DNA of 47,898 nt. Origin: a virus. The number at the start of each line of letters is the position of its first letter. The stretch's first letter is position 1. The notes under the pieces were generated by a model. The model searched no databases. It saw nothing but the letters and a program-made list of their open reading frames with translations, and was not told the DNA's origin. Location of the stretch: positions 1 to 47,898 of the IMG/VR virus record IMGVR_UViG_3300033153_010864. One strand, written 5' to 3'. The translations under genes were made by a program, and so were the position numbers. This document shows, one piece after another, positions 1-47,898 of the stretch.

Positions 1-82
1 CCTTAAATACCATAGCTAACGTCGCGCTTGGACATACTATCTAAAGCACTATAATTCTATTATTTATTATATCAATCTTAAT

Positions 83-313
83 TTATAGTGCTTTGCGTCT
101 ACGAGGCGCAGGAGGAATTTTTCCATACCTAATCTCAGCATAACATTCATGACAATGCTGAGCATACATTGGAATCCCACCACTATGATAAACAACTCTA
201 ACAGGATCACCACAAGCACTACAAGAAGGATGATTCTTATTCTCAGGATCTATTTTCTCAAAAAGAAAATTCCCATACCCAGCTTCATCTTTGTTTTCAT
301 GCTCTTCGTTCAT
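83..313 (-). CDS. small zinc-ribbon protein
   Basis: A 76-residue protein with two CxxC knuckles (CSAC near residue 32 and CHEC near 54) separated by about 20 residues, which is a typical treble-clef or zinc-ribbon layout. The N-terminus is acidic and the C-terminus ends in a basic PRRRKAL tail, so nucleic-acid contact is possible but not shown. The gene follows two minus-strand tRNAs and a structured leader and may be transcribed with them. Only a structural zinc role can be supported; the function is unknown. Confidence 0.7.
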   Translation of the reverse strand: MNEEHENKDEAGYGNFLFEKIDPENKNHPSCSACGDPVRVVYHSGGIPMYAQHCHECYAEIRYGKIPPAPRRRKAL

Positions 314-328
314 ATTATTATGTACTCA

Positions 329-390
329 GAGGGGTAGCACCTTGTTATCGGGAACCAAGGGTGCCATTACCAATCCCGATTAGACCCCTC
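329..390 (-). promoter_or_regulatory. pseudoknot-capable leader element
   Basis: Three exact or near-exact pairings lie here. An outer 7-bp stem joins 329-335 to 384-390. Inside it, 337-343 pairs with 358-364 (one G-U), and 347-353 pairs with 374-380 (7 bp). The two inner stems interlock, so an H-type pseudoknot closed by an outer helix is possible. Read on the minus strand it ends about 15 bases before the start codon of the zinc-ribbon gene, where it could affect ribosome access. No U-run follows on either strand, so it is not a simple terminator. I recognise no known riboswitch. Confidence 0.45.
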
Positions 391-416
391 CAGAACAAAA
401 AATTACCAAATTATTA

Positions 417-488
417 AGCAGGCGGCCGGACTCGAACCGGCAACTTACAGCTTGGAAGGCTGTCACTCTACCATTGAGTTACGCCCGC
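417..488 (-). tRNA. tRNA-Gly(TCC)
   Basis: A full cloverleaf: acceptor 5' GCGGGCG pairs with 3' CGCCTGC (one G-U), followed by discriminator U73 as usual for tRNA-Gly. The anticodon loop CTTCCAA sits on stem ACAGC/GCTGT and gives anticodon UCC (reads GGA/GGG). The T arm is GCCGG-TTCGAGT-CCGGC. The 3' CCA is not encoded and would have to be added by a host enzyme. Confidence 0.93.
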
Positions 489-585
489 AAGGGGCGGAAC
501 GCCAGGTTCCGCGCACTCCACCAGGAAGCTTTTAAAGTCATCCCAAGACTATTATTTCTCGATAGCACCCTCTTCTATCTTCTAT

Positions 586-659
586 AGCGGAGGCGGGACT
601 CGAACCCGCGACCTCCAACTTATGAAACTGGCGAGCACTCCAGACTGCTCTACTCCGCA
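586..659 (-). tRNA. tRNA-Met(CAT), initiator-like body
   Basis: A cloverleaf with anticodon loop TTCATAA on stem CCAGT/GTTGG (two wobble pairs), D-stem GAGC/GCTC and T arm GCGGG-TTCGAGT-CCCGC. The acceptor helix is GCGGAG/CTCCGC, with a U-U mismatch where pair 1-72 would be. Lack of a 1-72 pair and A11-U24 in the D-stem are features of bacterial initiator tRNAs, and the D-arm resembles tRNA-fMet. However, the three consecutive G-C pairs expected in an initiator anticodon stem are missing. CCA is not encoded. Elongator Met or an Ile2-type tRNA are alternatives. Confidence 0.85.
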
Positions 660-664
660 ACATT

Positions 665-704
665 ATTTTTGTTAAAATACAGCTATAATAATTTTAACAA
701 AAAT
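665..704. promoter_or_regulatory. 14-bp perfect inverted repeat around a TATAAT box
   Basis: Positions 665-678 and 691-704 are exact reverse complements. The 12-base centre contains TATAAT at 684-689. It lies between the minus-strand tRNA-Met and the plus-strand helicase gene (start 733). A symmetric site over a promoter suggests an operator or a divergent control region. It is too AT-rich for a typical intrinsic terminator stem. I see no good -35 box at 17-bp spacing, so promoter activity is inferred only. Confidence 0.45.
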
Positions 705-732
705 TGTATCTTAACTACTAAGGAAGACCACT

Positions 733-2388
733 ATGTTCGATCTCAGCAAAATTGAAAAATATCGCCCAGTCGAAAAATTCCGAGAAGGACAAAAAGAATG
801 TATAGAAGCAGTCCTAACAGCATTCGATAAAGGAAAACGCTTCGTCATCCTAGAAGCCCCAACAGGATCTGGAAAATCTGTCGTCGCAATGACTATAGCC
901 GAATTCTTCCATGATACCTTCTATTTAACAATCCAAAAAATCCTACAAGACCAACTAACTAAAGATTTCGCATCAACCGACATCAAATCCTTAAAAGGAC
1001 GAAACGCCTACACGTGCAATTATTGGAATACCTACGTCGAACGCAACCGCGACAAACCAATAAAAATGAAAATGATGGATAAAGACCTCAAAAACCCACA
1101 ATTACGCCAGACATACGACAACAAAATGCTACCATGCAGCGAAGGCGTATGCCTAATAAAAGAATCCAAAACCAAAAGCCAACTATGCTTCCCAACACCA
1201 GGACAAACCTTATGTCCATACTACCAAGCAATAGAAGAAGCCAAAGCATCTAAAACCTGCATAATGAACTTCCACTCATTCTTATTCCAAACCAGCATCA
1301 CACACCACTTCAATAATAGAGAACTAATGATCATAGACGAAGGACACAACAGCGAACCACAACTAATGAACTTCGTCTCATTATCAATTACAGATAAACT
1401 ATTCAAAAGAAACAACAATATAGACTTCCCAAAATTAGACCACGCAGAACAATACGCACAATACTTCGACTCAATAAAACTACATGAATTATTAAACGAC
1501 CACATCAGATATCTGCGCTACACCAACAAACCGAAAGAAGCAGATCAATGGAGACAAATCTTACTACAATATACCATCTTCCTAGGCAGCGTCGACTCAG
1601 GAAACTGGATCCCAAAATTCGAAAAGAAAAAAGGACATAACAAAGTAACACTCAAACCAATCTTCGTAGATCACCACGCCAACGAATACTTATTTAAACA
1701 CGCAGATAAAATATTAATAATGAGCGCAACAATCCTATCGCCCAAAATAATATACGAATCATTAGGTATAAACCCAACAGACGCCTACGCCTACAGAATG
1801 AAGAATAGATTCCCAAAAGAAAACAGACCAATCTACTTCACCCCAGCCGGAAGTATGAGCTACAAAAACAAAACAAAAACCAAACCCAAACTACTAACAG
1901 CAACAGTAAAAGTATGCGACAATTATAAAGACAAAAAAGGAATTATCCATACACATAATTTCGAAATAGCAGAATACTTCATCGACAATGGACCAAAAAG
2001 ATTCACAGAACGAATCCTATACCAAAAACACTTCAGAACCAAAGACGAACTATTCAAAGAACACGCCAAACGAACAAATGGAATCATAGTCGCACCAGCA
2101 ATGCACGAAGGCCTAGACCTAAAAGACGACCTAAGCAGATTCCAAATTATATGTAAAGTGCCATTCCCAGCACTAGGAGACAACGAACAACTCCGCACCA
2201 GAATGCAACTATCACCAGACTATTATGACTGGTTAACAGCCCTAAAACTAGTCCAATCATACGGAAGAAGCGTAAGAAGCGAAGAAGATTGGGCAGACAC
2301 ATTCATCCTAGACGCAGATTTTGGATTCTTCAAAAAGAAAGCAAGAAAACAACTACCAAAATGGTTCCTAGCAGTTATCCAGGAATAA
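733..2388 (+). CDS. DinG/XPD-like iron-sulfur DNA helicase
   Basis: A 551-residue superfamily 2 helicase. Walker A is EAPTGSGKS (41-49) and the DEGH box is at 202-205. Between them are cysteines 95, 135, 140, 152 and 161, placed like the four-cysteine Fe-S domain of the XPD/DinG family. C-terminal helicase motifs include APAMHEGLDL and QSYGRSVRSEEDW. Such enzymes unwind DNA 5' to 3' using ATP, so a role in phage replication or repair is inferred. An AAGGA ribosome site precedes the start. Its codons favour A and C at third positions, unlike most plus-strand genes downstream. The end overlaps the convergent virion gene by 14 bases. Confidence 0.9.
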   Translation: MFDLSKIEKYRPVEKFREGQKECIEAVLTAFDKGKRFVILEAPTGSGKSVVAMTIAEFFHDTFYLTIQKILQDQLTKDFASTDIKSLKGRNAYTCNYWNTYVERNRDKPIKMKMMDKDLKNPQLRQTYDNKMLPCSEGVCLIKESKTKSQLCFPTPGQTLCPYYQAIEEAKASKTCIMNFHSFLFQTSITHHFNNRELMIIDEGHNSEPQLMNFVSLSITDKLFKRNNNIDFPKLDHAEQYAQYFDSIKLHELLNDHIRYLRYTNKPKEADQWRQILLQYTIFLGSVDSGNWIPKFEKKKGHNKVTLKPIFVDHHANEYLFKHADKILIMSATILSPKIIYESLGINPTDAYAYRMKNRFPKENRPIYFTPAGSMSYKNKTKTKPKLLTATVKVCDNYKDKKGIIHTHNFEIAEYFIDNGPKRFTERILYQKHFRTKDELFKEHAKRTNGIIVAPAMHEGLDLKDDLSRFQIICKVPFPALGDNEQLRTRMQLSPDYYDWLTALKLVQSYGRSVRSEEDWADTFILDADFGFFKKKARKQLPKWFLAVIQE

Positions 2389-3367
2389 CTGCCAACATAC
2401 CCCTAGGAGCAGCATCAGAAGTAGCTCCAGCAATGGTTATAGACCCAGCAACAATAATAACCTTATATAACCCATTATATTCATAATAATTAGCATCAAT
2501 AGTATCAAAACTAGAAGCAATACAATGATAACAATGCCCACTCCTACTAGCTGGCAAATTAGTAGGAGTGCCATGCTCCCCGGTACCAATAGTACCAGAC
2601 GTCGGACCAACAGTAGAATTTAACCCAATAGAACCACCAAGAAAATTATTAACATCAGCACTATTCCACCCACCAAGAACAGCATCACACCTCGTCTTAG
2701 TACGAAGACCAACAACAAAAGAAATAGTCGCCCAATGAGTAATACCAGAAACTGCAGGCGTAGTAATACCAGAAAATCTAACAATACTAATCCGTGGAAT
2801 CTGATTATGAGCATTCCACACCCACCTATCAGCATCAGTATCAGTAAAACCTGAAGAACCAAACCTTACAGTACCAATATACCTCCTAGTAACATCCGTA
2901 CTATCAACCCAAACACCATCAAACATCGCAAGATTAATAACCCTAGACTCCAACCCAGGCCCAGAAAAAACATTCCACCCAACCAACTCAAGATCCAAAG
3001 ACCCAGTCAAATCCTCAAAAACAAACACATCGTATAAATCATTTACAACAAGAAGATCACCGTCTCTATCCAAATCGACAGCCGAATCAAAAAAAATAGA
3101 CGATCCAAAATCATGATAACGCCAACCACCAACACCAAACAACGATATCAAATTACCAATATACTCAAGATAATATAACACAGAACTAGTAGTATCAGAT
3201 GTCGGTAACGGATCAGTAGAAGACGCAGACAACCTCCCATCAGCCACTAAAGGAGAAAAAACACCACCCCTAGTCCAATTATTACCATTCGCATCAGTAA
3301 CAAATAAAGAGCCAGGAGGAACCAATTGCTCTTTATTAGAAATCGCCCGAATCTGTTTAGGTCTCAT
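2375..3367 (-). CDS. virion fibre-type protein, paralogue A
   Basis: A 330-residue, beta-rich, glycine/serine/threonine-rich protein, third in a minus-strand trio. It begins MRPKQI, matching the PR(P/L)KQ(I/L) opening of its two upstream neighbours. Shared blocks along all three are GGRLT/DGRLS, LYY(V)xY, LYDGSxW or similar, YDVYI/F, VDGxW/FDGVW, RRYxGTxR and VWNxxN. The start codon overlaps the previous stop as ATGA, suggesting translational coupling. The repeated architecture suggests a tail fibre, baseplate or capsid decoration protein. No specific family is recognised. Confidence 0.75.
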   Translation of the reverse strand: MRPKQIRAISNKEQLVPPGSLFVTDANGNNWTRGGVFSPLVADGRLSASSTDPLPTSDTTSSVLYYLEYIGNLISLFGVGGWRYHDFGSSIFFDSAVDLDRDGDLLVVNDLYDVFVFEDLTGSLDLELVGWNVFSGPGLESRVINLAMFDGVWVDSTDVTRRYIGTVRFGSSGFTDTDADRWVWNAHNQIPRISIVRFSGITTPAVSGITHWATISFVVGLRTKTRCDAVLGGWNSADVNNFLGGSIGLNSTVGPTSGTIGTGEHGTPTNLPASRSGHCYHCIASSFDTIDANYYEYNGLYKVIIVAGSITIAGATSDAAPRGMLAVIPG

Positions 3368-4341
3368 CCGTTCACCGTTAAAGCTATACCAGGAATACTA
3401 AAAGTCCCACCACCCATAAAAGTCCCACCATTAGCATCAAGCTGATAATCCACCACAGCCTTATATCTATTAGGACTAGGATAATGCTCCCTCCTAGACA
3501 CCAAAGGCCTATAATTATCAGCATACGGAGCAAGAAGATTTGAAGCCTGCTCAGTATTAGTAGAAGAAATACCAGTAATATTTATTTTAGAAGTAGGCCA
3601 CGTACTCCTACCATCACCACCACCAGAACTAAAGAACCCACCAAGCATATAAGCATTAATTTTAGTAGATAACCCAATAATAAACATAGGATCCAAAGCA
3701 GAATCACCAGTAGCAACCGAAAAATCACCACTACCAGCACCAGCAAGAACCACATCAGAAGAAATCTGATTAACTATAGTCCTCTCAACACGATTATAAG
3801 CATTCCAAACAAAAAGACTAGACTTCGAATCCTCCAACTCAACAGTAGTAGTATTAGCAGTCCTAATCATACCAACATAACGCCTATCAGGCTCACCAGC
3901 TTTAGTCCAAATCCCATCAACCTGCACCACACTAACAGTCCTAACATCAGCACCCAATCCAACAGTAGTCCAAGGAACAAACTCAAAACTCAAACCACCA
4001 ACATCAAAATAAATATACACATCATAACTAGTATCAACAGACAAATTAGAAATATCCGCCTGCACATACGGAAAGAAATCATGCGGAATCCACTGACTAC
4101 CATCATATAACGAAATATTAATACCAGCATAAGGAACATAATAAAGATTAATCTTATTAAACAATTCAGTGTTTGGAACAGCACTAAAATCAATATTATC
4201 TATAGTTAACCTACCACCTATAACATTACTAAAAGTAGCAGCCACAAACGCAGGAATACCAGCCGTAACAATCATACCAGTAGCAACAGAAACACCACTC
4301 TCATCAAAATCACTCAACTGCTTCGGCCTAGGATCAGTCAT
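3364..4341 (-). CDS. virion fibre-type protein, paralogue B
   Basis: A protein of about 325 residues in the middle of a three-gene minus-strand family. Near the N-terminus is DPRPKQL, followed by GGRLT, LYYVPY, SLYDGSQW, YDVYIYFD, VDGIW and RRYVGMIRT blocks shared with its neighbours. I chose the ATG at 4341, whose ATGA overlaps the upstream stop; a GTG six bases earlier (4347) is an alternative. A virion surface or tail role is inferred from paralogy and composition. It has no signal peptide or membrane segment. Confidence 0.75.
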   Translation of the reverse strand: MTDPRPKQLSDFDESGVSVATGMIVTAGIPAFVAATFSNVIGGRLTIDNIDFSAVPNTELFNKINLYYVPYAGINISLYDGSQWIPHDFFPYVQADISNLSVDTSYDVYIYFDVGGLSFEFVPWTTVGLGADVRTVSVVQVDGIWTKAGEPDRRYVGMIRTANTTTVELEDSKSSLFVWNAYNRVERTIVNQISSDVVLAGAGSGDFSVATGDSALDPMFIIGLSTKINAYMLGGFFSSGGGDGRSTWPTSKINITGISSTNTEQASNLLAPYADNYRPLVSRREHYPSPNRYKAVVDYQLDANGGTFMGGGTFSIPGIALTVNG

Positions 4342-5525
4342 CTCCACATTTCCAATTTATAACTACCACTAAAAATAACATAACCACTATCAAGAATCAC
4401 CTGACATGGCGCACCACCAGGAATAATAACATCCTTCACCTGATACCTAGGAGTAAGCTCATGATAACCATCAGAAAACACAGTCCCAGCCCAAACCCTA
4501 CCATGATTAACCTGCCTCTCTTGACCATTAGCCGGATCAGGTCTATCCAAATTAGACCCAAATAACAAACTAGCAAAAGCAAATCCAACCGAATTATTAT
4601 AAGTAGTATCCATATAAACCTGCTGATCACAACTACTCTTATAATTCGGAATCAACTGACATATCCACCCACCCTGACCACCAAACGGAGCAGCCAAATT
4701 AATAGCCGTATAATTAAAATAACATTTAATGGGAGTAGGAAGACCACAAACAACCTTTATAGGAATATCATCATCCGGACTAGCAGTAATACCCCAATCA
4801 GTCCAAACAGCAATAGGAGTAACCTGACACCCATTACAAAACAAATTAGAACCAATAACAACATTCTGCGTCAAATTATGAAGAACCTGATTCTGAACAT
4901 TCCACACACCAAGATACCTACTATCATTAGAAGTATCCATAATACCAACTAACGGAATAGCAGCAGTACGAATAGTCCCAACATACCTCCTAGCGCTATC
5001 CCAAGAACCAACCCACACTCCATTCAACTTAGCAATAGTAAACAACGGATCCCTAACACCACCAATAATATGCGTCTGCCACTTAGCAAACTCAAACGTC
5101 AAAGTACCAGCATTATCATAAATATAAACATCAACATTCTCATCACCAGCAATAGCCCCACCATTAACTGTACCAGCAGGTAAACCAGAACGAATATATG
5201 GAGGTAACTGATGATAATTCCACTTACTACCATCATACAACGTTATCAAACCATGCGAATAAGGCACATAAAACAAATTAGATGACGTACCAGACCCAGT
5301 AACCCCAGTAACCGGATCACCCGGAGTAGTAGACGTAGACCCAACAGTCAACCTACCACCAGCCATAGACGGCACAACTATATCCTCAACCCTAATATCT
5401 AACCAATTAGTTTCATTAAGACTATCAATCCCCAACAAATCACTACTATTAGATATAGTCTCATCATTTCTTATCTTCTCTATCTGCTTTAATCGCGGGC
5501 CTTGATTAGGTGGTGTTATAGGCAT
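4338..5525 (-). CDS. virion fibre-type protein, paralogue C
   Basis: A 395-residue first gene of the minus-strand trio. Near the N-terminus is GPRLKQI, then GGRLTV, LFYVPY, TLYDGSKW, VDVYIYDN, LNGVW, RRYVGTIRT and GVWNVQN. It is longer than its paralogues, with an extra C-terminal region holding several cysteines (CNGC, CGLP, CYFN, CQL, CDQQ, CQV) that could form disulfides or bind metal. It diverges from the structured-RNA region at 5526 onward. Probably a tail or surface protein; exact role unknown. Confidence 0.75.
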   Translation of the reverse strand: MPITPPNQGPRLKQIEKIRNDETISNSSDLLGIDSLNETNWLDIRVEDIVVPSMAGGRLTVGSTSTTPGDPVTGVTGSGTSSNLFYVPYSHGLITLYDGSKWNYHQLPPYIRSGLPAGTVNGGAIAGDENVDVYIYDNAGTLTFEFAKWQTHIIGGVRDPLFTIAKLNGVWVGSWDSARRYVGTIRTAAIPLVGIMDTSNDSRYLGVWNVQNQVLHNLTQNVVIGSNLFCNGCQVTPIAVWTDWGITASPDDDIPIKVVCGLPTPIKCYFNYTAINLAAPFGGQGGWICQLIPNYKSSCDQQVYMDTTYNNSVGFAFASLLFGSNLDRPDPANGQERQVNHGRVWAGTVFSDGYHELTPRYQVKDVIIPGGAPCQVILDSGYVIFSGSYKLEMWR

Positions 5526-5589
5526 AGCTTTACTTTAAGTATCTTTGATATTTATAACGAAAGTATGTAACATGTACTATTCTTACTAT

Positions 5590-6515
5590 GGTTTACTTAT
5601 GTCTAGCAATATAAGAAAGGGTATTATGCACAGTTCGCCAGGTCCGGGCTGTGCGTGGAGTAAGAACACGAGTTTGCCCTATAACAAAACTCATCAAGCT
5701 AACATGTCTGCTCACAAGGCAAGCATCGTTAGACAAAGGCTGGCCTCAGATCGAAGATCTGAAGTAAAAATCCAAGTGGGACAGAGTGCCCCCAGGGTGT
5801 TAAAAGGTTTTTGCCCTGGCCCAGTTTTGGACATAGTCCCGCCCCGCTATAAAGTGACGGCCACAGGTCGGACAACTTGGAGCAAAGCGATTTGTACTAA
5901 TCGGAAAAGCAAAAAAGCAAATAAGCAAATAAAGCGAAAATTCGGAAAAGCAAAAAACAAAAAGCAAAACGTATCACAAAACACATTATGTCGCAATGAG
6001 ATAGAGGAGGGATACCCTCTAGGACTAAGAATTTTTCTTGAGTCGGCACACTGGGTATACAGTAGTGACTCTCGCGACACTCTAAAGCTACAAAAGAAAA
6101 TTTGGAATATTGGAAATTATAATAAATATAATATTATAAAATTTGGATTAAAGCGATTTAGCGTTAAGCAAAATGGTTATGGGTGCCCAAGTATGGCGAC
6201 ATACTTTGGTTCGTGCAAGTCTGGTACGCACGAGCAGCTCGGGCCTCCACTTGGTAGAGATTACCTACAAGATCGTAGTCTCTTAAGACAATACAGTGCG
6301 GAAAACAATAGTAATATAAATAGTCGTAAGGTGATAGCCCAGCAGGGCCAGGCCCATCAGGGGATGAATAATTGCTTCATTCGATCACTGGATGGGAAGG
6401 TGACTGATACCTTATTTGGCCGTATTACATGGTTGTTTTCAACTCCAATGAATAAGAGGTATGGTTAGGGATTGATCGCTAGGATTATCCCTTGTTCTTT
6501 GACCTTTTTATTCAT
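5590..6515 (+). ncRNA. large structured non-coding RNA candidate (GOLLD/ROOL size class)
   Basis: This gene-free 0.9-kb stretch holds a chain of exact hairpins: 5597-5616, 5628-5654, 5670-5692, 5705-5735, 5746-5762, 5792-5819, 6002-6021, 6040-6071, 6187-6209 and 6211-6233. The 6189-6206 hairpin is a 7-bp stem capped by a GCGA (GNRA) tetraloop on the plus strand only, which sets the orientation. An A-rich linker with AAGCAAA-like repeats (about 5900-5970) splits it into two domains. A hairpin plus U-rich tract (6468-6515) could end it. Very large ornate phage RNAs such as GOLLD and ROOL have this size and setting, but I cannot confirm family membership from sequence alone. A long open frame across it looks unlike protein. 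Confidence 0.6.
6468..6515 (+). terminator. possible 3' hairpin and U-rich tail of the large RNA
   Basis: GGGAT at 6468-6472 pairs with ATCCC at 6487-6491. A U-rich stretch follows, including CTTTTT near 6503-6509. The gap between stem and main U-run makes it an imperfect intrinsic terminator. Confidence 0.35.
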
Positions 6516-6540
6516 TTGGGCGCAGCTGGGAGGAAACCTT

Positions 6541-6561
6541 ATGTTTATATTCGTCAAATAA
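6541..6561 (+). CDS. possible six-residue leader peptide
   Basis: A strong GGGAGGA ribosome site lies about 7 bases before an ATG that opens a six-codon frame (MFIFVK). It ends shortly before the next gene at 6576, which has no good ribosome site of its own. Translation of this short frame could feed the downstream gene by reinitiation. This rests only on the spacing. Confidence 0.2.
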   Translation: MFIFVK

Positions 6562-6575
6562 TTCAAAAATAAAAC

Positions 6576-6953
6576 ATGGCGGTTATAAGAACACCTATTG
6601 GATTTGGGCATTTTGATTTAGGCAGATTTGGGTTTGGGCGGTCTGGATTTGAGTATTTGGCCGATGTCAACAATAATATTAATTTTACTTCTAATCCATA
6701 TCATATTAATGTGAAGACTCCATCGGATGCTGATGCTTATGTTGAGCGCTTACGTGCTAACATAAAGAATGTTAGCAACGATATCATTACGATCAATAGA
6801 TTGCATAATATTCCTAGTCCATATGAGGGCGAGTTGACTGTTCTTAGGCTTATACCTGGTGCTACGGCTTCTGTTATTTTGGATGCTTATGATTCTGAAC
6901 AGATTACTGTGTTGCGCCGTCAATTAAAATTACTAGTAGATCCTGTGAGGTAA
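6576..6953 (+). CDS. small virion-associated protein (unknown)
   Basis: A 125-residue protein whose first 25 residues are rich in Gly and Phe (GFGHFDLGRFGFGRSGF), followed by a mixed alpha/beta region. It sits 3 bases before the collagen-like fibre gene and is probably co-transcribed with it. Neighbourhood suggests a virion attachment or fibre-connector role. No family is recognised. Codons favour T and G third positions, as in the next gene. Confidence 0.65.
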   Translation: MAVIRTPIGFGHFDLGRFGFGRSGFEYLADVNNNINFTSNPYHINVKTPSDADAYVERLRANIKNVSNDIITINRLHNIPSPYEGELTVLRLIPGATASVILDAYDSEQITVLRRQLKLLVDPVR

Positions 6954-6956
6954 TCA

Positions 6957-7676
6957 ATGGCTCGTGGACTTTTCATTATTGATACAGTGACTAACCTTGG
7001 TGATGATGACCCAACTACACCAACCCAATATCAATTAGATGTAGATGATGCTACCGGTATTGTTCAGGACGATCATGTAGCAGCAAGATTAGCCGATGGG
7101 TCTGGTGCTATTTATCTAGTAACGGCTGATCCTATAGGCAATGTTGTTATTGTAGAGGATGATCTGGTTGAAGCAGAATCTGGCGAATTTGGTGAGCCTG
7201 CTGTAGGAGTTGGAGCTTTTGCTACTCCTACCTCCAGATATGATCTCGGGCAATTCCCATTTGATTCTCCTGGATGGGATGCAATGTATAGGAGAGATCA
7301 AGAAATCGTTGATCAGAATATAAGCGCATTTGGCACCACTGGTGCCACTGGTGCCGATGGTACAGATGGTACAGAAGGTACAGATGGTGCCACTGGTACA
7401 GATGGTGCCGAAGGTATTACCGGGCCGACAGGCCCAGGCACTTATGTGATGGATAAGTTTACTGCTACTGTTGGTCAGACGGCATTCACTCTATCTGGTA
7501 CACCAACCAATCCAGCAGATACGATGTTGATGTTTGGATTTGGTGCTTTGGTTTATTGGGATACTATGGGTGCTACTCCATACTTTACTATAGTTGGTGA
7601 TACGTTAACGTGGCTTGATGCTGCTCCTCCTGGCGCGTTTGTGGGCAGTGAGCCTGTTGTTATTGTTTGGCAATAA
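6957..7676 (+). CDS. collagen-like fibre protein
   Basis: A 239-residue protein. Residues about 120-162 form Gly-x-y triplets (GATGADGTDG, GITGPTGPG) typical of collagen-like shafts that trimerise in phage fibres. The C-terminal 80 residues (TATVGQTAFTLSGTPTNPADTM onward) look like the small beta-rich domain seen at phage fibre tips. A GAGG ribosome site precedes the start. Probable role: tail or capsid fibre. The repeat DNA (GGTACAGATGGTGCC variants) could expand or shrink. Confidence 0.8.
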   Translation: MARGLFIIDTVTNLGDDDPTTPTQYQLDVDDATGIVQDDHVAARLADGSGAIYLVTADPIGNVVIVEDDLVEAESGEFGEPAVGVGAFATPTSRYDLGQFPFDSPGWDAMYRRDQEIVDQNISAFGTTGATGADGTDGTEGTDGATGTDGAEGITGPTGPGTYVMDKFTATVGQTAFTLSGTPTNPADTMLMFGFGALVYWDTMGATPYFTIVGDTLTWLDAAPPGAFVGSEPVVIVWQ

Positions 7677-7705
7677 ATTCATATCTGTTAATTATATTTA
7701 TATAT

Positions 7706-7729
7706 CTAGAGACTATCTCTAGCTGTTTT
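7706..7729 (+). terminator. hairpin with short T-run after the fibre gene
   Basis: CTAGAGA-CTA-TCTCTAG (7706-7722) is an exact 7-bp stem with a 3-base loop, followed by CTGTTTT. It stands 30 bases after the fibre stop codon, where a terminator would fit. The T-run is short, so efficiency is uncertain. Confidence 0.45.
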
Positions 7730-7758
7730 GGGTCGGTATTTAATCATAGGAGAATATT

Positions 7759-8076
7759 ATGGGGTCTAAATTGAAAGTTCTTACTAAAGAAGTAAAACGT
7801 TTTGTTGAGTGGTCCTTTTTTATTGAGAGCGGTGATATTCATGCACAGGCCGGAGACAGTTCTGTTGAGAGTAATGAAATAAATCTTGCTAATCGTCTAT
7901 TAAATGTTTATAGGAATATGAAGAAGTGTAAAGTATTGAATACAGTCTATAATATATCATTTGTTGATTGTGAAATTTTACAGAAATGGTATCACAAATT
8001 ACCCGAATGTTTGTTAGACAAATCTGATGCTGATCTGCATGCTAAATTGACTGTTTTTATTTTCGATAAGAGTTAA
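7759..8076 (+). CDS. hypothetical protein, 105 aa
   Basis: A 105-residue soluble protein with no motif I recognise. A clear AGGAG ribosome site precedes the ATG. Predicted mainly helical, with three cysteines (CKVLN, CEILQ, CLLDK) not arranged as a zinc site. It lies alone between two leader-like gaps, so it may be its own transcription unit. Confidence 0.65.
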   Translation: MGSKLKVLTKEVKRFVEWSFFIESGDIHAQAGDSSVESNEINLANRLLNVYRNMKKCKVLNTVYNISFVDCEILQKWYHKLPECLLDKSDADLHAKLTVFIFDKS

Positions 8077-8209
8077 TTATAGGATGTTGCCTTGGACTAT
8101 ATTAGGATTGTTGGCAATGTAAGTGGTCCAATATCGACATGTTTGGTGTCGCATATAATAAATTCTTAAATTTGTTTTTATATTAAGTATGTGAGAGATT
8201 GGAGACAAA
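8077..8209 (+). promoter_or_regulatory. structured leader before the 8210 gene
   Basis: The gap holds TTGGAC/GTCCAA pairing (8092-8097 with 8126-8131), and CGACA/TGTCG forms a small hairpin at about 8134-8150. An AT-rich stretch follows before the ribosome site GGAG. The pairings suggest a folded leader; no known element is recognised. Confidence 0.25.
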
Positions 8210-8626
8210 ATGGAAATTAATATAGATGTAGAGAAATTTGATATTAAAGATGGCCAGACGATTATTGTTAAAATGCCGGTTCCACCAGGAATGCATTTCC
8301 ACGAGATTCAGGATCATCTTGGCTCTGTAGCAAAGGAGTTTAAGACTGAATTCGATAGAACTGGCAAGAAAATTGAAATGTTTATCTTCCCAATCAATCC
8401 AAACGGAGCCAGTCCTAGCATTCAGATTATACCAAAATTGGATCCTGGAAACACTATTATTATGCACGTTCCGGTTGGAGATATAGAGATCAAAGAAATA
8501 CCGCGTTATCTCAAGACTGTGAAGGATACTTTCTTGTTGAGCTGGGATGAGAAATATCCTGGTATTAATCTTGAAGTGTTTGGTGTCCTAAAAAATGGCC
8601 AGAAGGTTGAATTGAGAACTAAGTAA
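8210..8626 (+). CDS. hypothetical protein, 138 aa
   Basis: A 138-residue protein preceded by a good ribosome site (GGAGACAAA). Strands alternate with two similar blocks: VKMPVPPGMHFHEIQDHLGSV (about 21-41) and IIMHVPVGDIEIKEIPRYLK (about 83-102). Both start with a hydrophobic strand and a xPVPPG or xVPVGD turn and continue into a helix, so it may be an internal duplication of one alpha/beta unit. Function unknown. It is the last gene before the polymerase cluster. Confidence 0.65.
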   Translation: MEINIDVEKFDIKDGQTIIVKMPVPPGMHFHEIQDHLGSVAKEFKTEFDRTGKKIEMFIFPINPNGASPSIQIIPKLDPGNTIIMHVPVGDIEIKEIPRYLKTVKDTFLLSWDEKYPGINLEVFGVLKNGQKVELRTK

Positions 8627-8768
8627 TTATATCGGATTTAATAACAATATGTCGGCCGGATCTTCGGTCGGATTAGCTCGTAATATAATTCTTTGTTATA
8701 AGGACTTCAATGTCTAGGACTATGTTAACGTTTGATATATACTAATATTATGGTGGTATTTTATTGAT

Positions 8769-10319
8769 ATGGGAAATCAAATTATAGAAGCAGCTGTAAA
8801 TCTGACAGAATCAGAGCGTATAAAAGCCGCTAAACAATATCCCGGACCAAGCTCGTTTGTCCACCTACATAACCATACATTGTTTAGTCCATTAGATGGA
8901 ATTGCTACTCCAGAAGAATATTTCTCAGCGGCTTATCATCTTGGTCACCCGGCATTGAGCATCACCGACCATGGTAGTCTTGCAAGTTTTCCAGACGCAT
9001 ATTTTGCTTCTAAAAAGAACAAGATTAAATTTATTCCCGGTTGCGAGACCTACTTCTCACAAGATCACCTAAAATTAATAGAATTGAAGAAAAATCCAAA
9101 ATTCCAACTTGGTTCGGTACGTCCAAATTATAATAAATTGGTATTCACTTTTGATGATCTTATAGCAGAAGAAACTTATAGTGATTTGAGACGCAATCGC
9201 CATCTTACGATCATGGCGATGAATATGGTAGGTTATAAGAATCTAATACATCTTACTTCAGACGCATGGAAAATAGGATTTTATTATAAACCGAGAATAT
9301 GGTTTGAACAAATCGAAAAACATCATGAAGGACTGATTTGTCTATCTGGATGTCTTAATGGTCCAATTTGCCATAATTTGAGAATGTCTGCATTCTGGCG
9401 CAGTATAGCAGGTGGTGTTATAAATATTATTGAAAGGCATGTTGGCGGTGTATCCAAAAAGATACAATTGGATATATCCAGATCGGATGCTAAAAAGAGA
9501 GCTGTTCATTATGGAATGAAAGCTTTGAAATGGATTCAGAGATTTCGGAACCTGTTAAATGATAGGTTCTATTTAGAAATGCAGATGCCTGGAGACGAAA
9601 TCCCATTTGGCAAAGAAGCATTTAGGCAGATTGCAGTCATCTCTAAGGAAACTGGTATTCCAGCGGTTATAACAAATGATTGTCATTATACGTCGCGTCA
9701 AGATTTCAGAGTACAGAAATGTATGATGGCAGTAGATCAAGGCAAGACTATGAATGACCCAACTCTGTTCCATGTTAATTCTGATGAGCAATTCTTCAAG
9801 AGCAGAGCCCAATTAAGAAAGACTTTTATTGAAGGAAGCTATAATGAGTTCGTTTCTATAGAGCAATTTGAGGAATATTGCGATAATACAATAGCTTTAT
9901 CAGAAAAATGTGACACATTTAATCCTAATTTAGAGCCAAAATTGCCAAGTATTCCAAATGCAGATGAAAAATTAACAGAATTGGTATATAGTGCTTTAAA
10001 AGAAAAGGGCCTATGGGATAAATCTGATAAATATCTCATGGATGGTGAGATGATTACTTATAGAGGATTAGCTGAGAAAGAGCTTATGCGATATATTAGT
10101 AAAGGTTTTGCATCTTATTTCTTGATCATCAGAGATCTTGTAAAATATTCGCGTGACCAAGATTGGCCGGTTGGACCTGGTCGTGGTAGTGCTGGCGGTT
10201 CGTTAGTGTGTTATTTATTGGGTGTTCATGATCTTGACCCTATTGCGTGGGGATTAAGCTCCGTGAGGTTTATGGGGGATAGTAGAGGTGGTCATATGTT
10301 ACGAGTCACGATGGATTAA
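8769..10319 (+). CDS. dnaE: DNA polymerase III alpha subunit, N-terminal piece (PHP and start of palm)
   Basis: A 516-residue N-terminal part of a C-family polymerase. The PHP domain is intact: HLHNH (32-36), TDH (66-68), GCE (91-93), LSGC and TNDCHY, so metal-dependent 3'-5' exonuclease activity is possible. The chain runs on to the palm nucleotide-binding motif GPGRGS (469-474) and DLDPI, then ends in SRGGHMLRVTMD. The catalytic aspartates are not here; they lie in the gene at 11509. About 1.2 kb with three small genes separates the two. The pieces presumably assemble into one polymerase. No ribosome site is obvious before the start. Confidence 0.88.
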   Translation: MGNQIIEAAVNLTESERIKAAKQYPGPSSFVHLHNHTLFSPLDGIATPEEYFSAAYHLGHPALSITDHGSLASFPDAYFASKKNKIKFIPGCETYFSQDHLKLIELKKNPKFQLGSVRPNYNKLVFTFDDLIAEETYSDLRRNRHLTIMAMNMVGYKNLIHLTSDAWKIGFYYKPRIWFEQIEKHHEGLICLSGCLNGPICHNLRMSAFWRSIAGGVINIIERHVGGVSKKIQLDISRSDAKKRAVHYGMKALKWIQRFRNLLNDRFYLEMQMPGDEIPFGKEAFRQIAVISKETGIPAVITNDCHYTSRQDFRVQKCMMAVDQGKTMNDPTLFHVNSDEQFFKSRAQLRKTFIEGSYNEFVSIEQFEEYCDNTIALSEKCDTFNPNLEPKLPSIPNADEKLTELVYSALKEKGLWDKSDKYLMDGEMITYRGLAEKELMRYISKGFASYFLIIRDLVKYSRDQDWPVGPGRGSAGGSLVCYLLGVHDLDPIAWGLSSVRFMGDSRGGHMLRVTMD

Positions 10320-10333
10320 CAAATATAATAAAA

Positions 10334-10663
10334 ATGATACATTATCCTAATAAAGATATTGTCGAATATGTAACAGAATTTACAGAATATCATTCTTCGT
10401 TGATTCTTTCACTTATTGAAATTCTAGTATTGAAAGGCGTGTTATCTCATGAAGATATGACCGATTTAAAAAATAAGCAATCGGTCTATATATCACGATT
10501 TGATCAGATACAAGCTGAAAATAAAGACAAATTACTTAATAGTGATACTGATGAAGGAACTAAAGCAAGAATGTGTATGGCTATGACCTCAATAACCAAT
10601 GGAGACTTCAAAGAATTTCGTAAATGGATCGATCTCAACGATAAAATCCAAAATAATAAGTAA
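10334..10663 (+). CDS. hypothetical protein between polymerase halves
   Basis: A 109-residue, mostly helical, acidic protein with no motif I recognise. It begins 14 bases after the first polymerase piece in an A-rich start region without a clear ribosome site. Because it is embedded between the two polymerase genes it may be expressed with them. A replisome role is a guess from position only. Confidence 0.6.
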   Translation: MIHYPNKDIVEYVTEFTEYHSSLILSLIEILVLKGVLSHEDMTDLKNKQSVYISRFDQIQAENKDKLLNSDTDEGTKARMCMAMTSITNGDFKEFRKWIDLNDKIQNNK

Positions 10664-10670
10664 ATATTTT

Positions 10671-11105
10671 ATGCCTAATTTGATTTCTTTACAAAAAGAA
10701 GCTGAGCATTCATATCGGATATATTTAGAGTGCAGTGGAGTCCTTGATACCAATCAAGCCAAATTAGCACTATTGAAATGGCCAGATGTGGCCAGTGCAG
10801 CTATCAATTGGATTATTAGTCCAAATATGGAAAGATTCGACTTGCTTGGGCATGAATTACATGCAGCGGTACTAGAACCCATAAAAATGATCCATGAAGC
10901 GGCATGTGATAGATTCGTCCAATTAACATCGTTAGATCCAAAGAAACGGCAATGGTACGTAGAAAATTCGTTGCCCACCGAGATCGGTGCTATTCCAATT
11001 AAGAATGTGTTGATTGATAAGATTAATCTCATTTTCGAAAAATTATCAGAAATAACCTCAGAAGAGTATCCGGAGATAAGGTGTTATGATAACAGCAGTG
11101 ATTAA
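10671..11105 (+). CDS. hypothetical protein between polymerase halves
   Basis: A protein of about 144 residues, predicted all-helical, beginning MPNLISLQKEAEHSYRIY. The frame is open further upstream to 10599, but the ATG at 10671 avoids overlap with the previous gene. Contains a WPDVASAAINWII amphipathic stretch. No family recognised. It overlaps the next gene by 20 bases, a sign of co-translation. Confidence 0.6.
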   Translation: MPNLISLQKEAEHSYRIYLECSGVLDTNQAKLALLKWPDVASAAINWIISPNMERFDLLGHELHAAVLEPIKMIHEAACDRFVQLTSLDPKKRQWYVENSLPTEIGAIPIKNVLIDKINLIFEKLSEITSEEYPEIRCYDNSSD

Positions 11106-11481
11106 TGGATTTGCTAAATCAGGACAAAAGGCTACATTTGCTGTATGGATTAAAGATAATAATGGTAACGAACACAAAAGAACTATTCCATTAGTAGCGA
11201 AATCGATTAATTTTGCCGAATTGGCAGCGTTAAAATATGCTCTATTAGTTATTACCAACAGAGCAGATGCGAATATAATTATTAAGACATCTATGAAGTA
11301 TATACCAACACTGTTCACAAAAAAAGACAGTATATGGTCAAAGACCCAATATAGCTATAAAAAATTAGTAAACGAATTAAGGGAATTAAGTGCCGAATTC
11401 TCCTATTTCGATTGCCAGCTTGATCTAAATAGCGAAGAGATGATCATAGTTAGAAATATGACTAGAAATATTTATAAATAG
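11086..11481 (+). CDS. degenerate RNase H-like fold protein
   Basis: A 131-residue protein whose order of elements resembles RNase HI: a first strand (INGFAKSG), a hydrophobic strand, FAELAALKYALLVI like the conserved helix with catalytic Glu, then NIIIKTSMKYI like the IxTDSxY strand. The first Asp is replaced in NGFAKSG, and the second is Ser in KTSM, so metal-ion catalysis looks lost while the Glu remains. It sits just before the second polymerase piece. I infer a structural or nucleic-acid-binding role; fold assignment is by eye. Confidence 0.5.
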   Translation: MITAVINGFAKSGQKATFAVWIKDNNGNEHKRTIPLVAKSINFAELAALKYALLVITNRADANIIIKTSMKYIPTLFTKKDSIWSKTQYSYKKLVNELRELSAEFSYFDCQLDLNSEEMIIVRNMTRNIYK

Positions 11482-11508
11482 TTATATTAGTACTCGTATT
11501 TTATATAT

Positions 11509-14022
11509 ATGCCGAATATAGAGACGTTCAAAGAACTCCGTCGTTGTGCTATCCGCACATTAAAAGAAAAGGGATTCGCTACTAAGGTAGAATATATCAA
11601 ACGGCTTGACTTCGAACTTATAGAAATAAACAAACAAGGTGCTAATCGTTATTGGCTTAGAAATTATAATGAAGGTAAGAAATGGGAGCACAATAAAAAT
11701 GGACTAATTTTCCCGTTTTTGTTAGGTATGACGCCGATAGATCCAATAAGTTTTGGAACCAAACACAAAATTGAGTATCATCCTGATTTCCCAGATATTG
11801 ATATTGACTTTTTACCACACGCTAGAGATCCAGTCAAGAAGTATGCTGAAGAAAAATATGGTTCTCAATATGTCTGTAGTGTTGGGTTGTGGCTCAGATA
11901 TCATCCTAAATTAGCATTGCAAGATGCTGCAGCTGCTCTTGGTAAGAACAGATATGAAGTAATTGCAATGGCCAAGACCTTACCGGATGAATTCGATACG
12001 ATGACGTTTGAGCAATCAGTAGGGGAATTTTCTAATTTTGCTGAATTTGCAAAAGACAATCCTGAAGTCTGTGAATTAGCTTACAAGATGGTTGGCAAGA
12101 TTAAAGCGCAAGGCAGACACGCTGGCGGCCTTATTATTTCTTCTGTGCCGATTAAAGATTATATTCCGCTTACATTGTGTGGAATAGAAGGAAAGAAACA
12201 ATGGACGTCAGCTTGGATTGAAGGAATGGCTGATACTCAATTGTCGAAGTTCGGATTAATCAAATTCGATATTCTGGGATTACGCAACCTGTCATATATA
12301 TGGAATTGTTGTAGGCTAATCAAAAAATCAAAGAATAGTGATATAAAATTTGAGGACCTCGATCCTAGAGATGATCGCGCCGGATGGATATATTTCAAGA
12401 ATGGAAAGAAGAAGAAGAAGATACGATTTAATGATCCAAAAGTATTAAAAGCCGCAGATGATCTCCGGTTAAATTCAATCTTCCAATTTGATACTGATTT
12501 CCAACAGAGTATTGTTAAAAAAGGTGGAGTAAAATCCTTCATGGATCTAGTTATCTATACTAGTCTTGGGCGCCCAGGACCATTGCCGATGATTGATGTC
12601 TATATTGACAACAGAGATAATAAAGAAGCTGAATGGAAAAAAGAATTACATCCAATAATGTTGAATATACTTGATGAGACTAAAGGAGTTTTAACCTTTC
12701 AAGAGCAATTACTGCGGACGTGGACTGAATTGTGCGGATTTACTATGCCTGAGGCAGAAGCGGCACAGAAAGCAGTGAAGAAGAAAAAAGTAGAGATCCT
12801 GGAAGAGATTGGGCCTATGGTTATCAAAGGAGCCGCACTGAATCTAGGGCAGGAGAAAGCAAAGAAATTGTGGGACAATATGATATCGTTCGGTCGATAT
12901 TGTTTTAATAAAGCCCATGCTGTTGCATATATTGTTATTGCTTATAGATGTCTATGGCTCAAGACTCATTTCCCAGCTGAATGGTGGGCGGCTGTATTAT
13001 CTGAATGCCCAGCGACTAAATTCAATAAATTTATTGGAGCCGCTAGGTCGGAAGGAATAAAATTCGGCTCTATTGATGTACGAAGGTTATCAACGAATTA
13101 TACAGTTGGCGACGATGAAATCATGCCAGGATTAACAAGTATAAAAGGTATTGGTCAATCAATGGCTAAGCAGTTAATAACTGAAGCGGACATAGAACCA
13201 TTCAATATTATAGAAGATATTGTGAACAGGTGTGGAAAGAATAAGACCGCGTTAGAAAGGTTAATTAAACTTGGTGGTTTCGATCATATCAATGTTAATA
13301 GAAAACTATTGTGGCTGTGGTATAGATATAAATATGATAATGGAAAAGATGTCACTAAATTTAGAAAATTAGTTAATGCTTGTTATATATGGGACATAGA
13401 AGTGGTGATGGAAGAACGCAAACGTCAATCTACAGAATATCTAAGGCAATATCCTAAGCGCACTAAAATCCCGAAGAGAATACTGAATTGGATCCCGTCA
13501 ACCCATATAAATAATTATAAACAATATAATCCTAAATTAAATCTTGGCGATTTACAATTGAAAATGGTCAAGAAAATCAATCTCACTTTCCACCAGTTCT
13601 CTATTTTATTTCAAGAACAATACGCTTATTCTGAATTGTTAGAATTTGAGAAAGAATATTTAGGATATTATTGGCATTCTCCTCTTGGTATGTATCATTA
13701 TGATTCTAAGAATAATATAAAGGGAGCTAAGAAGACTGGTACGTTAGAATGCGTAATAGAGGAATCTGAAACTAAGAAGGGAGCGCATGGGGAATATAAA
13801 GTATTGAAAGTAACTGATGGAATTGCTAATGCTCGTGTCAATGTTTGGAACGATGTGTTGATGGATAGCGAAGAGGAATTGTTTGAGAGTGGTATAGGTA
13901 TTCGTATGAGAGTTAAGTATCAAGAGAAATGGCGTAGTTTTTCTGTTAAATCTGGGACAATGGTACTGCCGCTTCCATTGTTGGAAGAAGAAGAATTAGT
14001 CGAAGAACTGGCACAAGTCTAA
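11509..14022 (+). CDS. dnaE: DNA polymerase III alpha subunit, C-terminal piece (catalytic palm, fingers, OB)
   Basis: An 837-residue main catalytic part. Palm aspartates are D98 and D100 in PDIDIDF, with the third Asp in KFDILGLRNL (D254). YTSLGRPGPLP, QEQLLRTW and FNKAHAVAYIVIAYRCLWLK belong to the fingers and active site. A helix-hairpin-helix-like LTSIKGIGQSMAK and an OB-type C-terminal domain (GTLECVIEES onward) follow. The first 90 residues repeat, in degraded form, the region that also ends the first piece (helix pair, YxxRLxxEL, then LLGMTPIDPI), but the GPGRGS motif is gone. The ATG is preceded by an AT-rich region without a ribosome site. Confidence 0.9.
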   Translation: MPNIETFKELRRCAIRTLKEKGFATKVEYIKRLDFELIEINKQGANRYWLRNYNEGKKWEHNKNGLIFPFLLGMTPIDPISFGTKHKIEYHPDFPDIDIDFLPHARDPVKKYAEEKYGSQYVCSVGLWLRYHPKLALQDAAAALGKNRYEVIAMAKTLPDEFDTMTFEQSVGEFSNFAEFAKDNPEVCELAYKMVGKIKAQGRHAGGLIISSVPIKDYIPLTLCGIEGKKQWTSAWIEGMADTQLSKFGLIKFDILGLRNLSYIWNCCRLIKKSKNSDIKFEDLDPRDDRAGWIYFKNGKKKKKIRFNDPKVLKAADDLRLNSIFQFDTDFQQSIVKKGGVKSFMDLVIYTSLGRPGPLPMIDVYIDNRDNKEAEWKKELHPIMLNILDETKGVLTFQEQLLRTWTELCGFTMPEAEAAQKAVKKKKVEILEEIGPMVIKGAALNLGQEKAKKLWDNMISFGRYCFNKAHAVAYIVIAYRCLWLKTHFPAEWWAAVLSECPATKFNKFIGAARSEGIKFGSIDVRRLSTNYTVGDDEIMPGLTSIKGIGQSMAKQLITEADIEPFNIIEDIVNRCGKNKTALERLIKLGGFDHINVNRKLLWLWYRYKYDNGKDVTKFRKLVNACYIWDIEVVMEERKRQSTEYLRQYPKRTKIPKRILNWIPSTHINNYKQYNPKLNLGDLQLKMVKKINLTFHQFSILFQEQYAYSELLEFEKEYLGYYWHSPLGMYHYDSKNNIKGAKKTGTLECVIEESETKKGAHGEYKVLKVTDGIANARVNVWNDVLMDSEEELFESGIGIRMRVKYQEKWRSFSVKSGTMVLPLPLLEEEELVEELAQV

Positions 14023-14041
14023 TCGCAAATCTATTATAGAT

Positions 14042-17000
14042 ATGGCAGTACATCGCGCTAAATTACCTACATATGGGAGTCATGATGGTGACCAAATTAT
14101 TGATTCCGAAGGCAATATATATGAATATAATGCTGAACGTGGAGAATGGATATATCTTGGTGTAGTTCCCGATCCTGACGTTGTAACTATTGATGAACAT
14201 GGTCTAATTTCGCCTGATATATACAGAAAATTAGCACTGCTGCAAGAATTAATTGAAGCAGGTGTCGATTTCTCTAAATTCAAACTCAGTACCAAAGCTG
14301 GGAATCCATATTATTATTTATTTCATTCTAGCGATGATCTCATAAGATTTATCCCAGAAAAATTAATAGAACCAAAAGAAGTAAAAGGCGATGATACTGT
14401 ATTAGAAGTTGGTACAGAAAACAATCAGACCTTTGTTAAATTAAGTAGCAGTAGTAATTATACATCTAAAAGCCTAGTAGGATTAGAACTTGAAACATTA
14501 TTAGGTAATCATAGAATAGTTGATAATTCTAATAATGTTATTATAATAGGGCGTATCGCTGACATTAAAATCGGCGACAGAGTCAAAATAGTAAAACCGA
14601 CCAAAATAACGACAAGATTAAGGATTGAAGTAGATCGTGGTAGATTATATCAAAAACTAGTCAGAAATTGTTGTATTGGACCAAAAGGGAGAAAAGGCGT
14701 TACTGGTCTACTAGGCTTACCTGGAAAATCATCGGCTGATGAAACATTAAAATCACCATCTAACACTGATAATGGGATATTCGAATGGAGTACTAAAGTA
14801 AATATTCCAATTACAACACCAATATCATTAAGAATATTTAGACAAAATGAAGAAGAATCAACAATAGAAATTTTCTATCCGATAGAACCTAACGAAAGTA
14901 TAGTTATCGCTATCAATGACGACACTATAGATATCGAGGAATCAAGTTTAGAATTGTCTTATGAGCCCACAACTAAATTATTCAGCGGATCAATAAAAAT
15001 TCTAGAAGGCGGAGAAGATATAGATACATGGCATTATAAAGCTAGGCAACGCGGGTCTAAAGGCGAGCAAGGTGACAGTGGTAAACCTTTTTTTGATATA
15101 GTAACACAATTGTTAGATGATACATCTGTACAAAGTCAAGAAGCTATGATAGCTATGCGAAAAGCGATTGCTTCGGACAATATCGTTATTTTAAACAACT
15201 CTCTGTTCGATACGATACCAGCGTCTAAATTAGCAGCATTTGATGGAGATTCAATAGTCGATATAGCCGAAGATAAATTCGTATCTGCAAAAGTTACTAT
15301 TCGAGAAGCTAAAAAGATTGAGACATTCCAATTCGTTCCACCAGATTTAGAAATCCCGCCCCTAGAACTTCCATTATGGACACCAACAAAGGATTGTGTA
15401 CAATCTAAGAGATGGACACAATATAGGTTCGACTGGTTTGACAGGGTAGAACCAAAATATTTATGGCATATAATTCCGACTCCAAAGCCGCCGGAGCAAT
15501 GTTGCCAAGAGGATTTCTTCTTCTGCCCGAACCTCGGGGATACACCATGTATAATCGAAGGAGAAATCAAGACACCAATTCCATTCCCAGTACCATGCGA
15601 ATGTGAATGCGAAAACCCAGTTTCTGGACAATTCTTTGGAGGAGGGCTAACGCTCGATCCTATAGATCTAACTTTAGAGGAATATTATATAGTCGAGATA
15701 CCTATAGAAGAGTCTACCAATACAACGTCTGTTACAGTAGGAACTGGAACTGAATCTGAAACAGTGCAACAAATAGGAACTTGGGAACCGGAAAATGTGG
15801 TAGTAGAAAATCCGAACGCCTTAATACCAGCTGATAAAGTAAAAGCTAGCGGCATTAACATCGCCGAATCAGTTATAAATGGCACCATCCAAACATTTCT
15901 ACAAGATATTATATTATTAGGTAATGGAGAAATAAGAATATCATTAGATTATGATAGTGATATATGTGGCGGAGATGTTGAGGAACGAAAGAGCAAAGCG
16001 TTTGTAGATTCTGATGCAATTGGGTCTATATTAACATTAGAGGACATAAACGGATCTACATCTATCAGTAATGATGGAATCTGGAATACTCAAACTATTC
16101 CGGTTAATGTTGCCTTCACAGTAAGTGGGCCAGTTAGGATAGTTGATGATGAAGTGCCAGAAGTGGATCTTGGAAATGTAGCTATTTTACTATCTGAAGA
16201 TGATGATATCCCCGAAGGAGTAAGTGACCCACAATATACTACTACTATAGCGGAGTCAGCTCATTTGCGACTAACCGCCAGAATCAATACAACGGAAGCC
16301 AACTATTGTAAAGGATATAGAATTACTATAACCGTTAAGAGTGATCGAACTGATCGCACAATTAGTCGCACATTTATAGTGGTGCCAAGTTCTGTAACGC
16401 CTGTGACGCCGACTGTCGAGCCTATCATAGATATGCCAGAGCTTCCTGAGATAGATCCTCCAGAAGAACTTCCATTTACTGCACCTGAATCATTTGCCCC
16501 AGATGGAAAGATTATTGATGGTACGACATCTATTGATGAGCTTGTTGAAACTGGTGGATATATAATCGGATTTACTCTTGATGGCGGTACAGTTATTAAC
16601 GTAAGTGACAATTCTTTGATTGTTACTATTGGTGAGGCAGAGAAAGTTGGATCATTAATAAAATCGCCAGTTCAGGTACCATTACATCAAGATAATATTA
16701 ATCTAAATTGCAAAATAAATATTGGGGTTATCACTCTATTCGCAGCAGATACCGGATTTGATCGAACTGGAATGTTTGGAATAGGCACTTATATCCTAGG
16801 CGATATTACTACGACCATGATATCAAGTGTTATTCCATCTACTAATGTTAGAACAGATCATTGGACAGATGTAATAGGATTCTTTAATCAGCCACAATCT
16901 TATGGAGAAGAATCGCATTTTACTATTATTGGTAGGCTAGATAGTGGTGTTCTCATTGATCATGCTAATAGTTTGTTTATGGACGAATTATTCAATAGTG

Positions 17001-17179
17001 AATTGTCGGAAGGATTCATATCTATAATTCTCAGGTCGCCGCATATCGAGCCAATGGAAGCTATCAAGAATGCTCAGATAATAAACTATGAATACGGGGA
17101 AGCTTCTATTACTTATTACGGCGATGAATTGGCAAATATTTATCCACAAATTTTGATCGGGAGTGCTGTGTCGCCGTAA
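14042..17179 (+). CDS. giant fibre-like virion protein with collagen-like segments
   Basis: A 1045-residue protein. The N-terminus (IDSEGNIYEYNAERGEWIYLG) resembles the short capping domain found at phage fibre starts. Collagen-like triplets occur near residues 213-229 (GPKGRKGVTG, GLPGKS) and about 338-350 (RGSKGEQGDSG). A central cysteine-rich patch includes CCQEDFFFC and CECEC. The C-terminal half is beta-rich and proline-rich (VTPVTPTVEPIIDMPELPE). A tail fibre or long virion appendage is most likely. It follows the polymerase gene by 19 bases, an odd pairing of replication and structural genes on the same strand. Confidence 0.78.
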   Translation: MAVHRAKLPTYGSHDGDQIIDSEGNIYEYNAERGEWIYLGVVPDPDVVTIDEHGLISPDIYRKLALLQELIEAGVDFSKFKLSTKAGNPYYYLFHSSDDLIRFIPEKLIEPKEVKGDDTVLEVGTENNQTFVKLSSSSNYTSKSLVGLELETLLGNHRIVDNSNNVIIIGRIADIKIGDRVKIVKPTKITTRLRIEVDRGRLYQKLVRNCCIGPKGRKGVTGLLGLPGKSSADETLKSPSNTDNGIFEWSTKVNIPITTPISLRIFRQNEEESTIEIFYPIEPNESIVIAINDDTIDIEESSLELSYEPTTKLFSGSIKILEGGEDIDTWHYKARQRGSKGEQGDSGKPFFDIVTQLLDDTSVQSQEAMIAMRKAIASDNIVILNNSLFDTIPASKLAAFDGDSIVDIAEDKFVSAKVTIREAKKIETFQFVPPDLEIPPLELPLWTPTKDCVQSKRWTQYRFDWFDRVEPKYLWHIIPTPKPPEQCCQEDFFFCPNLGDTPCIIEGEIKTPIPFPVPCECECENPVSGQFFGGGLTLDPIDLTLEEYYIVEIPIEESTNTTSVTVGTGTESETVQQIGTWEPENVVVENPNALIPADKVKASGINIAESVINGTIQTFLQDIILLGNGEIRISLDYDSDICGGDVEERKSKAFVDSDAIGSILTLEDINGSTSISNDGIWNTQTIPVNVAFTVSGPVRIVDDEVPEVDLGNVAILLSEDDDIPEGVSDPQYTTTIAESAHLRLTARINTTEANYCKGYRITITVKSDRTDRTISRTFIVVPSSVTPVTPTVEPIIDMPELPEIDPPEELPFTAPESFAPDGKIIDGTTSIDELVETGGYIIGFTLDGGTVINVSDNSLIVTIGEAEKVGSLIKSPVQVPLHQDNINLNCKINIGVITLFAADTGFDRTGMFGIGTYILGDITTTMISSVIPSTNVRTDHWTDVIGFFNQPQSYGEESHFTIIGRLDSGVLIDHANSLFMDELFNSELSEGFISIILRSPHIEPMEAIKNAQIINYEYGEASITYYGDELANIYPQILIGSAVSP

Positions 17180-17195
17180 ATATTGTGAGGTATTT

Positions 17196-17807
17196 ATGAA
17201 CTGGAGCGATAGACCAGAACATCTGCGATATAATGGCCCTAGAAAATACGCCGATTGGGAATTAAAGTTGGGCTCCAAAATTGTAGCGTTAGAAGATTAT
17301 CACAAAGAGCTTGAATGGCATATATTAGATAATGAACTACAAGGATTCAAACCGGAAGTAGCATGTACGTCTGGCGGCTGGGATCCTATACATCCTGGTC
17401 ATATCTCCTCTATAATGGAATCAATAAACTACGGTGACCTAATAGTAGTAATCGTAAATGGAGACGATTTCCTAACACGCAAAAAGGGAAAACCATTTCA
17501 AGATCAGGGAAAACCATTTCAAGATCTGAAGACTAGATGTCAAATTGTATCTGCTATACAATTCGTCGATTTTGTAATTCCATTCGAGATTAAAGATGAC
17601 AATACTGTATGTCAGGCTTTAGAAATCATTAAACCGGATTATTTTACGAAGGGTGGCGGAGATCGTAAAGATCCGTCATCTATACCGGAATGGGATGTGT
17701 GTCAGAGCAATAACACACAGGTTGTTTTTAATGTTGGCGAACTGAAGTATTTCCTCAATGATTGGGGAAAATTCTTTAAATTGGGCCATATAGTGACGAG
17801 TGATTAA
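17196..17807 (+). CDS. cytidylyltransferase-like nucleotidyltransferase
   Basis: A protein of about 203 residues with the HxGH signature (HPGH, 66-69) in TSGGWDPIHPGH, plus GDLIVVIVNGDDF, KTRCQIVSAIQFVDFVIPF and DYFTKGGG, as in RfaE/GlmU-like and glycerol-3-phosphate cytidylyltransferases. These join a nucleotide to a phosphorylated or sugar substrate. The ISSTMTER-type motif is not evident, so the substrate cannot be named. ATG 17196 follows a GTGAGG site; an in-frame start at 17163 would overlap the previous gene. A 21-base tandem duplication inserts GKPFQDQ in the loop before the conserved Arg. Confidence 0.8.
   Translation: MNWSDRPEHLRYNGPRKYADWELKLGSKIVALEDYHKELEWHILDNELQGFKPEVACTSGGWDPIHPGHISSIMESINYGDLIVVIVNGDDFLTRKKGKPFQDQGKPFQDLKTRCQIVSAIQFVDFVIPFEIKDDNTVCQALEIIKPDYFTKGGGDRKDPSSIPEWDVCQSNNTQVVFNVGELKYFLNDWGKFFKLGHIVTSD
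17486..17527 (+). repeat. 21-bp tandem duplication inside the cytidylyltransferase
   Basis: Positions 17486-17506 and 17507-17527 match at all but the last base. The copy adds seven residues (GKPFQDQ) in frame next to the substrate loop. The near-identity suggests a recent event. Confidence 0.9.
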
Positions 17808-18229
17808 TGTTTCTGCCAACTGAAGATGGAATAATATGCGATTTTTGCGGCATGTCTTATAAGGATCGTTTCACATACTATTCTTTAACTACTACGATAG
17901 TGAAAGTAATTAATTGTATGAAGGTTGGTTATAGTGATGCTAATTTTAACAAAGACATGTGCCAGCTGTGTTATGATATATTGGTAGATGATATAATGGC
18001 TCATATTAAGCCTTATAAACCAAAACATATCAAATGTGATCTGTCGAACAATTATAAGACTGGAACTTTCGATTATTGGGTAGTTAATGTGGACAAGATA
18101 AATATCGATAAAGATTCTAATGATCGAATAAATGTAGAGAAGCGGATATTGGATATTAATTTATTAAATCTACAATTGCTTTCGAACAAGGCAACAGCTA
18201 AACCACAAATAGATGGAGTTTGGGCATGA
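17807..18229 (+). CDS. zinc-finger protein, 140 aa
   Basis: A 140-residue protein with CDFC near residue 11 and CQLC near residue 52, forming a split zinc knuckle. The remainder is a mixed alpha/beta domain without known motif. The start overlaps the previous stop as TAATG and the end overlaps the next start as ATGA, so the three genes from 17196 form a coupled run. Function unknown; nucleic-acid or protein binding is possible. Confidence 0.7.
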   Translation: MFLPTEDGIICDFCGMSYKDRFTYYSLTTTIVKVINCMKVGYSDANFNKDMCQLCYDILVDDIMAHIKPYKPKHIKCDLSNNYKTGTFDYWVVNVDKINIDKDSNDRINVEKRILDINLLNLQLLSNKATAKPQIDGVWA

Positions 18230-18624
18230 TACCAGCTTACCGATTAAAGGAAATATTTATTAAGTCTACTTCAATACGAGCACGTCCAATAGAATGGGAC
18301 AGAATCGACGTTGATGGACAAGGACATGATAAAGATGGCGAAGATGTTTATCCAACAAAATGGCATACAACCTGTCCGCATTGTGCTAATTTACTAGAAT
18401 TTGAAGCAAAAGATATCTATAAATTGAATGAGAATGAGAATGTTGGATGCACTAATTGTTGGGTTGGAGAAAAACCAGATGGAATAGATTGGTCTAATCC
18501 AGTGGATGTTGAAGAATTACTCAGCAAGATTGATATCGCCGAATTTTGCGATCCAATAATATCCGGAAATTTTGATATTGAGATAGACCATGACAAATTA
18601 GCTATTATCGCTGAATTCGCTTAA
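18226..18624 (+). CDS. zinc-ribbon protein, 132 aa
   Basis: A 132-residue protein with CPHC and CTNCW knuckles about 25 residues apart, between WHTT and VGEKPDG. This is a standard zinc ribbon of the kind that reads or stabilises nucleic acids. The ATG at 18226 overlaps the previous stop by 4 bases (ATGA). The C-terminal third is acidic. Its end overlaps the opposite-strand gene by 27 bases. Function unknown. Confidence 0.7.
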   Translation: MIPAYRLKEIFIKSTSIRARPIEWDRIDVDGQGHDKDGEDVYPTKWHTTCPHCANLLEFEAKDIYKLNENENVGCTNCWVGEKPDGIDWSNPVDVEELLSKIDIAEFCDPIISGNFDIEIDHDKLAIIAEFA

Positions 18625-19020
18625 CCGGTATGCTGTTCTTCCACGTTTTCTGATAGATAGAAGTGACCATTTTTTCTCTTTTTTGAGAAATTTGCGCAAT
18701 CTCATAGACAGTTTATTAACTTCTTGAGCTGTTGGTTCCTCGCCTGTTTCTTTAATTAATTCCCAGCCTTTAATCCATTGTTCTTTATCTTTATTGTAGG
18801 CTGCTTCAAGCAATTCCAATGCTTTGTTCATCTGAGCTTGTTGGTATTGTTTCAATAGTTGTTTCTTGCTTGGCTTCTTCTTACTGGCTTCTTTTAGAAC
18901 TAAGTTCCTCGTATATAAGGTGATATCATTATTCAAGGAGTCTACTTTGTTTCTTATCTCTTCAGAAATGTTAATACCTAATTCAATATCAATAATCTCT
19001 ATTCTCTTGTTTTTGTTCAT
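18598..19020 (-). CDS. hypothetical basic helical protein
   Basis: A 140-residue Lys-rich, helical protein (KKKPSKKQLLKQYQQAQ, LRKFLKKEKKW) on the minus strand, with an AGGA ribosome site. Composition suggests nucleic-acid binding or a small virion or assembly protein. It diverges from the 19032 gene with only 11 bases between start codons, so their promoters must overlap the coding regions. No family recognised. Confidence 0.65.
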   Translation of the reverse strand: MNKNKRIEIIDIELGINISEEIRNKVDSLNNDITLYTRNLVLKEASKKKPSKKQLLKQYQQAQMNKALELLEAAYNKDKEQWIKGWELIKETGEEPTAQEVNKLSMRLRKFLKKEKKWSLLSIRKRGRTAYRLSEFSDNS

Positions 19021-19031
19021 GAAGCATCCTA

Positions 19032-19910
19032 ATGATTGATATGAGCCAAAATTGTATTTTTAGCGGCTCTACTGAAAATTTAAATACCACTATGGTAATC
19101 ACTATAGATGATCAGAAGTATAAAGTTGCTATCTCGGATGAATGTGAAGATCAAGCGTATCCAACTGCCATAAAAAAGATAGTAGCTGAGAAAGCTAATG
19201 AGAGAAATCAAAAATTAGAGCAACTTAAGAAGATTGCCGAAGAATTAGGATTTGGTTTAATAGATCCCAAAGCTAATTCACAGGATCTCATAGTACCTGA
19301 GAGGACACCGACAACAGAGCAACCGCAGCCACAACCACCACAACCACAACCACAACCACCACAGCCACAACAAACTTTAGAAAATGCTCCAAAAATAGGG
19401 AGCTTTCGTGTCCAAAAAAACACAAGAGAAAAAACTGCTAATAATGTAGGGCTCGGACCAGAGGAGGCAAAAGCAGCTCTCGAAGTCGCTAACAGGTTTT
19501 CCAAAGGCAGGCCGGTACATAGTCCAACGGCTAGGCAAGCACCGAGATTTAATTCACATCAAATCCCAAACCAAATCCAAGCAAGAGATAACTACGGAAA
19601 CCAAGTCCAAGTTGAAAGACCAGTCAATATTTCAAAAAAAGTCCAAGTCGTCAAAGGAAGATGTGGGATTCCGACGGTGGTTCCTAAAAACATTATTTCA
19701 TCTGATGGTCAGACTATTATAGAAACTACTATTAATGTGGTTGATACTGGTGGCGATAAGATGCTGCAAAATAGGACTAAAGTTCTGTCAGTGTTACAAG
19801 ATCAAGGAATGGTTGGTGATTATTCAGCGCTATGCGGATTCTGCAGAGGCACTGGAACAATAAAAAAAGACGCTTGTAAAAAATGTGGTGGAGCCGGATT
19901 TGTCTTCTAA
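19032..19910 (+). CDS. protein with PQ-rich linker and DnaJ-type half zinc finger
   Basis: A 292-residue protein. The N-terminal 85 residues are mixed and helical. Residues about 95-115 form a Pro-Gln repeat (PQPQPPQPQPQPPQPQ) that acts as a flexible spacer. The C-terminus has CGFCRGTGTI and CKKCGGAGFVF, one zinc module of the DnaJ cysteine-rich domain (CxxCxGxG twice). A J-domain is absent, so it is not a full co-chaperone. It could bind host or phage protein substrates. It stops 1 base before the end of the convergent gene. Confidence 0.7.
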   Translation: MIDMSQNCIFSGSTENLNTTMVITIDDQKYKVAISDECEDQAYPTAIKKIVAEKANERNQKLEQLKKIAEELGFGLIDPKANSQDLIVPERTPTTEQPQPQPPQPQPQPPQPQQTLENAPKIGSFRVQKNTREKTANNVGLGPEEAKAALEVANRFSKGRPVHSPTARQAPRFNSHQIPNQIQARDNYGNQVQVERPVNISKKVQVVKGRCGIPTVVPKNIISSDGQTIIETTINVVDTGGDKMLQNRTKVLSVLQDQGMVGDYSALCGFCRGTGTIKKDACKKCGGAGFVF

Positions 19911-19911
19911 T

Positions 19912-20730
19912 TCATTGTCCGGTGGCAGCCCATGGAGCGGGTACTTGTGTTTTTTCTCCCTGTGGACCATTAAATATTATTACGCCGGGCCCGGCTTTAA
20001 TGGTCCATCCTGCTCCAGCTGGTGAATTCTGTGGTACTTGAATTTGTATTTGTCTGCCGTGATATGTAATTTGAGCTTCACCAGATTGTGGTTGATCCCA
20101 AGATGTAGTTTTAGAATGCTGAACGCCTTTAAATGTATATTTAAACACGTTTGAAGCCGCTTGTTGTAATTGCTTCAATGAAACACCTGATTGGTTTGCT
20201 ATTTGTGGCAGTATTTTTTGCGCGTTACTCCATGCAGTCTGCAAATCTATGCCCATCTTACGCAAAGCTCCGACAGCTTCGTGATATTTCGCTTCATCTC
20301 CAGCGCTTAAACCATCCGCTATTAATTTTATAATACTAGACATTCCTCCGTGTTCTTGTGGCTGCTGTTGTTGTGGCTGCTGTTGTTGCTGAAATGTTTG
20401 TATAGTTTTAGGATCAAATGTCCACTTAATTAACATGTCTATCATTTGTGACATCGTTTTGGTCAATGGATCTTTTGGATCTGCATAATAACTAAACGCT
20501 CTACGAAGAGCATCTGGTGCTGCTGAAGCGTCTAAGCCAGATTCATATAATTTTTTCATCGCCATCTGCAAATTATTTTGGCTTGTGCGTGGTTCTCTCA
20601 TAGCTTCATAAAGATGATCAAGAATTTCGTTAATTGTACTGGTTGGGTCGCTACGCGGTTGTGCACCTTCATATTCCATTGCTTCAGCAATCATCTTCGG
20701 ATCATATGATTTATCTAATTTAGTATACAT
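19912..20730 (-). CDS. hypothetical Gln-rich protein
   Basis: A 272-residue protein, last of a four-gene minus-strand run. The N-terminal half is helical, followed by a Gln/Pro stretch (QQQQQPQQQQPQ) near residue 118-130. The C-terminal part has beta character (ITYHGRQIQIQVPQ, AGPGVIIFNG). The domain-linker-domain layout is common in phage head or tail accessory proteins, but no family is recognised. Tandem CAG/CAA codons could be unstable. Confidence 0.65.
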   Translation of the reverse strand: MYTKLDKSYDPKMIAEAMEYEGAQPRSDPTSTINEILDHLYEAMREPRTSQNNLQMAMKKLYESGLDASAAPDALRRAFSYYADPKDPLTKTMSQMIDMLIKWTFDPKTIQTFQQQQQPQQQQPQEHGGMSSIIKLIADGLSAGDEAKYHEAVGALRKMGIDLQTAWSNAQKILPQIANQSGVSLKQLQQAASNVFKYTFKGVQHSKTTSWDQPQSGEAQITYHGRQIQIQVPQNSPAGAGWTIKAGPGVIIFNGPQGEKTQVPAPWAATGQ

Positions 20731-21087
20731 TTAGACCCTTATTTTCTTGACGATAGTTTTACCCTTATACGACAAGGTAACCTTCCCCTTCTCTACTTTG
20801 ACCAACTTCATTAATTTGTTTATATCTATCTTAACTCTACCGCCAATAATAATACGATATTTAATCTTTCCGTTCTCGACTAGATAAGTATCGCCTTGCC
20901 ACCAAATCTTGTCATTAATTATAGCACTGTTAGGCAATTTATAATTCTTTGGAACTACGACTATACCAGTCACCTTCATTTTTGGTATTACAATAGTCTT
21001 TTTGTCTACTTTTTTAGGTTTCTCAGATTGCGCATTGCTAACAAATGGAAAGACAAATAACATTAATATAATAATTAGCTTCTTCAT
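20731..21087 (-). CDS. secreted small protein with Sec signal peptide
   Basis: A 118-residue protein. Residues 1-20 are a classical signal peptide: KK, a hydrophobic core LIIILMLFVFPFV, then SNA before Gln at the likely cleavage site. The mature part is a basic, strand-rich domain (VIPKMKVTGIVVV, KVTLSYKGKTIVKK). No lipobox cysteine. Export from the infected cell or into the periplasm is expected. Roles in superinfection exclusion or lysis are only guesses. It abuts the next minus gene with almost no gap. Confidence 0.72.
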   Translation of the reverse strand: MKKLIIILMLFVFPFVSNAQSEKPKKVDKKTIVIPKMKVTGIVVVPKNYKLPNSAIINDKIWWQGDTYLVENGKIKYRIIIGGRVKIDINKLMKLVKVEKGKVTLSYKGKTIVKKIRV

Positions 21088-21089
21088 AA

Positions 21090-21626
21090 TTACCCCATGT
21101 ATCTTTGTAATCCGAATTTGCTACGGCCAAATCCAAGGCTGCCTTCCCGTGTACGCCCAGGATCCTCGGCGACGTTTCTTTTTAAATCTGTAGCTCCATC
21201 GTCTTTATCAACTGGATAAGCCTCGACAGGATCACCCAACGGATCCCCAGACAGACCTCTTTCATATGGCTGGCCCATATTGGTCATAACCGGACGCGTT
21301 TTAGCTGATGCCGGGCCTAGAATTTTATCGAGCACGCCCATCGGGCTTTCTGACGATTTTCGTTGTGATCCAGTAATTGAAGGCTCCCTTCCTACTTTAT
21401 CTGCCATTGATCCTTCTGGTTTGTCTGGCTGGCCCATTAGTCCTTTATGTTCCGGTTTTACTGGTGTTTCAAGATTGCCCGAGCGATATGGTTGGCTTAC
21501 CGGCGCATCAGGAGACAGATGTAGGAATTCTCTGTTTATCCCGCCTTGAGCCTTCTTAACCTGATATCTGTTAAGGGCTTTGACTAATTTACTGGCATCT
21601 AATTCATACAGAAGCAATAGCTTCAC
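21090..21626 (-). CDS. hypothetical low-complexity protein
   Basis: A 178-residue protein. After a short N-terminal helix it is rich in Gly, Pro, Asp and charged residues, with repeated short GLxGxP and xPVxP phrases (GLMGQPDKPEG, GLSGDPLGDP). It is probably largely disordered. Its start overlaps the stop of the gene before it by 4 bases. Function unknown; a virion or scaffold part is possible from the minus-strand context. Confidence 0.55.
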   Translation of the reverse strand: MKLLLLYELDASKLVKALNRYQVKKAQGGINREFLHLSPDAPVSQPYRSGNLETPVKPEHKGLMGQPDKPEGSMADKVGREPSITGSQRKSSESPMGVLDKILGPASAKTRPVMTNMGQPYERGLSGDPLGDPVEAYPVDKDDGATDLKRNVAEDPGRTREGSLGFGRSKFGLQRYMG

Positions 21627-22186
21627 ACATCGAATCCTTCAATGGTACCTTTGTCATAGGCATCTCCATCAGGACGCAACCCCCCACCGGTAAATGGATC
21701 TGTGTGTTTAGCGGTGCGACTATCAGCATTAGTTGTAACATCCACAATATCTTTCATATTTGGATTCCAACCACTATCTTGTTCACCAGGGTTTTTGCTC
21801 AATTCCTTAACTAATGAATCAAAGTGTTTCATCGCACCATCTACCTCAATAGTTGGAATAGCACGCTGTGTCAATTCTTTCTGAAATGATTTCTTGAATG
21901 TTGGATTGTCAATATACTTATATGTATGTGTCTGGAAAAATGCTGACGTTATAGCATCTTCAAATGGGTTACCTGCTACTTTTAGCTTGAATGCATCATC
22001 TATTCCTTCCCAACGGAATTGCGAATGATGTGCTGTTTCATCGCCTTTTACGAATTTTAGCATATCTTGTAGAGTGGTATCCTCTGATACAGTTCTAGAT
22101 TCCTTCAATAAGTTACGCAATGCCAATATTACTTTCTGTTCTGTTATAGGAAGTTTCTTGGTGGATTTAGTCTCGTGAAGTTCCAT
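21623..22186 (-). CDS. hypothetical protein, about 187 aa
   Basis: The first gene of the minus-strand run 19912-22186. I chose the ATG at 22186, because GGAG lies 6 bases before it; another ATG at 22198 is in frame. The protein is mostly helical, with a Gly/Asp-rich, tail-like end (FTGGGLRPDGDAYD). No family recognised. The 5' end is within about 25 bases of the plus-strand gene at 22210, so divergent promoters share this small gap. Confidence 0.6.
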   Translation of the reverse strand: MELHETKSTKKLPITEQKVILALRNLLKESRTVSEDTTLQDMLKFVKGDETAHHSQFRWEGIDDAFKLKVAGNPFEDAITSAFFQTHTYKYIDNPTFKKSFQKELTQRAIPTIEVDGAMKHFDSLVKELSKNPGEQDSGWNPNMKDIVDVTTNADSRTAKHTDPFTGGGLRPDGDAYDKGTIEGFDV

Positions 22187-22209
22187 ATAATACTCCATTG
22201 TAGTTTTGA

Positions 22210-22632
22210 TTGTATTTTAAAATTGTGCTGAAACATAGGGATATCGTACAAATAATTACGACTAAAAAAATCAGATATGTATCTGGCCCACCAGGACAAG
22301 CTACAAATCCTAACGGGAATTGGACTATAGTAGGCTTCTCAGGCGTAGAAGCCATTATAGCAAAAGAAAGCACTCTAGTTAAAGTACCAATTCAGGATAT
22401 AAGGAAAATAGCCAGTTTTAATATAGACACATTCTATAAGCAATTAGAAATGGCTGGTTTCGAAAAACCTGTAGAAATCAATATGCCAGAATATATTAGT
22501 ACTACAACCGATATTTCAATAGTTGAAGCGAGACTGTGGCTAAAAAAACACAATTACAAATTAACTGTTGATTCTGAATCAGAACGTGACAAAATATTAG
22601 AAAGAATTGTAGAAGCGAGGAAACATGGCTAA
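22210..22632 (+). CDS. hypothetical protein upstream of recA
   Basis: An open frame of up to 140 residues. The start is uncertain: TTG at 22210 or GTG at 22225, neither with a clear ribosome site. The N-terminal 65 residues look like a small beta-barrel (KIRYVSG, NWTIVGFSGVEAIIAKE, LVKVPIQDIRKI), the rest helical. It overlaps recA by 8 bases, so translation is likely coupled. Function unknown; a RecA-linked role is a guess from position. Confidence 0.6.
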   Translation: MYFKIVLKHRDIVQIITTKKIRYVSGPPGQATNPNGNWTIVGFSGVEAIIAKESTLVKVPIQDIRKIASFNIDTFYKQLEMAGFEKPVEINMPEYISTTTDISIVEARLWLKKHNYKLTVDSESERDKILERIVEARKHG

Positions 22633-23701
22633 AGAGAAAAAGGCCAAAGTTGATTGGTCCGATAATAAAGAAAAAGCAATATCGCAAGCGCAAGAATACT
22701 TAAATAGACAATTTGGTGATGGTACTATGATGATTGGACAATGTATAGTAAACGTTCCAGCAATCCCAACTGGCGCGCTGAACTTAGATCTAGCACTTGG
22801 CGTAGGAGGAATACCGCGTGGACGCGTAACTGAGATATATGGTCCCGAAGGTTCTGGTAAAACCACATTAATGTTACATGTGCTAGCCAATGTACAAAAA
22901 GATGGAGGAGTAGCAGCATTTATAGATGCTGAACACGCACTTGATAAAGAATACGCTGAGAATATAGGCATTAATTTTGATAAATTAATAATCAATCAAC
23001 CGGATTGCGGTGAACAAGCATTAGATGTTGTAGAAGTGTTATGTGAATCTGGTGCGGTAGACGCCATTGTAATCGATTCTGTAGCTGCACTAGTACCAAG
23101 AGCAGAATTAGATGGTAACATAGGAGATCATCATATAGGCACACAAGCTAGAATGATGTCTCAAGCTATGAGAAAATTATGCAGTAAAGCACGCAAATCC
23201 AATACAGCGATAATCTTTATAAATCAGCTACGTGAGAAAATAGGCGTCATGTTTGGCAACCCAGAAACAACTACAGGAGGACGCGCACTTAAATTCTATT
23301 CCTCGGTTAGATTAGATATCAGAAGAATAGCGACTATCAAGAAAGATGGAGGAGCATTCGGCAGCCAAGTAAGGGTAAAGGTTGTCAAGAATAAAGTGGC
23401 CCCACCTCTGAAACAAGCAGAATTTGAAATAATATTTGGAAAAGGTATCAATCAAGCTGCGTGCATCCTAGATCTTGCAACCGAATATGGATTTATTGCT
23501 AAGAAAGGCAATTTTTATAGAATAGGCGATACAGTAATAGGAAATGGTAAGAGCCAGGCATCGGAATGGTTAGAAGCCAATGAAGCCAAACTGAGAGAAT
23601 TAGAAATAGAGATCATAGATAAATTATCGGCTAATAAACAAGCTATTAAGATCAATGTTCCAGAGAACGATGATTCCGGATTCGACGGCGAAGATACATA
23701 A
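22625..23701 (+). CDS. recA: RecA recombinase, bacterial type
   Basis: A 358-residue full-length RecA. Walker A is GPEGSGKTT (73-81), IDAEHALD holds the catalytic Glu, and Walker B is IVIDSVAALVPRAELDG (149 onward). The L2 region FGNPETTTGGRALKFYSSVR is intact. The C-terminal domain ends in an acidic tail (ENDDSGFDGEDT), like bacterial RecA. It forms ATP-dependent filaments on single-stranded DNA and drives strand exchange. Many large phages carry the divergent UvsX instead, so close similarity to host RecA is notable. A GAGGA ribosome site precedes the start. Confidence 0.96.
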   Translation: MAKEKKAKVDWSDNKEKAISQAQEYLNRQFGDGTMMIGQCIVNVPAIPTGALNLDLALGVGGIPRGRVTEIYGPEGSGKTTLMLHVLANVQKDGGVAAFIDAEHALDKEYAENIGINFDKLIINQPDCGEQALDVVEVLCESGAVDAIVIDSVAALVPRAELDGNIGDHHIGTQARMMSQAMRKLCSKARKSNTAIIFINQLREKIGVMFGNPETTTGGRALKFYSSVRLDIRRIATIKKDGGAFGSQVRVKVVKNKVAPPLKQAEFEIIFGKGINQAACILDLATEYGFIAKKGNFYRIGDTVIGNGKSQASEWLEANEAKLRELEIEIIDKLSANKQAIKINVPENDDSGFDGEDT

Positions 23702-23715
23702 GAAATTGGTGTATA

Positions 23716-24333
23716 ATGGCAGCACCCTTATTCAAAAGAGGGGATATTGTTTATCTAGAAGAATCTGCTGAAATAGGACGTCTAGAAGCTTATGAAATAA
23801 GTGAATCTAAACAAAGTACTCCCACGCAATGGCTTTATAAGATAAGAATACATCAGCGGCCACCAATTAGACCAACCATCGGCGATCAATTCAGACCACA
23901 AGCAATAGAACCAGACCTGTGGTATACAGCCAGCGAATTCATGACATATTGTGAAACATTATCTGTCATTGTCATCAGATTACAAACACAACAAAATAGA
24001 GTAGATAATTATCTATCATCAATATGTGCAACACAAGATGAAACCCAAGCTGAAGGTGCTCCAAAATTCAATTTGGAAGATGAAATATGGTTATCAGCAT
24101 CGGCTAAGCTTGGGTTCTTCGAAAATAGACTTGTCAATGGAGTCTTTGAAGTAGGTGTACAACCAGGGTCGAAGAAGACAAGGTACCGTTATTCTCTTTT
24201 AAACATTTCACAACAATTATACTTCAGAGAAGATGAATTATTGACTAAATGCGAAGCCGCCACATTTGTGCATAGTGCTATAACCAACCAGCTAACAGGG
24301 ATGACACAATTACAAAATAATGCCGATTGTTAA
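23716..24333 (+). CDS. hypothetical protein with two SH3-like repeats
   Basis: A 205-residue protein with two similar halves. Residues about 6-75 read FKRGDIVYLEESAEIGRLEA then YKIRI and LWYTASEFMTYCE. Residues about 115-190 read FNLEDEIWLSASAKLGFFEN then YRYSL and LYFREDELLTKCE. Each looks like a small beta-barrel followed by a helix, so the gene likely arose by duplication. It directly follows recA. Function unknown. Confidence 0.65.
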   Translation: MAAPLFKRGDIVYLEESAEIGRLEAYEISESKQSTPTQWLYKIRIHQRPPIRPTIGDQFRPQAIEPDLWYTASEFMTYCETLSVIVIRLQTQQNRVDNYLSSICATQDETQAEGAPKFNLEDEIWLSASAKLGFFENRLVNGVFEVGVQPGSKKTRYRYSLLNISQQLYFREDELLTKCEAATFVHSAITNQLTGMTQLQNNADC

Positions 24334-25454
24334 GGCACGTCGCTCTGGATCATATCTTCATCGCCAGTTCCCGTGATAGTAAGGTCTGTATCAGTTTCAT
24401 CTAAGTCACTGAGTGTCGGGAACACATCATCCTCACCGAAGCGCCACCGAGATATTGTGGTGTATAGTAAAGTAGTCAGATCACAAGGCTTACCTGCGTT
24501 ATAGACCTCATCCATAGAGACGCCATCAAGTTCAGCGCTCCACAACGCAGGCTCGTCGATGTAATCATCAGGCCCAAGGAACATGTCATAAGGATCTCCA
24601 ACACTATTGTAACGCCCACCAGCAGTCATCTGCATAGGATCAGAGAGGTGTGTAGATACTACATCTCCGTCCGTAAGTTTAGTGGGATCAGCATCCTCTG
24701 CTCCGTTGATGTATAATTTTAGCTCACCTGCGCCGATCACGAAACCGAACATGAACCAATCAGCAATCACACTGGTAATATCGATTCGATAATGCTTTCG
24801 GTTTAAGCCACCGAGGTTCCCATCGCTAGTGATGTGAACATCAATATAGGGGACAGACAGTTCCACGATAAACGCGATGGCAAACGCAGTAGCATTGGTG
24901 CCTACATCGCCTGCGTGCCAAATCCAATATTCACCATCACCATGAGTTTCGAGTTTGAGCCAACAAGTGAAGGAAAATGGATCTGACCATTCTTCGCCTA
25001 GCTCTGATGTAACCCAAACTCCTGTTGCTACTGTAGTCCCAGGGAAGAGTACGGACAACGAGGAATATTCACCAACTTCATAATTAGGCGTCGACGTGGC
25101 CATAAGCATGAACCAGTTATCCGCATTGTCCTTCTTGAGGGTCACACTCTGTCCGGCTCCTATTACGATGCCTAGACCTTCATCAAGTAGTGTTCCATCG
25201 AGTTTGCGGATCTGCTCACCTGCAGGCGCTCGAATCGTAAATGCATGCCCGGTTTCGAGACGTACGAAATAGACTGTAAACCCTGCCGATAGGCCGGAAT
25301 CGAACGTGCCAACAATATCTCCACCTGCACCGATGTTGTCGAAGATCTTACCTACATCCCCTGCTATAATAGTAAAATCCCCTGTTTCATTGTTATTCGG
25401 GGCGCTATTATTTAGTTTCTGTTCGTCTTCTAGTTCTAATTGTCTTGCATACAT
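24330..25454 (-). CDS. virion protein with LamG/concanavalin-like domain
   Basis: A 374-residue protein. Residues about 20-115 are a beta-rich N-terminal domain (IIAGDVGKIFDNIGAGG, GAGQSVTLKKDNADNWFML). Residues about 150-335 fit a LamG-like jelly roll: FSFTCWLKLE, YWIWHAGDVG, FGFVIGAGELKLYINGAED and YIDEPALWSAELDG. This fold binds glycans or makes surface decoration in phages. GC content is visibly higher than in flanking genes, which suggests transfer. It overlaps the convergent plus-strand gene end by 4 bases. Confidence 0.78.
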   Translation of the reverse strand: MYARQLELEDEQKLNNSAPNNNETGDFTIIAGDVGKIFDNIGAGGDIVGTFDSGLSAGFTVYFVRLETGHAFTIRAPAGEQIRKLDGTLLDEGLGIVIGAGQSVTLKKDNADNWFMLMATSTPNYEVGEYSSLSVLFPGTTVATGVWVTSELGEEWSDPFSFTCWLKLETHGDGEYWIWHAGDVGTNATAFAIAFIVELSVPYIDVHITSDGNLGGLNRKHYRIDITSVIADWFMFGFVIGAGELKLYINGAEDADPTKLTDGDVVSTHLSDPMQMTAGGRYNSVGDPYDMFLGPDDYIDEPALWSAELDGVSMDEVYNAGKPCDLTTLLYTTISRWRFGEDDVFPTLSDLDETDTDLTITGTGDEDMIQSDVP

Positions 25455-25532
25455 TATTCACTGCCTTTATTACCAAAGTCAATATGGCCTGGATTATTTC
25501 TTGTTTATATTTAATTTAGTATATAACAATAT
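25455..25532 (+). promoter_or_regulatory. divergent promoter region before the helicase gene
   Basis: The 78-base gap between the minus-strand LamG gene and the DnaB-like gene is AT-rich and contains TTGTTT about 15 bases before TATAAC near 25520-25528. This is a plausible sigma70-like promoter for the helicase. Spacing is shorter than ideal. Confidence 0.3.
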
Positions 25533-26870
25533 ATGAAGCTGTCAGATGAAATAGAAAATACGTCCGCATTTGGCATCAATACAGAGCGCGCTATTATATC
25601 ACTTATTCTTGATAATCCAGAATTCTTTACAGCTGCTGGACAGCATATATCGCATAAATTCTTTAAAGCAGCTGAATCAAAATATATAATGGGCATAATA
25701 GAAATATTATTTGAAGAATCAAGTGTTGTGCCATCAAGGTCTGTTGTCCGTGATTACGCCGTGCAAAACCTAACAGTTGATAGCGATTTTGAGCCCATTA
25801 TAGAATTAATAGACAGGAAAAGTGATCCAAGAGAAGTTCCATTTGTTAAGAGGGAGTTATTACAATGGGCTCGAGATCAAGCGTTCGGATTGCTGTATAG
25901 CGATGAAGGAATGGAGGCATATGAAGCTGGAGATTATACTAAATTAGAACAGATTCTAGATCAAGCCAAGAAGATAACAGATGTCTCCGATGATGGATTA
26001 TTCTTCTTTGAAGAATTAGAATTACTGTTTGTTAGAGATCTAGAAAAAAGATATACATGCGGCTTCCCAAGATTAGATAGATATATCAATGAAGGTGGCC
26101 CCACAAAGAAAGAAGTCTTTTGTTGGATGGCTGGCACTGGGATAGGCAAATCAATTCTGCTCCCACATAGTGGTATGGCCAATGTAAAGCGTGGATGTAA
26201 TGTATTACATATCAGCTTAGAATTATCAAAAATTAAGACTGCCCTAAGATATGCTGGTGGATTGACTAAAGTAGAAGTCGCTAAACGTTATGAATCTGCT
26301 AATCGTAAAAAAATGATGGATGTCTTGAGAAAGGCTAAAAAATCTTATGGCGGCGATCTAATTATTTATGAATTTTCACCAAACGAGATCAGTACAGCGC
26401 ATGTCTCACAGCTGATGGACAGATTAAGAAAAAATCACAGCTGGCATACTGATATTCTCGTTGTTGATTATCTTGAGCTTATGATAGCTGCTAGATCAGA
26501 ATATAATAGAGACGAATATCTTAGGCAAAAACAAGTATCAACAGAATTGCGTCAATTAGCTAGAAATGAGGAGGTATTAATATTCACAGCTTGCCAAACC
26601 AGCAAGGAGGACCCGAGAGGCAACAAAAACTCTACTGGCCCTAATGTTGCTGGTACCAATAAAGCTGCCGAATCATATGGCAAAATGATGCCACTCGATT
26701 ATGTAGTGAGTGGCAACCAAAATTGGGATGAGTATAATTGTTCTCAACCCCAAATTAGATTGTTCATAGCCAAGAATAGAAATGGTCCAAAGAATCAGAT
26801 TGTCCCAGCAATTATTGATTATAAGACATTCCATATGTCTGAGAAGACATCAAAACTGTCGAAAAAGTAG
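25533..26870 (+). CDS. DnaB-like replicative helicase
   Basis: A 445-residue protein. The N-terminal helical domain (TERAIISLILDNPEFF) matches the DnaB N-domain. The RecA-like motor has Walker A AGTGIGKS (200-207), ISLELS, Walker B ILVVDYLEL, then ELRQLARNEEVLIFTACQT and a KNRNGP strand near the C-terminus. It would be the ring helicase opening the replication fork ahead of the phage polymerases. No primase gene is seen in this window. It begins without an evident ribosome site, in an AT-rich leader. Confidence 0.92.
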   Translation: MKLSDEIENTSAFGINTERAIISLILDNPEFFTAAGQHISHKFFKAAESKYIMGIIEILFEESSVVPSRSVVRDYAVQNLTVDSDFEPIIELIDRKSDPREVPFVKRELLQWARDQAFGLLYSDEGMEAYEAGDYTKLEQILDQAKKITDVSDDGLFFFEELELLFVRDLEKRYTCGFPRLDRYINEGGPTKKEVFCWMAGTGIGKSILLPHSGMANVKRGCNVLHISLELSKIKTALRYAGGLTKVEVAKRYESANRKKMMDVLRKAKKSYGGDLIIYEFSPNEISTAHVSQLMDRLRKNHSWHTDILVVDYLELMIAARSEYNRDEYLRQKQVSTELRQLARNEEVLIFTACQTSKEDPRGNKNSTGPNVAGTNKAAESYGKMMPLDYVVSGNQNWDEYNCSQPQIRLFIAKNRNGPKNQIVPAIIDYKTFHMSEKTSKLSKK

Positions 26871-26883
26871 TATCTTATTATTG

Positions 26884-28014
26884 ATGTATTTTCTATGTGG
26901 CTCGTTTAATGTATCAAAACCGCTAATAATATGCGTATTCTGTTCCAAACAGAAGAAGGTAGAATTTATACCAATATTTCAGAAGACTGGAATTAAACTA
27001 GCTGAAGCATTAATCAATAAAGCTAAGATTACTGAGATATTAGAAAATCACCACGTTGTAGTGCCAAGATTTAAATCATTTATTATTGGATTTGGTCTAG
27101 ATTATCACAAGCAACATCTAGTTTATGATATAGGATTGCCTGATTTGCCACATATACCAAGCAATAAAGCACAACTAATATTAACTAACCAATTAAAGGA
27201 TTTGATCAGGGCACCAAAAGGTGATTGGCAAAGAATATTGGCTAATGCCCAATTTGTGTATCGAGCCTTGGAAGAAAAGGGATTTTACAACAGCGGGAAA
27301 TTATACTTTCCTAAATATGACCTAACTTATAGCGGTAGATCAAAATGCACCAATAACAATATTCAAGGCGCTGGCGACAACGATGATATCTATTCTGCGA
27401 CTGAAGATAATTGTTATTTTATTCATTTCGATTGGATAGCTGCCGATTTCAGAGCGGCCAGTTTAATGAGTGGCGATAGAGTGCTTTGCGCAGCATTTAA
27501 GGAATCAGATCCATATACTGCATTGCATGCTGAATTAAATGATCCTGATATATCGCGTGCTGATTGTAAAAAACGGCTATTTGGAAGTCTATACTCGCTT
27601 AACACAGATGGTTTAGATTGCTATCCTGAATTATCAGAATGGATGAAGAGTGAAATAAAATTAATAGAGAAATATGGATATGGTGAATCTATTATTGGCA
27701 GGAGATTCTATATTGAGGAAGGCAGAACAATAAAGAGTGCCTTTAATGCTAAAATGCAAGGCTCCGTTGCCCATGCTATGCAAAGTGCAATGTATGAGGT
27801 GTTTAAAGTATGGCCTGATAAGATATTAACAGAGGTGCATGACTCACTTATCATGACATGTAATAAAGATGAGATAGAAGATATTATCGAATCGGTATCT
27901 AAAATCATGTTAAGACCATTATCTGGATGGCTTAACAGCAACCCCAAGTTTCCATTAAAGGTCAGTATCGGTAAGAAGTGGCGTCAGTGGAAATTATATA
28001 AGGAGTTTCGGTAA
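26884..28014 (+). CDS. compact family A DNA polymerase
   Basis: A protein of about 376 residues with polymerase I-type motifs: SGRSKCTNNN (like TGRLSSxxPN), motif A FDWIAADFRAASLMSGD (D183; the usual Glu is Asp 188), motif B CKKRLFGSLYS, and motif C EVHDSL (HD kept, usual Glu is Ser). Typical Pol I or T7 enzymes are far longer. The 3'-5' exonuclease domain is missing and the thumb is short. Exonuclease-free small Pol A enzymes may fill gaps or replace primers. It follows the DnaB gene by 13 bases and overlaps the next gene by a single base (TAATG). Confidence 0.85.
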   Translation: MYFLCGSFNVSKPLIICVFCSKQKKVEFIPIFQKTGIKLAEALINKAKITEILENHHVVVPRFKSFIIGFGLDYHKQHLVYDIGLPDLPHIPSNKAQLILTNQLKDLIRAPKGDWQRILANAQFVYRALEEKGFYNSGKLYFPKYDLTYSGRSKCTNNNIQGAGDNDDIYSATEDNCYFIHFDWIAADFRAASLMSGDRVLCAAFKESDPYTALHAELNDPDISRADCKKRLFGSLYSLNTDGLDCYPELSEWMKSEIKLIEKYGYGESIIGRRFYIEEGRTIKSAFNAKMQGSVAHAMQSAMYEVFKVWPDKILTEVHDSLIMTCNKDEIEDIIESVSKIMLRPLSGWLNSNPKFPLKVSIGKKWRQWKLYKEFR

Positions 28015-28484
28015 TGGCAGATGAGTTCGATAAACAAATGATGGATTCATTATTCCAACTTAATTTTAAGCTGCCGAATGGCCAGAAAATTATTGGAAAT
28101 TTCTACCCAGATACAGAAATAGATTATGATCAATTAGAAGAACAATTGGCTAATATGCCATCGAAATTTGCTTTCTGGTCTGTTCTATTAGGCGAACAGA
28201 AATATAAGGTCGCATTAATAGAAAAACAGATAAGCCGTAGGCGTTCTAAATTATGTGAGAATTTCCTAAACGAAGGGAAAGAAGAAGGCGTTAGACTTAC
28301 TAAATATCTGTTGGATGAATTGGTAGAAGCCGATGATAAGATGTTGGAGCTTGATAGTCGTCTTATAAAGGAAAATCGTGTTCTAAGCAAATTATGGGTA
28401 GTAGTAAATGCTTTACAAATGAAATCAGAGCATTTGAGAAGCCTAGCTGGATTTAAGAAGCAAGAGCTTAGAGATTCTCTATAA
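28014..28484 (+). CDS. hypothetical helical protein after the polymerase
   Basis: A 156-residue protein with a short beta N-terminus and a long central coiled-coil-like region (IEKQISRRRSKLCENFLNE). A strong AAGGAG ribosome site lies inside the polymerase end, and start and stop overlap as TAATG, so the two are translated together. Position suggests a replisome accessory role such as a loader or clamp-type protein, but nothing in the sequence proves it. Confidence 0.65.
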   Translation: MADEFDKQMMDSLFQLNFKLPNGQKIIGNFYPDTEIDYDQLEEQLANMPSKFAFWSVLLGEQKYKVALIEKQISRRRSKLCENFLNEGKEEGVRLTKYLLDELVEADDKMLELDSRLIKENRVLSKLWVVVNALQMKSEHLRSLAGFKKQELRDSL

Positions 28485-28941
28485 TACTGGTAGGTAAAGT
28501 GATCATAGCAATAGTATCAAATAGAAATTCACGGGAATACAGCATTCGCGGTGGTAATTCTAGTTTGCTGCCTGGTCCCATTTCTATTTCTATACCACTG
28601 ATTATAAATATTACTGTGCCGTTCTCTATCCTAAAAGTTTCTCTATGGGATTGATAATAATCCCATAACATTCGTTTTGAATATTTTGCCTTTACTAGGG
28701 TCAGTCCGTTTCCGACTTCAACCCCTAATCTTGTATATTCATCAATATCAGCAATAACATGCCAATCATCTGCATCAACTATAGCGGAATTCCCGAATTT
28801 TGATCCATCTATTAGACCAGGAATTTTTTCGCTTCCCCCAATTATCTCAAGAGCAGCTATACTACTCAACAACCTTAATCTCTTCAATTCCCTCTCAAGA
28901 TGCGGCACACTAAGACGATTAGCCTTACAAGATTCTTTCAT
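28468..28941 (-). CDS. hypothetical protein, 157 aa
   Basis: A 157-residue protein: a helical N-terminus (LERELKRLRLLSSIAALE) followed by a strand-rich domain (TVIFIISGIEIEMGPGSKLELPP). Second of a two-gene minus-strand island. It overlaps the coiled-coil gene at its end by 17 bases. It could be a virion or assembly protein like other minus-strand genes here; no family recognised. Confidence 0.6.
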   Translation of the reverse strand: MKESCKANRLSVPHLERELKRLRLLSSIAALEIIGGSEKIPGLIDGSKFGNSAIVDADDWHVIADIDEYTRLGVEVGNGLTLVKAKYSKRMLWDYYQSHRETFRIENGTVIFIISGIEIEMGPGSKLELPPRMLYSREFLFDTIAMITLPTSIIENL

Positions 28942-29258
28942 TCAGATATTCTCCTGTCGAGTAAATTCTTAATATAATTATACAGTCTGTTATACTCAAT
29001 TAAAGCCTCAGTAAGCGGCTTTTGGGTGTCCAGCTGATCTTTCAGAAGCTCCTCAATTTTCTCCCGCAATTCTTTTTCTAATTCATTCTTTTCATTTTGT
29101 ACTTTATCTAATTCTACTTTAAATTCTTTTTTTAATTTATTTGTGATTTTGTTGTGATCATCCAATATTTTTAAGTGATGCTTTGTGAAGAAATACAAAA
29201 TGATTATTAATAATCCTGATACTCCATTTTGTATTGCAAATTTGAGCAATTCATCCAT
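28938..29258 (-). CDS. membrane-anchored coiled-coil protein
   Basis: A 106-residue protein with one membrane segment near residues 14-30 (SGLLIIILYFFTK), followed by a long charged coiled coil (NKLKKEFKVELDKVQNEKNEL) and a helical tail. One transmembrane helix plus a charged tail is compatible with holin or spanin-like membrane proteins, but no lysis partner is nearby. Start overlaps the next gene by 4 bases. It diverges from the SSB gene. Confidence 0.65.
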   Translation of the reverse strand: MDELLKFAIQNGVSGLLIIILYFFTKHHLKILDDHNKITNKLKKEFKVELDKVQNEKNELEKELREKIEELLKDQLDTQKPLTEALIEYNRLYNYIKNLLDRRISE

Positions 29259-29280
29259 AATGATATTTTTGATCTATGTA

Positions 29281-29314
29281 TTTAAAATAATACCTAATAG
29301 GGTAATTATTAAAA
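29281..29314. promoter_or_regulatory. imperfect inverted repeat in the SSB promoter region
   Basis: AATAATACC and GGTAATTATT flank TAATAG, with matching A/T-rich outer arms, in the 80-base divergent gap before the SSB-like gene. An operator or promoter-overlapping site is plausible. The single-base offset lowers confidence. Confidence 0.3.
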
Positions 29315-29338
29315 GCAAAACAAGCAAAGGAGAGCAAA

Positions 29339-30373
29339 ATGGCAAGTAGAGAAGATCGTAGAGCATTATTGGAAAAAGTTCGTAAGAAGATGAAGGAGCG
29401 GAGTGGCGGATTCAAACGCGATCCATTTGAATTTCGTCCTCCAAGGATTAATCTCGGGAATGAATGGAAGGCTAAGGCATTCATTCTTCCACCATTGAAG
29501 CCAAATGACCAATGTGTTAATGGACAATGCAAGACTGATATGGAGGAGCTTTTTTATATCACTGTAGGTGACCATTGGATCAATAAACGCAAATATCCAT
29601 GTCCACGAGTTTATGATGATAATGAATGTCCAATGTGCGAATTCGGATTCAGGCTTCTCAGCGATACAGATGATAAGGACGTGCGCAGAGATATTTCGAG
29701 AAACTATTTGCCACGCACACAATTCGCTATTAATTTGTATTTCCCGGCTGTAAGAGCAAATCCAAAGGATCTACAAGGGAAGGTAATGTTCTGGGCACTC
29801 CCCAAAACGGTCTTTGATAAACTTGATGATTGTATTACTCGCGATGATGGTGGAGATGAAGATGATCCGAACGCATGGGGCATCTTTTATGATGTTGATG
29901 ATGCATATCCACTGATGATCAAGATAAAGCACAAGGGGGGTTATAACGACTATGAGCCTTCCAAGCTTATTCCTAAGTTGCAGCCAGTTATCAAAGGCGA
30001 TACCGACGAGATATTGAATGCTCGCCATGACTTAGCCACAAAATATCCGGAACGGACTGAAGAGAATCTGAAAAAGCTACAGAAAATGGTGGATCAGCTT
30101 CTAAAGGGAGACGATGATGACGATGACAACAGCGGATTTGATGAAGACGAGGTCAAAGAGACCAAATCGGAACCAGAAACCAAACCAGACGTTGAAGATG
30201 AGGGATTCGACGAATCGGAACCAGAAACCAAACCAGAAACCAAACCAGAAACCAAATCAGAAACCAAATCGGAATCAGGCGGCGGCGGCGACGACGACGA
30301 CGACGACGATGATGGAGATGATCTCAAGAAGCTTTTGGCCAAGATCGAATCCGGCGAAGATATCGGCGAATAA
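29339..30373 (+). CDS. gp32-like single-stranded DNA-binding protein
   Basis: A 344-residue protein built like T4 gp32: a basic N-terminal cooperativity region (REDRRALLEKVRKKMKERS), a core with a zinc-site candidate (CPRVYDDNECPMCEFGF), and a long acidic tail. The tail holds SEPETKPETKPETKSETKSE-like repeats and runs of Asp, as in SSB tails that recruit replication proteins. It coats single-stranded DNA at forks. Ribosome site AAAGGAG is among the strongest in the window, fitting a need for high expression. The repeat-coded tail may vary in length. Confidence 0.87.
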   Translation: MASREDRRALLEKVRKKMKERSGGFKRDPFEFRPPRINLGNEWKAKAFILPPLKPNDQCVNGQCKTDMEELFYITVGDHWINKRKYPCPRVYDDNECPMCEFGFRLLSDTDDKDVRRDISRNYLPRTQFAINLYFPAVRANPKDLQGKVMFWALPKTVFDKLDDCITRDDGGDEDDPNAWGIFYDVDDAYPLMIKIKHKGGYNDYEPSKLIPKLQPVIKGDTDEILNARHDLATKYPERTEENLKKLQKMVDQLLKGDDDDDDNSGFDEDEVKETKSEPETKPDVEDEGFDESEPETKPETKPETKSETKSESGGGGDDDDDDDDGDDLKKLLAKIESGEDIGE

Positions 30374-30383
30374 TATTAAGAAT

Positions 30384-30405
30384 GGTGGGGGAGACCCCCA
30401 GCACC
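30384..30405 (+). promoter_or_regulatory. strong GC hairpin after the SSB gene
   Basis: GGGGG-AGA-CCCCC (30387-30399), with outer GGT pairing to ACC across a small bulge, lies 13 bases after the SSB stop. There is no T-run, so it may act in mRNA stability or partial attenuation rather than as a classical terminator. Confidence 0.45.
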
Positions 30406-30416
30406 TTGAGGCCCGA

Positions 30417-30623
30417 GTGGTGCATCACAACGTCACAGGCACAAAAACGGCCTGCGGGGATCATCTCCTGGCCGGTGAAACGAATAGTGCAAACGCCTTC
30501 AAAGACGTGTCGTGTCTAGATTGTCGCGCATGGATCGTGTCGAACCTTCTCAGCCCACGCGGGTTCCGACAACCCACGGAATGGATGGACTCGTCTACTG
30601 TGCGCACAAGAGGAAGTCGGTGA
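30417..30623 (+). CDS. small TACG-type zinc-ribbon protein in a GC-rich island
   Basis: A protein of about 68 residues starting at GTG (30417 or 30420), with TTGAGG 6-9 bases upstream. VHHNVTGTKTACGDHLLAG followed by VSCLDCRAWI matches the pattern HxxxxxTxCGxxL...VxCxxC seen in many short zinc-binding proteins of actinobacteria and their phages (recalled by eye). Base composition is far richer in G+C than the flanking genes, which suggests recent transfer. The frame is open far upstream, but that part is the SSB gene read in another frame. Function unknown. Confidence 0.55.
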   Translation: MVHHNVTGTKTACGDHLLAGETNSANAFKDVSCLDCRAWIVSNLLSPRGFRQPTEWMDSSTVRTRGSR

Positions 30624-30644
30624 TGGGAAGCCCTATCGCAGACA

Positions 30645-30680
30645 AGCTGGGCCCGGACTAGCTGGGCCCGGCTAGTCCGG
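30645..30680. repeat. direct repeat and 10-bp perfect stem before the 5' nuclease
   Basis: AGCTGGGCCCGG occurs at 30645-30656 and again at 30660-30671. CCGGACTAGC (30653-30662) pairs exactly with GCTAGTCCGG (30671-30680) around an 8-base loop that is itself nearly palindromic. CTAGTCCGGACTAG just after is another palindrome. The array ends within 12 bases of the next start codon, so it could govern translation of the nuclease or mark a recombination scar. Confidence 0.7.
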
Positions 30681-30691
30681 ACTAGGATCAT

Positions 30692-31615
30692 ATGGATTTA
30701 TTAATAGATGCCAAAAACATGCTCTATAGGGCAATTTTCACTGCGGATAGTGATAAACGATTCTGTAAATCTGGGCATCATACTATAAATATCATCTTGC
30801 ATTTCATGCATTACCATTATATCAGTTTCAAGCCTGATAGGATACATATATTTTGGGACGCTGATAGAGATAAGATCTGGCGTAAAAAATATGCACCAAA
30901 TTATAAAGAAAATAGGAAAAATAACAGTCGTTTGCAAGATATATCAAGTCGTCTAACAAACATTGCTACACTATGTATAATATTGTTTGACCTTATCGGA
31001 TTTAGACAGTATTATCGTACTAGTATGGAAGCAGATGACCTAATATATGCCTTTTGTCGAGTCAATAGGGACAAGAAAATCGTAATTGTATCAAGCGATG
31101 GTGATCTTAAACAGATATCATATAATTTCCCAAACATAAGCATCCATAACCCGCAATCAAAATCCAAGAATAAAATAGAACCAGTACCAGAAATTGATCC
31201 GGTCATATATAAATGCTTTGTCGGCGATAAATCGGATAATATAGAAGGATATTACGGAATTGGGGACGTTAGAGCCAGAGTGTTGTGCGAAAGCATCGCC
31301 AATATGATCAAGTTCTTCGATTCTCCGAAAGCTATAGCTAAAGTTGAAGGAGAAAAAGCAATTATTGGTGAGCAGCGTTTCAGAGATAATATGAGAATTA
31401 TCGATCTGAATTTATGTCCGGAATTGCTTGAGAACGCATTATATATCGCGAGGCGTCAGGTGACAGAAATTAAATTCGATTTAAAAAGTGTAAGAAAACT
31501 AATTGTCAAACGTAAATTGAGGGGAGTAGCGGCAGATATGGATCGCTACATTGTCCCATTCAAAAAACTGGTAGAGGATAATCATGGCAGTGTCGATCAG
31601 GGTAGCACATCTTAA
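30692..31615 (+). CDS. FEN-family 5'-3' nuclease
   Basis: A 307-residue protein with the T4 RNase H/T5-exonuclease layout: MDLLIDAKNMLYRAI, DRIHIFWDADRDKIWRKK, the metal-binding cluster MEADDLIYAF, VSSDGDLKQI, and the helix-hairpin-helix GDKSDNIEGYYGIGDVRA. The acidic residues of both metal sites are present. It would remove RNA primers and 5' flaps during phage replication, probably with the compact Pol A enzyme. A GC-rich repeat lies just before its start. It overlaps the next gene by 32 bases. Confidence 0.92.
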   Translation: MDLLIDAKNMLYRAIFTADSDKRFCKSGHHTINIILHFMHYHYISFKPDRIHIFWDADRDKIWRKKYAPNYKENRKNNSRLQDISSRLTNIATLCIILFDLIGFRQYYRTSMEADDLIYAFCRVNRDKKIVIVSSDGDLKQISYNFPNISIHNPQSKSKNKIEPVPEIDPVIYKCFVGDKSDNIEGYYGIGDVRARVLCESIANMIKFFDSPKAIAKVEGEKAIIGEQRFRDNMRIIDLNLCPELLENALYIARRQVTEIKFDLKSVRKLIVKRKLRGVAADMDRYIVPFKKLVEDNHGSVDQGSTS

Positions 31616-31859
31616 ATTGGTTAATGTTGATAGTGTTGGCAATGTGTTTGATAAGGATAGCCACAATATAACATTGGATGACATTCGCAGATCTGCATCA
31701 AAAGAATATAGAATAATACGCAATGGTACTGGATTCGCAGAATCACCAAATGCAACAAATTTTCCTTCTATCGAAGCATATTTGAATGCTGAAGCCGGTG
31801 ACAATCACGCGTTATCGTATATGGATCTTACGAGGATAATTACTCAAAAAATAACATAA
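31584..31859 (+). CDS. hypothetical protein, 91 aa
   Basis: A 91-residue protein preceded by AGAGGA and starting inside the end of the nuclease gene. It has a strand-turn-strand N-terminus (IRVAHLKLVNVDSVGNVFD) and helical end. The last base of its stop is shared with the next ATG (TAATG). Probably made with the two nucleases around it; function unknown. Confidence 0.6.
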   Translation: MAVSIRVAHLKLVNVDSVGNVFDKDSHNITLDDIRRSASKEYRIIRNGTGFAESPNATNFPSIEAYLNAEAGDNHALSYMDLTRIITQKIT

Positions 31860-32443
31860 TGGTAGATTATTCTGAACAAGGTAGGAGATCAAAGAGAAGA
31901 GGTAAAACCTACGAACGCCGTGCTGCAAAATTGTTGACAGAATTTACCGACATAGGATTTAGATCTACTCCATCCAGTGGCGGATTCAACAAACAAGGCG
32001 GTGTTGTTATCAGAGAAGAACTATTCTGCGGCGATGTTATCTGTGATAATCCAAATTTCCTATTCTGCGTAGAAGCTAAAAATCGTAAGAGTTTTAGTTT
32101 TACAGCTCTATTAAAGAATTCTGATACAGCGGAATTCAGCAAATGGTGGTATCAATGTGTTGAAGATGCTCACAAGGTTCACATGCTGCCAATCATGTTC
32201 TTCAAACCTGATAATCAAGCTGATTTTGTAGCTCTAGATGTGTGTGGGTTTCAGGTGGTTAATCCACGCGAAGAATTGCCACATTTTAAGTTGAGTGTTT
32301 ATGATAGGGCAGCTACTTTGAAAATAAGAGGAAGATATAATAAAAAGACCAGCATAATATACACAATTCTTCCTACGGCATTTATTATGAACTGGAAAGT
32401 AATTGCCGATAATGTAGATTCTAAATTGTTCTTCAAATCTTAA
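31859..32443 (+). CDS. Holliday junction resolvase-like PD-(D/E)xK nuclease
   Basis: A 194-residue protein. An N-terminal basic helix with a conserved Glu (RRSKRRGKTYERRAAKLL), SSGGF, GDVICDN and FCVEAKNR form the usual E...D...ExK metal site of Hjc-type resolvases. A downstream QCVEDAHKVHMLPIMFFK fits the strand and helix after the active site. It would cut branched DNA made by RecA-type recombination and replication before packaging. Placed directly after the 5' nuclease, in keeping. Other PD-(D/E)xK nucleases cannot be excluded. Confidence 0.75.
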   Translation: MVDYSEQGRRSKRRGKTYERRAAKLLTEFTDIGFRSTPSSGGFNKQGGVVIREELFCGDVICDNPNFLFCVEAKNRKSFSFTALLKNSDTAEFSKWWYQCVEDAHKVHMLPIMFFKPDNQADFVALDVCGFQVVNPREELPHFKLSVYDRAATLKIRGRYNKKTSIIYTILPTAFIMNWKVIADNVDSKLFFKS

Positions 32444-32445
32444 GT

Positions 32446-32628
32446 ATGAGTTGTTGCGGACAAAGCAATAGGAAAAAGAAAATACCAGTCAATCCAAACC
32501 GTAAAATGTGTCCAAAATGCGGATGGTTGATGAACCAAGTACATAAATATAATGGAGCGAAAAGAGCTATGGTGCGGGAGTGGCGCTGTGGTAATAAAAA
32601 ATGTAAATACCGCGAACTTATAATATGA
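32446..32628 (+). CDS. tiny zinc-ribbon protein
   Basis: A 60-residue protein with CPKCG (about 22-26) and CGNKKC (about 48-53): a compact zinc ribbon flanked by basic residues (NRKKKIPVNPNRK). The N-terminus begins MSCCG. Two bases after the resolvase stop. A nucleic-acid-binding accessory role is reasonable; unknown. Confidence 0.65.
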   Translation: MSCCGQSNRKKKIPVNPNRKMCPKCGWLMNQVHKYNGAKRAMVREWRCGNKKCKYRELII

Positions 32629-32984
32629 CGCTGGTTACTATATTACTTATTTGGATTATATTGATCATCTCTGTCGAAGCAGTGACTGAGATCGTCACAT
32701 CTAGCAATATATTCTTATCGTTACGAGAATGGATATATCTGAAGAGTGATTTCTTAGGCAAATTAATACAATGCGGATATTGTACATCGGTATGGATAAG
32801 CGCAATGGTGGCGTGGGCAGCACCAACGCCATTTCATCCAATATTCGGATATTTTATTGCTCTGTTCGCAATACATAGATTGTCCAATTTGTGGCATGAA
32901 TTTACTGTGAGATGGCTTAATAGAGCGCCAATAGCTATTTCACTGTTTACAACGACTGAGCAGGAGACAAATGAAGATAACTAG
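32625..32984 (+). CDS. membrane protein, DUF1360-like
   Basis: A 119-residue protein with an N-terminal membrane helix (LVTILLIWIILIISVEAV), a cysteine motif CGYCTSVWIS, and a second hydrophobic region (PIFGYFIALFAIHRLSN). The order helix, CxxCxxxW, hydrophobic helix is typical of the DUF1360 family found in phages and Bacillus (recalled by eye). Function of that family is unknown to me. It overlaps its neighbours by 4 and 14 bases. Confidence 0.6.
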   Translation: MTLVTILLIWIILIISVEAVTEIVTSSNIFLSLREWIYLKSDFLGKLIQCGYCTSVWISAMVAWAAPTPFHPIFGYFIALFAIHRLSNLWHEFTVRWLNRAPIAISLFTTTEQETNEDN

Positions 32985-33381
32985 CTTTTCAGAACTTAAG
33001 AGATTAGTTGAAGGAATTAAGACCAACGATACGGCTGTTAAGCCCATAATCGTGACACAGAAAGATAATAAGAATCGTGATATTCCAGTTAGTATCCCAT
33101 CCAGCAATTCATTGATGGTTAAGAGATTGTTAATGGAAGGATTTGAAATGTTGTCAAACCAACAATCTTATTTAGAAGCTGTGAAATTCAATCCTGACGA
33201 TGAAGATTTTGGCGGTTTTGTTCCTGCTATGGTTCCAGAAGAACATACTAAGAACGGTTGGGTAGATAGATTTGTACGCAACAATCTTGGTGGAGAAAGA
33301 GTAGGCCTCAAGGTACAATGGCACTTACCAGAAGGAAAGTTTGAACTTGATCCATGGACTCTATTATTAATCAAGATATAA
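32971..33381 (+). CDS. hypothetical protein, 136 aa
   Basis: A 136-residue protein with a good ribosome site (AGGAGACAA). A helical first half and a Gly/Pro-containing second half (DDEDFGGFVPAMVPEEHT, LGGERVGLKVQWHLPEG). No family recognised. It overlaps the next gene by 28 bases. Confidence 0.6.
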   Translation: MKITSFSELKRLVEGIKTNDTAVKPIIVTQKDNKNRDIPVSIPSSNSLMVKRLLMEGFEMLSNQQSYLEAVKFNPDDEDFGGFVPAMVPEEHTKNGWVDRFVRNNLGGERVGLKVQWHLPEGKFELDPWTLLLIKI

Positions 33382-33545
33382 TAAAAATTATTATTATTGG
33401 ATTAGGTATGGCATCGGCATGGTATTGGTGTTATTCCTTAATTACAAGGAAATTAAATAGCGATGATCTTAAGAAATGGCTTAGTATTATCATTCCGCAG
33501 GGTATCTTAATAGCGTTTGCTTTATACCTGGGAGGTCTTCTATGA
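33354..33545 (+). CDS. small two-helix membrane protein
   Basis: A 63-residue protein with two hydrophobic segments: IIKIIIIGLGMASAWYWCY and WLSIIIPQGILIAFALYLGG, joined by a charged turn (RKLNSDDLKK). Size and layout would suit a holin or other small membrane protein, but no endolysin is near. It overlaps the genes on both sides. Confidence 0.6.
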   Translation: MDSIINQDIIKIIIIGLGMASAWYWCYSLITRKLNSDDLKKWLSIIIPQGILIAFALYLGGLL

Positions 33546-33844
33546 TGCAAGTTGATCTAGCGCAACATATGCCAATCAGTCGTTGGAAGCCAGAAGTAGG
33601 AGATTTCTTGGTGTGGCATGGGTGGCTTCAACATTGGTTTGGAGTCGTTTGTGGTATTGAAACAGATGAGATTACTATCATTAAGAAAGGTATACCAATT
33701 CTGTTGTTCACTCTGACTCAGAGTGAACATGATAATAATAAACAAACTATAAGTATACAACAAGTGAGAGCTGGAGGCTCGTTCTGGAATGGCAAATACT
33801 CAGCAATCAAAGCAATCGGAAGCAATCTCATCTGGTTTGTCTGA
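33542..33844 (+). CDS. hypothetical protein, 100 aa
   Basis: A 100-residue protein with an N-terminal strand-rich segment (VGDFLVWHGWLQHWFGVVCGI, ITIIKKGIPILLF) that may form a small barrel. Starts in MM with a GGGAGG ribosome site. It overlaps the next gene by 56 bases, the largest same-strand overlap here. Function unknown. Confidence 0.55.
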   Translation: MMQVDLAQHMPISRWKPEVGDFLVWHGWLQHWFGVVCGIETDEITIIKKGIPILLFTLTQSEHDNNKQTISIQQVRAGGSFWNGKYSAIKAIGSNLIWFV

Positions 33845-34409
33845 AATCCCCACTATCTTATCATATCCGGAAGTATTGAATTTAGATGATGTGCCAGAGA
33901 TAATGGGACGATTTGTGTACATAATCAAAAATTATGAACATAATGGTTTAGCAGTAGTTTTTAAGAGGGATAAAAATAGAATTGTTTATATGGCTATCGG
34001 TGATTGGGATGGAGATATTATTGATTTCGAGAAGGGTGATCATAAATTTTATTTAGCGGCTGTAGAATTTGCACAACAACATTCCGCAAATATCGTCGGA
34101 ATGATGCAAGTTCTAAACATCAGCCAATTAATGTTGTACCTATCAGTTGGAGAATGTAATATGAAATTAGTCGATCTGAGAGCATCGCTGAATAAATTTT
34201 ATGGACCTGGCATGGTTAGGGATTTATTTGGAAAGATCATTTCAACGCAAGATGTTGTGAAGACTATAGCATTGACTGATGATGTAATAAAAGCTATTAA
34301 AGAAGGAAAAGGATCTTATAAGGGTGACTTGATTTTGAAATGTAGTGCATTCAAGACAATTGTTAGGAATAAGAATTTGTTGCCATTATATGCAAAAATC
34401 ATACGATGA
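33789..34409 (+). CDS. hypothetical protein, 206 aa
   Basis: A 206-residue protein with a GGAGG ribosome site inside the previous gene. A disordered N-terminus (MANTQQSKQSEAISSG) is followed by an alpha/beta core (RFVYIIKNYEHNGLAVVFKRD, RIVYMAIGDWDGD). No conserved catalytic motif is clear. The stop shares four bases with the HNH gene start (ATGA). Confidence 0.6.
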   Translation: MANTQQSKQSEAISSGLSEIPTILSYPEVLNLDDVPEIMGRFVYIIKNYEHNGLAVVFKRDKNRIVYMAIGDWDGDIIDFEKGDHKFYLAAVEFAQQHSANIVGMMQVLNISQLMLYLSVGECNMKLVDLRASLNKFYGPGMVRDLFGKIISTQDVVKTIALTDDVIKAIKEGKGSYKGDLILKCSAFKTIVRNKNLLPLYAKIIR

Positions 34410-34969
34410 ATTGGGCATTAGAATTAAATAAGAATTGGGTAGCAATAACAGCAACTCCAACATTTCGGGCTATAGTACTAATGTTTAGGGGATCAGCAGT
34501 CGCTGTATGCACAGATACTTATGAGACATTTGATATAGACCAATGGATTGATAGGTCATGTACTAGGGAATTGCCAAATTCGGAAGTAATCCGCACAGTC
34601 AATCTAAGAATTGAAAAGCCAGAAATTATTCTGTTACGCACATATGGCGGCATTCCATGTGGCGAGATCAATTTCAATCGCAATAACTTATTTGCACGTG
34701 ATAAGAATAAATGTCAATATTGTGATAAAAAATTCTTATCTAGCAAATTGACTGTTGATCACGTATATCCAAGATCTAAGGGCGGAATCACATCGTTCGA
34801 GAATTGCGTAGCTTCATGTCATACATGTAATAACCGCAAAGCGGACCGTACATTGCGAGAATCTGGTATGAAGCTGATAAAGCGCCCAACTAAGCCGCGG
34901 TGGAACCCAATAATGGGATTCTTGCCAAGAGAGTATCCAGATAGTTGGAACACGTTCCTGAAAAAATAA
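34406..34969 (+). CDS. HNH endonuclease
   Basis: A 187-residue protein. CQYC (about 102-105) and CHTC are zinc ligands; DHVYPRSKGG followed by NCVASCHTCNNRKADRT is a standard HNH active site with His, Asn and His/Asn positions. The N-terminal 90 residues are a separate domain. Such phage enzymes are either mobile homing nucleases or packaging/repair enzymes. It is coupled to its upstream gene (ATGA), which argues for a resident role rather than recent insertion. Confidence 0.88.
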   Translation: MNWALELNKNWVAITATPTFRAIVLMFRGSAVAVCTDTYETFDIDQWIDRSCTRELPNSEVIRTVNLRIEKPEIILLRTYGGIPCGEINFNRNNLFARDKNKCQYCDKKFLSSKLTVDHVYPRSKGGITSFENCVASCHTCNNRKADRTLRESGMKLIKRPTKPRWNPIMGFLPREYPDSWNTFLKK

Positions 34970-34972
34970 ATC

Positions 34973-35164
34973 ATGAAACTTAACTGGTTATTCGAAGGCG
35001 TACTTGATTATAAACAACCTCCCGGGGTTTCCCATCCAGCTACCCCTCAGGGCGCACCATTACAAGGGTCTATGGCACAAGCGGTTTCTCAGGAAGTTGA
35101 AGAGAAGCCTGAATCTGAACCGTTTTGTAAGAAGAAGAAAAAAAAGAAGATTGCTCTTGAATAG
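34973..35164 (+). CDS. small protein with C-terminal poly-lysine
   Basis: A 63-residue protein with a Pro/Ala/Gly-rich middle (PPGVSHPATPQGAPLQG) and a run of seven lysines before IALE. The lysine run comes from an AAG/AAA tract, which is prone to slippage. Similar lysine tracts begin or end two other genes here. Function unknown. Confidence 0.5.
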   Translation: MKLNWLFEGVLDYKQPPGVSHPATPQGAPLQGSMAQAVSQEVEEKPESEPFCKKKKKKKIALE

Positions 35165-35176
35165 TATCTAAAGTAT

Positions 35177-35713
35177 ATGCTATTACTAACAGGTGGATTC
35201 CCATATTCAGGTAAAACTGAATTTTCCAAAACGTTATTAGATCTAATCGAGAATAAACTGTCACTACATATCGACCCTAAATCATATATCCCAAATGATA
35301 TAAAAGGTGATTTGAGTATCTGGCAGATTTCAGCATGGGAGCTTGGATATGAAAAAGCCGAAAATGCCATTAAAAGACTACCAAATAAAGTATTAGTAAT
35401 ATTCGATACTGCAGCATCCAAGTTGTCGATCATGGAACCAATGATCGAATTGGCTAAAGAACATGGACATGCATTCATTTATGTCCTAATACATGCCGAC
35501 CTTAATGATAGATTGCCCAGGACTACTAATCCCGACAAATTAAAAGAATTGGAACCACATTACGCCGGAAATCTAAAAGATACTATCCCGATTCTGAAAG
35601 ACAAATCAGATAAATTTGTATTAGTTAAAAATACTAGCGGGAATAATGGCTATAAAGCGATATATAATGGAGCAGAGAAGGTAACAAATTTCATCAAATC
35701 CATAAGAAGTTAA
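35177..35713 (+). CDS. P-loop kinase, polynucleotide-kinase-like
   Basis: A 178-residue protein with Walker A GGFPYSGKTEFS (6-17), a Walker B-like VLVIFDTAAS and an IHADLNDRLPRTT lid region. The AAA_33/zeta-toxin/Pnk kinase type fits in size. Likely phosphorylates a nucleotide, nucleic-acid end or small molecule; the substrate cannot be told. A partner phosphatase domain is absent. Sits between the HNH gene and the glycosyltransferase block. Confidence 0.7.
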   Translation: MLLLTGGFPYSGKTEFSKTLLDLIENKLSLHIDPKSYIPNDIKGDLSIWQISAWELGYEKAENAIKRLPNKVLVIFDTAASKLSIMEPMIELAKEHGHAFIYVLIHADLNDRLPRTTNPDKLKELEPHYAGNLKDTIPILKDKSDKFVLVKNTSGNNGYKAIYNGAEKVTNFIKSIRS

Positions 35714-35717
35714 CAAT

Positions 35718-37688
35718 ATGGCACATCGAATAGAATATCTAAATCCAAAACCACACGCTATACAAATAGCATCACGGGATAAGAAAATTATAAAAATCAA
35801 AGCCAATGAAAGGATAATATTGTCTGATTGGTATATGACTTACTGTCCTAAATATCTTAGGGTTGTAAGAATTATTGAAGAAAAACCACTAATAATACCC
35901 AAAAAAATAGAACCAAACCAATATATACCAGAGCGGCTACATAATCAACAAGGAATAAAAAAACAAAAGTTACAACAAAACAAATTAGCTAACAAGACCT
36001 CAAAACAATCTAAAATCGGTGGGCCAATAGCTCAAACCCCCACCAAATTAACAAGCAAAAGCAACATAGTAAGACGAAGATTAAGAGAACGCAAAAAGAA
36101 TCCCATAGTCGGCAGAACCGCAAGAGAATCTGGATCAAAATTATTTACTAAAGCGTGTCAGCAAAATAATTATCTAATTTCTAATAATATTGGGATTGGT
36201 ATTCTTAGCTTCAACAGGCTAGATTCGCTAAAAAGATTAGTAGGATCAATCAGAGAATATACTGATCTTAGAAAGACCACTGTATTCGTTAGCGATGAAT
36301 CTACTAATCCAGAAGTGGGAACCTGGCTCAAAAATCAGACTGATATAGTAGTATTAACTGGTCAAAACCGCATAGGCATTGCTGGAAATTCTAATAGGTT
36401 ATTAAAATGTCTTAGCAGATTTAAGCATTGTCTATTATTAAACGATGATGTAGAGGTATTACGCAAAGGCTGGGAAAAATGGTACGTCAGAGCCAGCAAA
36501 GAAACTGGTATCCATCATTTCTGTTATCATCAGACTGGAATATACGGTGCTAAGAGAAACGGAAAGATAACCAAATTTGTCCAATACAAAATAGAAACTA
36601 TCACAGATCGTCCACATGGCGCAGTTATGTTCTATACTAACGAATTGTTTAAAAAAATTGGCTATTTTGACGAAAAATTTGGCTATTATGGTATAGAGCA
36701 TGTTGACTGGTCAACCCGTGCAGGCAAGTCCGGATTACAAATGCCAGGATTTCATGATGTAATGGGATCCGAACGATATTTTGTAATCCATAAAGATAGA
36801 AGTGCAGTACCAAATAGGACTGTTAACCTATCCAAAGCACGAGAAGTATACAAAACTCTGAAATCCCTACCTGGTCGTTTATATATCAAACATTCTAAAA
36901 GAATAAAAATCCAATCGTTATCAGTAGTAATTCCAATAAGACAACAAGGCAGACAACAAGGTAGACAAAGAGCACTTGAAACTGTAACGAATGCTATTAG
37001 AGGACAATTATTTCCATATATTGAAATAATAGTTATAGAACAAGATGGTAAAAAAAACATTGATCTAGACTTCTTGGTACCATGTAAATATTTCCTTGCC
37101 AAGAACAAATATGACCATCAACCATTTACCAAAGCTATGGCATTCAATCTTGGAGTATCAAAAATTAGCCATAATAAAATAATATTACAGGATGCTGATA
37201 TAGTAGTTCCATCAAGATATGCCAAAAAAGTATTCAATTTATTAGATGTACATGAAGGGTTACATATAGGATCAAGAGTCTTATATATTTCAGAAGCTTC
37301 ATCTAATGAAATTACACGAAAAGAGACAATAAGTCAAGGAGATAAATGCGAAAGAGCAGTAGAATACTTCGAAGGCGGATCGCTAGCATGTACCAAAAAA
37401 ACTTATTATAAAATTGGTGGATTCAATGAAATTTTCGAAGGATATGGCGTTGAAGATTGCGACTTCTTCTGGAGATTAAAAGATTTTAGTCATTTCTATA
37501 ATATCCGTGCTGAAGATTTCGTCCATCTGTGGCATGGTAGAACAAAAGGATGGGAAATCCATCATAAGAAAAACAAAAGGATTGCATTGCAAATTATCAA
37601 GAGACAACGCCCATCAGCTTATGTCTCTTCACTAGTAGCTAAAATGAAGAAAATTTACCCGAACATTATCAAAGAATTGGGTATATAA
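35718..37688 (+). CDS. two-domain GT2-type glycosyltransferase
   Basis: A 656-residue protein. Residues 1-60 are a small beta domain, then a basic, low-complexity stretch to about 150. GT-A domain one (about 155-330) has IGILSFNRLDSLKRL, FVSDES, LLLNDDVEV and IEHVDW. GT-A domain two (about 390-600) has LSVVIPIR, IIVIEQD, LQDADIVV and GGFNEIFEGYGVEDCDFFWR, the latter like the galactosyltransferase C-terminal region. Both have DxD-type motifs. Possibly glycosylates phage DNA, virion protein or host surface. A 12-base repeat gives RQQGRQQGRQR near 398. Confidence 0.85.
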   Translation: MAHRIEYLNPKPHAIQIASRDKKIIKIKANERIILSDWYMTYCPKYLRVVRIIEEKPLIIPKKIEPNQYIPERLHNQQGIKKQKLQQNKLANKTSKQSKIGGPIAQTPTKLTSKSNIVRRRLRERKKNPIVGRTARESGSKLFTKACQQNNYLISNNIGIGILSFNRLDSLKRLVGSIREYTDLRKTTVFVSDESTNPEVGTWLKNQTDIVVLTGQNRIGIAGNSNRLLKCLSRFKHCLLLNDDVEVLRKGWEKWYVRASKETGIHHFCYHQTGIYGAKRNGKITKFVQYKIETITDRPHGAVMFYTNELFKKIGYFDEKFGYYGIEHVDWSTRAGKSGLQMPGFHDVMGSERYFVIHKDRSAVPNRTVNLSKAREVYKTLKSLPGRLYIKHSKRIKIQSLSVVIPIRQQGRQQGRQRALETVTNAIRGQLFPYIEIIVIEQDGKKNIDLDFLVPCKYFLAKNKYDHQPFTKAMAFNLGVSKISHNKIILQDADIVVPSRYAKKVFNLLDVHEGLHIGSRVLYISEASSNEITRKETISQGDKCERAVEYFEGGSLACTKKTYYKIGGFNEIFEGYGVEDCDFFWRLKDFSHFYNIRAEDFVHLWHGRTKGWEIHHKKNKRIALQIIKRQRPSAYVSSLVAKMKKIYPNIIKELGI

Positions 37689-38719
37689 TGGGATTAAGAG
37701 TCCTATGCTGTAATCCAAACGGTGGAGCTTTTTTCTACATAACCAAAGGATGGGAAAACGCTTTCCGCTCCCTAGGTCATAAATTTCAAAGATGGAAAGG
37801 TGACGAAGAACATCTACATAAATATCGGCCACATTTATATTTAGGATGCTCTGGATGGCGCCAGAATCTCCCGCAATGGGCACGTAATAAATTCGGCACC
37901 AAAGTCGGCATTCATATCAATCCATGGGGCACAACAATACTACGAGCGCTCCCTGGAGAACCAAATATCAATGAATCTGAAGATGCTAAGAAATGGACTA
38001 TATCTCAGAATCCTGATTTCGCATACTGCTATGGTGGATCACACGACATAACACATATATGGAATCACTGGACAGACAAAGCTGGTATACCAGTAGTTCC
38101 AATGCCAACTGGCGGAGATGCTGTAGCTCATACTGTTATGAATCCGCATCCATCATATCTGTGTGATGTAGGATTTATAGGTGGACGATGGCCATATAAG
38201 AGTATAAACTTAAATAAATATCTTGTCCCGGTACTAAACAACACTAATTCGATAATATATGGTTGGGGCGGATGGCAAGGCCATAAAAGTTATTGCGGAC
38301 CCATTAAAAATAATAAAGTAAATTTATTATTTTCATCTGCTAAGGTATGTCCAGCAGTGGTAGAACCTCATACTGCCAGATATGGCATAGATATACCGGA
38401 GCGAATGTTTAAAATACCATTAGGTGGTGGTTTCGTAGTATGTGATCCAGTTAAGAATCTTAATAAACACGTACCATTAGAAACATTTCCGATGGCTAAT
38501 AACTCAAAACATTACGGAGAATTAATTTCATATTATTTAAAAAATTCTAAAGATAGATTGAATTTGAAACAACAACAGAGACTAGAAATATTAAAGAATC
38601 ATACTTATTTCTCTAGAATACAGGGTTTCTTAAATGTTATTGAGCGTCGTGATTTATCTGCTAAGGCACAAAAGAGAGTAGAGTTGTTAGTCAATGAAGT
38701 GGTACGGGGAAAAGATTAA
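37688..38719 (+). CDS. GT-B glycosyltransferase, CgeB/spore-maturation-like
   Basis: A 343-residue protein. The N-terminal half (LRVLCCNPNGGAFF, KGWENAFRSLGHKF, YRPHLYLGC) is a Rossmann-like domain. The C-terminal half has SSAKVCPAVVEPHTARYGIDIPERMFKIPLGGGFVVCD, as in glycosyltransferase 1-type domains of CgeB proteins (recalled). It shares its first base with the stop of the preceding GT gene. Likely acts in the same sugar transfer route as its neighbours. Confidence 0.72.
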   Translation: MGLRVLCCNPNGGAFFYITKGWENAFRSLGHKFQRWKGDEEHLHKYRPHLYLGCSGWRQNLPQWARNKFGTKVGIHINPWGTTILRALPGEPNINESEDAKKWTISQNPDFAYCYGGSHDITHIWNHWTDKAGIPVVPMPTGGDAVAHTVMNPHPSYLCDVGFIGGRWPYKSINLNKYLVPVLNNTNSIIYGWGGWQGHKSYCGPIKNNKVNLLFSSAKVCPAVVEPHTARYGIDIPERMFKIPLGGGFVVCDPVKNLNKHVPLETFPMANNSKHYGELISYYLKNSKDRLNLKQQQRLEILKNHTYFSRIQGFLNVIERRDLSAKAQKRVELLVNEVVRGKD

Positions 38720-38927
38720 TATTGATGACAGGTCTTTTACTATTATTGGAACATTAGAAGATTCTGTTGTCAGAATTACAGTTAATGATAAGGTATTCTT
38801 TGAAAAGCCTATCAACATGTGGGCCTATCAAGAGATATTAGCCGAGGACGTATTGAGAAGATACGAAGGTAAGGTTAGGAAAATCGAACAGAAGATACCT
38901 GATTGGATTAAATCTGGTAAGATCTGA
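38694..38927 (+). CDS. hypothetical protein, 77 aa
   Basis: A 77-residue protein nested between two glycosyltransferases, overlapping the first by 26 bases and the second by one base (TGATG). Strand-rich first half (FTIIGTLEDSVVRITVNDKVFF), helical second half. Possibly an accessory of the sugar genes; unknown. Confidence 0.55.
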   Translation: MKWYGEKINIDDRSFTIIGTLEDSVVRITVNDKVFFEKPINMWAYQEILAEDVLRRYEGKVRKIEQKIPDWIKSGKI

Positions 38928-39787
38928 TGGATCTAGGTATTCCACCATGGTGCATGCCATTTATAGCAGTATGCTACGCCGGATTAGGCGATGTTTTTAT
39001 GATGTCGTTCATCTTGAGACATCTGAAGATGAAATGTCCAGACTCATGGACCATTTTAATCACAAAGCCAACATATCGCGGTCTATTCGCTAATGGACAA
39101 CATTCTATAGATGAAGTAATCTTTGAGCAGCCACATATCGATAAGATCAAACTATTGAGGCAATTGCAAGAATATGCTGGCGATAAAGTATATTATTATG
39201 ATTTATTCCATGATAGACCGGATCTGGCACCATGGCCAGGAGCTGTGTGGAAAGGCCATGCTATATTCGATAGATATAAAAATGCCATGCCTGATCCAGA
39301 TTTAAGCGATCTACATACAAGAAATCATGTTCCATTGGCTATAGAGAATGAAGAGGCAAACAAGAAAGCAAGAGAAAAATTTCCTAAAAATCGTAAGAGA
39401 ATTGTAATTGAATATATGCCTGTTAGTTTTTATTCGCCACTGACGCATATTCAATGGGAGATAATTATGAGAAGGTTGAATGACGCTGGATATGAATGTT
39501 TATGGATAGCTGGTAAAGATGCACCGCCATTCTCGGTAGGAGTTGATGGTAGAGGAATACCATTTGACATATCACGGTCTATTATTGCACAATCCGACGG
39601 ATTCGTTGGGATCGGATCCGGTTTGACTTGTTTAGCCTGTACAATACCAAAAGTAAATAAGATAGAACTTCAGAACAATGGAATTTATTGTTGGAAAACG
39701 GTATGTCCTAATTCTAAGAACCATCATATTATTGATCCAAGAGGTAATAATTTAGCCGAAAGGATTCTAGGAAAGCTAAGGGAGTAA
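38927..39787 (+). CDS. GT9/heptosyltransferase-like protein
   Basis: A 286-residue GT-B protein. AGLGDVFMMSFILRHLK near residue 18 is the GDxxxxxPxxxxL-like start of ADP-heptose transferases. RIVIEYMPVSFYSP (about 164-177), YECLWIAGKD and SDGFVGIGSGLTCLACT match the second Rossmann domain, where the SGxTxLA step binds the sugar nucleotide. Heptosyltransferases build lipopolysaccharide cores, so a host-surface target is possible. Third glycosyltransferase in the 35718-39787 cassette. Confidence 0.7.
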   Translation: MDLGIPPWCMPFIAVCYAGLGDVFMMSFILRHLKMKCPDSWTILITKPTYRGLFANGQHSIDEVIFEQPHIDKIKLLRQLQEYAGDKVYYYDLFHDRPDLAPWPGAVWKGHAIFDRYKNAMPDPDLSDLHTRNHVPLAIENEEANKKAREKFPKNRKRIVIEYMPVSFYSPLTHIQWEIIMRRLNDAGYECLWIAGKDAPPFSVGVDGRGIPFDISRSIIAQSDGFVGIGSGLTCLACTIPKVNKIELQNNGIYCWKTVCPNSKNHHIIDPRGNNLAERILGKLRE

Positions 39788-39789
39788 CA

Positions 39790-40467
39790 ATGAACGCCAC
39801 AATCGAAAAGACAAAAAATACAATGTTATCACAAAAAACACAGAAATGGTGTAGACGAATTGCTAGCATCGCAGCCAAAAGAGCTTTTAGAGTGAAGATG
39901 TGGCAACGTATAGCTGACAAATTTGATCCAGAACAGATTGATTTTTACTTATTACCTAAGATCTACCATAGGAAACGAATAAGTCATACGAATTGTGGAA
40001 ACAAAATTTTCTTGTTACCAGAATTTTTCGATGAAAAAGGCAATATACGCAAAAAATTGCCCAAAGAATTGCGTGAGGAGCTGAAAGCTGCAATCTTCAA
40101 GGAAGTCGTGCATTTTGCAGTCAAGAGATCAAATACTGAGTTCTATAAAATAATGTTAAGGTGCACTTGGAAAGGCACCAGAGTTGACGGTGCTTTAAAT
40201 TCTGAAACAGAAGCTAGGAAAATCCTAGACGAGAAAAAGAAGGCTAAGAAAATCAGACATAAACCTCTAACAGAAATACCTACTGGCATTACTGAAGATA
40301 TAGAAATGCTCGATCTTAGATCTGGCCAGAAGGTTCTGGTCAAGGATGCACAAATTTTTCTCACCGACAAAGGCTCAATTAAGATAGCTCGTGGAGTATA
40401 CGAAGGACGAAATTTGAGAGCCATGCTGTCAGGCGGGAAAGCCCTGCGAGAGAAATTAGGGCTATAA
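39790..40467 (+). CDS. hypothetical basic protein, 225 aa
   Basis: A 225-residue protein preceded by AAGGGAG. Strongly basic helical N-terminus (WCRRIASIAAKRAFRVKMWQR), a middle with KKLPKELREELKAAIFKE, and a C-terminal segment (SIKIARGVYEGRNLRAMLSGG). No known motif. Could bind nucleic acid or the virion DNA; unknown. Confidence 0.6.
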   Translation: MNATIEKTKNTMLSQKTQKWCRRIASIAAKRAFRVKMWQRIADKFDPEQIDFYLLPKIYHRKRISHTNCGNKIFLLPEFFDEKGNIRKKLPKELREELKAAIFKEVVHFAVKRSNTEFYKIMLRCTWKGTRVDGALNSETEARKILDEKKKAKKIRHKPLTEIPTGITEDIEMLDLRSGQKVLVKDAQIFLTDKGSIKIARGVYEGRNLRAMLSGGKALREKLGL

Positions 40468-40494
40468 TAGTAATTGTTGCTGTATTTAATAAAT

Positions 40495-40914
40495 ATGGCG
40501 AAGAAGAAGAAAAAGAAAAAGAAAAAACCCAACATAACAACTATTAAATGTGTTGATTGTGGTATTAATCGCAAAGTCGGCAACGCACAATCTCATTTAA
40601 TCGTTAGATGCATTGAATGCCAAAAAGAAATGGTTCGTAAAAGAAATCGCGAAGGCTATCGTCGTCGTAAAGGATTACCATTGGATTATGACCCAGATAA
40701 GGTTAAGAAAGAAAAAAAGACCGGGAGAACCAAAAAGAAAGACAAGAGCAGATGGCTCTCCCAACCAGGATCAGAGCCTGAGCTTGATCCTGTGCCTAAA
40801 GAATTAATACCAGAATTAACACCAGAAGAAAAAATAGCGCTTGACAAACGCAGAGCTGGTATTATCAAATTGCTTGATTTATTGGATAGTGATTATGTTA
40901 TAGATGATTGGTAA
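40495..40914 (+). CDS. zinc-knuckle protein with N-terminal poly-lysine
   Basis: A protein of about 139 residues. ATG 40495 gives MAKKKKKKKKK, a lysine run coded by AAG/AAA repeats. Then CVDCG and CIECQ knuckles about 23 residues apart form a zinc site in a basic region (RKRNREGYRRRKG). The C-terminal half is a helical acidic domain. Could bind nucleic acid. A start seven codons upstream is also open. Its end overlaps the convergent Nudix gene by 17 bases. Confidence 0.65.
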   Translation: MAKKKKKKKKKPNITTIKCVDCGINRKVGNAQSHLIVRCIECQKEMVRKRNREGYRRRKGLPLDYDPDKVKKEKKTGRTKKKDKSRWLSQPGSEPELDPVPKELIPELTPEEKIALDKRRAGIIKLLDLLDSDYVIDDW

Positions 40915-41302
40915 TGCGTTGTAACGTTCTTCTGGCCGGGTAGAATAGATTGCCTAATTCTAAAGCTTTATCTATTGGAAACCAATTCAATTTGGTAAAT
41001 TCGTGGTTAGGTTTCATTCTGCCGCCAACATGTTTGCAGATAATCAATGACACATATGATTTTTCTTTGCTTGCAAAAGCCGATCTAATAGCATAAGCTC
41101 TAAGACCAGTCTCTTCTTTAAATTCTCTCTCCGCTGCTCGCTCAGGAGATTCGTCCGCTTTTATACCACCAGCAGGAAAGCACCACTTACCATTTCTATC
41201 ATCTTTTGCTGTCGAAATACCAAGCAATATTCTATCTTTATCGTCAAAACATACTGCACAAGCAGATTTAAATTTAGTTTCATGTATCTCGAATAATTTC
41301 AT
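40898..41302 (-). CDS. Nudix hydrolase
   Basis: A 134-residue protein. The complete Nudix box GX5EX7REUXEEXGU is present, from GGIKADE to REFKEETGL, with all metal-binding glutamates. Nudix enzymes cleave nucleoside diphosphates linked to another moiety, for example oxidised dNTPs, NADH or capped RNA. A nucleotide-pool or RNA-end role in infection is plausible but the substrate is not readable. Convergent with the zinc-knuckle gene. Confidence 0.93.
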   Translation of the reverse strand: MKLFEIHETKFKSACAVCFDDKDRILLGISTAKDDRNGKWCFPAGGIKADESPERAAEREFKEETGLRAYAIRSAFASKEKSYVSLIICKHVGGRMKPNHEFTKLNWFPIDKALELGNLFYPARRTLQRITNHL

Positions 41303-41326
41303 ATTATAGAAAAAGTCTAGCTATGT

Positions 41327-42952
41327 TTAACTCTCATAAGTTAAACATAGGAATTCTGCATTGCCAATTAAAGTGTTCCCAGCAGAAAGTGCTGTCTCTC
41401 GAGTTACCTTTATGCGAGATGGGTCTCCAGCAGCAATCAAATCCATATCTATTTTAGTGAATGTAATAAGCGTTACGTTTATTATTCCACTAACAAGATG
41501 AGTAGTAGTCGTCTCGGAACGTGCTGCAGCAAACGAATCAGAATCAATATTTAATGAATTAGAATTCATTCGTTCCCATGCAACCTCCCAAACCACATCC
41601 CCAATTATGGCAATAGCTGTCCAATATATTTTAATAGTTAATGTGCCATCATCATAATTTGGATTCATGACTCCTTCAAACAAAATAGATTTATTGACTG
41701 AGTCGTCAAAATTAAGAATCCCATGGTTATTTCGTGTATTAAAAGTAGCAGGATTCGCTAATGTGGCAATGCCTTGTGATGCAGTAAACCACCCATGGGC
41801 TTTGCTGCTTTCAACATTTGCTTCATAGCCACCAGTCAACGTTCCGGATGACCCAATGTTCATCGTGATATTAATTATTTTTATATCGCCATTATGTTCT
41901 TCTGAACCAGCATCACGACGCGCTACCTTAAAAGCGATAACAGCGCCGACACACAATTGAGACGGCCTAATAGATCTAATTACAACTGATCTATGTGGTT
42001 GAGTGTCATCATCTGGGTAGATAATTTGTAAATCAGACGCAATAGTCTCAATATATCCATTAATTACATGAGCAATTTCGCCACTAGAATCTAATAGAAC
42101 AGCATTATCAGATTCAGCACTACTCATCGAATAATTTACTCTAAACTGAGCATCAGAAGTACCATCCCAATTGTCTGGAACAACAAAAAACACTTTTTGT
42201 TCGGTATCTATTGATGAAGGAAAATCAATAGTATTAAATTCTCCTAAAATCCCATCTGTCGGTGCTGGTTCATCAGTATCATGGAAACTGCAATTAAATT
42301 GTGATACTACTCTGGACGCTACCTGGCCTGTATAGCGATAAGAAAATGATATAGTTTGCCAATCTCCTTTATGGCCGTCTCCAGTTAGTGTTGCATCACG
42401 CACTAAATTTATAACTATGCCATCGCCACGCTTAAACGTACCATTAGATATAGAAAATAGCACATCTCGCGCAATTAGAGTATCTAATCCAGGGCCAGTT
42501 CCTGTACTACCGCCAGGGTCAAACTCAACTGATATAGCACCAGTTGTAGAAACCAAAGCGCCATTAATATCTGCAATTTGTATTTCAACTTCTAGTTGTA
42601 TAATCTCGCCTGGATCATCAGCAGACATTTTATACACTACAAGTAATTCAATATCCCCATTATCATAATCATCTGGTATAAAAAATTCTAATTTTTGTCC
42701 TCTACGTTCACCAGCCGGATGTGAATTTACTACAAATTCTCCAAAATCAATTTCATTCGGAAGATTCACATCATCAATTTTTGTAGCCAATTGAATATGA
42801 TATGATATTGGGCCTGTTGGTATACCAGTTCCATTGCCACCAGTTGAAAGTTCGAATGATGGGAAAGCCGGGCCGGCTGTCAATACTTCGCCCTGGACAG
42901 TACCAAATGGCTGTTGCATTTGATCCGGTCTTGGTCCTCTTTGAGATGGCAT
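41327..42952 (-). CDS. virion protein with three beta-domain repeats
   Basis: A 541-residue protein beginning MPSQRGPRPDQM, with the same GPRPxQ-type opening as the virion genes at 2375-5525. Three similar domains follow: FFIPDDYDNGDIELLVVYKM (about 79-98), VFFVVPDNWDGTSDAQFRVNYSM (about 245-267) and GVMNPNYDDGTLTIKIYWTA, each preceded by a GEFxxxxF-type strand and followed by a long strand. Beta-rich repeats of this type suit a virion surface or tail protein. Distinct from the 2375-5525 family in the rest of the chain. Confidence 0.75.
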   Translation of the reverse strand: MPSQRGPRPDQMQQPFGTVQGEVLTAGPAFPSFELSTGGNGTGIPTGPISYHIQLATKIDDVNLPNEIDFGEFVVNSHPAGERRGQKLEFFIPDDYDNGDIELLVVYKMSADDPGEIIQLEVEIQIADINGALVSTTGAISVEFDPGGSTGTGPGLDTLIARDVLFSISNGTFKRGDGIVINLVRDATLTGDGHKGDWQTISFSYRYTGQVASRVVSQFNCSFHDTDEPAPTDGILGEFNTIDFPSSIDTEQKVFFVVPDNWDGTSDAQFRVNYSMSSAESDNAVLLDSSGEIAHVINGYIETIASDLQIIYPDDDTQPHRSVVIRSIRPSQLCVGAVIAFKVARRDAGSEEHNGDIKIINITMNIGSSGTLTGGYEANVESSKAHGWFTASQGIATLANPATFNTRNNHGILNFDDSVNKSILFEGVMNPNYDDGTLTIKIYWTAIAIIGDVVWEVAWERMNSNSLNIDSDSFAAARSETTTTHLVSGIINVTLITFTKIDMDLIAAGDPSRIKVTRETALSAGNTLIGNAEFLCLTYES

Positions 42953-42962
42953 TATGCTTGCC

Positions 42963-43058
42963 TCACGAATAGTCTACTACATTTATTTTTGGATCTATGA
43001 ACTTGATGCATTTATTACAAACTCCATTAAAATCAATCACATCGCCACCACACAACAT
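42963..43058 (-). CDS. zinc-knuckle peptide or readthrough extension
   Basis: A short frame from ATG 43058 encodes 31 residues with CGG and CNKC. The same frame is open back to the TGA that ends the 43083 gene and there adds CHGDCRYM, so a fuller zinc site (CHGDC, CGG and CNKC) exists only if translation enters upstream. Possible routes are readthrough of that TGA (next base C, a leaky context) or a CTG start. Alternatively only the short peptide is made. Conserved cysteine spacing is the reason for listing it. Confidence 0.4.
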   Translation of the reverse strand: MLCGGDVIDFNGVCNKCIKFIDPKINVVDYS

Positions 43059-43082
43059 ATATCTACAATCCCCGTGACACAG

Positions 43083-44060
43083 TCATTCTTCAGTAATCTT
43101 TTGTCCATCTCTACAATCCAATCCTAAGGTTTTCTTATGAACAGTCGCATTGGTTATCAAATAAGCTATCCTAGCAACAATTCTATTTTCAATAGAAGCA
43201 TTTCTAGACCTATTGCTAAGTTCGTTCCACGCTTTTTCATGCGAATTAACCTTTATACCAAAATCGCTCAATATTTCAGCCATTTGTGGAGCTATATTTA
43301 TTGGCATTTTATCTTTCTGCGACAATTCTGGCTCTACGAACTTAGACACTATATAATGATCTGCGGATTGATGATTCTTAGATCTCCAATATAAATCATC
43401 TTTATCACCCTTCTTTTTCTTCGGACGATCTACATAATAAGTAAATTTCTTCCCTGTTTGTGGATCGACTCCAATCCTTTTACATTCTTTTGGGAAGAAA
43501 TCCCAACTATCCATTTGTTTGTTGCGATAAATCTTTATGCTATCGCGTTCTCTTTTACCACTAGTAGCAGCAATATAACATCTCAACGCCAATAAAATTC
43601 TAGCTTCATCAGTGATAGCTTGTTGAAGCATTGCACCATATGCTTCAACACCGATAATATTCATAGAATTCTGCACAAAATCAAATAAAATCTTATCCGC
43701 ATCAGATTCTACCTGTGAAAGAGAGAATGGAGGTGGAATTTTAGGATTCTCTATATCGTCTTTCCAATCAAGCCAGGCTAAAGAAAGCTTCCTCTTTATG
43801 ACCGATAATTCTTCGACCGATAATTTCTGATATGCAAATTTATCTATATCACAATGCATATTCCATAATTCATGAGGATACAATTTTCCAGCCCATACAG
43901 CGTCTAGATACTCAGTAGACTGTGGCTCTTCTTCTTTTATAACCTTCTTAGGCTTCTCTGTGGCCGGGAGTTGCTTTTCTTGCAGCTTATAGTGTCCTGT
44001 AGCCGCCTTCTTTCGGTCGAAACCCCTCTGTGCAATATTCTTCTTAGGGAATCTTAACAT
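43083..44060 (-). CDS. hypothetical protein, 325 aa
   Basis: A 325-residue protein. Basic N-terminus (PKKNIAQRGFDRKKAATGHYK) then a mostly helical body with ELWNMHCDIDKF, IGVEAYGAMLQQAITDEARI and ECKRIGVDPQTGKKFTYYVD. A Lys-rich loop (DRPKKKKGDKD) lies in the centre. I recognise no family. The in-frame zinc knuckle directly after its TGA may form a C-terminal extension. It diverges from the NucS-like gene with 30 bases between starts. Confidence 0.65.
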   Translation of the reverse strand: MLRFPKKNIAQRGFDRKKAATGHYKLQEKQLPATEKPKKVIKEEEPQSTEYLDAVWAGKLYPHELWNMHCDIDKFAYQKLSVEELSVIKRKLSLAWLDWKDDIENPKIPPPFSLSQVESDADKILFDFVQNSMNIIGVEAYGAMLQQAITDEARILLALRCYIAATSGKRERDSIKIYRNKQMDSWDFFPKECKRIGVDPQTGKKFTYYVDRPKKKKGDKDDLYWRSKNHQSADHYIVSKFVEPELSQKDKMPINIAPQMAEILSDFGIKVNSHEKAWNELSNRSRNASIENRIVARIAYLITNATVHKKTLGLDCRDGQKITEE

Positions 44061-44090
44061 GTGTATTATATTTACATATGTACTTAAATC

Positions 44091-44735
44091 ATGGATCGAA
44101 TAAGAGTGGAACAGCCATTCATGTTGTATGCGGAATGTACTGTAAATTATGATGGAAGAGCAAAATCAACTCTAGAAAATGGTAAACACTTAATTATACA
44201 CAAAAACGATGGTACATTATTAATTCATGGCGGAAGATTGTGCACGCCACTCAACTACCAGCCGCCAGGAGCTATAATGTACAAAAAGAAGAATAAGTTA
44301 ATATCTAAACGCAACAATGAAATCATTATTATTGCAATAAACGAAATTATTACTTATGAAGAATTACACCAATGGTCAGCAAAAAAAATAGCAATTAGCA
44401 AGACAGAAAAGGAACTACGCGACCATATTGTCGCTCATTTCTATGAGATATTCGGATTTCATCCTGTAGAAATATATATAGAATTTGCTACACCAGTTGG
44501 ACATATCGACATTCTAGCTATAGATGAATATAACATATATCATGTAATAGAAGTTAAGCGCGGAAAGGCTAGTCTGGCATCATGCAGTCAATTAGAGAGA
44601 TATTCTAATTATTTTATAGATATAATGAAGACAGTTAGAGATTATTTGACTAGTCCTGATATTAGCAAAGGAGCACTAAATTATGCAAAAAAGGTGCACC
44701 AAACATGGCTTAAAGTCGAACATACCAATTTATAG
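44091..44735 (+). CDS. nucS: NucS/EndoMS-like mismatch endonuclease
   Basis: A 214-residue protein, close to the usual NucS length. The N-terminal domain has YDGRAKSTLENGKHLII, NDGTLLIHGG and PLNYQPPGA, the DNA-binding phrases of the archaeal and actinobacterial family. The C-terminal nuclease has GHIDILA (D140), VIEVKRG (E154, K156), and QLERY (Q167, Y171), the spacing of the RecB-type active site. EndoMS cuts both strands at mismatches and starts repair. In a phage it could proof phage DNA or attack host DNA. I am confident in the family, less in the role. Confidence 0.87.
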   Translation: MDRIRVEQPFMLYAECTVNYDGRAKSTLENGKHLIIHKNDGTLLIHGGRLCTPLNYQPPGAIMYKKKNKLISKRNNEIIIIAINEIITYEELHQWSAKKIAISKTEKELRDHIVAHFYEIFGFHPVEIYIEFATPVGHIDILAIDEYNIYHVIEVKRGKASLASCSQLERYSNYFIDIMKTVRDYLTSPDISKGALNYAKKVHQTWLKVEHTNL

Positions 44736-44769
44736 TAATTTATAACATCCCCATGTCTTTGATTCTGCA

Positions 44770-44843
44770 TGGGCTGAGTGGGATTCGAACCCACATACCA
44801 TCACCTTATGAGAGTGCTGCTCAACCAATTGAGCTACCAGCCC
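44770..44843 (-). tRNA. tRNA-Ile2(CAT) candidate (could be read as Met)
   Basis: A cloverleaf with acceptor GGGCTGG/TCAGCCC, D-stem GCTC/GAGC, anticodon loop CTCATAA and T arm GTGGG-TTCGAAT-CCCAC. Discriminator A73, no CCA encoded. The GGGC acceptor, D-arm and loop context resemble tRNA-Ile more than elongator tRNA-Met, and a TilS-like gene lies 2.1 kb away. If lysidine is made at C34 it would read AUA as Ile. The anticodon stem has one mismatch (27-43). A plain tRNA-Met(CAT) remains possible. Confidence 0.8.
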
Positions 44844-44884
44844 GACTTGTTTTATATACTATCTTTTTTGTCTGATTTGTTATA

Positions 44885-44899
44885 TTGTATCTTATACAA
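44885..44899. promoter_or_regulatory. small inverted repeat before the AAA+ ATPase
   Basis: TTGTAT-CTT-ATACAA is an exact 6-bp inverted repeat 15 bases before the ATPase start. It may be an operator; evidence is only its symmetry and place. Confidence 0.25.
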
Positions 44900-44913
44900 C
44901 AACAGAAATCGAT

Positions 44914-45906
44914 ATGAATAAAGACGACACAGAGCTGACCAAAATACTTAAAAAAAATCCAATAAGAACTAAGACCGCTAGATTAAGAGAATCAAAAAGC
45001 TTTCCCGTCTCAGCGGAAGAGCATCCGCATCCTCATATGTCTGACATTTATTGCCAATGGATGACATCTAATGGATTTTTATTTCAACCGGCTAAGAATA
45101 CATCATCAATCCTATCGCCTGGAGTATACGATATCGGTGAAGATGTATACGGCAATATACATTTTGAACTTATCAAAGTGAATTTGGACGGATTAATTAA
45201 ATTGCCAGATTCGACTTCTAACAAAGTAATCGATGAGATTAAAAAATTCTGGAATATGCATGATATTTACAAAAAGCACAAAATCGACTATAAGCGTGGA
45301 ATCTGTCTGTGGGGTCCTCCTGGTTCCGGCAAATCATGTACTGTGAAATTTGTTATGCGTGACGTAATCAATCTTGGTGGCATAGCGATAAATTTCACTC
45401 ATCCTACAAGATTCATTAGTGGAATTAGAATCTTCAGAGAAATTCAACCAGATACGCCAGTTGTTGTTTTAATGGAAGATATCGATAATATTATTGAACA
45501 ATATGATGAATCAATAGTCTTAAATTTCCTAGATGGCATCAATTCTATCGAAAATGTAGTATTTTTAGCTACTACCAATTATCCAGAAAAATTAGGAGCC
45601 AGAATAATTAATAGACCAAGTAGGTTTGACAAAAGATTCAAAATAGGACATCCCAACGCTAACGCCAGATTAGCTTATTTTCAATATTTAATTAATGAAT
45701 CTGGTATTGAGCCTATAGATCTGGATAGGTGGGTAGAAGATACTCACGGATTTTCTATAGCACATCTTAAAGAATTATATGTAGCCACAACAATATTAGG
45801 TGACAATTACGAAGATACTATAGGGACATTGCGTGGTATGAGTGAAAATATGTCTTCTAACAATTATGACGAAAATAGATTTGGATTTATAGATAATGAA
45901 CACTGA
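44914..45906 (+). CDS. AAA+ ATPase
   Basis: A 330-residue protein. Walker A GPPGSGKS (134-141), Walker B VVVLMEDID (about 185-193), sensor-1 FLATTNYP, arginine region RPSRFDKRFKIG. The arrangement is that of classic FtsH/CDC48/BCS1-like AAA ATPases (SRH). The first 120 residues are an unrelated N-domain. No protease zinc motif or membrane segment, so it may be an unfoldase or remodeller for phage or host complexes. The start has no evident ribosome site. Confidence 0.88.
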   Translation: MNKDDTELTKILKKNPIRTKTARLRESKSFPVSAEEHPHPHMSDIYCQWMTSNGFLFQPAKNTSSILSPGVYDIGEDVYGNIHFELIKVNLDGLIKLPDSTSNKVIDEIKKFWNMHDIYKKHKIDYKRGICLWGPPGSGKSCTVKFVMRDVINLGGIAINFTHPTRFISGIRIFREIQPDTPVVVLMEDIDNIIEQYDESIVLNFLDGINSIENVVFLATTNYPEKLGARIINRPSRFDKRFKIGHPNANARLAYFQYLINESGIEPIDLDRWVEDTHGFSIAHLKELYVATTILGDNYEDTIGTLRGMSENMSSNNYDENRFGFIDNEH

Positions 45907-45957
45907 AGATGAAATTCTAGGGGAATGGATTTATTGTAACTTCAATTTAAACTACTG

Positions 45958-46179
45958 ATGGATCAAATGATTAAATTAACTAAAGAAGAAATAACAGCCC
46001 TTAAACATGTTGTTCAAGAATTAGCTCGCCGTATGGGGGAAGACGAAATAGGAACTTTTATTTATACATCTGGTTCCTTAGTTCCAAATGTAGTAGATCT
46101 TTGGGATAAAATACATGATAATAGTTATACTATTGATGAAATTGCAGAGATTCTCAAGGCGCAGAGACAAATTAAGTAG
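45958..46179 (+). CDS. hypothetical small helical protein
   Basis: A 73-residue, all-helical protein (KLTKEEITALKHVVQELARRM, YTIDEIAEILKAQRQIK). No motif recognised. A second in-frame ATG (45967) is an alternative start. Lies 51 bases after the ATPase gene. Confidence 0.55.
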   Translation: MDQMIKLTKEEITALKHVVQELARRMGEDEIGTFIYTSGSLVPNVVDLWDKIHDNSYTIDEIAEILKAQRQIK

Positions 46180-46219
46180 AAAAAGTTAAAACTAAATAAA
46201 CTTTTGATACAATAGCTGT

Positions 46220-46948
46220 ATGAAAATTATTTCTGATTTCCATGATTATTATGATTCTGTTATGAAGATGGGCGGATTTGATGATGGAATATTATATCTA
46301 AGAAAAAGAGAAGAAGTAGAATCGCCTGGTTTTCCTCTGGTTGGCGGTTATTGGAAGCGACATACCTGGCTGATTTTCAAAATAGACATTGAGTCATATG
46401 TCGTTGGATTTTGCGGAAAGATCTATAGTATAGTCGAATTGCGAACTGATTATCGTGGCGAACCAAAGAAGAAATTATGTTTCAATGTTGAAGAAGTAGA
46501 CGAATTCATTAAGTCTTATTTCAAGCAGAAACAGATTGCTGACTATTACAAAAAGGGTTGGCCCAAGAGACCATCTTGGCCATCTGAATATCAGCGATCT
46601 AAATTTGAGAAATTCTTCAATAAAGTTGAAGAATTAAAGGACAAATATGTCGAATTCTTTTTAGAGAAAAAGTGTCCAATTTTCGTTGTCTACTCAACTA
46701 AGTATCAGAAAGTAATACTCAATGATCGCCTCGCTGACCTAGAATTCTTCAAAATCTTCGATACATATACGACCTTCCAGGAACTCCAGATGTATCTTGG
46801 GGGTTTGGCTAATCCAGAAAAAGAAATCCCACATGTATCTAATGAAGACTTGCTAATCGCAAAAGGCTTTGATAAGAAATGGAGTTTCCGGAGGCCGCCG
46901 CAAAAGAAGAAGAAGAAGAAGAAGAAGAAGAAAAAGAAAAAGAAATGA
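46220..46948 (+). CDS. hypothetical protein with C-terminal poly-lysine
   Basis: A 242-residue protein with alternating strand/helix core (HTWLIFKIDIESYVVGFCG, CPIFVVYSTKYQKVIL), ending in about 15 consecutive lysines from an AAG/AAA tract. The final ATGA couples it to the TilS-like gene. Basic tail suggests nucleic-acid (perhaps tRNA) contact, but the core matches nothing I know. Confidence 0.6.
   Translation: MKIISDFHDYYDSVMKMGGFDDGILYLRKREEVESPGFPLVGGYWKRHTWLIFKIDIESYVVGFCGKIYSIVELRTDYRGEPKKKLCFNVEEVDEFIKSYFKQKQIADYYKKGWPKRPSWPSEYQRSKFEKFFNKVEELKDKYVEFFLEKKCPIFVVYSTKYQKVILNDRLADLEFFKIFDTYTTFQELQMYLGGLANPEKEIPHVSNEDLLIAKGFDKKWSFRRPPQKKKKKKKKKKKKKK
46902..46944 (+). repeat. AAG microsatellite read as poly-Lys and potentially poly-Glu
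   Basis: An AAG/AAA tract ends one gene as lysines. In the frame of the next gene it reads GAA, so an upstream start at 46879 would give a glutamate-rich N-terminus. A unit gain or loss keeps both frames open. Confidence 0.85.
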
Positions 46949-47565
46949 TCAGATTGCTTGGAAAAGCCAGAGAAATCAATAATATAGCCGTTTCTGGTGG
47001 TATAGATTCAATGGCATCTATACATTTTCTTAGAAACGGCAAGCATCAACCTACGATTTTGCATTTCCACCATGGTACAAAACATTCAGAAAAAGCACAT
47101 CAATTTGTAATTGACTATTGCAAATCAAATTCAATAAAATTCAAATTGGGATTCATCCAAGGACAGAAACCAAAAGAATTGTCTTGGGAGGAATGGTGGA
47201 GGAATGAAAGATATAAATTCTTCCACTCATTTGTAGGAAATGTCGCAACCTGCCATCACTTAAACGATGTTGCTGAAACGTGGCTAATGGGTGCTATTCA
47301 TGGTAGAACCAAATTGATCCCATTCAGAAACCGCAATGTTATTAGGCCATTCCTACTAACTCCACAGAGTGTGCTAAGAGAATGGGCAGAGAAATATCAA
47401 TTGTGTTGGAGTCAAGATCATTCTAACTTTGATATGCGCTACGACAGAAATAGGATTAGGTTAATGATAATGCCAGCGGTCGAAAAGATCAATCCTGGAT
47501 TTCTTAAGGTAATCTATAAGAAAGTAAGAGAAGCTTATGAACAAGAAAATACGCCAGTTACTTGA
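46945..47565 (+). CDS. tilS: TilS-like tRNA(Ile)-lysidine synthetase
   Basis: A protein of about 206 residues. SGGIDS (17-22) is the PP-loop ATP pyrophosphatase motif. HFHHGTKHSEKAHQFVIDYC, TCHHLNDVAETWLMGAIHG, RNVIRPFLLTPQSVLREWA and DRNRIRLMIMPAVEKINPGF match the N-terminal catalytic domain of TilS, including the Asn/Asp helix and the RNxIR stretch. TilS puts lysidine at C34 of tRNA-Ile2, switching it from AUG to AUA. The C-terminal TilS domains are absent, as in the shortest members. ATG 46945 (ATGA with the previous stop) is preferred over 46879. Confidence 0.87.
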   Translation: MIRLLGKAREINNIAVSGGIDSMASIHFLRNGKHQPTILHFHHGTKHSEKAHQFVIDYCKSNSIKFKLGFIQGQKPKELSWEEWWRNERYKFFHSFVGNVATCHHLNDVAETWLMGAIHGRTKLIPFRNRNVIRPFLLTPQSVLREWAEKYQLCWSQDHSNFDMRYDRNRIRLMIMPAVEKINPGFLKVIYKKVREAYEQENTPVT

Positions 47566-47833
47566 GAAATATGATATAGAATTGGCCGGAATGAATGTAC
47601 CAGTCCAACAGATTGAGAATCAATGTGGTGATGAGTGGGCTATTAATCTGAAAGACAACGCAGATAGAATGGGTCATGCTAGATGGATGATTTCAGAAAT
47701 GTTGGAAATTGGAGAAGATTGGTCTGATTACAAAACTAATAGATGGCTTGGTTTTGTCCAGAGCATAATTTGGTGCACCAAATTAAGAGGTATATCAGAA
47801 TTGCGCGATGATAATCGCAATCTGTACAATTAA
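47537..47833 (+). CDS. hypothetical protein, 98 aa
   Basis: A 98-residue protein beginning inside the end of the TilS-like gene. Contains WAINLKDNADRMGHARWMISEM and RWLGFVQSIIWCTKLRGISELRDDNR. The wide spread of Trp, Arg and Asp is typical of small phage proteins that pair with other enzymes. No family recognised. Confidence 0.6.
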   Translation: MNKKIRQLLEKYDIELAGMNVPVQQIENQCGDEWAINLKDNADRMGHARWMISEMLEIGEDWSDYKTNRWLGFVQSIIWCTKLRGISELRDDNRNLYN

Positions 47834-47865
47834 ACCGTATCTATTTAAGATATTTAGGAGATTCA

Positions 47866-47898
47866 ATGATTCTAGAAGACATTAAGAAAGCTGATCTT
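47866..47898 (+). CDS. start of a gene cut by the window end
   Basis: ATG 47866 follows a good ribosome site (AGGAG) and opens MILEDIKKADL, then runs off the window. Nothing more can be said. Confidence 0.55.
   Translation, partial: MILEDIKKADL

Follow-up and report, generated by a model that had tools for sequence, protein, structure and literature searches.

Lysidine synthetase, TilS, settles which of the tRNAs with the anticodon CAU reads AUA and which reads AUG. The bacterial enzymes have been divided into type I, with two C-terminal domains, and type II, with one, and it is these domains that contact tRNA-Ile2 (PMC12514573). The same work reports that unmodified tRNA-Ile2 can be charged with methionine by MetRS to a varying degree, and that the TilS of P. 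aeruginosa is slow, with a kobs/KM of 0.3 against 5.0 for the E. coli enzyme (PMC12514573). Enzymes of this kind have also been described in viruses. The TilS of the Pseudomonas jumbo phage MIJ3 was reported in 2019 as new to phages and of unknown function; its passages on TilS mention neither missing domains nor a tRNA partner, and the three CAU tRNAs of MIJ3 are listed as tRNA-Met (PMC6892783). A lysidine synthetase was noted in 2020 in pelagimyophages of group PMP-A (PMC7029224). On the tRNA side, CAU tRNAs with Ile2 signatures, predicted to be lysidine-modified, were recognised in T4-like phages in 2006, but no phage TilS is described in the accessible text, the modifier being presumably the host enzyme (PMC1524935). 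According to work cited in PMC13191261, a CAU tRNA of a vibriophage does carry lysidine. Giant viruses encode TilS as well (Dasosvirus, 696 aa; haptophyte viruses), but their hosts are eukaryotic, and the one enzyme with a stated length is longer than that described here and about 24% identical to it. Both a phage TilS, that of MIJ3 in 2019, and phage tRNA-Ile2 are thus already known. A TilS consisting of its catalytic domain only and a conserved pairing of tilS with a tRNA gene are undescribed in the searchable literature, outside which lie subscription papers and preprints, and priority is uncertain.

The window, by which we mean the whole stretch of DNA that was analysed, is a virus record of 47,898 bases. 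At 46945-47565 (+) it carries a tilS-type gene for a protein of 206 aa that, by profiles and predicted structure, comprises the lysidine-synthetase catalytic domain only (mini-TilS). A start at 46879, giving an open reading frame of 228 aa, was rejected for its low-complexity poly-Glu leader, which arises because the Lys tail of the upstream gene (a GAA repeat) is translated out of frame. The ATG at 46945 overlaps the stop codon of that upstream gene (ATGA) and agrees with the N-termini of homologues, and therefore we take it as the true start. The first-pass annotation had recognised a TilS-type PP-loop enzyme here, and the profile comparisons bear this out: the protein scores 116.3 bits (E 1.5e-33) against a cut-off of 93.6 with TIGR02432 (lysidine_TilS_N, the curated NCBI N-domain profile) and matches PF01171 with an E of 2.5e-31. 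The solved relatives returned by sequence search are TilS without exception, namely the enzymes of A. aeolicus, E. coli and Geobacillus; a search of PHROGs with the protein gave no match. All 59 diverse phage relatives match TIGR02432, and 36 match the TtcA profile weakly. An AlphaFold model built from 59 phage sequences (pLDDT 96.7) aligns over all 206 residues with A. aeolicus TilS (2e21, Z 22.8). The fold comparison gives Z values of 20.0-22.8 for TilS, 15.9-17.5 for TtuA and about 12 for LarE, the five solved TilS entries outranking every other PP-loop enzyme. We rejected TtcA and other PP-loop families since the curated profile, the predicted structure and the conserved residues all favour TilS.

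Comparison of the 59 phage sequences with 79 bacterial TilS N-domains reveals that the active-site residues common to bacterial TilS are kept, namely SGGxDS, R86, R89, Y90, H104, D108 and E111, together with R134-P135, D158, N161, R168, N169 and R172. The PP-loop SGGIDS, assigned to ATP binding from sequence and conservation (residues 17-22, 46993-47010 (+)), is shared by no fewer than 98% of the aligned phage sequences and, but for a variable fourth residue, by every bacterial one. Within the HHLND motif (residues 104-108, 47254-47268 (+)), which alignment to 1wy5 places in the H133/D137 region of A. aeolicus TilS, H104 and D108 are invariant across phages and bacteria, as are R168, N169 and R172 of the RNRIR motif identified by conservation (residues 168-172, 47446-47460 (+)). 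Other positions are peculiar to the phages. W85, F28, F136 and G185 are among the residues invariant in phages only, position 85 being occupied by Ala in 99% of the bacterial sequences, and H119, W147 and K192 are phage-specific at 86-92%. Judged by its sequence and model, the window enzyme is a member of the TilS N-domain family with intact active-site residues and predicted activity.

Mini-TilS shares with TilS of types I and II the PP-loop catalytic domain, the invariant active-site residues, the fold and the N-domain profile, but differs from them in having no C-terminal domain at 206 aa, where the bacterial enzymes have one at about 290-310 aa or two at 410-520 aa. Its last residue corresponds roughly to position 240 of A. 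aeolicus TilS, and the C-terminal tRNA-contacting domain required for types I and II is absent; we therefore file it under the TilS N-domain family and not as type I or type II TilS. This absence had been overlooked in the first-pass annotation. In each of four scans of IMG/VR, relatives were encoded on between about 400 and over 580 stretches. All 255 viral homologues fetched, mostly from metagenome fragments, are 175-219 aa long and none has a C-terminal domain, in a collection seeded with short sequences, so that longer viral TilS of other kinds lie outside it. The closest bacterial TilS in sequence fall into two size ranges, 288-308 aa and 408-523 aa, with one entry of 655 aa outside both. 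Two bacterial genes that looked like N-domain-only TilS were rejected: one (221 aa) is a full-length gene broken by a frameshift, the other (97 aa as called) is mis-started, with full-length homology in one frame. A search for a separate gene for the C-terminal domains with PF09179 and PF11734, profiles that recovered no more than 3 and 6, respectively, of 14 controls, gave none in 17 records. In a quickly built maximum-likelihood tree, one branch with an SH-aLRT support of 100% divides the phage TilS from the bacterial ones; the phage stem is long (1.14), and the nearest bacterial branch among those sampled is that of Saccharibacteria. The viral homologues form one separate clade in this sequence tree, set apart from bacterial TilS by a long branch. 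The TilS of MIJ3 and PA5oct (Wroclawvirus), both Pseudomonas jumbo phages, belongs to the same short family (203 aa, 46-48% identical), and that of the pelagimyophages of group PMP-A is likewise phage-encoded, a likeness drawn from description only.

The candidate partner is a tRNA gene with the anticodon CAU at 44770-44843 (-), of elongator tRNA-Ile2 type, found by ARAGORN and Rfam (RF00005, 59.6 bits, cut-off 29), with CCA not encoded. Its acceptor, GGGCUGG/UCAGCCC with A73, agrees with the Ile-like acceptor (GGGC, A73) read at first pass. The tRNA has the pairs G1-C72, G3-C70, C4-G69, U5-A68 and C11-G24 and the loop CUCAUAA, and so combines CAU with the paired 1-72, C11-G24 and A73 of an elongator tRNA-Ile2; the initiator marks, an unpaired 1-72 and A11-U24, were looked for in it and neither is present. 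The anticodon stem is irregular (G27.A43, U31.G39). The identity pairs of E. coli TilS are C4-G69 and C5-G68, which are not universal among bacteria; here C4-G69 is present and 5-68 is U-A. A second CAU tRNA, overlooked at first pass, lies at 584-660 (-). It was found by ARAGORN, has the U1.U72 mismatch and A11-U24 of an initiator, and is classed as such by the profile classifier with a margin of 9.2.

Our reference set for telling Ile2 from Met consisted of 40 CAU tRNAs from bacterial genomes and E. coli. In this set the initiators have an unpaired 1-72 and A11-U24, C3-G70 occurs in all bacterial Met tRNAs compared and C4-G69 in none, and most of the Ile2 tRNAs have C4-G69. The classifier recovered 40/40 in leave-one-out with a smallest margin of 0.2, on labels from rules that partly share positions with the profile. 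On the bacterial profiles the tRNA at 44770-44843 is classed as Ile2, with elongator Met trailing by 2.1 nats and initiator by about 22 (-58.7 for Ile2, -60.8 for Met and -80.7 for the remaining class), and it fits best the profile of tilS-adjacent phage tRNAs (-46.9). Thus this tRNA scores narrowly as Ile2 rather than Met, in keeping with the earlier assignment.

In the window, 2,101 nt separate this tRNA from tilS, which matches the 2.1 kb noted at first pass, and the two genes lie on opposite strands, so they do not form one operon there. A near-identical contig from the same phage population has the same arrangement. It was the relatives that supported the suggestion that both genes are kept together. 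Counting a tRNA as adjacent when it shares the strand of tilS and lies no more than 150 nt away, we found a CAU tRNA adjacent to tilS in 29 of 118 clusters at 90% protein identity, at distances of 5-107 nt and downstream in 26 of the 29; the coarser clustering at 60% identity showed one in 11 of 20. This recurrence across clusters led us to reject the view that adjacency is a quirk of a few close relatives. Neither is it a general habit of tilS, since only 1 of 80 bacterial loci has a CAU tRNA beside the gene (L180, Saccharibacteria). Among distinct tRNAs, CAU makes up 31 of the 40 adjacent to tilS against 34 of the 470 further off (odds ratio 44, p about 1e-23, kinship being ignored beyond clustering). 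The 31 adjacent CAU tRNAs comprise 27 of Ile2 type, 4 of elongator Met type (by 0.4-3.5 nats) and no initiator. Pairwise distances between TilS proteins and between their adjacent tRNAs are correlated (Mantel r 0.58, with 0 of 5000 permutations as high), also for pairs below 65% identity (r 0.37), as expected if the two genes were inherited jointly. No CAU tRNA was found in the flanks of tilS in 69 of the 118 clusters, which are represented by fetched fragments. When 28 records, most of them chosen for their lack of an adjacent tRNA, were searched whole, the CAU tRNA pattern was found in 19, the other nine being fragments of 78-139 kb. All 11 records above 200 kb have a non-initiator CAU tRNA, of which 8 are called Ile2 and 3 are borderline. 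In MIJ3, one CAU tRNA that its authors list as tRNA-Met scores here as Ile2 by 20.6 nats; it is not adjacent to tilS and lies 9 kb from it. A partnership of tRNA and TilS is thus supported by the sequences of relatives beyond what the window alone allows.

Codon usage in the window gives such a pair something to do. As noted at first pass, ATA is common in these genes; among the 14,368 codons of the window AUA occurs 33.8 times per 1000, and it makes up 40% of the codons for isoleucine. A 24-kb region of MIJ3 has 68.7 per 1000. P. aeruginosa, the species that MIJ3 infects, uses the codon at 0.9 per 1000 and not at all in its most expressed genes (PMC12514573); phages such as MIJ3 exceed the host in use of this codon about 75-fold. 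Our main reading, to which we give a probability of roughly 0.78, is that the phage carries its own kit for decoding AUA, made of a tRNA-Ile2 and mini-TilS. The tRNA gene would yield a tRNA-Ile2 transcript with the anticodon CAU, which, if unmodified, may take methionine through MetRS and decode AUG. The 206-aa enzyme would activate C34 of this tRNA with ATP and then join lysine to it to form lysidine, after which the tRNA would be charged with isoleucine and read AUA, a codon heavily used by the phage. We infer from sequence both the catalysis and the phage tRNA as its substrate, and the phage would gain the ability to decode AUA where the host has too little TilS or tRNA-Ile2. A tRNA-Ile2 supplied by the phage could overload the TilS of an AUA-poor host, and bringing the enzyme along would solve the overload. 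Several observations speak against this reading, namely the 2.1 kb and opposite strands in the window, the narrow Ile2 margin, the irregular anticodon stem and the lack of C5-G68, as well as the many tilS fragments with no nearby CAU tRNA and the 9 kb that separate the genes in MIJ3. Also, the missing C-terminal tRNA-contacting domains mean that activity of mini-TilS is not to be taken for granted. A further proposal, which we hold tentatively and at a little less than even odds, is that the bare catalytic domain represents a third structural type of TilS, co-inherited with a dedicated phage tRNA-Ile2 as an enzyme-substrate pair, in which phage-specific residues (W85 and a basic C-terminal helix) and not C-terminal domains would choose the tRNA, and which would let AUA-rich phages translate in AUA-poor hosts.

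Among other explanations, the one we take most seriously, though we consider it unlikely, is that mini-TilS acts mainly on host tRNA-Ile2 and enlarges the modified pool, its link to the phage tRNA being secondary. The 69 clusters whose tilS flanks have no CAU tRNA are in its favour, as is the low TilS activity of AUA-poor hosts, exemplified by P. aeruginosa (PMC12514573), where a boost would help. However, these contigs are fragments, all 11 records above 200 kb do have an elongator-type CAU tRNA, and a tRNA of the right isotype stands beside tilS in 11 of the 20 deep clusters. It is rather less probable that the tRNA at 44770-44843 is really an elongator tRNA-Met that lies near tilS by chance, with the phage Ile2, if any, elsewhere. 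G3-C70 together with C4-G69 is found in no Met tRNA compared, the tRNA best fits those adjacent to tilS in phages, and the arrangement recurs on the near-identical contig, albeit from the same phage population; against this stand the margin of 2.1 nats, the opposite strands and the 2.1 kb between the genes.

The absence of the discriminating C-terminal domains raises the question whether specificity has relaxed or changed, toward other CAU tRNAs such as host tRNA-Met or toward another substrate, as a means of host takeover. We regard this as improbable, since the adjacent tRNAs are of Ile2 type in 27 of 31 cases and initiators in none, all active-site residues are kept, and a tRNA-Met carrying isoleucine would hurt phage translation too, even though none of the 255 viral homologues has a C-terminal domain, the 17 records show no separate gene by the insensitive PF09179 and PF11734 profiles, and W85, F136 and G185 are invariant in phages only. 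Finally, the pair may serve counter-defence by restoring AUA decoding after the host has cleaved or depleted its own tRNA-Ile2. PMC10264068 puts forward, as a general idea, phage tRNAs that escape host defences based on tRNA cleavage, but neither CAU nor lysidine is mentioned in it, and the frequent use of AUA is already enough to account for the two genes, which leaves counter-defence the least probable of these explanations and, in our judgement, very improbable.

The AUA-decoding kit therefore remains our preferred reading, and its wider bearing lies in the make-up of the family. In known TilS it is the C-terminal domains, by holding the tRNA, that decide which one is modified; a large natural family lacking them would reveal how small a TilS can be and still work, and how its catalytic domain chooses a tRNA unaided. 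As judged from sequence, a catalytic-domain-only TilS is widespread in phages and often sits right beside the gene of its likely substrate. The hundreds of viral sequences with the same short enzyme, often adjoining such a tRNA, suggest that these viruses have their own kit for reading AUA. For one tRNA, this would offer a concrete answer to why phages carry tRNA genes, in that the tRNA is carried together with the enzyme that modifies it. Compact and genetically paired, the system should be easy to test and might be useful as a portable module for AUA decoding.

In the window, the Ile2-type CAU tRNA is adjoined by the gene for a NucS endonuclease homologue (44091-44735, plus strand), which carries both Pfam domains and for which a search of PHROG returned no match, and an AAA ATPase gene (PF00004; 44914-45906, plus strand) is situated between this tRNA and tilS. 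AAG/GAA microsatellites lie within genes at 40474-40914 and 46220-46948 (plus strand), where they encode poly-Lys stretches; the one that precedes tilS creates a spurious start codon upstream of the true one, which misleads. Elsewhere in the window, DNA polymerase III alpha, read by eye, seemingly occupies two ORFs on the plus strand (8769-10319 and 11509-14022), with small ORFs in between, overlapping ends and a break around the conserved GPGRGSAGGSLV / PDFPDIDIDF region; it may be a split gene or an insertion remnant.

At the Saccharibacteria locus L180, a CAU tRNA (1565-1641, plus strand) precedes the tilS match by 37 nt, and at two further loci from this group, L123 and L169, one lies within about 1 kb of the match there. 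The shorter TilS proteins of Saccharibacteria (288-308 aa) are those closest to the phage clade.

Another CAU tRNA in the window (584-660, minus strand) is an initiator-type one, with U1.U72 and A11-U24, and tRNAs of that kind are also present in several other phages with a mini-TilS (loci L099, L108, L371, L365, L368 and L005). In phage MIJ3 (L003), the annotation names all three CAU tRNAs (2151-2227, 2632-2708 and 4762-4838) tRNA-Met; our classifier calls them elongator Met, Ile2 and, weakly, initiator. Both huge phages with a mini-TilS additionally have an Ile tRNA with anticodon UAU (L004, 5502-5575; L005, 4224-4298), which is a second route for reading AUA.
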